A DNA stretch of 34,178 bases from Chloroflexota bacterium (GTDB lineage Bacteria > Chloroflexota > Dehalococcoidia > E44-bin15): assembly GCA_030626475.1 (NCBI GenBank), contig DAOUOW010000009.1, positions 1-34,178 of the forward strand. The letters are read 5' to 3'. Shown here piece after piece: positions 1 to 34,178 of the stretch. The notes beneath the pieces were generated by a model. That model worked only from the letters and a program-made list of their open reading frames with translations, was not told the DNA's origin and made no database searches. The first letter of the stretch is position 1. Every line of letters starts with the position of its first letter. The position numbers and the translations under genes were made by a program.

Positions 1-280
1 CATGCTCGGCGGTTGCGGTAACGGCGAAGATGCGGTGGGGACACTTCAGTTCCATGCCAACGGTGAAGACTTTGTCCGGCAGGGATTTGTTTCCAAAGAC
101 GGCTGGAGCATTAACTTCGATCATGTGTATGTTAATCTTGCAGATGTCACCGCTTATCAGACTGACCCCCCGTATGACTCCCAATCGGGTGGCGACGTGG
201 AAGCTGAGGTTGAGGTCAGCCTTGACAGCGTGTATACCGTGGACCTGGCGGAGGGCGGCGAAAACGCTCCCCCTATCCTG
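1..280 (+). repeat. Direct repeat, copy A (partner 1220-1499)
   Basis: This 280-base stretch recurs in the same orientation 1219 bases downstream with mismatches only at 110, 113 and 183. The copy boundary at 280/281 is sharp. The left boundary lies outside the window, so the true repeat may be longer. The segment between the copies holds the Fur-family gene and cooT. Confidence 0.93.
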
Positions 281-337
281 AGTCCATGTCGAGGTTTCTT
301 CAATTCAGCCAGTTCTTTTCCGATCATGTTCTGTTAA
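1..337 (+). pseudogene. Truncated lipoprotein gene copy, left end outside window
   Basis: Positions 1-280 match 1220-1499 of the intact lipoprotein gene with three mismatches, two silent and one Gln/Leu change. The reading frame is open through the shared part. After base 280 similarity stops abruptly, and the frame runs about 18 unrelated codons to a TAA at 335-337. The ATG at base 2 is not the true start: the intact gene has 18 further residues of signal peptide upstream of this point, and here that part would lie before the window. The remnant keeps the lipobox end and the first third of the mature protein but lacks the central part and the His/Cys tail. It is read as a broken recent duplicate. 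It may be only an exported fragment or not expressed at all. Confidence 0.8.
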
Positions 338-352
338 CGCCATTGGTTGCGC

Positions 353-368
353 CTGCAAGCTATTGCAA
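353..368 (+). promoter_or_regulatory. Candidate operator, CTGCAA-N4-TTGCAA
   Basis: CTGCAA (353-358) and TTGCAA (363-368) are separated by GCTA. The same arrangement with the same 4-base gap occurs at 860-875, before the next gene. The right half-site coincides with the -35 box of the promoter for the Fur-family gene, so a bound repressor would block transcription and could give autoregulation. The Nur box of Streptomyces is known as two TTGCAA-like halves about 5 bases apart. Assignment to the adjacent regulator is inference. Confidence 0.6.
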
Positions 369-391
369 CAACCTCTCCCCTATGATATAAT
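363..391 (+). promoter_or_regulatory. Sigma-70-type promoter of the Fur-family gene
   Basis: TTGCAA (363-368), a 17-base spacer and a perfect TATAAT (386-391) form a good housekeeping promoter. The expected transcript start near 398 lies only about nine bases before the ATG at 407, leaving little room for a leader. This fits the weak ribosome-binding sequence there. Confidence 0.75.
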
Positions 392-406
392 TCTATAAAG
401 GCGAAG

Positions 407-841
407 ATGAAAGGCAAAGAGAAACGGGCTAAGGAAGCAGGCGATGTTTTGCGTGAGCTGGGTTACCGGCTAACCCCACAGCGCATGCTGATTCTGGCCG
501 CCGTGCAAGCAAGCGATAGCCACATCAGCGCCGAAGAGATCTACTCCCAAGTTCGCGCCCAATATCCCCATGTCAACATCTCCACAGTCTATCGCACCCT
601 TGACCTGTTGAAGGGGCTGAGTCTAGTAACGGAGACGGACCTTGGTGAAGGGCGAGTGCGCTACCACTACGCCGATAAAGGCCACCATCACCATCTCATC
701 TGCGAAAGGTGTGGCGCCATTATAGATGTGGACGAGAACCTATTCTTGCCTTTGAAAAGGACTTTGCTTAAGGACTACCAGTTCAATGCCGATATAAGGC
801 ACTTCGCCATCTTTGGACGCTGTACAAAGTGCCCAAGGTGA
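407..841 (+). CDS. Fur-family metal-responsive transcriptional regulator
   Basis: A 144-residue protein of normal length for the Fur/Zur/PerR/Nur family. The N-terminal winged helix spans about residues 10-85, with the recognition-helix motif NISTVYRTLDLL at 57-68. The C-terminal dimerisation domain begins with four histidines (93-96) followed by C99 and C102. A second pair, C139 and C142, lies at the extreme C-terminus, and the two pairs together would form the structural zinc site. Such proteins bind DNA when loaded with their sensed metal. The metal cannot be read from the sequence, but the neighbours (CooT and a nickel/cobalt ECF transporter) and the TTGCAA pairs upstream of this gene and of cooT point to nickel sensing of the Nur type. 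Zur, Fur or PerR remain possible. The ATG follows its promoter by only about 15 bases, so translation may start on a near-leaderless mRNA. Confidence 0.93.
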   Translation: MKGKEKRAKEAGDVLRELGYRLTPQRMLILAAVQASDSHISAEEIYSQVRAQYPHVNISTVYRTLDLLKGLSLVTETDLGEGRVRYHYADKGHHHHLICERCGAIIDVDENLFLPLKRTLLKDYQFNADIRHFAIFGRCTKCPR

Positions 842-859
842 TTTTTTTATAGGGAGTTA

Positions 860-875
860 TTGCAATTAGTTGCAA
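860..875 (+). promoter_or_regulatory. Candidate operator, TTGCAA-N4-TTGCAA, before cooT
   Basis: Two perfect TTGCAA halves (860-865 and 870-875) are separated by TTAG, matching the arrangement at 353-368. TTGCAA is its own reverse complement, so the whole site is both a direct and an inverted repeat. The right half could serve as a -35 box with a weak TAAAAC -10 at 892-897. This would place cooT, and perhaps the transport genes after it, under the same control as the regulator. Confidence 0.62.
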
Positions 876-919
876 ATGCACCCAATAGCGTTAAAACTTG
901 ACGTAGAGGAGTGAGAGCG

Positions 920-1108
920 ATGTGTGAAGCCATTGTTTACCTCGTCAACAACGGAGAGGAAAAGGAGATTATGCGGAACGTCCTTTTTCTACAGGTTCAA
1001 GGGGAGCGCCTGCTACTGGCCGACCTCTTGGGCAACAGGAAAGAGCTATCAGCCAGGATCCGGAATATCGACTTCGATCAACATAAGGTCATTGTTGAGG
1101 AGTCCTAG
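920..1108 (+). CDS. cooT: CooT-family nickel-binding protein
   Basis: A small 62-residue protein beginning Met-Cys-Glu-Ala, with the alternating hydrophobic pattern of a small beta-barrel (LFLQVQGERLLLADLLG, then ARIRNIDF). It matches the CooT family, whose Rhodospirillum rubrum member is a small dimer that binds nickel through the conserved Cys2 and is linked to maturation of CO dehydrogenase. The ATG at 920 is preferred over the in-frame GTG at 911. It places the cysteine at position 2 and leaves 8 bases after the AGAGGAG at 905-911, whereas 911 overlaps that site. The gene lies between a Fur-family regulator and nickel/cobalt transport genes, which supports a nickel-handling role. No CO dehydrogenase or hydrogenase is encoded in this window, so its client is unknown. 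Confidence 0.8.
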   Translation: MCEAIVYLVNNGEEKEIMRNVLFLQVQGERLLLADLLGNRKELSARIRNIDFDQHKVIVEES

Positions 1109-1166
1109 GAAAAGGAACACTTCTTCGTAATGGGTTTGTATAGGATACTATGTTAGGAGGATTTTA

Positions 1167-1970
1167 GTGGGAAAACGACTTCTTGTGCTGGCTCTTGCTG
1201 CATTGCTTGCTGCCAGTATCATGCTCGGCGGTTGCGGTAACGGCGAAGATGCGGTGGGGACACTTCAGTTCCATGCCAACGGTGAAGACTTTGTCCGGCA
1301 GGGATTTGTTTCCAAAGATGGTTGGAGCATTAACTTCGATCATGTGTATGTTAATCTTGCAGATGTCACCGCTTATCAGACTGACCCCCCGTATGACTCC
1401 CTATCGGGTGGCGACGTGGAAGCTGAGGTTGAGGTCAGCCTTGACAGCGTGTATACCGTGGACCTGGCGGAGGGCGGCGAAAACGCTCCCCCTATCCTGG
1501 TGGGCGAAGTGCAAAATGCTGCCGTAGGCCATTATAATGCCATCTCCTGGGAGATGGTCAAAGCATCATCAGGCCCCGCCGCTGGCTATGGCCTGGTTAT
1601 TGTCGGGACGGCCGAGAAAGATGGTCAGAGCATCGACTTTACCATCAAGGTCGAGAAGGAATACGAATACTCTTGTGGCGAATATGTCGGCGACGAACGT
1701 AAAGGCATCGTCGAGGACGGCGGCACGGCCGATGTGGAGATGACTTTCCACTTCGACCACGTCTTTGGTGACGCCGAGAGTCCGATGAGTGACCACTTGA
1801 ACATCGGCGCCGTCGGCTTTGAGCCATTTAATAGCATAGCGGAAGGTGGAAAGCTGGATGAGGACATGGCCGGGCTCCAGGCCAAACTCTCAGCAGAGGA
1901 TTACGCGACGCTGGTGGATGTTCTCCCCACCCTGGGTCACGTCGGCGAAGGCCATTGCCATTGCGAATAG
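1167..1970 (+). CDS. Lipoprotein with His/Cys-rich C-terminus, putative metal binder
   Basis: A 267-residue protein with a signal peptide ending in the lipobox LGGC (residues 20-23), so it should be lipid-anchored at Cys23 on the outer face of the membrane. The GTG start follows TTAGGAGG by 6 bases. Two short related motifs, FDHVYVN in the N-terminal half and FDHVFGD in the C-terminal half, hint at a duplicated beta-rich fold, perhaps distantly like DUF4382. I do not recognise the family with certainty. The protein ends GHVGEGHCHCE, a compact cluster of three His and two Cys suited to soft-metal binding. Lying between cooT and the ECF transporter genes, it could capture nickel or cobalt outside the cell and pass it to the membrane parts. 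This is inference. Bases 1220-1499 are duplicated at the left end of the window. Confidence 0.75.
   Translation: MGKRLLVLALAALLAASIMLGGCGNGEDAVGTLQFHANGEDFVRQGFVSKDGWSINFDHVYVNLADVTAYQTDPPYDSLSGGDVEAEVEVSLDSVYTVDLAEGGENAPPILVGEVQNAAVGHYNAISWEMVKASSGPAAGYGLVIVGTAEKDGQSIDFTIKVEKEYEYSCGEYVGDERKGIVEDGGTADVEMTFHFDHVFGDAESPMSDHLNIGAVGFEPFNSIAEGGKLDEDMAGLQAKLSAEDYATLVDVLPTLGHVGEGHCHCE
1220..1499 (+). repeat. Direct repeat, copy B, inside the intact lipoprotein gene
   Basis: Nearly identical to 1-280 (three mismatches). This copy lies within an intact gene, so it is likely the parental version or was kept in step by gene conversion. Confidence 0.93.
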
Positions 1971-2114
1971 CGCAAATCTCGATCTGAGAGGAGCTGGCTT
2001 TGCACATGTAGCCCCTGCAGCATCCATAGTTGCATTAGTCGTGGATAGCATTTCGGTTGTCCGTAAGAGGGGTAGTCTAGCAGTGGAAAAATCGCAGGAA
2101 GGAGACCAAAAACT

Positions 2115-3101
2115 ATGATTAAGGGGATACGTTTGATAGCTGCTATGCTATTAGCAGGGATATTGTTCATCGCTGTTACAGGTTTAGCAAGCGCCCACAA
2201 TCTCTACATAGAAACAGACACTAACCCGGAAATACCCACAGAGCAAGAGGTTCAGATACTCTTCGGTCATCCTAACGCTCCAGAGTCGTGTATGACAGTG
2301 CCAATGGAATATGCTCGAGTGTATAAACCCGACGGGACTATAGTAGAGCTAGAACTGAAAGAGGATTCAGGCTATCGCACGGCCAGTGAAGCCACCTATT
2401 GGTCAGCCAAGGTCACACTAGATCAGGAAGGTGATTGCGTTATAGCCGCCTCAAGAGTACCGATCTACTTTTCCCCCGCGTGGCATGACCTTGCTGGGTC
2501 ACCCGAGCTCACCCGAGACTGGGCGAAGGTGATTGTTCATGGCGGCGGGGAGGAACAGTGGCAGAAAGCGGTGGGTCTGCCGTTCGAGATCGTTCCACTG
2601 GTAAGTCCCTATGGTTTGCGCGTTGGAGACACTTTCAGGGCCCAAGTTCTATTTAATGGCGAGCCGATAAAAGCAGAATACGCTGCCGCTCATGAAACTG
2701 AAAGCATCCATGACCCAGAAGTAGCCCAAACAGGGGAAACAGCGGAGGACGGCACATTCTCAATATACATTAGTAAATCTGGAATGTGGACGGTGAAAGG
2801 AGAATATGACATCGAGGAACCAGGTACTTGGACTGCTACTTTCGACCTCGGGGGCTACTTTAAGGAAGGCGATAAGCTGGACTACGAGGTTGAAAGATAC
2901 CAGACAATGATGACAATGTGGGCCTCATCACTAGGAGCGTCGCCACCCGGACCCCAGGGGCCTGAAGGGCCCCCGGGACAGCAGGGACTAGCAGGGCCAC
3001 CGGGGTCGGCGGGAGGAGCCACCTGGGCATATGCAGCCCTCGGGGTCGCGATAGTCGCCGTGCTCCTAGGTGCTATCTCACTTGCCCGGGAGAGAGGCTA
3101 A
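2115..3101 (+). CDS. DUF4198-like (NikK-type) exported nickel-uptake protein
   Basis: A 328-residue protein. Residues 1-27 form a signal peptide ending Ala-Ser-Ala, so the mature chain would begin with His28 (HNLYIETD). The body, about 28-270, resembles the DUF4198 family (Pfam calls it a nickel-uptake substrate-specific region), with a second beta domain (about 185-250) like a carboxypeptidase-regulatory fold. Residues 279-300 are a collagen-like stretch with glycine at every third position (eight glycines), followed by one membrane helix (about 303-322) and a short basic tail. The likely layout is an extracytoplasmic metal-binding domain on a stalk. The ATG follows GGAAGGAG. In some nickel ECF systems extra subunits named NikK and NikL replace NikN; this gene and the next fit that pattern, though the exact name is inferred. 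Confidence 0.72.
   Translation: MIKGIRLIAAMLLAGILFIAVTGLASAHNLYIETDTNPEIPTEQEVQILFGHPNAPESCMTVPMEYARVYKPDGTIVELELKEDSGYRTASEATYWSAKVTLDQEGDCVIAASRVPIYFSPAWHDLAGSPELTRDWAKVIVHGGGEEQWQKAVGLPFEIVPLVSPYGLRVGDTFRAQVLFNGEPIKAEYAAAHETESIHDPEVAQTGETAEDGTFSIYISKSGMWTVKGEYDIEEPGTWTATFDLGGYFKEGDKLDYEVERYQTMMTMWASSLGASPPGPQGPEGPPGQQGLAGPPGSAGGATWAYAALGVAIVAVLLGAISLARERG
2949..3014 (+). repeat. Collagen-like G-X-Y repeat coding segment
   Basis: The segment encodes seven consecutive Gly-X-Y triplets plus an eighth glycine (residues 279-300 of the DUF4198-like protein), rich in proline at X and Y. The DNA is correspondingly rich in GGGCC-type runs. Collagen-like repeats can form trimeric stalks, and this one sits immediately before the membrane helix. 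Confidence 0.85.
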
Positions 3102-3200
3102 TAAAAATTGCGTATCTCAGATGGCGTGCTATCGGCTTCGATCTGAAAGTGAGGCCTGGCAGAATCTCGGCGGAGACCCCTGATTTCAGGAGGTGTGATT

Positions 3201-3668
3201 ATGGGTAGAAAGTGGAAACTTGTCATATGCATAACTTCTCTTCTCATTATCCTTGGCCTACCGACAGAAGTCCATGCCCATGGTGTCGTGATCAAATACA
3301 CGAGCGACATAGAGATTGAGATTGTCGCTACCTATGATACCGGCGAACCGATGGACGGTGCCCAGGTGTTAGTCTATGCGCCTGATGATCCCTCAACTCC
3401 TTGGCTAACGGGGGTCTGTGATGATAAAGGCCACTTCACCTTCACGCCCGACACCTCCAAGCCAGGCATCTGGGATGTCAAGATACGCCAGGCAGGCCAC
3501 GGTGGCATCATCCATATTCCTGTCGGTGAAGATGCGGTGGCAACCGGTAGCAGCGGCGGCGGCTATTCCGGCCTTCAGATCGTACTGATGGCGGCTTGCG
3601 TTACCTGGGGCATTATCGGTACGGCACTATATTTGTCGTCACGAAAGACAGCACGAAAGAGAGCCTGA
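3201..3668 (+). CDS. NikL-like auxiliary subunit of nickel/cobalt ECF transporter
   Basis: A 155-residue protein with an N-terminal hydrophobic signal segment (about 5-20) ending Val-His-Ala, so the mature chain would start with His27 (HGVVIKYTSD). A small beta-sandwich follows, about 28-115, with the typical GEPMDGAQVLVY and DDKGHFTFTPD pattern of carboxypeptidase-regulatory or NikL-type domains. It contains a HGGIIH motif, and a C-terminal membrane helix (about 124-145) precedes a basic tail. The ATG at 3201 is chosen over the GTG at 3195 because AGGAGG at 3188-3193 is 7 bases from the former and only 1 from the latter. Its stop shares one base with the cbiM start, so the two are translationally coupled. 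It probably works with CbiM as an extracytoplasmic metal-delivery subunit. Confidence 0.72.
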   Translation: MGRKWKLVICITSLLIILGLPTEVHAHGVVIKYTSDIEIEIVATYDTGEPMDGAQVLVYAPDDPSTPWLTGVCDDKGHFTFTPDTSKPGIWDVKIRQAGHGGIIHIPVGEDAVATGSSGGGYSGLQIVLMAACVTWGIIGTALYLSSRKTARKRA

Positions 3669-4309
3669 TGCATATCCCTGATGGTATTCTACCTGCCAGC
3701 GTGTGTGCTGCTGGCTATGCTGCCACTGTACCAATCGCCTGGTATTCAATTCACAAAATAAGAAAGGGAGGAGACCCTCGGGAGAACATCCCCAAAGCCT
3801 CTCTACTCACGGCTGCCTTCTTTGTTGCCTCCTGGATTCATATCCCGGTGCCACCTACCAGTGTTCACCTGGTGCTGAACGGCCTTTTGGGCGTTGTGCT
3901 GGGTCATTTTGCCTTCCCGGCTATTCTCATCGGCCTATTTTTCCAGGCAGTGATGTTTCAACACGGCGGTCTGACAACCTTGGGAGTGAATGCGATTGTA
4001 ATGGGATTTCCGGCACTACTTTCCTACTACATATTCCGGTTCGGCAACATTTTCAGGAAAGATAGCAATATAATCGCCGGAGTTTTTGGATTCCTGGCCG
4101 CCTTTTGTGCCATTGGTTTGTCGGTGAGCATCTTCGTGGTCGTTCTGATTACTAACATCCCAGGCGGTTTCGATGTCTCAACCGAGCGAGCAGCAATATA
4201 CACACTTGCCCTGGCCCACGTGCCGCTGATGTTCATCGAGGGTGCCTTCACCGCGTTTGTGGCCGTCTTCCTCCGGCGGGTGCAGCCAAAACTGTTGGTC
4301 AGAGCATGA
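3668..4309 (+). CDS. cbiM: Nickel/cobalt ECF transporter S component CbiM/NikM
   Basis: A 213-residue integral membrane protein with about six hydrophobic segments, the substrate-binding subunit of a group-I ECF metal importer. It begins Met-His-Ile-Pro-Asp-Gly, the family hallmark. In the known NikM structure the metal is held by the amino terminus, His2 and His67, and this protein has His2 and His67 (in VHLVLNG). The binding site therefore appears intact. The start at 3668 is fixed by this motif, and the longer frame beginning further upstream is rejected. CbiM takes cobalt and NikM takes nickel; sequence alone does not separate them. The nearby cooT and the NikK/NikL-like genes favour nickel. 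The stop overlaps the start of cbiQ in ATGA. Confidence 0.95.
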   Translation: MHIPDGILPASVCAAGYAATVPIAWYSIHKIRKGGDPRENIPKASLLTAAFFVASWIHIPVPPTSVHLVLNGLLGVVLGHFAFPAILIGLFFQAVMFQHGGLTTLGVNAIVMGFPALLSYYIFRFGNIFRKDSNIIAGVFGFLAAFCAIGLSVSIFVVVLITNIPGGFDVSTERAAIYTLALAHVPLMFIEGAFTAFVAVFLRRVQPKLLVRA

Positions 4310-5067
4310 GATTCGGATTCGATGAATATATCCACCTTGGCTCCCCATTGCATCGCTGGGATCCAAGGTACAAATTGATCGGTCTTCTGGCTCTAATCTT
4401 CGCTTTCTCCTTTGTCAGTGACCTGCGTATGCTGCCGGCAATGGTGGTTGTTACTTCCGCTGCCTATATTATCTCTAAACTGCCTGTCTCCTTCATGCTG
4501 ACCCGATTACGTTATCCCTCCTTCTTTCTCTTGGCAGTGGTTCTCCTCCTGCCCTTCCTCTCGGGAGAAACCATCGTCATGAGCATTGGCCCCCTCGATT
4601 TGCGGCAGGAAGGGCTTGTTGCCGTGCTCTTGATAGCTACCAGATTTCTCTCCATTCTGACGATAGGCTTGGTTCTCTTCAGCACTGCTCCCTTTTTGAC
4701 TACCATCAAAGCGATGCGCGCTTTACACCTCCCCGCCATCCTGACTGATATGGCACTTCTCACTTTCCGCTACCTTCAGGAGATCGGCGACTATCTGCAT
4801 AGAATGGAGACATCGATGAGGCTTCGGGGATTTGGCGAGCGGCGCTTTAGTATTCAGGGCTTCCGTATCCTGGCCTGGCTGGGCGGCAGTATCCTGGTGC
4901 GTAGTTATGAGCGTTCTGAATGGGTCTACAAGGCAATGATTCTGAGAGGCTATGGCCAAGCTGAGTCCCTTAAAGGCGAGTTTCAAGCCTCTTACACCGA
5001 TGTATTTGCTCTAGGTGCTACTCTCCTGATCGCAGCTGGGTTCGTTGCAGGGGATATCCTAATATAG
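4306..5067 (+). CDS. cbiQ: ECF transporter T component CbiQ/NikQ
   Basis: A 253-residue membrane protein with several hydrophobic helices and the two cytoplasmic coupling motifs of EcfT proteins. These are variants of Ala-Arg-Gly: RLRG at 172-175 (in MRLRGFG) and ILRG at 212-215 (in MILRGYG). These helices dock onto the ATPase and transmit its movement to CbiM. The N-terminal SPLHRWDPRYKL is also typical of CbiQ. The start overlaps the cbiM stop by four bases (ATGA). Together with CbiM and CbiO it completes the importer. Confidence 0.95.
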   Translation: MRFGFDEYIHLGSPLHRWDPRYKLIGLLALIFAFSFVSDLRMLPAMVVVTSAAYIISKLPVSFMLTRLRYPSFFLLAVVLLLPFLSGETIVMSIGPLDLRQEGLVAVLLIATRFLSILTIGLVLFSTAPFLTTIKAMRALHLPAILTDMALLTFRYLQEIGDYLHRMETSMRLRGFGERRFSIQGFRILAWLGGSILVRSYERSEWVYKAMILRGYGQAESLKGEFQASYTDVFALGATLLIAAGFVAGDILI

Positions 5068-5102
5068 ACATGAGTAAACTGCTTTGCTAGAATGGCTCGA
5101 AC

Positions 5103-5972
5103 ATGGGTAATGAAAGATCAGACGCACCGATGTCACCAGAAGAGTTTGTCGAACCCGCGCTCATGATTTCCGGTCTATGCTTCTCCTACCCGGACACGCC
5201 CAACGTTTTAGAGGACGTCAATCTCAAGGTGATGCCAGGGGAGCGAGTGGGACTTATCGGCCCTAATGGAGCTGGTAAGACCACTTTGTTTCTGCAAATC
5301 TGCGGCCTGCTGGAGCCGTCTGCGGGGCAGATCGTTGTGCTAGGTAAACCAGTGAAAAATCGAGACTTTCGCCCCGAGGTTGGCCTAGTCTTCCAGAATC
5401 CAGACGATCAACTTTTTTGCCCATCGGTGCGGGACGATGTCGCCTTTGGCCTGCAGAATATGGGGCTATCAAAAGACGAGGTCGAAGCGAGGGTAACGGA
5501 GGCATTATCTACCGTGGGGTGCTTGGAGCTTGCTGAAAGGCCTGTCCACCATCTCTCAGAAGGGGAGAAGCGCATGGTTTCAATTGCAGACGTGCTGGCG
5601 ATGTGGCCGCGACTAGTAATGTATGACGAACCCAGCGCCAATCTCGACATCCGCTCTCGGCGTCGTCTCATCCGCCTTTTGCAGGCATCAAAGGAGACGA
5701 TGCTAATCGCCGCTCACGACCTTGAACTCGTCTTGGAAGTATGTAACCGTGTCGTACTAATTGACAAGGGGCAAATAATTGTTGACGGGAACCCCCGCGA
5801 GATCATGGGCGATGACAGGTTGATGGAGAACCACGGTCAAGAAAAGCCCCATTCTCTTGTGCCACATTCACACAAAAGTAACAATCGTCCAACTTGTGCA
5901 GACTCGGACAGCCCAGGAGTTATCAAGCCTCAAGCTCGAGGCTCAAATCCAGGGCCTTCACCGAATGGGTGA
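5103..5972 (+). CDS. cbiO: ECF transporter ATPase CbiO/NikO
   Basis: A 289-residue ABC ATPase. Visible motifs are Walker A GPNGAGKTT (53-61), Q-loop Gln98 in FQNPDDQLF, the signature LSEGEKR (151-157, with Glu in place of the usual first Gly), Walker B LVMYDE (171-176) and switch His205. FQNPDDQLFCPSVRDDVAFG is characteristic of cobalt/nickel and other ECF ATPases. Energy from ATP would drive metal uptake through CbiM and CbiQ. The gene lies 35 bases after cbiQ with no clear ribosome-binding site, and a second in-frame ATG at 5130 is possible. The C-terminal tail after about residue 240 is not typical: it contains a His-rich patch (HSLVPHSH) and its last 16 codons overlap the end of nadC on the other strand. 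Confidence 0.93.
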   Translation: MGNERSDAPMSPEEFVEPALMISGLCFSYPDTPNVLEDVNLKVMPGERVGLIGPNGAGKTTLFLQICGLLEPSAGQIVVLGKPVKNRDFRPEVGLVFQNPDDQLFCPSVRDDVAFGLQNMGLSKDEVEARVTEALSTVGCLELAERPVHHLSEGEKRMVSIADVLAMWPRLVMYDEPSANLDIRSRRRLIRLLQASKETMLIAAHDLELVLEVCNRVVLIDKGQIIVDGNPREIMGDDRLMENHGQEKPHSLVPHSHKSNNRPTCADSDSPGVIKPQARGSNPGPSPNG

Positions 5973-6780
5973 GGGCTCCAACGGAGATGAGGTCAACGCC
6001 GCTTTCAGCAACCTGACGCACGCTGTCCAGAGTGATGCCACCAGAGGCCTCAATTAAGGCGTGCCCCTTTGCCAGCTCAACCACCCGACGCATATCCTCG
6101 ATAGCCATGTTGTCCAAAAGGATGGCATCTGCGCCGGCTTCCAGCGCTTCTTCGCCCTCACCAACGCTACCCACTTCGATCTCTACCTTGAGGGTCGAAC
6201 TTTGACGCGCCCTCTGGATTGCCTCCTTTATCCCCAGCCCCATAGAGCGGAAAGCCGCCAGGTGGTTGTCCTTGATCAGGATGCCATCGCCAAGGTGCAG
6301 GCGGTGGTTCTTCCCCCCTCCAACGCGCACGGCATACTTCTCCAGAGCCCTTATCCCGGGGGTGGTCTTGCGGGTATCTGTGATCCAGACCTCCAGCCCC
6401 TTTGTGGCTTCAACATAGCGCGCCGTCTCTGAGGCGATGCCGCTGAGCCTAGTCAGGAAGTTGAGGGCCACCCGCTCCCCCTTGAGGATGCTCCCCACCC
6501 TGCCCTCAATGGTGGCCACCACATCCTTTTTTCGAACTTTGGCGCCATCTTGAATCAGAGCTTCAAACCGTATCGAGGGGTCAACCCGCAGAAAGACCTC
6601 CTTAGCCACCTCCACCCCAGCCAGCACCCCCTCCTCCCCGGCGATGATGGCTGCCCTCCCCTGCTGCTCAGGCGATATGAGGGCTTCGGTGGTGACATCG
6701 CCATAGGAGATGTCCTCGGCCAGGGCGCTGTCGATCGCCTCCTCGACCTGCTTCCATGAATTGGCTAGAATTTTATCCAT
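5923..6780 (-). CDS. nadC: Nicotinate-nucleotide pyrophosphorylase (carboxylating)
   Basis: A 285-residue quinolinate phosphoribosyltransferase. It converts quinolinate and PRPP to nicotinate mononucleotide, CO2 and pyrophosphate, the third step of NAD synthesis after NadB and NadA. Family motifs are present in order: EDISYGDVTTEA near the N-terminus, GERVALNFLTRLSGIAS, TDTRKTTPGIRALEKYAV, GGGKNHRLHLGDGILIKDNH, EIEVGSVGEGEEAL, ILLDNM and the C-terminal EASGGITL and GVDLISVGALTHS. Length is normal. It is the last gene of the leftward group and is separated from nadB by two unrelated genes. Its 3' end overlaps cbiO by 50 bases. Confidence 0.97.
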   Translation of the reverse strand: MDKILANSWKQVEEAIDSALAEDISYGDVTTEALISPEQQGRAAIIAGEEGVLAGVEVAKEVFLRVDPSIRFEALIQDGAKVRKKDVVATIEGRVGSILKGERVALNFLTRLSGIASETARYVEATKGLEVWITDTRKTTPGIRALEKYAVRVGGGKNHRLHLGDGILIKDNHLAAFRSMGLGIKEAIQRARQSSTLKVEIEVGSVGEGEEALEAGADAILLDNMAIEDMRRVVELAKGHALIEASGGITLDSVRQVAESGVDLISVGALTHSVKALDLSLELEA

Positions 6781-6791
6781 AAGCCTAAAGC

Positions 6792-7319
6792 CTACTCTTT
6801 CAAGAAACTATACGCTGTTTGCCCTTTGCTTGATAGCCTAAACAAACCGTTGCCTGTTATCTTAGACAGTATTTCATCTTCTTTCATGTGATGATCATTG
6901 AAAGATAAGACACCGTTTGGTTTCAATACTCGATGCAACTCTTGTAATACTCCATTTGGGTCACTCAACGCGTGAAGGGTATCGTATAACAGAACTACAT
7001 CTACGCTATTATCTGGCAATCCAGTTTTACAGTCGGAACAAATGGTTTCCACATTCGTCAATTGCTTTTTTGAAGCGATACTCTGAACGCTCTTAATTGC
7101 AAGTGGATGGATATCCAGAGCGTAAATTTTCCCTGATTTGCCCACTAATTCTGCAAGAGGGACTATGTAACTCCCGGGCCCACAGCCATAGTCGAGCACA
7201 TGAAACCCTGGTTCTATCCCCACCTCTTTCAAGATATCCATGCGGGGCAAGCGGAGATCGCGAAATTTGTAGCTGAGAGACATGAATTTGAAATCAAGAC
7301 CGGACTTTGGTTTATCCAT
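6792..7319 (-). CDS. Class I SAM-dependent methyltransferase
   Basis: A 175-residue protein with the SAM-binding motif I VLDYGCGPGSY, an acidic residue at the end of strand 2 (ALDIHPLA), motif III-like NSVDVVLLYDTLHAL and the LHRVLKPNGVLSFNDHH segment. This is the typical type-11 methyltransferase core. The substrate cannot be told from the sequence; related small proteins include uncharacterised UbiE-like enzymes. The gene is clearly richer in A+T than its neighbours (21 G+C in the 60 bases 6841-6900) and lies between two otherwise GC-rich genes, suggesting later arrival. It starts 15 bases after the flavodoxin gene stops and ends 11 bases before nadC, so it is probably cotranscribed. Confidence 0.85.
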   Translation of the reverse strand: MDKPKSGLDFKFMSLSYKFRDLRLPRMDILKEVGIEPGFHVLDYGCGPGSYIVPLAELVGKSGKIYALDIHPLAIKSVQSIASKKQLTNVETICSDCKTGLPDNSVDVVLLYDTLHALSDPNGVLQELHRVLKPNGVLSFNDHHMKEDEILSKITGNGLFRLSSKGQTAYSFLKE

Positions 7320-7334
7320 TGTGCGAATAGCCTG

Positions 7335-8066
7335 CTACTTCTTTACCTTTAGCGCATCCAATGCCTGCTGGAAGGATTCATTGGCAAATTGCAAATACAT
7401 CTCCCGAGGCAAAAGTTCGCGGCTCACGGTCGCCAGGGTTTCAGCAGACATCTCGCCGTCCCGCACGAGCTGGCGACCGGCATCTTTCGCCGCTTCGAAG
7501 ATGTCATCCACCGGCGCGCCCATCTCCTTCATAGCCCTCAGTCCCCCACCGTGAGGCCTTAATAACGCCCCAGCAAATTCCCTCCCCATATTCTTGCAAG
7601 CTGCCTTCATGTGGACGAGCAGCGGGTCGAAGTTGTCCATCTCCCAGAAGCCACAGTTGGAGACCAGCACGACTTTGCCACGCTTGGCTCCTTCGTGCAG
7701 GGGATGACGACAGTGACCATCGCGTACCTCGATAAACGGCTGCGCCAGCGGGATAATTCGGTCCATCAGGTTCTTCATCGGGCCAGAGACCGCATCCACA
7801 TAGACCGGGGTGGCGAACACCCAGATGTCGGCCTCGCACAGCTTTGTAAGCATCATGTTCATGTCGTCCTTCTGCCAGCACTTGCCCGGCGTCTTGAGCC
7901 AGCAGTTGAACTCGCCCTGGCAGGGGTTGATCTTGAGCTTCTTGGTGTAGTAGAGTTCGACCTCTGCCCCCACCTCTCTCATGCCCTCAAGGAATGGGGC
8001 GAGAATCATGGCTGTGTTGCCCTTGTCCATCATCGGGCTGGAGTTGATTGCCAGCACGTTTGTCAT
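7335..8066 (-). CDS. Flavodoxin/NADPH-dependent FMN reductase family protein
   Basis: A 243-residue protein with the flavodoxin-like N-terminus NVLAINSSPMMDKGNTA (FMN phosphate loop) and ADIWVFATPVYVDAVSGPMKNLMDR, the second FMN-binding loop. Residues 49-63 carry three cysteines (C49, C55, C63) in a pattern like iron-sulfur flavoproteins and related FMN reductases, followed by KDDM. Many relatives have a fourth cysteine three residues after the first; here that position is Glu52, so a standard 4Fe-4S site looks incomplete. The C-terminal 80 residues form an added helical part. It probably transfers electrons or reduces a small substrate; the partner is unknown. GAGGAGGGG precedes the ATG, and it has its own promoter with a palindromic operator candidate. 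Confidence 0.88.
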   Translation of the reverse strand: MTNVLAINSSPMMDKGNTAMILAPFLEGMREVGAEVELYYTKKLKINPCQGEFNCWLKTPGKCWQKDDMNMMLTKLCEADIWVFATPVYVDAVSGPMKNLMDRIIPLAQPFIEVRDGHCRHPLHEGAKRGKVVLVSNCGFWEMDNFDPLLVHMKAACKNMGREFAGALLRPHGGGLRAMKEMGAPVDDIFEAAKDAGRQLVRDGEMSAETLATVSRELLPREMYLQFANESFQQALDALKVKK

Positions 8067-8104
8067 TTCCCCTCCTCTCTGTGCTAGTCAGTTTCACCGA
8101 CCGC

Positions 8105-8128
8105 TGATATACCGCGTGCTTGATATAC
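8105..8128. repeat. Pair of direct repeats TGATATAC upstream of the flavodoxin gene
   Basis: TGATATAC occurs at 8105-8112 and 8121-8128, 16 bases apart start to start. Both copies lie between the promoter at 8137-8165 and the gene start at 8066, in the untranslated leader. They may be extra regulator contacts or chance. Confidence 0.55.
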
Positions 8129-8130
8129 AC

Positions 8131-8144
8131 CCTATAACTATAGG
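8131..8144. promoter_or_regulatory. Palindromic operator candidate CCTATA-AC-TATAGG
   Basis: A perfect 6-2-6 inverted repeat covers the -10 box of the leftward promoter for the flavodoxin-family gene. A dimeric regulator bound here would block RNA polymerase. No regulator gene is adjacent. MarR- or HxlR-type redox regulators are possibilities only. Confidence 0.55.
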
Positions 8145-8165
8145 CTTAGAATTTGCGGTGGTCAA
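8137..8165 (-). promoter_or_regulatory. Promoter of the flavodoxin-family gene
   Basis: On the minus strand TTGACC (8165-8160), a 17-base spacer and TATAGT (8142-8137) make a good sigma-70-type promoter. The predicted transcript begins near 8130 and has about 64 untranslated bases before the ATG at 8066. It separates the flavodoxin, methyltransferase and nadC genes from nadB. Confidence 0.7.
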
Positions 8166-8181
8166 GCTGGCTGCGCAGAGG

Positions 8182-9729
8182 TTAAGCCGTCTTCCTGAAG
8201 ACGATGTGGCGCTGCCAGTCAGGCAATGGCTCGGGGAAGTCAAAGCGGAAGTGAGCACCGCGGCTCTCCTCCCTAATGAGGGCTGCTTCCGCCATCAAGC
8301 GCCCCACCAGGATCATGTCGCTCAGCTCATAGGAGGGGCGATCTGAGGGCTTCTTCACGGTCTCCTGCCATGAGGCGAGTACCGACGCCGCTTCCTCCAG
8401 CCCCTCCCCGGAGCGCACTATCCCCACCTTGTCCCACATCAGCGACTGAACTGCCGGTAAGCTAAGAGCAGGAACGGCACCTGTAGCTTTCCTCCGGCTG
8501 AGATCGAAGTAACCCTGTTCTCGGCGCTGGCGGGCACGTTTGCCAGGCCTGGACGCTTTCCTTGTTCGCTCCAGGATTCTCTTGGCAAAAATGACCACCT
8601 CAAGAAGGGAATTGGAGGCCAGCCTGTTTGCCCCGTGTACCCCGGTGCATGCCGTCTCCCCGGCAGCGAAAAGCCCGGCGATATTGGTCTCCCCCCAGAC
8701 ATTGGTTTTCACCCCACCCATCATATAATGGGCAGCCGGTGCCACCGGGATCAGGGACTTGGTAATGTCTAAGCCATGATCGAGGCAAAAGCGATAGATA
8801 TGGGGGAAGCGGGCCGAGATTTTGCGCGCAGGTAAGTGGGTAACATCGAGGAAAACGCGGTCGGTGCCCGTTTTCCTCATCTCAAAAAGGATGCCGCGGG
8901 CAACGATGTCCCGAGGCGCGAGGTCCCCATCGGGAGAATAGTCAAACATGAACTGGCGCCCCTCCTCGTTGCGCAGTATCCCACCCTCACCCCTTACCGC
9001 CTCCGAGATAAGGCACCGGGTAACCCCGGGCAGGCGCAGCGCCGTGGGGTGGAACTGGAAAAACTCCATATCGGTGATCTCAGCTCCAGCGCGGTAGGCT
9101 AAAGCTATGCCATCGCCGGTTGCAATTTCGGGATTGGTTGTGAACTTGAAAAGCCCTCCCCCACCCCCGGTAGCCAGGATCACGGACTGGGTGCCAAATT
9201 CCTCGACACTGCCAGTGCTGCAATCGAGGGCTCTTACCCCTTTGGCTACGCCATCCTCAACGATAATCTCGGTAGCCAAGAAGTGCTCCAAGATGACGAC
9301 CTTAGCCAGCCTTGCCATCCGGCTTAGGGTAACCTCGATATGCTCCCCGGTGGCATCACCACCAGCGTGCAGGATCCTGGGCACGCTATGGGCTGCCTCC
9401 CGGGTCAGAGCCACTTCTCCATTGAGGGTGTCAAAGGGGACTCCAAAATTGACCAGATCGGTGATGCGGTCGGGAGCCTCCTCAACCAGGATGCGCACCG
9501 CCTCTGGGTCACACAATCCAGCCCCGGCGGCCATGGTGTCACGGAAATGGAGCTCGGCGGAATCCCCCTGACCTATTGCCGCAGCAATCCCCCCCTGGGC
9601 GTACTTGGTATTGCATTCATCAATGCTGCCCTTGGTCAGGATGAGCACACTCCCATGCTCCCGCGCCAGAAGAGAGGTGTAAAGCCCAGCAATACCACTG
9701 CCAACAATGATATAATCATACTGGTTCAT
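8182..9729 (-). CDS. nadB: L-aspartate oxidase
   Basis: A 515-residue flavoprotein that oxidises L-aspartate to iminoaspartate, the first step of de novo NAD synthesis. It has the N-terminal FAD dinucleotide-binding motif IIVGSGIAGLYTSLLA, the STKYAQGGIAAA-like segment (NTKYAQGGIAAAI), FFQFHPTAL, SEAVRGEGGIL, and the C-terminal FAD-binding HYMMGGV and GANRLASNSLLE. Helical C-terminal domain and length are normal. It starts 20 bases after nadA, and its product is used directly by NadA. Separation from succinate dehydrogenase flavoproteins rests on the adjacent nadA and on the NTKYAQGGIAAA segment. Confidence 0.97.
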   Translation of the reverse strand: MNQYDYIIVGSGIAGLYTSLLAREHGSVLILTKGSIDECNTKYAQGGIAAAIGQGDSAELHFRDTMAAGAGLCDPEAVRILVEEAPDRITDLVNFGVPFDTLNGEVALTREAAHSVPRILHAGGDATGEHIEVTLSRMARLAKVVILEHFLATEIIVEDGVAKGVRALDCSTGSVEEFGTQSVILATGGGGGLFKFTTNPEIATGDGIALAYRAGAEITDMEFFQFHPTALRLPGVTRCLISEAVRGEGGILRNEEGRQFMFDYSPDGDLAPRDIVARGILFEMRKTGTDRVFLDVTHLPARKISARFPHIYRFCLDHGLDITKSLIPVAPAAHYMMGGVKTNVWGETNIAGLFAAGETACTGVHGANRLASNSLLEVVIFAKRILERTRKASRPGKRARQRREQGYFDLSRRKATGAVPALSLPAVQSLMWDKVGIVRSGEGLEEAASVLASWQETVKKPSDRPSYELSDMILVGRLMAEAALIREESRGAHFRFDFPEPLPDWQRHIVFRKTA

Positions 9730-9749
9730 CTCAGTCCGCCAAACACATT

Positions 9750-10676
9750 CTAGCTTACCTCGATCATGCGGTCGAGGGCAAGCTTTGCCCTAACCCTCAC
9801 TTCCTCAGGAACCGTCACAATATTTCGCCGCTCCTGCATCGTCCTGACGATGCTCTCCAGGGTGGTCTTTTTCATATCGGGACATAGCAAGCCCGTGGTG
9901 AGCAGGTGGAAGCTCTTCTCAGGGTTCTCCTGACGCATGCGGTGCAGGATTCCCTCCTCGGTGCCAATGAGGAAGGCGTTTCGGCTGTCCCCTTTGACAT
10001 AGCGGATCATCTGCGATGTGCTCAGCGCAGCGTCAGCCTGGGCGATGACCTCAGCGCTGCACTCAGGGTGAACCACAGCCCCAGCATCAGGGTAAAGCTC
10101 TCTGGCAAGCTCGATATGCCTCGGCTTGAGCCGCTGATGGGGAGCGCAATAACCGGGATAAAGGATGATTCGCTTATCGGTTTTGGTGGAAACATAATGC
10201 CCCAGATGGCGGTCGGGGATGAAAAGGATTTCATTATTAGGCAGCGATTCCACCACCTGGAGGGCGTTGGCTGAAGTGCAGCAAACGTCGCTCTCGGCCT
10301 TCACTGCCGCCGAGGAATTCACATAGCAAACGACAGCAGCCTGGGGATACCTCTGCTTCCACTCCCTGAGGTCATCGGCATCGATCATATCCGCCATCGG
10401 GCAGCCGGCGCCGCCTTCACTGAGGAGCACCGTCCGCTCTGGATTGAGAATAGCGGCGCTTTCGGCCATGAACTGGACGCCACATAAGACGATAACCTCG
10501 GCATCGACCTTGGCGCACTCGCGGGCCAGCTCCAGGGAGTCGCCATAGAAGTCGGCGATGTCCTGCACCTCAGGGCGCTGGTAATTGTGAGCCGCAATCA
10601 CCGCATTGAGCTTTCTTTTGAGCTCCAGGATACTCTCCTGAAGTTCGTTTGGTGCTTTCATTTGCTCACCACTCAT
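9750..10676 (-). CDS. nadA: Quinolinate synthase A
   Basis: A 308-residue enzyme that condenses iminoaspartate with dihydroxyacetone phosphate to quinolinate. The three cysteines expected to hold the 4Fe-4S cluster are visible: C117 in VVCYVNSSAAVKAESD, C206 in VVHPEC, and C265 in LLCPDMKK. The N-terminal AAHNYQRPEVQDIADFYGDSL and the GGAGCPMADM segment are also typical. The gene begins 7 bases after the miaB stop and ends 20 bases before nadB, so all three are probably one transcript. A second ATG at 10661 is possible; neither start has a strong ribosome-binding site. Confidence 0.97.
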   Translation of the reverse strand: MSGEQMKAPNELQESILELKRKLNAVIAAHNYQRPEVQDIADFYGDSLELARECAKVDAEVIVLCGVQFMAESAAILNPERTVLLSEGGAGCPMADMIDADDLREWKQRYPQAAVVCYVNSSAAVKAESDVCCTSANALQVVESLPNNEILFIPDRHLGHYVSTKTDKRIILYPGYCAPHQRLKPRHIELARELYPDAGAVVHPECSAEVIAQADAALSTSQMIRYVKGDSRNAFLIGTEEGILHRMRQENPEKSFHLLTTGLLCPDMKKTTLESIVRTMQERRNIVTVPEEVRVRAKLALDRMIEVS

Positions 10677-10683
10677 ATTGCAA

Positions 10684-11958
10684 TTAACCTGCCAAACTCC
10701 CCTGAAGCGCCCAGGGGCTGGTCTTTTCGATCTTGACCCTGACCAGCTTTCCTATGTGGTCATCCTCATCGCTGAAGAAAACGAGCTTATCCGTCCTGGT
10801 GCGCCCCTGCCACTTCCCTTTTTTTCGTCCTTCTACCAGTATCTCGACTGTTTGGCCCAGAAGCTGACTATTGATCTCAGAGGCAATCCCCTCCTGGAGC
10901 GCCTCGATCTTCTCCCGCCTCCTCCTCTTCTCCTCCAAGGGGACATCGTCCCTGAGCTTCCTGGCGGCGATAGTTCCCGGGCGCGGCGAATAGCAGGCAG
11001 CATGCACAGTATCAAACCTGAGCTCGCGAATCATGTCGAATGTTCGCTCAAACTGCTCCTCGCTCTCCCCAGGGAAGCCGACAATGATATCGGTGCTCAG
11101 GGCAACACCGGGAATTGCATCCCGAATACGCTCTACAAGCTCCCGATACTGCTTCGCGCTGTAGCCCCGCCTCATCGCCATCAGGATATCATCGTCCCCC
11201 GCCTGAAAAGGAAGGCTGAGGTGCTCGCAGACCTTTTCAAGATGGGCCATCGCTTCAATAAGCCTCTCGCCCATATCTTTAGGGTGAGAGGTCAAAAAAC
11301 GTATCCGAGACAAACTATCAACCTCGTTCAGCTCCGCTAGAAGGTCAGCCAGGTCGGGCGTGGCGGGCAGGTCATGCCCGTAAGAGTCGACATTCTGCCC
11401 GAGGAGGGTGACCTCCTTTACCCCCCGCTGGGCAAGCCATCTCACCTCGCACAGAATCTCATCTACAGGGCGGCTTCTCTCCCTCCCGCGGCGATAGGGA
11501 ACGATGCAGTAAGAGCAGAATTTATCGCAGCCCTCAATGATGGGGACAAAGGTGCTCGGCGAGGGGTGGAGGGGTAGAGGCGAGTCAGGCTTTGGCGGGG
11601 CTGCCAGCCCCCTGGACGCCAGAAATTGCCCCAATTCCTCAACTGCCTGTGGTCGGCAAAAGAGGTCCACATGGGGAAAGCGATGCCTGAGACCATCGAC
11701 CCTGGAGTTCACCATGCATCCGGTGAGAGCCAGGATTGGATTTTGTGGCCCTCTCTTCAATGATTTGAGGGCACCTAGCTTATTGATGACCCGGTCCTCG
11801 GCGCTCTGGCGCACCACACAACTATTAAGCACGATGATCTCAGCCTCCTCAGCCCTGCGCGTGGCTTGAAAGCCTGCCTGCTCCAGATAGCTGCTGATGC
11901 GCTCTGAATCGGCCTTGTTCATCTGGCAGCCAATGGTCCAGATATAATAACAAGGCAT
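10684..11958 (-). CDS. miaB: tRNA-2-methylthio-N6-dimethylallyladenosine synthase
   Basis: A 424-residue radical-SAM methylthiotransferase that adds the 2-methylthio group to i6A37 of tRNAs reading UNN codons. The N-terminal UPF0004 domain carries TIGCQMNKADSE, NSCVVRQSAED and LTGCMVN. The radical-SAM triad is in GCDKFCSYCIVPYRRGRERSR, and a TRAM domain forms the last 65 residues. The ATG at 11958 follows AAGGAG by a normal distance. The open frame continues 53 codons upstream, but that stretch is the antisense of tRNA-Ser and is rejected. It is cotranscribed with nadA and nadB and possibly with the tRNA. Confidence 0.96.
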   Translation of the reverse strand: MPCYYIWTIGCQMNKADSERISSYLEQAGFQATRRAEEAEIIVLNSCVVRQSAEDRVINKLGALKSLKRGPQNPILALTGCMVNSRVDGLRHRFPHVDLFCRPQAVEELGQFLASRGLAAPPKPDSPLPLHPSPSTFVPIIEGCDKFCSYCIVPYRRGRERSRPVDEILCEVRWLAQRGVKEVTLLGQNVDSYGHDLPATPDLADLLAELNEVDSLSRIRFLTSHPKDMGERLIEAMAHLEKVCEHLSLPFQAGDDDILMAMRRGYSAKQYRELVERIRDAIPGVALSTDIIVGFPGESEEQFERTFDMIRELRFDTVHAACYSPRPGTIAARKLRDDVPLEEKRRRREKIEALQEGIASEINSQLLGQTVEILVEGRKKGKWQGRTRTDKLVFFSDEDDHIGKLVRVKIEKTSPWALQGSLAG

Positions 11959-12008
11959 AAGGCCCTTCTCCTTAAAAAATATAACCCCCATAACCCAGGG
12001 GCACTTTG

Positions 12009-12100
12009 TGGCGGAGGGAGTGGGATTCGAACCCACGACAGAGGTTTCCCCCTGTAGCCGCTTAGCAGGCGGCCGCACTAGGCCACTATGCGATCCCTCC
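12009..12100 (-). tRNA. tRNA-Ser (GCT anticodon)
   Basis: On the minus strand a full class II tRNA is visible. The 7-base acceptor stem is GGAGGGA/TCCCTCC, with discriminator G and an encoded CCA (12011-12009). The anticodon GCT (plus positions 12064-12066) lies in the loop CTGCTAA. A long variable arm and the T-loop GGTTCGAATCC follow. It reads AGC and AGU serine codons. It lies 50 bases upstream of miaB. Confidence 0.97.
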
Positions 12101-12107
12101 ATAGCCC

Positions 12108-12136
12108 AATATAACATAAGGCGGGTGATTTTTCAA
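12108..12136 (-). promoter_or_regulatory. Promoter for tRNA-Ser and the miaB-nadA-nadB group
   Basis: TTGAAA (12136-12131), 17 bases and TATATT (12113-12108) lie just before the tRNA, with the expected transcript start about 7 bases before the mature 5' end. The same transcript could continue into miaB, since no terminator is seen in the 50 bases between them. Confidence 0.75.
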
Positions 12137-12148
12137 TAAACTCCCATG

Positions 12149-12177
12149 TTGCCTCGCCCTTCGCCCTATGCTATACT
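12149..12177 (+). promoter_or_regulatory. Promoter of the rpsB operon
   Basis: TTGCCT (12149-12154), a 17-base spacer and TATACT (12172-12177) form a clear rightward promoter, with about 38 bases of leader before rpsB. Its -35 is separated from that of the divergent tRNA promoter by only 12 bases. Confidence 0.78.
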
Positions 12178-12221
12178 CATCTCTGTAAACTCACTACAAA
12201 GGGGGGAGCTAGGAAGAGAGC

Positions 12222-13067
12222 ATGGAAGAAGAAAGGACTGGGACTGTTGAGGCGGTGACCATGAAACTGCTATTGGAATCAGGAGCCCACTTTGGTCACC
12301 AGACCAGCCGCTGGAACCCCCGGATGAAGAAATACATCTTCACCGAGCGAAACGGTATCCACATCATTGACCTCCAGCAGACCGTGGAAATGCTGGACAA
12401 AGCCTATGAGTTCGTGCGAGACACCGTGGTCAATGGCGAAAATATCATCTTTGTCGGCACAAAGAAGCAGGCAAAGGAAATCATAGAGGATGAGGCAAAA
12501 CGGTGTGAAATGTTCTATGTCAATCAACGCTGGCTGGGGGGGATGCTGACTAATTTCGCCACTATTCAGGCACGTATCGACCATCTAGTGCGCCTTGAGG
12601 ATCGCAAAGCGAAGGGGGAGTTTGATTACCTGCCCAAGAAGGAGGCTTTGAAGCTGGATGAAGAGATCGCCCGCCTCAACCGGCAAATGGGGGGCTTCAA
12701 AGAAATGACCAAGTTCCCGGGAGCCATCTTCATTGTTGACCCATCGAAGGAGAGGATCGCTGTCACCGAGGCAAGGCGCGGCGGGGTGCCTGTTGTTGCC
12801 ATTGTAGACACAAATTGCAATCCTGACGAAATCGACCATCCCATCCCTGCCAACGACGATGCGGTGAGAGCGATAAAGCTGATAACGAGCAAGATAGCGG
12901 ACGCCGCTCTCGAGGGCAAGCAAGCCCGGGAGCTGGCGGAGGCAGAGAAAGCGATGGAAATGGTGCCCGAGGAGGCTGAGATGGCGGAGCTTATGGAGCC
13001 GCTAACCTTCACTCCAGACACCGAAGAACCAAAAACCGAGGAACCAGCAAGCGAGGAAGCGGAATAG
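12222..13067 (+). CDS. rpsB: Small ribosomal subunit protein uS2
   Basis: A 281-residue S2 protein of the 30S subunit. Family segments include [17 protein letters not shown], the tract around [54 protein letters not shown] and [23 protein letters not shown]. The protein ends in a Glu/Pro-rich acidic tail of about 40 residues beyond the conserved core, probably disordered. The ATG at 12222 follows AGGAAGAG; an internal ATG at 12261 would give a shorter, more usual N-terminus. It is the first gene of the operon, with tsf one base downstream. Confidence 0.98.
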
Positions 13068-13068
13068 C

Positions 13069-13566
13069 ATGGCCAGCATGGAGCAAATCAAGCACCTGCG
13101 GGAGATGACCGGGGCCGGGATTATGAACTGTAAACGGGCCCTCGAGGAGACAAAGGGCGACATCGATGCTGCGCTAGCGATTCTTAAACAGCAAGGTCTG
13201 GCCAAGGCGGAGAAAAAGGCGCATCGAGAGGCGAGACAGGGACTGGTAGAGACATATATCCACACTGGGGGCCTCATTGGAGCCCTGGTGGAGTTGAACT
13301 GCGAAACCGATTTCGTGGCTCATACAGACGAGTTTAAGAAGCTAGCCTGTGACCTAGCGATGCAGATAACAGCCATGGACCCCTCTTTTATCACCAACGA
13401 TGATCTGCCTGAGGATATGGACCCCAGCCAGGCCTGCCTCCTCCATCAGCCCTTCATTAAGGACCCGCAAAAAACCGTCCGGGACATCATCACCGAAACA
13501 ATAGCCAGGGTTGGTGAGAACATCAAGGTCCGCAGATTTGCCCGCTTCGAACTGGGTAAGGATTAA
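13069..13566 (+). CDS. tsf: Translation elongation factor Ts, short form
   Basis: A 165-residue EF-Ts, which exchanges GDP for GTP on EF-Tu. The N-terminal UBA-like domain (IKHLREMTGAGIMNCKRALEE) is followed by one core subdomain with VELNCETDFVAHTDEF and ends in RRFARFELG. The second half of the core and the coiled coil found in E. coli (about 280 residues) are absent. This short form is known from Thermus and occurs in some Chloroflexota; it probably acts as a dimer. The start lies one base after the rpsB stop, implying translational coupling. Confidence 0.97.
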   Translation: MASMEQIKHLREMTGAGIMNCKRALEETKGDIDAALAILKQQGLAKAEKKAHREARQGLVETYIHTGGLIGALVELNCETDFVAHTDEFKKLACDLAMQITAMDPSFITNDDLPEDMDPSQACLLHQPFIKDPQKTVRDIITETIARVGENIKVRRFARFELGKD

Positions 13567-13569
13567 AGG

Positions 13570-14295
13570 GTGAGTGCCATCAAACACAAACGTACCCTTC
13601 TGAAGGTCAGTGGCGAGGCCCTTATGGGGGAAAAGGAATGGGGCATTGACCTCGCCACCCTGTCCAACATCGCCCGCCAAGTAAAGCAGGTAGTGGACAT
13701 GGGTGTTGAGATTGGTATCGTTGTTGGCGGGGGGAACATCTGGCGCGGCACCACCGCTGAAGCAGGAGGTATGGATCGGGCCACCGCTGACTATGCCGGG
13801 ATGCTGGGAACGGTGATAAATGCCCTGGCATTACAGGACGCCCTGGAAAAAGAGGGGGTCACCACCAGGATGCAAAGCGCTATCCCTATCCACGCAGTCG
13901 CCGAGCCCTATATTCGGCGCCGCGCCATCCGCCATCTGGAGAAGGGGCGGGTGGTCCTTCTCGCCGCGGGCACTGGAAATCCCTACATGACCACAGACAC
14001 CGCAGCAGCACTGCGGGCAATAGAGATTGGGGCTGAGGTGCTACTCATGGGGAAGAACCGGGTCGATGGTGTCTACGATGCCGACCCCCTCAAAAACCCT
14101 AAGGCCAAAAAGTTCGACAAACTGAGCTCTCGCGACGCCTTGAACTTGCGCCTCGAGGTCATGGACTCAACCGCCCTTTACCTTTGTATGGAGAACAACC
14201 TCCCCATAATCGTCTTTGATCTTCAAGCCCCAGGGAACATTGTGAGAGCAGTGGCTGGGGAGCCTATCGGCACCATAATCTCTCCAGACCTTTAG
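13570..14295 (+). CDS. pyrH: UMP kinase
   Basis: A 241-residue UMP kinase of the amino-acid-kinase fold, phosphorylating UMP to UDP. Visible are KVSGEALMG at the N-terminus, [30 protein letters not shown], the nucleotide-binding [19 protein letters not shown] and the C-terminal [10 protein letters not shown]. The GTG start lies three bases after tsf, so there is probably reinitiation by ribosomes leaving tsf. Placement between tsf and frr is the standard bacterial order. Confidence 0.97.
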
Positions 14296-14305
14296 CGGAG
14301 GGGAA

Positions 14306-14863
14306 ATGATCGAGGACATCCTCTCAGAGACAAGTACCAAGATGGGGAAGACCATCGAAGCCTTGAGAAAGGAGCTAGCTGCAATCCGCACCGGGCGGGC
14401 TACCCCATCGCTTGTCGATCAGATTAAGGTTGACTACCACGGCGCTCCGACACCGTTGAACCAGCTGGCTGCCATTGCAGTGCCCGAGGCCAGGCTGCTC
14501 GTGATTCAGCCCTGGGACAGGCAAGCCCACGCTAGCATCGAGAAGGCAATCCTGAAATCAGGCCTAGGGCTCAACCCTACAAGCGATGGGAACGTGATCC
14601 GACTCAGAATACCCCTGCTCACCGAGGAGCGAAGAAGGGAGCTCGTCAGAGTCGTGCGCAAGAGGGTTGAGGAGAGCAGGGTGTCAGTGCGCAATACAAG
14701 AAGAAGTGCTCTGGAGGAATTCAGGGAGCTGGAGCGGAAAAAGGAGATCTCCCAGGACGAGCAAAAGCGCGCCGAGGAGCGATTGCAGAAGCTTACCGAT
14801 AGCTTCATCGAAGACGTGGAAAGGGCAGGAAGGGAAAAGGAGGTCGAGCTCCTCGAGACTTAA
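14306..14863 (+). CDS. frr: Ribosome recycling factor
   Basis: A 185-residue RRF that splits the post-termination ribosome with EF-G. The conserved LRTGRA-like segment (AAIRTGRATPSLVD), TPLNQLA, PWD and RLRIPLLTEERRRELV are present, followed by long charged helices forming the three-helix bundle. The length equals that of typical RRF. It begins 10 bases after pyrH with GCGGAGGGG before the ATG. Confidence 0.98.
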   Translation: MIEDILSETSTKMGKTIEALRKELAAIRTGRATPSLVDQIKVDYHGAPTPLNQLAAIAVPEARLLVIQPWDRQAHASIEKAILKSGLGLNPTSDGNVIRLRIPLLTEERRRELVRVVRKRVEESRVSVRNTRRSALEEFRELERKKEISQDEQKRAEERLQKLTDSFIEDVERAGREKEVELLET

Positions 14864-14897
14864 ATGGAGCGGAGCCACCCCCTAGGGGCGTAGAACC

Positions 14898-15617
14898 ATG
14901 CCTAAGATTGCTCACATCCCCAATCATATAGCCATAATTATGGACGGAAATGGCCGCTGGGCGGCAAGGCGAAGGTTGCCCCGGCTTGCAGGTCACCGCG
15001 CCGGAACGGAGAACATCCGCCGCGTCATCGAGTGCCTCGCTGAGTATGAGGTAAAGTATCTCACCCTGTTTGCTTTCTCCACCGAGAACTGGAGCCGCCC
15101 CCAACGAGAGGTTAAAGGGCTGCTCCGCATTCTGAAGGAGATGCTCAAAAAGGAGACGAGAAGGCTTCACAAGGAAGGGGTTAAGCTCCTTCACCTTGGT
15201 CGCCTGGATCGCCTCTCACCACAACTGCAGCAAGCGCTTCGCGACGCCATCGAACTGACCAAGGATAACACCCGAATGACTGTCAGCATTGCCTTTGACT
15301 ACGGTGGCCGGGCAGAGATTGTGGATGCCTTCAAGCGCATCCTTCGTGACGGCATACCGCCAGAGAGCATAGATGAGGCCCTTTTCAGCAGCTATCTCTA
15401 CACCGCGGACCTGCCCGACCCTGACCTCATCATTCGCACCGGCGGCGAGATGAGGCTGAGCAATTTCCTGCTTTGGCAGACCGCCTACAGCGAATACTAC
15501 TCCACACCTACCTTCTGGCCTGACTTCAGCAAGGAGGAAATCGAAAAGGCGCTTGTAGCCTATGCTCAGCGGGAGAGGCGTTTTGGCAGATTGCGCCCAA
15601 AGGCAAAAGGGGGCTGA
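14898..15617 (+). CDS. uppS: Isoprenyl diphosphate synthase (undecaprenyl type)
   Basis: A 239-residue cis-prenyltransferase that extends farnesyl diphosphate with isopentenyl units to make the lipid carrier for wall and glycan synthesis. It shows the catalytic HIAIIMDGNGRWA (Asp16), GHRAG, LTLFAFSTENWSRP and the C-terminal DLIIRTGGEMRLSNFLLWQ with FWPDF. Chain length of the product cannot be read from the sequence. It sits in the usual frr-uppS-cdsA-dxr order, linking isoprenoid and lipid synthesis to translation genes. Confidence 0.96.
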   Translation: MPKIAHIPNHIAIIMDGNGRWAARRRLPRLAGHRAGTENIRRVIECLAEYEVKYLTLFAFSTENWSRPQREVKGLLRILKEMLKKETRRLHKEGVKLLHLGRLDRLSPQLQQALRDAIELTKDNTRMTVSIAFDYGGRAEIVDAFKRILRDGIPPESIDEALFSSYLYTADLPDPDLIIRTGGEMRLSNFLLWQTAYSEYYSTPTFWPDFSKEEIEKALVAYAQRERRFGRLRPKAKGG

Positions 15618-15650
15618 AGCCGAGGCTAAGGCACCCGGCCTGAGGAAACA

Positions 15651-16457
15651 ATGATAAGACAAAGGGTGCTCAGCGCGCTGGTCCTCATAGTCGTCATCTT
15701 CATTGCTGTGTGGTTTGGCGGTCCCTTCTATTACTTGATCCTAGCCCTTGCCGCAGCCCTGGGAGCACTGGAGTTCTTCGGCATTTTGGGCCTCTCTTAC
15801 AGGCACCCCCTCACCGTCTTCGGCCTGCTATGTGTCCTGCTCTTAATCGTAGGCGCCCATTATAAAGAGCCCGAAACCTTTGAAGACCCTTATACCGCAC
15901 CGATCCTAGCCGGGGCGGTGGTTTTCTCCCTAATTTGGCTCCTCAGTCGCCGGGCGGGGCATATCCTGGTCAACTGGGTCTGGACATTAGCTGGGATCAT
16001 CTACATCGGCTGGATGCTAAGCCACTTCATCCCGTTAAGGGCACTGGATGATGGCCGGGAGTGGGTCCTTTTCCTCCTCTTTGCCACCTTCGCCACCGAT
16101 ACCGCCGCCTTCTTTTGTGGCCGGGCATGGGGCAAGCGCTCCCTGGCACCAGCGATAAGCCCGGGTAAGACATGGGAAGGAGCGATAGGAGGCTTTTTGG
16201 CTGCCATCGCGGCATCCTTGGTCCTGGCCACTATACTGAATCTTCCCATTCCCTATTGGCAAGTGACCATCCTCGGCATCCTCATTGGCATCTTCGCCCA
16301 GCTAGGTGACCTCTCGGAATCGCTGCTCAAGCGCAGCGCCGGGGTAAAGGAGGCAGGAACGCTGATCCCGGGGCACGGTGGCATCCTCGACCGTCTCGAT
16401 AGCATTGTCTTTACTGTAGTTGTAGTATACTATTATGTAATATGGGTGGTGATATGA
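15651..16457 (+). CDS. cdsA: Phosphatidate cytidylyltransferase
   Basis: A 268-residue membrane enzyme with about eight hydrophobic segments, making CDP-diacylglycerol from phosphatidate and CTP. The family signature is near the C-terminus: SLLKRSAGVKEAGTLIPGHG, followed by GILDRLDS. Its usual Lys-Asp is Lys-Glu here, a conservative change. ISPGKTWEGAIGG is also typical. The product is the substrate for the CDP-alcohol phosphatidyltransferase encoded at 30476. Its stop overlaps the dxr start (ATGA). Confidence 0.96.
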   Translation: MIRQRVLSALVLIVVIFIAVWFGGPFYYLILALAAALGALEFFGILGLSYRHPLTVFGLLCVLLLIVGAHYKEPETFEDPYTAPILAGAVVFSLIWLLSRRAGHILVNWVWTLAGIIYIGWMLSHFIPLRALDDGREWVLFLLFATFATDTAAFFCGRAWGKRSLAPAISPGKTWEGAIGGFLAAIAASLVLATILNLPIPYWQVTILGILIGIFAQLGDLSESLLKRSAGVKEAGTLIPGHGGILDRLDSIVFTVVVVYYYVIWVVI

Positions 16458-17581
16458 AGCGGCTCGCCATCCTGGGCGCCACCGGCTCCATAGGGCAGCA
16501 GACGCTAGAGGTGGTGCGTTCCTTCAGCGACCGATTTCAGGTGGTCGGCCTCGCTGCGGGAAGAGATGCCGAGCTTTTGACCAGGCAAATCACAGAATTT
16601 CGGCCGAAACTGGTCTCCATCGAGTCTGCCAGCTCACGGGAGAGGCTGCGCAGCTCGGAATATGAGCTTTTATCCCTGGATGAGCTTGCTTCCCATCCCG
16701 ACGTTGACCTGGTGGTGATCGCCATCTCGGGGAAAGCAGGGCTCAGCCCCACTTTGGCCGCTATCGAGGCTGGGAAAAGCGTCGCCCTTGCCACCAAGGA
16801 GGTGCTGGTGATGGCAGGGGAGATCGTCACCGCTGCGGCCAAGAGGCGTGGCGTGGAGATTATGCCCATCGACAGCGAGCCCAGTGCCATCTGGCAGTGC
16901 CTGCAAGGTGAGGAAGGAAGTGTCGCCCGGCTCATCCTCACCGCCTCCGGAGGCCCCTTCCGCCAATTTTCTCAGGAGCAGCTTGCAATGGTAACACCCC
17001 AGCAGGCACTTGACCATCCCACCTGGAAAATGGGAAGGAGAATCACCATCGACTCCGCCACTATGATGAACAAGGGCTTTGAGGTTATCGAGGCGCACTG
17101 GCTCTTTGATGTCCCTGTAGAAAAAATCGAAATAGTTGTTCATCCTCAGAGCATTGTGCATTCTTTTGTTGAATTTGTTGATGGCTCGATCAAGGCACAG
17201 CTAAGCCCCCCAGATATGCGACTCCCGATTCAATATGCCCTGTTTTACCCCCAGCGTCCGCCTAGCGAGCTGCCGCGGCTTGACTTTTCCAACATAGGCC
17301 CCCTCACCTTTGAAGCGCCTGACCTGGAAAAATTCCCCTGCTTGAGATTGGCGCTGGAGGCAGGGCAAAAGAAGGGCACCTACCCTGCGGTGCTTGCTGC
17401 CGCTGACGAGGTGGCGGTAGAGCTTTTCCTCGAGCAGCGCATCGGCTTTCTCGACATCGCCACACTGGTGGAAGAGGCGCTGGGGCAACACCAGAGCATT
17501 CCCCATCCCTCGCTGGAGGAGATTCTGGCCGCTGATGCCTGGGCCAGAGAAAAGGCAGCCAAGACAGAGATTCGTAAATGA
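16454..17581 (+). CDS. dxr: 1-deoxy-D-xylulose 5-phosphate reductoisomerase
   Basis: A 375-residue enzyme of the methylerythritol phosphate pathway, converting DXP to MEP with NADPH. The N-terminal nucleotide-binding motif is ILGATGSIG (6-14). Also present are ATKEVLVMAGE, the metal- and substrate-binding MPIDSEPSAIWQCLQ, LTASGGPF, HPTWKMGRRITIDSATMMNKGFE split over two stretches, and HPQSIVHSFVEF. The ATG at 16454 is preferred to 16442 because it forms an ATGA overlap with cdsA and gives the normal N-terminus. Confidence 0.97.
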   Translation: MKRLAILGATGSIGQQTLEVVRSFSDRFQVVGLAAGRDAELLTRQITEFRPKLVSIESASSRERLRSSEYELLSLDELASHPDVDLVVIAISGKAGLSPTLAAIEAGKSVALATKEVLVMAGEIVTAAAKRRGVEIMPIDSEPSAIWQCLQGEEGSVARLILTASGGPFRQFSQEQLAMVTPQQALDHPTWKMGRRITIDSATMMNKGFEVIEAHWLFDVPVEKIEIVVHPQSIVHSFVEFVDGSIKAQLSPPDMRLPIQYALFYPQRPPSELPRLDFSNIGPLTFEAPDLEKFPCLRLALEAGQKKGTYPAVLAAADEVAVELFLEQRIGFLDIATLVEEALGQHQSIPHPSLEEILAADAWAREKAAKTEIRK

Positions 17582-18636
17582 GCATATTTATAACCATAAT
17601 AGCCTTTTTCGGCATACTGGTCGTGGTTATCCTGGTCCATGAGCTGGGGCACTTCGCCACAGCGAAGCTTTCCAAGGTCAAGGTTGAGGAGTTTGGCCTC
17701 GGGTTCCCCCCCCGCCTCGTCAGCTTTAAGAAGGGGGATACGCGCTACTCTCTTAATCTCATCCCCCTGGGTGGCTTTTGCCGGATGGCGGGAGAGGAAG
17801 ACCCTAAGGCGCCGGGAAGCCTGGCGGGGAAGAGCATCAAGACCCGGCTTCTCGTCCTCAGCGCGGGGTCGATAATGAACGTCCTGCTCCCCCTATTGCT
17901 CTTCTCCATTGCCTTCATGATTCCAACATCGCTGATAGTGGGGGATGTGATGGTCAACGAAGTTGCGCCAAACTCCCCTGCGGAAGAGGCAGGAATCATG
18001 CCCGGGGACACCATCCTCGAGCTAGATGGTCGCGAGATCAGAAACCTCAACGACCTTGCGTACAACACTCACCTTAACCTTGGCGCTGAGATCACCCTGC
18101 TCATAGGCAACGACACCCAAAAAGAGGTATCGCTGGTACCGCGGTGGGACCCGCCGGAAGGGGAGGGGGCGATGGGGGTATTGGTGGGGGTGGAAAATGC
18201 CACCAAAACTAAAGAGTCATACCCCTTCTGGGAGGCGATCCCCAAGGGGACGATCCACAGCGTCGAGACCATGATTCTATTTAAGAACGAGATACAGAGA
18301 TGGTTTATCGCCAAAGAAGGGCCTCAGGTTGCAGGCCCCGTTGGCATCGCCGAGCTCACTGGGGAGGCCGCGAGAAGTGGGTTTGGAGTACTGCTGGAGT
18401 TTACCGCCTTCTTAAGCATGAATCTGGCGATAATCAATCTATTGCCCATCCCCGGCCTCGATGGGGGGAGAATCGTTTTTGTCGCCATCGAGGGCATCAG
18501 ACGCGGGAAGAAGATATCGCCAAAACGGGAGGGCCTGGTTCACCTCATTGGCTTCACAGTATTGATTCTGATAATAATCCTGATAACCTACCAGGATATC
18601 CTGCGCATAATCAGAGGAGAAAGCTTGATCCCATGA
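17578..18636 (+). CDS. rseP: Site-2 intramembrane metalloprotease RseP
   Basis: A 352-residue membrane protease. The zinc motif HELGH is at 21-25 in the first membrane helix, and the second motif NLLPIPGLDGGR lies near the C-terminus. Between them is one PDZ domain (about 110-185, with VNEVAPNSPAEEAGIMPGDTILELDGREI). E. coli RseP has two PDZ domains, so this is the single-PDZ form common in many phyla. It cuts membrane-embedded anti-sigma factors or leftover signal peptides; the local substrate is unknown. The start overlaps dxr and the stop overlaps ispG, both as ATGA. Confidence 0.95.
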   Translation: MSIFITIIAFFGILVVVILVHELGHFATAKLSKVKVEEFGLGFPPRLVSFKKGDTRYSLNLIPLGGFCRMAGEEDPKAPGSLAGKSIKTRLLVLSAGSIMNVLLPLLLFSIAFMIPTSLIVGDVMVNEVAPNSPAEEAGIMPGDTILELDGREIRNLNDLAYNTHLNLGAEITLLIGNDTQKEVSLVPRWDPPEGEGAMGVLVGVENATKTKESYPFWEAIPKGTIHSVETMILFKNEIQRWFIAKEGPQVAGPVGIAELTGEAARSGFGVLLEFTAFLSMNLAIINLLPIPGLDGGRIVFVAIEGIRRGKKISPKREGLVHLIGFTVLILIIILITYQDILRIIRGESLIP

Positions 18637-19679
18637 TGCGACGCAGAGCCTCGAGGCCGATCAAGATAGGGGATGTGACCATCGGCGGCGGCACCCCCGT
18701 TGTGGTGCAGTCCATGACCAAGACCGACACCCGAGACGTCACGGCAACCACCAACCAGATAAGGGAGCTTGAGGAGTGCGGCTGCCAGCTGGTGAGAGTT
18801 GCCGTCCCCGACAGGGAGGCTGCCGAGGCCATCCCCGACATTAAGCGGGACGTCTCCATCCCAATCATCGCCGACATTCACTTCGACCCTCGCCTCGCTA
18901 TTCTCGCCCTGGAGGCCGGTGTGGATGGGATCAGGATAAACCCAGGTAATATCAATGACCCAGATCAGATCGCTCAAATTGTGCGCGCCGCCAAGGAGCG
19001 AGAGGTCCCCATAAGAATCGGGGTCAACTCGGGCAGTTTGCCGGCAACGAAAGGCTCGCAAAAGCCAGTCGCCGAGCGTATGGTTGATGCGGCGATGGAG
19101 CAGGTCGAACTGTTCGAAAGCCTGGATTTCGAGCTGATCAAGGTCTCGCTCAAGGCCTTCGACGTCCCAACTACGATTGAAGCCAATAAAGCTATCGCCC
19201 AAAAAATGCCCTATCCCCTCCACCTGGGGATCACCGAGGCCGGCACCCCAAGAACAGGCGTGATACGGAGCGCCGTTGGCATTGGCGCCCTGCTCTACAT
19301 GGGCATCGGGGATACCATTCGCGTATCGCTAACTGGCGACCCCCGGGAGGAGGTCATCGCCGGCTATGAAATCCTGAAATCGCTCGATTTGAGCCAGCGC
19401 GGCCCGATCCTGATAAGCTGCCCTTCCTGCGGGCGGGCTGAAGTTGATATAATAGGGCTGGCTGAAGCCGTAGAAGAGCGGCTGGTGAAGCTGGAAAAGC
19501 CGATAAAGGTGGCGGTCATGGGGTGCGTGGTCAACGGCCCTGGCGAGGCCCGGGACGCCGATGTCGGCATCGCCTGCGGCAAAGGGCGGGGGGTCATTTT
19601 TCGTAGAGGGGAGCAGGTAAGGACAGTGGAAGAGGCCGATTTTTTGACCGCGCTGATGGCGGAAGTAGAAACATTGTAG
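18633..19679 (+). CDS. ispG: 4-hydroxy-3-methylbut-2-enyl diphosphate synthase
   Basis: A 348-residue iron-sulfur enzyme of the MEP pathway, making HMBPP from MEcPP. The 4Fe-4S ligands are C263 and C266 (CPSCGR), C298 and E305 (MGCVVNGPGE), matching the pattern of E. coli IspG. The N-terminal TIM-barrel half begins with IGDVTIGGGTPVVVQSMT. The start is set at 18633 because the ATGA overlaps the rseP stop. The open frame continues 111 codons upstream, but only as antisense-like sequence inside rseP. With dxr it gives two MEP steps in one operon. Confidence 0.96.
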   Translation: MMRRRASRPIKIGDVTIGGGTPVVVQSMTKTDTRDVTATTNQIRELEECGCQLVRVAVPDREAAEAIPDIKRDVSIPIIADIHFDPRLAILALEAGVDGIRINPGNINDPDQIAQIVRAAKEREVPIRIGVNSGSLPATKGSQKPVAERMVDAAMEQVELFESLDFELIKVSLKAFDVPTTIEANKAIAQKMPYPLHLGITEAGTPRTGVIRSAVGIGALLYMGIGDTIRVSLTGDPREEVIAGYEILKSLDLSQRGPILISCPSCGRAEVDIIGLAEAVEERLVKLEKPIKVAVMGCVVNGPGEARDADVGIACGKGRGVIFRRGEQVRTVEEADFLTALMAEVETL

Positions 19680-19729
19680 AAGCGTGAACCCGAATGCAGT
19701 TGCACATAGGTTGTGTTAGGGCGAAAAAG

Positions 19730-19759
19730 GCGCTGATGGCGGAGTTGGAGGGGCTTTAG
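19730..19759 (+). repeat. Degenerate second copy of the ispG 3' end
   Basis: These 30 bases, ending in TAG, resemble the last 30 bases of ispG (19650-19679) exactly 80 bases upstream. The first 14 bases are identical, and the encoded ends are ALMAEVETL-stop and ALMAELEGL-stop. It appears to be a scar of a tandem duplication or of recombination with a relative's allele. The rest of 19680-19814 shows no gene. Confidence 0.5.
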
Positions 19760-19814
19760 AAGGTGAAATGATTAGAAAGATGACACGATAAAAAGAACGA
19801 AAAAAGGACGAAAA

Positions 19815-21512
<1,698 letters not shown>

Positions 21513-21528
21513 ATGGCTCTGCAAGGGC

Positions 21529-21557
21529 TTGCATCAGCGCCCCGTCTGTGCTATACT
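21529..21557 (+). promoter_or_regulatory. Promoter of the nusA-infB operon
   Basis: TTGCAT (21529-21534), a 17-base spacer and TATACT (21552-21557) lie 17 bases after proS. The -35 overlaps a small inverted repeat GCAAG-GG-CTTGC (21521-21532). The predicted start near 21564 leaves about 68 bases before the nusA GTG. Confidence 0.75.
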
Positions 21558-21583
21558 ATCGGAGCAAGAGAGAATGAACTAGT

Positions 21584-21609
21584 AAGTGGGTGTTTTCCCC
21601 ACTTTTTTT
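21584..21609 (+). terminator. Intrinsic terminator/attenuator in the nusA leader
   Basis: AAGTGGG (21584-21590) pairs perfectly with CCCACTT (21598-21604) across a 7-base loop, and the stem runs into seven T (21603-21609). It lies downstream of the promoter at 21529-21557 and upstream of the nusA start at 21632, so it can stop transcripts before they reach nusA. It could also catch read-through from proS. Confidence 0.75.
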
Positions 21610-21631
21610 GTATTGGAGAAGGAGGAGGAGC

Positions 21632-23050
21632 GTGGGCAAGATAAAGAGCGACTTTATGCTGGCGCTCACCCAGCTTGCCGCCGAGAAGAACCTGCCTCGG
21701 GAAGTAGTTCTTGAAGCAGTGGAAGCGGCATTAGCTTCCGCCTTCAAGAAGAATAACTTCGCCGCCACCCAGAATGTCTCGGTGAGGATCAATGCCAACA
21801 GTGGGGAGGTAACCGTATTTGCCGAGAAGACGGTGGTGGAAAAGGTAACCGATCCCCGCCGCGAGCTGTCGCTGGAGGAGGCCAAAAAAATTAAGAAGTC
21901 CATCACGCTCGATGAAACTATCGAAGTTGAGGCCACCCCCAGAGATGCGGGGCGAATCGCCGCTCAGACGGCAAAGCAAGTGGTGCTGCAGCGGCTGCGC
22001 GAGGCGGAGCGAGAACTGGTGTTCGAGCAGTTCTCCGATCGGGAGAGCGAGATCGTTACCGGGGTCGTGCAGCGAATAGAGCCAAGACAGATCATCCTTG
22101 ACCTGGGGAGAACCGAAGGCCTACTGCCCAATCAAGAGCAGGTGCGCACCGAGCATTATCGGGCGGGGCAAAGGCTCAAGGTATATCTTGTGGAGGTGCA
22201 TCGCACCAGCAAAGGGCCTCAGATAGTTGTATCGCGCACCCATCGAAACCTACTTCGCCGCCTCCTCGAGTTGGAGGTGCCTGAGATACATAGCGGCACT
22301 GTGGAACTGAAGGCCATCGCCCGCGAACCCGGGCATCGGAGCAAGATTGCTGTAGTGGCAACGCAACCAGGCGTCGACCCTGTCGGCTCCTGCGTCGGGC
22401 TGCGTGGCATCAGAATCCAGAACATTGTCAACGAATTAAACGGGGAAAAGATAGACATTGTCGAGTGGCATGCTGAGCCTGCAACCTTCATTGCCCACGC
22501 CCTCAGTCCTGCCCAGGTCACCAGCGTAGAGATCAATGAAGAGGAGAATACGGCAACCGTGGTAGTGCCTGATCATCAGCTCTCCCTGGCCATAGGCAAG
22601 GAAGGGCAGAATGCCAGGCTTGCTGCCAAGCTTACCGGATGGCGAATCGATATCAAGAGCGTCTCTGTCGCTGAGGCGGAGAGGGCTGCTATGGAAGAGC
22701 TTGTGGCGGAAGCCCAAGTTGAGGAGCCCGAGGCGGAAGCCTTAGTTGAGGAGCCCACGGTTGAAGAGCCACTACTGGCAGAGTCCGAGTCCCCGGTTGC
22801 CGAGGAAGCGGAGGAGGGTGCCGCCGTTGAGGAAGTAGCACTGCCTGAAGCAACTTTGGCTGCGGAACCTATCCCCCAGCTTCGCTTTGCCGAGGATATC
22901 CTCCCCGTTAGAGCAACACCGCCAAAGAAAAAGGCGAAGAAGGCCAAGAGCAAGAGGGTGAGTGCGGAGGATGTGGACAAGCCAAAGAAGGCTCGTCGCA
23001 GCCTAAAACCTGTGGATGAACTTGAGGAGTACGAGGAGCTACTGAGCTAA
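21632..23050 (+). CDS. nusA: Transcription termination/antitermination factor NusA
   Basis: A 472-residue NusA. The N-terminal RNA-polymerase-binding domain (about 1-125) is followed by the S1 domain (about 130-200, EIVTGVVQRIEPRQIILDLG) and two KH domains (about 200-345, with VGLRGIRIQNIVNELNGEKI and LAIGKEGQNARLAAKLTGW). After about 355 there is a long acidic Glu/Val/Pro repeat region and then a Lys-rich patch, unlike the AR repeats of E. coli. The GTG at 21632 follows AAGGAGG by 6 bases and is preferred to the GTG at 21590, which lies inside the leader terminator. rimP, which commonly precedes nusA, is absent here. Confidence 0.96.
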   Translation: MGKIKSDFMLALTQLAAEKNLPREVVLEAVEAALASAFKKNNFAATQNVSVRINANSGEVTVFAEKTVVEKVTDPRRELSLEEAKKIKKSITLDETIEVEATPRDAGRIAAQTAKQVVLQRLREAERELVFEQFSDRESEIVTGVVQRIEPRQIILDLGRTEGLLPNQEQVRTEHYRAGQRLKVYLVEVHRTSKGPQIVVSRTHRNLLRRLLELEVPEIHSGTVELKAIAREPGHRSKIAVVATQPGVDPVGSCVGLRGIRIQNIVNELNGEKIDIVEWHAEPATFIAHALSPAQVTSVEINEEENTATVVVPDHQLSLAIGKEGQNARLAAKLTGWRIDIKSVSVAEAERAAMEELVAEAQVEEPEAEALVEEPTVEEPLLAESESPVAEEAEEGAAVEEVALPEATLAAEPIPQLRFAEDILPVRATPPKKKAKKAKSKRVSAEDVDKPKKARRSLKPVDELEEYEELLS

Positions 23051-23074
23051 AGGTTTCTAGCGCTTTGGAGCAAG

Positions 23075-23374
23075 ATGACTACCACATCGCAGCGGAAAAA
23101 GCATATTCGACAGCGACCCATTCCACAGCGCACCTGCGTCGGCTGCCGCGAGGTGAGGCCGAAACGGGAGCTTATTCGCATTGTCCGCACTGCAACCGAA
23201 GCTGTGGAGATCGACCCTACAGGGAAGAAATCGGGGCGAGGCGCTTACTTATGTAAAGCAAAGGCCTGCTGGCAAGCAGGACTAAAAGGGGAGTACCTTG
23301 ACCGTGTCTTAAAAACCAAGATCACCCCCCAAAATCGAAGGGAACTGGCTCACTATGGTGAAATGTTCCCCTAG
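23075..23374 (+). CDS. rnpM: YlxR/RnpM family RNase P modulator
   Basis: A 99-residue basic protein with the YlxR hallmark RTCVGCREVRPKRELIRIV, a GRGAYLC motif and the following CWQAGLK helix. YlxR of Bacillus, now RnpM, binds RNase P RNA and lowers its activity; the fold is a small RNA-binding module. The position between nusA and infB is the standard one. The start follows GGAG by four bases. The L7Ae-like rplGA gene often found next to it is missing. Confidence 0.93.
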   Translation: MTTTSQRKKHIRQRPIPQRTCVGCREVRPKRELIRIVRTATEAVEIDPTGKKSGRGAYLCKAKACWQAGLKGEYLDRVLKTKITPQNRRELAHYGEMFP

Positions 23375-23394
23375 TTAAGGATGAGGGAACCTAG

Positions 23395-25272
23395 ATGACA
23401 GCCAAAAGGCCCCAGCGGAAAACCGCAAAAAGGCCTCGGCAGAAAACCGCAAAAAAGCCTCAGCAAGCTCCAGAGGCGGCTGCCCCTGAGCCCGCTGCGG
23501 TCAAATCGGAGCGTCAGCTCACGATCCCTCGCTCCCTCACCGTGAGGCAACTGGCCGATTTGGTCGGGTTGAGCGCTGTGGACGTGATTAAGCAATTGAT
23601 GCGAAATGGCATAATGGCCAGCATCAATCAGGCTATTGACTACGAGACGGCAGCAGTCGTAGCCTCTGAGCTTGGCTATGAGGCGGTAGAGGAGCAACCA
23701 GCAGCGGGGCGGGCGGTCTCGGCCCAGAAGCCTAAGCGCTATCAGAGGTTCAGGGAAGAGGATACTACGGGGCAGAAGCCTCGCCCTTCTGTGGTTACCA
23801 TAATGGGGCATGTAGACCACGGCAAAACCAGCCTCCTCGATGCCATCCGCAAGACAAAGGTAACTGCCACCGAGGTCGGCGAGATCACCCAGCATATTGG
23901 CGCCTATCAAGTAAAGGTCCACGGACAAAAGATAACCTTCCTCGATACCCCAGGGCACGAAGCCTTTACCGCAATGCGAGCCAGGGGGGCTCAAGTAACG
24001 GATATTGCCATACTAGTGGTGGCGGCAGACGATGGGGTGATGCCCCAGACCATAGAGGCCATTGACCACGCCCGTGCTGCCGATGTCCCCATTGTGGTCG
24101 CCATCAACAAGATAGATAAGCCAGATGCCAATGTCCAGCGGGTAAAGCAGCAGCTTTCCGATGTTGAGGTGCTGTGCGAAGATTGGGGTGGCGATGTGGT
24201 GTGCGTCCCGGTATCGGCGAAAAAGAAGGAGGGCATCTCCGACCTCCTGGAGAACCTGCTCATTGTTGCCGAGCTGGAGGAGTTAAAAGCAACCCCGGAT
24301 CGACGTGCTGTTGGCGTAGTCATCGAAGCCAAACTGGATAAGACTAAGGGCCCCTTGGCCACGGTATTGATTCAGAGCGGAACCCTGAAGGTTGGAGACC
24401 CCTTTGTCGTCGGCGATACCTGGGGCAAGGTAAAGGCGATGTTCGACGATAACGTCAAGCACCTGAAGCGAGCAGGGCCAGCCATGCCGGCTGAAGTCTT
24501 GGGTTTCAACGACGTTCCCCAAGCTGGCGATACCCTGGCGGTAACCACCGGTGAAAAAGAAGCGCGCACCCTAGTCCAAAAGCGGCAAGAGGAGAAAAGG
24601 CTTGCCGCGCTGGCGCCAAGGAGGTCTCTCAGCCTGAGCGAAGTCTACTCCCAGATTCGTGATGGTCAGGTGAAGGAGCTCAATATCATTCTGAAGACCG
24701 ATGTCCAGGGAAGCATCGAGCCGATAAAAACCTCCCTTGAGCGTCTAAGTATAGATGAGGTAAAGGTAAACATCCTCCACTCCGGCAGCGGGAGCATCAC
24801 TGAAGGGGATGTGCTCCTCGCCCTGGCCTCCCGGGGGATCATCATTGGCTTCAACACCCGCCCCGAGCCAGGGGCAAAGCAATTAGCCGAGGCTGAGGAG
24901 GTGGACATCCGCTGCTACGAGGTAATATATAACCTGGTGGACGATGTGGAAAAGGCGCTGAAGGGGATGCTTGAGCCCACCTATGTCGAAGTAGTGGAAG
25001 GGCATGCCGAGGTGCGGGCCATATTCCCTGTCGCCAAGCGAGGAAAGGCAGCCGGAGTATATGTCACCGATGGCAAGGTGAGCCGTGGTGCCCAGGCCAG
25101 GATAATGCGCAATGGGGAAGTGATATTTGAGTCCAGCGTGGCCAGTCTGAAGCGGTTCAAGGATGACGTTAGGGAGGTGGCGGCGGGATTTGAGTGCGGC
25201 GTGGGCATTGAAGACTTTAGCGAATTCGAGGTCGGTGACATCATCGAGTTCTACAGGAGAGAGAAGCAATGA
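23395..25272 (+). CDS. infB: Translation initiation factor IF-2
   Basis: A 625-residue IF-2 that brings fMet-tRNA to the 30S subunit. It opens with an 8-residue basic repeat in three copies (AKRPQRKT, AKRPRQKT, AKKPQQAP; residues 3-26). The IF2_N domain follows (about 45-100). The GTPase domain has G1 GHVDHGKTS (138-146), DTPGHEAF, NKIDKPDA and a VSAKK switch. Domains II to IV follow to the C-terminus. The N-terminal extension is much shorter than in E. coli IF2-1. Its stop overlaps rbfA (ATGA). Confidence 0.98.
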   Translation: MTAKRPQRKTAKRPRQKTAKKPQQAPEAAAPEPAAVKSERQLTIPRSLTVRQLADLVGLSAVDVIKQLMRNGIMASINQAIDYETAAVVASELGYEAVEEQPAAGRAVSAQKPKRYQRFREEDTTGQKPRPSVVTIMGHVDHGKTSLLDAIRKTKVTATEVGEITQHIGAYQVKVHGQKITFLDTPGHEAFTAMRARGAQVTDIAILVVAADDGVMPQTIEAIDHARAADVPIVVAINKIDKPDANVQRVKQQLSDVEVLCEDWGGDVVCVPVSAKKKEGISDLLENLLIVAELEELKATPDRRAVGVVIEAKLDKTKGPLATVLIQSGTLKVGDPFVVGDTWGKVKAMFDDNVKHLKRAGPAMPAEVLGFNDVPQAGDTLAVTTGEKEARTLVQKRQEEKRLAALAPRRSLSLSEVYSQIRDGQVKELNIILKTDVQGSIEPIKTSLERLSIDEVKVNILHSGSGSITEGDVLLALASRGIIIGFNTRPEPGAKQLAEAEEVDIRCYEVIYNLVDDVEKALKGMLEPTYVEVVEGHAEVRAIFPVAKRGKAAGVYVTDGKVSRGAQARIMRNGEVIFESSVASLKRFKDDVREVAAGFECGVGIEDFSEFEVGDIIEFYRREKQ

Positions 25273-25637
25273 CCAGGCGTACTGAGAGGCTCAATGACCT
25301 CATCAGAGAGGAGATCAGCGAATTGCTTCAGCGCCAAGTCAAAGACCCAAGGCTAAGCTGCTTTTTAACCATTACCAGGGTAGACACATCGCCAGACCTG
25401 AGACATGCCAAGGTTTTCGTCAGCATCATGGGCAGTGATGGGGAGAAAAAGGAGGCCATGGAAGGTTTGGCCTCTGCCGCAGGCTTCTTCTACAGAAAGC
25501 TGATGGAGCGCCTTTCAATACGCCGCATGCCCGAACTGAGCTTCCATAGGGATGATTCCATTGAGCAAGCCGCTCATGTCCTCAACTTGATGAAAGAGGT
25601 TGCCTCAAACGAGGATGCTGAAGAAGTTGGGCGTTGA
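25269..25637 (+). CDS. rbfA: Ribosome-binding factor A
   Basis: A 122-residue KH-like RbfA that helps mature the 16S 5' end of the 30S subunit. Family features are RTERLNDLIREEISELLQ, KDPRLSCFLTITRVDTSPDL, HAKVFVSI and the C-terminal MPELSFHRDDSIEQA. Length is normal. The ATG overlaps the infB stop, and the 3' end overlaps the truB start region by about 23 bases. Confidence 0.96.
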   Translation: MTRRTERLNDLIREEISELLQRQVKDPRLSCFLTITRVDTSPDLRHAKVFVSIMGSDGEKKEAMEGLASAAGFFYRKLMERLSIRRMPELSFHRDDSIEQAAHVLNLMKEVASNEDAEEVGR

Positions 25638-26523
25638 CGGAATCCTGAATATTGACAAGCCCGCTGGAAGCACCTCCCTGGAGATAGTCAATCTGGTGCG
25701 GCGACTCAGCAGGCAGAGGCACGTTGGCCATGCCGGCACCCTTGACCCCAGAGCAACCGGGGTTTTACCCATTTGCCTGGGACAAGCAACCAGAATCATC
25801 CCCTTCCTCATAGATGCCCCTAAAATCTACCGCGCCGAGGTCGAGCTCGGCATTGCCACCACCACCTACGACGGCGAGGGGGAGGTTACAGGTAGGATTG
25901 ACCCCTCCTTTGTTACCAGGGAGCAGGTGGAGACGGTGCTCTCTTCCTTCCTTGGCTCCATCCTCCAGACCCCCCCGATGTATAGCGCGGTAAAGCATCA
26001 AGGCAGGCGCCTCTATGATTTTGCCCGTGCTGGCATCGAGGTGGAACGGAAAAGGAGAAGGGCTCATATCTTTCGCTTGCAGCTCCTGCGGTGGCAGCTT
26101 CCCTTTTTCACCATTGAGATAGAATGCGGAAAGGGCACCTACATTCGCTCCCTAGTTCACGATATGGGTCAAGCCCTGGGCTGCGGGGCATACCTCAGAA
26201 ATTTGGCTCGTCTCAGAAGCGGAATGTTCGATATCGGCGACTCCCTCACCATCCACCAGCTCGAGGATGCGTTTCACCACGGATACTGGCAGAATCTGCT
26301 CTATCCCATGGATGGAGTCTTGGAGCATTGGATTGCCGCTATTGTCAGCCAGGAGCATGAGCAAGACATAAGATGGGGCCGTCCCCTGGTTCTGGATGAG
26401 GGGGGCAAGGATAAAACCCGCTGCCGAGCTTACTCCCTTGACGGACGTTTCCTAGCTGTGCTACGCTTTATCGCAGAAAGGGGGCTCTGGCAGCCAGAAA
26501 AGGTCTTCTCTGGCGGCAAATAG
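25615..26523 (+). CDS. truB: tRNA pseudouridine-55 synthase
   Basis: A 302-residue TruB that makes pseudouridine 55 in the T loop of tRNAs. The N-terminus has GILNIDKPAGSTSLEIV, and the catalytic aspartate is in GHAGTLDPRATGVLPICLG. PPMYSAVKHQGRRLYDFAR and ECGKGTYIRSLVHDMG are further hallmarks. A C-terminal PUA-like part follows. The ATG at 25615 is preferred to the TTG at 25600, as it gives the usual short N-terminus. It ends the nusA operon; no clear terminator follows in the 90 bases before the next promoter. Confidence 0.95.
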   Translation: MLKKLGVDGILNIDKPAGSTSLEIVNLVRRLSRQRHVGHAGTLDPRATGVLPICLGQATRIIPFLIDAPKIYRAEVELGIATTTYDGEGEVTGRIDPSFVTREQVETVLSSFLGSILQTPPMYSAVKHQGRRLYDFARAGIEVERKRRRAHIFRLQLLRWQLPFFTIEIECGKGTYIRSLVHDMGQALGCGAYLRNLARLRSGMFDIGDSLTIHQLEDAFHHGYWQNLLYPMDGVLEHWIAAIVSQEHEQDIRWGRPLVLDEGGKDKTRCRAYSLDGRFLAVLRFIAERGLWQPEKVFSGGK

Positions 26524-26557
26524 AAGCCTCAAAACTTCACCGCAGCTTTACAGACAC

Positions 26558-26587
26558 TTGACATCTCAGCTAGATTGTGATTATAGT
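26558..26587 (+). promoter_or_regulatory. Promoter of the small zinc-ribbon gene
   Basis: A perfect TTGACA (26558-26563) is followed by TATAGT at 26582-26587 (18-base spacer), or TTATAG one base earlier with an extended TGA in front. This is the best -35 match in the window and suggests strong, constitutive expression. Confidence 0.75.
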
Positions 26588-26598
26588 TCAATCAGCTT

Positions 26599-26613
26599 GA
26601 AAGGAGGTGATCC
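26599..26613 (+). promoter_or_regulatory. Extended Shine-Dalgarno site, 15 bases complementary to 16S tail
   Basis: GAAAGGAGGTGATCC is complementary over its whole length to the usual 3' end of bacterial 16S rRNA, far more than the 4-7 bases common in this window. The AGGAGG core is 8 bases before the ATG at 26616, so it fixes the start. Confidence 0.85.
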
Positions 26614-26615
26614 GG

Positions 26616-26759
26616 ATGGCGGAAGCTTATTGCTTCAAGTGTCGGGCGAAAAGGGAGATAAGGAATCCCCAGAACGTTGTGCTTAAGAACAAGCGGCCAG
26701 CAGTCAGGGGGGTTTGCCCGGTGTGCGGGACAAAGGTGTTCCGGATTGGCAAGTCCTGA
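26616..26759 (+). CDS. DUF5679-like small zinc-ribbon protein
   Basis: A 47-residue protein with two Cys-x-x-Cys pairs, YCFKC (C6, C9) and CPVCG (C34, C37), expected to bind one zinc. The charged middle includes AKREIRNPQNV and the end is KVFRIGKS. It matches the pattern of small DUF5679 proteins known from Chloroflexota and Actinobacteria, whose function is not established. A zinc ribbon of this size and charge could contact RNA or protein. A consensus promoter and an unusually strong ribosome-binding site point to high expression. It stands alone, convergent with the PHP gene on the other strand. Confidence 0.85.
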   Translation: MAEAYCFKCRAKREIRNPQNVVLKNKRPAVRGVCPVCGTKVFRIGKS

Positions 26760-26803
26760 TCGCTGTTCTGAGCGCCGTAACGCAGTAGGGGCAAACGTGA
26801 GGT

Positions 26804-27475
26804 TTATCTCGGTCGGGGCAAAGGTAGCCTCTCAAGTAGTTTATGAACATTGGTCTTTAGCATTTCATCGATCTCTTCTTTGTCCAAGCCAGCCCCATGA
26901 GCGATAGCAAGAGCTAAATCAGGGGAGAGAAGATCGGTTTCGTCGTGAGCATCGGAGTTGAGGAGGAGCTTAGCCCCAGCAACCTTAGCCAGGCGAGCAA
27001 TGTGGCCATTGGCTAAAGAGCTGCCTTTCCTGGCGCTGATTTCGAGAAAGACGCCGTTTGCTGCTGCTAATTCGGCCTCCTCAAGGGTCAATAAGCCGGG
27101 ATGTGCCAAAATATCGACATCAGAGCACTGAAGTGCTGCTCTATTGGTGCCCTTTTCCACGGGCTCGGTGAATATCTCGCCGTGAACGATGACTAACCAT
27201 GCCCCCAATTCTTTGGCGTGTCTTGCTATTTCGCTTATTGCCTGGGGAGGAATATGGGTCAGCTCCACGCCAGGGATAGCGAGGATATCCCAGTGTGCTC
27301 TGGCCAGAGCACAATCTGCCGAGGTTTCCTTGATTATTCTCTCGAGGTAGCCAATAGCGACATGGTCGGTAAGCGCGATAGCTTTGTAACCCTTGGCCAG
27401 CGCACGCCTGATTAATTCTAGAGGCGATAAGGAGCCATCGCTGAGAGAGGTGTGGGTGTGAAAATCATAGATCAC
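26804..27475 (-). CDS. PHP-domain metal-dependent phosphoesterase
   Basis: A 223-residue protein of the polymerase-and-histidinol-phosphatase fold. Metal-binding motifs in order are DFHTHTSLSDG (His6, His8), ALTDH, GVELTHI, IVHGE, LAHPG and NSDAHDE, a complete set for a tri-metal site. Relatives are annotated as histidinol-phosphate phosphatase domain proteins; histidine synthesis genes are not nearby, so the substrate is open. The GTG at 27475 is chosen because AAGGAGG lies 6 bases before it, and a TTG at 27493 would include that site. It is divergent from the inositol-phosphate synthase gene, with 55 bases between starts, and might act on inositol phosphates. Confidence 0.88.
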   Translation of the reverse strand: MIYDFHTHTSLSDGSLSPLELIRRALAKGYKAIALTDHVAIGYLERIIKETSADCALARAHWDILAIPGVELTHIPPQAISEIARHAKELGAWLVIVHGEIFTEPVEKGTNRAALQCSDVDILAHPGLLTLEEAELAAANGVFLEISARKGSSLANGHIARLAKVAGAKLLLNSDAHDETDLLSPDLALAIAHGAGLDKEEIDEMLKTNVHKLLERLPLPRPR

Positions 27476-27530
27476 GATTCGCCTCCTTGGCAAAAATGGT
27501 TCTTGTCATAGCATATAGGAAGGAGCGAAT

Positions 27531-28607
27531 TTGGGCAAGATAAAGGTAGCTATAATTGGTGTTGGCAATTGTGCCTCCTCGCTGGTACAAGGCGTCTACT
27601 ATTACCGCAAAGCAGAAGAGAATGAATCGATCCCGGGGTTGATGCATATCAACTTGGGTGAGTATCACATCGGTGACATCGAGTTCGTTGCCGCCTTTGA
27701 TATTGCCCGCAACAAGGTGGGCAAGGATCTGGCTAGGGCAATCTATACCCCGCCCAATAACACCTTCAAGTTCTGCCAGGTTCCCACCACCGGGATCAAG
27801 GTAGAGCGAGGCATGACCCACGATGGGGTGGGGAAATACCTCTCTGAGGTAGTCATCAAAGCCCCGGGCTCTACAGTAGACATTGTCACCATTCTTAAAG
27901 AAAGAGAGGTCGATGTCGTAGTCAACTTCCTGCCGGTAGGCAGTGAGGAAGCCACAAAATGGTATATCGAGCAGGTGCTCACCGCAGGTTGTGGCTTTGT
28001 CAACTGCATCCCGGTGTTTATCGCTCGGGAGAAGTACTGGCAGAACAGGTTTGCCGAGAGAGGACTTCCCATTATTGGCGACGATATAAAATCACAGGTT
28101 GGCGCCACCATTACCCATCGCGTGCTAGCCAGCCTCTTCCGAGACCGCGGCGTTAAACTGGAGCGAACCTATCAGCTAAACTTCGGCGGCAATACAGACT
28201 TCCTCAATATGCTGGAGCGGGAGCGCCTAACATCGAAGAAGATCTCCAAGACCGAAGCTGTAACATCCCAGCTAGACTTTAAGATCGACCCCGATAATAT
28301 CCATGTTGGGCCCAGTGACTACGTTCCCTGGCTTGGCGACCGCAAATTCTGCTATATCCAAATGGAAGGGCGCACCTTCGGTGATGTCCCGCTCAAGGTG
28401 GAGCTAAAGCTTGAGGTCTGGGACAGCCCCAACTCGGCAGGGGTAGTCGTCGATGCCATAAGGTGCTGCAAGCTAGCTATAGACCGCGGCCTCAGGGGGG
28501 CGCTTATCGCCCCCTCCGCCTATTTTATGAAATCGCCCCCCATTCAGTATCGAGACGACGAAGCCCGCAAAATGGTGGAGGAGTTTATCGCTGAAGGAGG
28601 AGGATAA
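27531..28607 (+). CDS. ino1: Inositol-3-phosphate synthase (actinobacterial type)
   Basis: A 358-residue NAD-dependent enzyme converting glucose 6-phosphate to inositol phosphate. The N-terminal [17 protein letters not shown] is the dinucleotide site, and [50 protein letters not shown] and [12 protein letters not shown] are typical of the short prokaryotic Ino1 form. The C-terminal [15 protein letters not shown] is also conserved. It starts with TTG, preceded by AAGGAG 5 bases before. It heads a cluster with a PHP protein, a PimA-like glycosyltransferase and a CDP-alcohol phosphatidyltransferase, which suggests its product becomes the head group of phosphatidylinositol. Confidence 0.92.
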
Positions 28608-28648
28608 TTAATCCCTCTCAGGCAGCTGACGAGGAAAAGGGATATGGG

Positions 28649-29377
28649 ATGGCAGACATCCATATCCATAGTAGTATCGTTGATGGCATGGCTGACGTCA
28701 CCCAAATCCTGGAGTACGTAGAGGAAAACACCGACCTCGATGTCATTGCCATTACTGATCACGACAGGATTGAGGGCAGCTACCAGGCCAGAGAGCTAGC
28801 TGCCAAGCGCGGCTATCGCTTCGAGGTGGTAACTGGCATGGAGGTCACTACCCAAGAGGGGCATCTTCTTGCCCTCTACCTAGAAAGCCCCGCCCCCAGC
28901 TTCGAGCCGCTAGCGGAGACCATCGAGGCGATCCACAGCCAGGGTGGCCTTTGCATTGTCCCTCATCCTATGAGCTGGCTAACAGAGAGTGTCACCAGGC
29001 AGAGCCTGGAGAAAATTGTTGCCAGCAATGAGCACGGTCTGTACCTCGACGGCATTGAAACCATCAATGCCACGATAGCGGGGCGCATTTCTAATCCCAA
29101 GGCAAAAAGGTTTAACCACAAATACAAGCTTGCCGAAACCGGCGGTAGTGACGCTCACTTCCTGACCGTAATAGGTAGCAGCATTACCCTATTCCCGGGG
29201 CGGAGTGCCGAGGAACTAAAGCAAAGCATTTTGCACCAGACCACCAGGGCAGCAAAGGGCTTCAAGGTCAGGCTTAGTGATGTGGGATTGCTCCAAGTCG
29301 CAAGGCAGCTAATCAAGAGCAGGGGATTTCCTGTTCGCAACATTCTCCGAGCCATCCGCGAGAGAGATTTTCCGTGA
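28649..29377 (+). CDS. PHP-domain phosphatase, candidate for inositol-lipid pathway
   Basis: A 242-residue PHP protein. Metal ligands visible are His5 and His7 (ADIHIHSS), Asp37, His38 and Asp39 (ITDHD), Glu65 (GMEV), His72, His106 (VPHPMSW) and Asp168 and His170 (GSDAH), a full set. Related proteins hydrolyse phosphate esters such as nucleoside 3',5'-bisphosphate. It lies 41 bases after ino1 and its stop overlaps the glycosyltransferase start (GTGA). In actinobacteria the phosphatase acting after PIP synthase is a gap in the pathway. This gene's place between ino1 and pgsA makes it a candidate for that step, by context only. Confidence 0.85.
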   Translation: MADIHIHSSIVDGMADVTQILEYVEENTDLDVIAITDHDRIEGSYQARELAAKRGYRFEVVTGMEVTTQEGHLLALYLESPAPSFEPLAETIEAIHSQGGLCIVPHPMSWLTESVTRQSLEKIVASNEHGLYLDGIETINATIAGRISNPKAKRFNHKYKLAETGGSDAHFLTVIGSSITLFPGRSAEELKQSILHQTTRAAKGFKVRLSDVGLLQVARQLIKSRGFPVRNILRAIRERDFP

Positions 29378-30486
29378 AGATTGCTCTCGTCTCCCCCTAT
29401 GACTTTGCATACCCCGGTGGGGTAGTTGTTCATATTCGCCACCTCTACGAGCAGTTCACCAGGATGGGGCACAAGGCGAAGATCATCGCCCCGTGCTCCA
29501 GCAATAGAGATATCCCTTTCAGCGAGGACGTCATCCCCCTGGGAAAGCCAATATCAATCTACAGAAGAGGTACAGTAGCCCGCGTCGCCCTTTCGCCGCT
29601 TCTGTCAAGGAAGGTTAAGGCGACCCTAAAGGAGGAGCAGTTTGAGCTGATCCACCTCCATGAGCCACTATGTCCCCTTCTTCCCCTCCTCGTGCTCGAC
29701 CACTCTCAATCAGTCAACGTGGGCACCTTTCACGCCTATCATAGCAGTGATATGGGCTACATGTTCGGTAAATTTATCCTCAGGCGATGGTTTGGCAAGT
29801 TGCATGGCAGGATTGCCGTTTCTAAGCCCGCCATGGATTTCGTGAATGGATTCTTTCCCGCCAGCTACGATATAATCCCCAATGGCATTGACCTGGAACA
29901 CTTCTCCACTACTGTCCCCCCGATAGAAAGGTTCTGCGATGACAAGCTGAACATCCTCTTTGTTGGTCGCCATGAAAAGCGCAAGGGGCTGAGATATTTG
30001 CTCGCTGCCTATAAGCGGGTTAAAGAAGAGGTTCCTAACACGCGGCTTATCATCGTCGGGCCAGGGAACAGGGAGCACTACGAAAAGCAGGTAAACAAAG
30101 TTAACCTCGGGGATGTGGTCTTCGCTGGCTACGTATCCAATGAAGAGCTGCCGAGATATTATAACAGTTGCCACCTTTTCTGCGCCCCAGCTACGGGGGA
30201 GGAGAGCTTTGGCATCGTTTTGCTTGAGGCCATGGCTGCGGCCAAGCCCATCGTTGCTTCGCAGATTGAGGGCTACGCCAGTGTTCTCAGCCACGAGGTC
30301 GAGGGGATTCTGGTACCCCCCAAGGATGGGCAGGCTCTGGCTGAGGCCCTTGTTCGTCTTCTTAGCGACAGATCCCTGCGCCAGGAGATGGGCGCCAAGG
30401 GAAGGCAAAAGGTGGAGGAGTATAGCTGGCAGAACATTGCTCAAAGGTTATTACAATACTACACTAGACTGCTCAATGGAACTTAA
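29374..30486 (+). CDS. GT4 glycosyltransferase, PimA-like
   Basis: A 370-residue GT-B glycosyltransferase of family 4. The N-terminal MKIALVSPYDFAYPGGVVVH has the glycine-rich acceptor loop typical of PimA and relatives. In the C-terminal half come ILFVGRHEKRKGL, LIIVGPG and the EESFGIVLLEAMAAAKPIVAS segment with its two Glu for nucleotide-sugar binding. PimA transfers mannose from GDP-mannose to phosphatidylinositol. The adjacent pgsA-like and ino1 genes favour a PI acceptor here, but the donor sugar is not proven. The GTG start overlaps the PHP stop and its 3' end overlaps the next gene by 11 bases. Confidence 0.88.
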   Translation: MKIALVSPYDFAYPGGVVVHIRHLYEQFTRMGHKAKIIAPCSSNRDIPFSEDVIPLGKPISIYRRGTVARVALSPLLSRKVKATLKEEQFELIHLHEPLCPLLPLLVLDHSQSVNVGTFHAYHSSDMGYMFGKFILRRWFGKLHGRIAVSKPAMDFVNGFFPASYDIIPNGIDLEHFSTTVPPIERFCDDKLNILFVGRHEKRKGLRYLLAAYKRVKEEVPNTRLIIVGPGNREHYEKQVNKVNLGDVVFAGYVSNEELPRYYNSCHLFCAPATGEESFGIVLLEAMAAAKPIVASQIEGYASVLSHEVEGILVPPKDGQALAEALVRLLSDRSLRQEMGAKGRQKVEEYSWQNIAQRLLQYYTRLLNGT

Positions 30487-31072
30487 AAGGCGAGCTTACC
30501 AAATAAGCGATAAATTGCACCACCTTGCTGAGCCAGTGTCCAAGGTGATCGCCAAGACGGGGGTACCACCCAATGCCGTAACCTTCTTTGGCTTTGGTTT
30601 AAATATTGTCGCCGCTTGGCTACTGGCCACAGGACATTTCCTGCTCGGCGGATTCATGATCCTTATTGCCGGAGTCTTTGACCTCCTTGATGGAGCGCTG
30701 GCAAGGGTTACCGGGAAGAGCACAACCTTCGGCGCCCTCCTCGATTCCACCATTGACCGCTACTCCGAAGCGGTGCTGCTTTTTGGGCTACTGTTCTATT
30801 TTGCCCGGCGCCATGACACCACAGAGGTGATACTCATCTTCGCCACTATGGTAGGCTCGATGATCATTAGCTACGCAAGGGCAAGGGCGGAGGGGCTGGG
30901 ACTGGATGCCGAGGTGGGGATAATGAGGAGGACGGTGAGAATTTGCACCCTTGCGCTGGGGCTGGTGATAAATCAGGTCCTCGTCTTCCTCTGGATCTTG
31001 GCAATCCTCACCAATTTTACCGCGTGGCAGCGCCTGTTCTATGTGTGGCGAAAGAGCGGTAAGCAAGGATGA
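30476..31072 (+). CDS. pgsA: CDP-alcohol phosphatidyltransferase, probable PI(P) synthase
   Basis: A 198-residue membrane enzyme with about five helices. The CDP-alcohol phosphotransferase signature is complete: Asp69, Asp72, Gly73, Ala76, Arg77, Gly86, Asp90 and Asp94. It joins CDP-diacylglycerol to an alcohol. Size and the motif PPNAVTFFGFGLN resemble phosphatidylinositol-phosphate synthases of actinobacteria more than glycerophosphate synthases, and the ino1 gene upstream supplies the matching alcohol. The ATG at 30476 lies inside the end of the glycosyltransferase gene, and the much longer upstream frame is a shadow. It ends 8 bases before the convergent peptidase gene. Confidence 0.85.
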   Translation: MELKRRAYQISDKLHHLAEPVSKVIAKTGVPPNAVTFFGFGLNIVAAWLLATGHFLLGGFMILIAGVFDLLDGALARVTGKSTTFGALLDSTIDRYSEAVLLFGLLFYFARRHDTTEVILIFATMVGSMIISYARARAEGLGLDAEVGIMRRTVRICTLALGLVINQVLVFLWILAILTNFTAWQRLFYVWRKSGKQG

Positions 31073-31080
31073 GGGCTAAA

Positions 31081-32295
31081 CTAGAGTCGTTGTTGCCTGG
31101 TCCGCTTCCTGTAGTAGTAAAAGGCGAAAATCGCCAGTGGAATCAGAATGAAAAGCCATAAAGCAGTGAGATAATCCTCATCGCCACGGCTTTCCCCCGC
31201 GTCAGGAACAGGTGTGGGCTGAGGCCCAAGACCAAGGCTCGCCCGCCACAGCTCATTGAGACCATCCATGTCGAAGTCGTAAACCTGGATCAGGGCATCG
31301 TCGTAGCCGCTCCCCTCTTTGAAGACGTCCAGAAGCTGTAACATTTTGTCCCGGCCATAGTTGTCGAGGAGAAACACAACCAAGCTATAGCTTTCGGCAT
31401 AGGAGAGCCTTGCCTCCTCAGGGTCGGTGGGAAAGCTGCTGGAGATGCTTCTCACCGAGAAAAGCGTATCGTTGAAGATCGCCTCATCGAGACGGGAGCG
31501 CAAATCCGATCTCAGCTCACCTTCAGTATAAACTGCCAGCCCTTCATCCAGCCACACGGGGAGATCGCCATAGAGGCCAAAGACGGCCTGATAAATCACC
31601 AGGTGAGCTAACTCATGGCGGAGGGTGCTCAGGTCCGGCACCCCCAAGGCGATGATGCCATAGTCAGGAAAGGCCACGCCACCGGTCCATTCATAGGGAA
31701 AGACCAGGGCACCAAGCAAATCCTGAGAGCTGGCGTAGATATAAATGCTGACCGCCTGCTCCAGGGAAACCCCGGTGTCGCTGGCTAGCCTCTGAAGCGC
31801 CTCCTGGGCAGCGTCCATAAGTTCCTGGGCAAGGGACTCACCGCCATGGTACCAATAAATGGTAATCCCATCGCTGGTTAAGCTGTTCCAATCGTAGCGG
31901 AGGTCATCAAATTTGAGGCTGGCGGGCGAGGTCTCGATTCTACGACCTGAGGCATCCTCGATGAGCCAGCGGTACTCCACCTCAGTCCCCGGGGGCAGCC
32001 CCCCTGTCTCCAGCAAGTTCCAGGGCCAGGATGCCTCAACCCTCAGCCCAGGGGTGAAATCGACATCAACCCGACAGCTGACGGGAATAAGGCTCAGCCT
32101 ATTTACTCTGTATTCAAGGTCGATGTCGGTGATCTCGCTGTCGCTCTCAGCTTCCAGGTTGAAAGTGATGCCACTGGGAAACATGGTCACAGTGCTGCTA
32201 GATATGACCGTGATCCCGTCTTGAGCCAGGGTTACGCCAGGAGGGACGACGAGGAGGGCGATGGCAATTATAAGCAAAAGGCAAACCCTCTTCAT
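31081..32295 (-). CDS. Exported peptidase MA-like metalloprotease, membrane-anchored
   Basis: A 404-residue protein with an N-terminal signal peptide (about 1-25, ending LAQD), an N-terminal beta domain (about 27-135) and a gluzincin core. The zinc motif HELAH is at 227-231, and the third ligand Glu251 lies in WLDEGLAVYTEG. A C-terminal membrane helix (about 377-395) is followed by a basic tail, so the active domain should face outside. This is the architecture of peptidase MA family proteins of uncertain substrate, often found in Chloroflexota. The start overlaps the prfB stop as ATGA, so translation is probably coupled to RF2. Confidence 0.87.
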   Translation of the reverse strand: MKRVCLLLIIAIALLVVPPGVTLAQDGITVISSSTVTMFPSGITFNLEAESDSEITDIDLEYRVNRLSLIPVSCRVDVDFTPGLRVEASWPWNLLETGGLPPGTEVEYRWLIEDASGRRIETSPASLKFDDLRYDWNSLTSDGITIYWYHGGESLAQELMDAAQEALQRLASDTGVSLEQAVSIYIYASSQDLLGALVFPYEWTGGVAFPDYGIIALGVPDLSTLRHELAHLVIYQAVFGLYGDLPVWLDEGLAVYTEGELRSDLRSRLDEAIFNDTLFSVRSISSSFPTDPEEARLSYAESYSLVVFLLDNYGRDKMLQLLDVFKEGSGYDDALIQVYDFDMDGLNELWRASLGLGPQPTPVPDAGESRGDEDYLTALWLFILIPLAIFAFYYYRKRTRQQRL

Positions 32296-33399
32296 TCCTT
32301 CCCCTCCCCCAGGGTGGATTTGAGATATGCCTTGATCAGCTCATCGAGATCACCATCAAGCACCGCCGCCGGGTCGCTGGTCTCACATCCGGTGCGATGA
32401 TCCTTCACCATCTTATAGGGATGAAGAACATAGCTCCGGATCTGGTTGCCCCAGCCTGCGGCCACATGCTCACCCTTAAGCCTCGCCTGCTTCTCTGCCT
32501 TCTTTGCCAGCTCAAGCTCCAGGAGGCGAGAGCGCAGGATCTTGAGCGCCGTCTCCTTATTCTGAAACTGGGAGCGTTCCTTCTGGCAGGTGGCGACCAG
32601 CCCTGTAGGGAGGTGGGTTACACGAACCGCAGTGCTGGTCTTCTGCACATGCTGGCCTCCGGGCCCGCTGGCGCGGAAGAAGTCAATTCTCATGTCATCG
32701 GGGTCTAGCCTGACATCGACATCCCTTTCCGCCTCAGGCATCACCTCCACCAGGACAAAGGAGGTGTGGCGAGCATGGGAGGCATCGTAGGGAGAGAGGC
32801 GAACCAGGCGGTGCACCCCTCGCTCCGACTTCAGATAGCCGTAGGCGTGCTTTCCCACAACCTCGATGAGGGCGCTCTTAATTCCGGCCTCCTCTCCAGG
32901 TGAGACCTCAAGCACCGCCGCCTGGTAGCCACGGCGCTCCGCCCACCTGAGATACATCCTCAAAAGCATCTGCGCCCAGTCCTGGGCATCGGTACCCCCA
33001 GCGCCAGCGTGAACAGCGAGGATGGCGTTTCTCTGGTCATATTCGCCGCCGATAACCAGCTCGAACTCCAGCTCCTCAAGCTGTGAGGATATCCTCTCCA
33101 GCTCAGCGCCAATCTCCGCCTCCAGTGAAGCGTCCCGCTCATCGACAGCCATTTGGGCCAGCTCCAAAACCTCAGCAACCCTTCTCTCAAGGGCGCGCCA
33201 CCTTTGCACCTCCCCCTTGAGCTCGCTGAGATGGCGCATAGTGGTCTGTGCCCGCTCCTGCTCCTGCCAGAAATCGGGCTTGGAGGACTCCCTCTCTAAC
33301 CTGGCGACCTCTTCTTCCTTGTGGGCGATGTCAAAGACGCACCAGCATATTAGAGATGCGAGCCTTTAGCTCATCAAGCCTTTTCTTATGTTCCTGCAT
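32292..33399 (-). CDS. prfB: Peptide chain release factor 2 with programmed +1 frameshift
   Basis: RF2 releases proteins at UGA and UAA. The first frame starts at 33399 after GGAGGG and reads 22 codons to an in-frame TGA at 33333-33331. A +1 shift at CTT-TGA-C continues the protein for another 346 residues, giving 368 in all, like E. coli RF2 (365). The GGQ motif is at 247-249 of the joined product (SGPGGQHVQK). The stop-codon recognition tripeptide, SPF in most RF2, is SPY here (202-204). The frameshift makes RF2 regulate its own level: scarce RF2 leaves the UGA slow and shifting is favoured. The ATG at 33239 is not the true start. Stop TGA overlaps the peptidase start. Confidence 0.96.
33330..33336 (-). 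promoter_or_regulatory. Programmed +1 frameshift site CTTTGAC
   Basis: On the minus strand CTT (33336-33334) is followed by TGA (33333-33331) and C, the same heptamer as in E. coli prfB. A GGTG three bases before CTT may act as a weak internal Shine-Dalgarno signal. The frame is open on both sides exactly as needed. Confidence 0.93.
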
Positions 33400-33461
33400 T
33401 TTTTGGCCCTCCTTTTTCGCACTCCTTTTTCGAACGCCTGCCGGTCTTGCTTTTTGAATCC

Positions 33462-34172
33462 TTAAAGTAGTCTTCTCTGCTCCCCCTCTTCTGTCCTCTC
33501 CAAGGCAGGCAGTTGTCCCGCTGCAGCGAGGTGAGCGAGACGAGTGGGCTCGGGGAGGCGATAGCCGCGGCAGCAGGCCAGCACCCAGTAGATAGCGGCC
33601 TCAAGGTCCACCTTATGCCCGATGGAAACGTAGACCGGTTTTACCCCTCGCTTGGTCCTCAACGCAGCACCGATAACCTCGCCGTTATCGAAGAGCGAGG
33701 CATAAGAGCCCGGCTCCTCCCCCAACCCCCCATGACTGCCACAGAGGATGGACTTGGCACACCCAATGGCGGGCACATCCAACAGAAGCCCGAGATGGGA
33801 GGCAAGCCCCAGTCTCCTCGGGTGGGCAATGCCCTGAGCATCGGCAATGAATAGGTCAGGGGTCAGGGTGAGCCGTTCACAGGCGGCAAGGAGCACGGGG
33901 GTCTCCCGGAATGAGAGAAGGCCGGGGATGTAAGGGAAGCTGACCCTTTGCTCCACCACACTGCTCCCAACCAGGGTCAGAGCAGGCAGGCGAAGGACCA
34001 CCACCGCCCCCTTTGCCATCCCACCCGTATCTGGAGCTGAAATATCGACACCGGCGACCAGACGCGGGGCATCGACCTCGCTCCGTCTTGATACCTGAGA
34101 AGCAAGGCGGCGCTGAATCTCGTGGGCCTCAGCCACCGTTACCTGCCAGCTATGCAAAGGACGCCCCTTCAT
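33462..34172 (-). CDS. nfi: Endonuclease V
   Basis: A 236-residue Nfi that nicks DNA one base after deoxyinosine, in repair of deaminated adenine. The catalytic residues appear as Asp43 (AGVDIS), Glu90 (LLSFRE), and Asp111 in ADAQGIAHPRRLG, with the PYIPG wedge at 80-84 that separates strands around the lesion. The C-terminal VKPVYVSIGHKVDLE holds the conserved His. Length is close to E. coli Nfi (223). The ATG is near the window edge; its promoter is out of view. It is 62 bases upstream of prfB on the same strand. Confidence 0.95.
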   Translation of the reverse strand: MKGRPLHSWQVTVAEAHEIQRRLASQVSRRSEVDAPRLVAGVDISAPDTGGMAKGAVVVLRLPALTLVGSSVVEQRVSFPYIPGLLSFRETPVLLAACERLTLTPDLFIADAQGIAHPRRLGLASHLGLLLDVPAIGCAKSILCGSHGGLGEEPGSYASLFDNGEVIGAALRTKRGVKPVYVSIGHKVDLEAAIYWVLACCRGYRLPEPTRLAHLAAAGQLPALERTEEGEQRRLL

Positions 34173-34178
34173 ATCAGC

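Follow-up and report, generated by a model that had tools for sequence, protein, structure and literature searches.

The window analysed here, a stretch of 34,178 nucleotides from a Chloroflexota bacterium, contains four consecutive genes on the forward strand in the order ino1, PHPx, GT4 and PIPS, with a second PHP gene diverging on the other side of ino1. The ino1 gene (27531..28607, + strand) encodes an inositol-3-phosphate synthase of 358 amino acids (PF01658, 128 bits; TIGR03450, 528 bits, below the cut-off of 638). PHPx (28649..29377, +), whose start codon is uncertain, encodes a PHP-family phosphoesterase of 242 amino acids that we regard as a candidate PI-phosphate phosphatase. GT4 (29374..30486, +) encodes a PimA-like phosphatidylinositol mannosyltransferase of 370 amino acids, and its GTG start lies within PHPx, the two genes sharing 4 nt (29374-29377). 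PIPS (30476..31072, +), which overlaps the end of GT4 by 11 nt, encodes a CDP-alcohol phosphotransferase of 198 amino acids (PF01066, 62 bits) resembling the PI-phosphate synthase PgsA1. These open reading frames confirm the first-pass annotation in placing a PHP gene between ino1 and the GT4 and PIPS genes. Its claim of coupled translation held for GT4, given the 4-nt overlap. For ino1 the claim is unsupported if translation of PHPx starts at ATG 28649, which lies 41 nt beyond the ino1 stop, so that the two genes do not overlap.

A stretch resembling a ribosome-binding site, GAGGAAAAGGG (28631..28641, +; read from the sequence), lies 7 nt ahead of ATG 28649. Homology to relatives extends a few residues upstream of this ATG (GYG-(x)-ADIHIHS), and PHPx translation may therefore begin at a rare codon further up, such as ATT 28607. 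This ATT lies directly behind GGAGGAGG at the ino1 stop (window 28595-28651), and the PHPx upstream region of one relative (L033) is likewise devoid of ATG, GTG or TTG starts. The divergent gene (26804..27493, −) is of the PRK06361 type (NCBIfam PRK06361, 278 bits; cut-off 117), and such a gene adjoins ino1 in several members of the Dehalococcoidia, whether or not they have PHPx. Between truB and this divergent gene lies a reading frame for a 47-amino-acid DUF5679 protein (window 26616-26759, +). Elsewhere in the window, prfB, on the reverse strand, seems to contain the classical site for programmed +1 frameshifting (CTT TGA C; region 33239-33420), in which case its 315-amino-acid open reading frame covers just the latter part of release factor 2.

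PHPx is a real gene under purifying selection. Its pN/pS against five relatives of the same family is 0.25-0.29, which lies between the values for ino1 (0.13-0.17) and GT4 (0.27-0.36) in that family and argues against a chance open reading frame. The only Pfam matches of PHPx are PHP (PF02811, 29.0 bits; cut-off 26.4) and PHP_C (PF13263, 45.6 bits; cut-off 21.3), both above their cut-offs; the PgpA domain PF04608 is not among them. All PHP ligand positions are filled in the window protein (H5, H7, D12, H38, E65, H72, H106, D168 and H170, taken as metal ligands by analogy with the PHP family), confirming the full metal-ligand set previously read from this gene. In an alignment of 82 rows, which includes the window and excludes two decayed copies and three fragments, these ligands are invariant except for H5, the first histidine of HxH, which is glutamine in 21 of 93 in-cluster sequences (for example, L046, L048 and L054). 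An AlphaFold2 model of PHPx (pLDDT 94.5, pTM 0.89) has the PHP fold, and the solved structures that match it best are the PHP phosphoesterases BVU_3505, TM0559, BAD_1165, RNase AM and Cv1693, although sharing a fold with these enzymes does not specify the substrate. PHPx scored far below the cut-offs of the nucleotide-directed families, namely RNase AM (NF047791; 49.4 of 375 bits), 3',5'-nucleoside bisphosphatase (NF041577; 48.1 of 400 bits) and cyclic-phosphate dihydrolase (NF041661; 34.3 of 500 bits). We also found that the C-terminal tails of in-cluster PHPx proteins are longer and more charged, with a median net charge of +7, against +4 for out-of-cluster genes and +5 for paralogues. Because the paralogues also have basic tails, this feature is only compatible with a membrane anchor, and we did not retain that idea.

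The enzymes encoded around PHPx resemble those of mycobacterial PI-mannoside synthesis. The best solved matches of GT4 are PimA structures (PDB 4n9w, E 2.9e-61; 2gej, E 3.3e-61), far ahead of the next different enzyme (E 7.2e-27), and that of PIPS is a CDP-diacylglycerol--inositol 3-phosphatidyltransferase, mycobacterial PgsA1 (6h53, E 1.4e-23). Among NCBIfam families, PIPS scored 156 bits for archaetidylinositol-phosphate synthase (cut-off 180) and 142 bits for PIPSynth (cut-off 170), both below threshold. The window thus contains a mycobacterial-type gene set, comprising Ino1, a PIP synthase with an inositol-phosphate site and a PimA-like enzyme in one cluster, with Ino1 and PIPSynth scores short of the NCBIfam cut-offs. 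In Mycobacterium tuberculosis PgsA1, residues R94, S132, R155 and R195 bind inositol phosphate, according to the accessible passages of two reports (PMC6506517, PMC4634129). Matching positions by motif and order, we found the equivalents of R94 and S132 in all 95 PIPS rows from PHPx-bearing lineages, that of R155 in 94 and that of R195 in 88 (the other 7 being gaps). All four were present in each of 44 other rows, a set that includes L153, L154 and L052, the last a contig fragment of a PHPx-bearing genome. PIPS from clusters without PHPx therefore keeps the same inositol-phosphate residues, and the PIPS alignment revealed no active-site difference between PHPx-bearing and PHPx-less lineages. 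Retention of these residues suggests that the product of PIPS should be PI-phosphate, which, by analogy with the mycobacterial pathway, would need to be dephosphorylated before the PimA-like enzyme could act.

The neighbourhood of PHPx is widely conserved. A named collection contains 181 stretches encoding PHPx relatives, and we compared the window with the best 80 of these 181; the resulting 81 loci share ancestry, some being near-copies of others, which means that their counts are not independent. The next labelled gene downstream of PHPx is GT4 in 74 of the 81 loci, PIPS in 2 (L091 and L093) and none in 5, three of which are at a contig end. Where GT4 comes next, no more than 30 nt separate it from PHPx in 67 of the 74 loci, and in 51 the two genes overlap, with a gap of −4 nt. 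PHPx is accompanied by GT4, PIPS, Ino1 or PatA in 80 of the 81 loci, the exception being L138. The pairing of PHPx with GT4 also persists where the rest has been rearranged (L143, L193 and L194). Among the matches listed, Ino1 or PIPS occurs no further than 10 kb from at least 42 of 70 PHPx matches scoring 240 bits or more, at least 11 of 34 at 220-240 bits, at least 2 of 13 at 210-220 bits and none of 33 below 210 bits. Viewed from the pathway genes, PHPx is nearby for at least 23 of 56 PIPS near Ino1 among the matches listed, and not for 33. In-cluster PHPx sequences group together on the tree, with 3 label changes against a shuffled mean of 17.9. Related PHP genes that are not part of the cluster, from 13 fetched loci, form a few separate lineages. 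It is close to certain that PHPx belongs to an inositol-lipid operon. One PHPx-bearing genome (G007) has a second GT4-PIPS pair (L153:7073-8335) beside its PHPx operon.

Such conservation bears on the idea that PHPx is an inherited neighbour with no role in inositol lipids. The gene is dispensable or decayed in several relatives, as that idea would predict, but retention of the neighbourhood across many families and through rearrangement, the overlapping reading frames in 51 of the 74 loci and the purifying selection on PHPx make it highly improbable.

Acyltransferase genes are a further common element of these loci. One or two of them lie between ino1 and PHPx in most relatives, and PatA-like genes neighbour PHPx in 67 of the 81 loci; the window has no PatA-like gene between ino1 and PIPS. 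For one acyltransferase of L040, the best solved match is PatA (PDB 5oce, E 3.2e-20) and the top NCBIfam family is PI-mannoside acyltransferase, below its cut-off. These neighbours would suit an ester hydrolase, such as a deacylase of acylated PI-mannosides, as would the best NCBIfam match of PHPx, the CehA/McbA metallohydrolases (NF038032), whose characterised members are aryl-ester or carbamate hydrolases. Nevertheless, this match (75.1 bits) does not reach the curated cut-off of 80, and PHPx is kept in the window and in several close relatives whose clusters contain no PatA-like gene (considering the cluster only). We therefore think it very unlikely that PHPx acts on esters.

The two loci without GT4 provide a different view of the association. 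In L093, PIPS follows PHPx directly. In L091 (2047-4966), from a member of the Myxococcales, the genes after PHPx encode a nucleotidyltransferase and two CDP-alcohol phosphotransferases. The first of these phosphotransferases resembles archaetidylinositol-phosphate synthase (84 bits, below cut-off), and the second-best NCBIfam match of the nucleotidyltransferase is inositol-1-phosphate cytidylyltransferase/DIPP synthase (59 bits, far below cut-off), so that this may be a cluster for a lipid or solute of the CDP-inositol type that includes a PHP phosphatase. Together, these loci indicate that PHPx stays tied to a phosphotransferase where Ino1 and GT4 are not nearby. They also weigh against the proposal that PHPx acts on another intermediate or by-product of the PimA step or on a later glycolipid, the substrate being a phosphodiester, a nucleotide or a glycolipid that carries phosphate, in line with the activity of its relatives towards nucleotides and RNA ends. 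That proposal draws on GT4 being the tightest link of PHPx in the 81 loci, on the presence of RNase AM and of the Cv1693 amidohydrolase with AMP among the closest folds, and on the persistence of GT4 and PIPS without PHPx, as expected of an accessory step. Given L091 and L093, and the scores far under the nucleotide-family cut-offs, we consider it unlikely.

The first-pass annotation had proposed co-occurrence with ino1 as a check, and a family found widely without ino1 as a refuting result. No such result appeared: all 24 relatives with a PHPx orthologue, out of 41 (the copy in G025 being decayed), have Ino1, 23 by TIGR03450 and G038 by PF01658. The check itself had no discriminating power, because ino1 is almost universal here. 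TIGR03450 detected Ino1 in 38 of the 41 relatives (Fisher p 0.56 for association with PHPx) and Ino1 is present in 225 of 251 genomes of the phylum (p 0.10); the latter table uses a PHPx threshold of 240 bits, and 6 of its 26 Ino1-lacking genomes fall outside the matches listed. A PHPx match of 240 bits or more is present in 66 of the 251 genomes, of which at least 3 are TIGR03450-negative among the matches listed. Upon rechecking, three PHPx-bearing genomes missed by TIGR03450 (G179, G254 and G038) have another Ino1, as do the genomes of L091, L093 and L116. In Tepidiforma and a few others, the gene for this other type (matching PF01658 and, in the cases examined, not TIGR03450) lies away from the lipid cluster (L232-L236). 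The converse association fails: 15 of 17 relatives without a PHPx orthologue still have ino1, and in 12 of these 15 we read the ino1-GT4 cluster and found no PHPx.

The link with Ino1 raises the question of whether PHPx acts on free inositol-3-phosphate, as an inositol monophosphatase that either keeps the pool of inositol phosphate in balance or supplies free inositol. Consistent with this, PHPx adjoins ino1 in the family of the window, its bearers all have Ino1, and PHP enzymes are commonly soluble phosphomonoesterases. But PHPx sits beside GT4 or PIPS in loci where ino1 is elsewhere (the Tepidiforma loci L116, L119 and L182, and also L091 and L093), and IMPase-family genes are already present in 31 of the 41 relatives, in a pattern that is not complementary. 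Moreover, PIPS in the same operon uses inositol phosphate, so its removal by PHPx would compete with the pathway. A role on the free inositol phosphate is thus distinctly unlikely in our assessment.

Many lipid clusters do without PHPx. Among the fetched loci L141-L220, 44 have GT4 together with Ino1 and/or PIPS; PHPx is present in 9 of these and absent from 35. We set two of these aside, since L153 is an extra GT4-PIPS pair in a genome that also has PHPx and L154 probably represents the missing half of a broken cluster in G014. This left 33 PHPx-less clusters, 30 of which have both Ino1 and PIPS; the number 33 is not a rate, because the loci were chosen partly for having no PHPx nearby in a table. 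Decay was also evident. G006, from the same family as the window, has an in-frame PHPx remnant that has lost its middle and carries Gln in place of H7, and G025 has a full-length decayed copy with H72N, D168G and an altered D12 region; Ino1, GT4 and PIPS look intact in both. Copies decayed in place, with their open reading frames kept, lie at L055:2318-2725 and L053:5848-6615 (−). In G001, from the same genus as the window, the contig stops just past ino1. If PHPx were the sole enzyme for the step, it should occur wherever Ino1, PIPS and PimA do; the 33 clusters and the decay in G006 and G025 indicate that it cannot be the only one in Chloroflexota.

We then considered known phosphatases as replacements in the PHPx-less genomes and discarded both candidates: PgpA is nearly absent from the class, being found in 1 of 41 relatives, and the IMPase distribution is not complementary to that of PHPx (p 0.71). 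In the Dehalococcoides-like genome G027, searches for PHPx, PgpA and IMPase revealed none of the three. The flanks of PHPx-less clusters, judged by eye from first residues, contain purA, truB, infB and others and no evident phosphatase. A replacement phosphatase in these genomes, if there is one, is unlinked.

The taxonomic setting differs from that assumed earlier. Of the best 80 of 181 relatives, 78 bear Chloroflexota names, for the most part those of Dehalococcoidia. The other two are L091, named as Myxococcales, and L093, a 'bacterium' without further placement whose sequence falls with Tepidiforma in the tree. The source organism is a dehalococcoidian, and the actinobacterial premise of the first reading was wrong. 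PHP_C was not found in the control genome of Corynebacterium glutamicum, in which Ino1 was found. Given this and the host lineage, PHPx is probably not the PI-phosphate phosphatase of actinobacteria, and an answer found here would not transfer to them.

We favour, as on balance probable, the reading in which PHPx is the phosphatase of a Chloroflexota operon for PI-mannoside-type lipids and removes phosphate from PI-phosphate. Dephosphorylation of PI-phosphate is the sole step of the route with no assigned enzyme; as a phosphoesterase coupled to the enzyme that would act afterwards, PHPx most likely belongs at this step. Ino1 would make inositol-3-phosphate, which PIPS would couple to CDP-diacylglycerol to give PI-phosphate. 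PHPx, a putative metal-dependent phosphomonoesterase whose translation is coupled to that of the PimA-like enzyme, would take off the phosphate; PimA would then mannosylate PI, and PatA-like enzymes, where present, would acylate the mannosylated product. Lineages without PHPx would have to use another phosphatase if they make PI, in which case PHPx would be one solution among several. This substrate and reaction are what we infer for PHPx; its operon membership, fold and ligands, and the conserved inositol-phosphate site of the synthase, are observations. The original suggestion of a missing phosphatase thus survives in part: the conserved inositol-lipid operon, the phosphoesterase family and the need of the pathway for a PI-phosphate phosphatase speak for it, whereas the 33 clusters without PHPx and the C. 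glutamicum result speak against it. As a general missing phosphatase PHPx is not supported; it is a lineage-specific candidate.

The phosphatase of the bacterial two-step PI route is described as unidentified in passages of papers from 2015 and 2019 (PMC4634129, PMC6506517). In the accessible text of a later study, that of Bacteroides thetaiotaomicron is BT_1525, a PgpA-family protein supported by a knock-out (Heaver et al. 2022, PMC9246714). In a search of the open-licence literature, we recognised no paper that identifies any PHP protein as the PI-phosphate phosphatase and found none on such a pathway in Chloroflexota. We suggest, more tentatively and at slightly less than an even chance, that PHPx may be the first PHP-fold phosphatase of phospholipid headgroups, acting on PI-phosphate and unrelated to PgpA, with an old presence in Chloroflexota and repeated loss or replacement since. 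If so, the PI-phosphate phosphatase step would have been filled independently by different protein families. PHPx is a concrete and easily assayed second candidate beside BT_1525, and its hosts include a cultured species with a complete genome, Tepidiforma flava (L116).

Several known systems resemble the one described here. The stand-alone PHP phosphoesterases TM0559 (2anu), BVU_3505 (3e38), BAD_1165 (3o0f), RNase AM (7ug9, 9etk) and Cv1693 (2yb1) share the fold (VIA Z 18-22) and metal-site layout of PHPx, with 16-24% identity over the aligned parts. Unlike them, PHPx has a basic tail past approximately residue 206, and it does not have the stretch that Cv1693-like proteins carry between the positions of PHPx residues 78 and 83. 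In mycobacteria, the PI and PI-mannoside genes are ino1, pgsA1, pimA and patA. Their counterparts here lie in one operon, with PatA-like genes in most relatives; by contrast with the mycobacterial set, the operon includes an additional PHP gene with translational coupling to pimA, and the window cluster has no patA. Finally, the BT_1525 cluster of B. thetaiotaomicron, as far as the accessible text describes it (PMC9246714), shares with PHPx both the proposed step and the cluster logic, in that the genes for Ino1, PIP synthase and the phosphatase are neighbours. The two phosphatases belong to unrelated families (PgpA and PHP), and BT_1525 has knock-out evidence, whereas PHPx is a candidate drawn from sequence.
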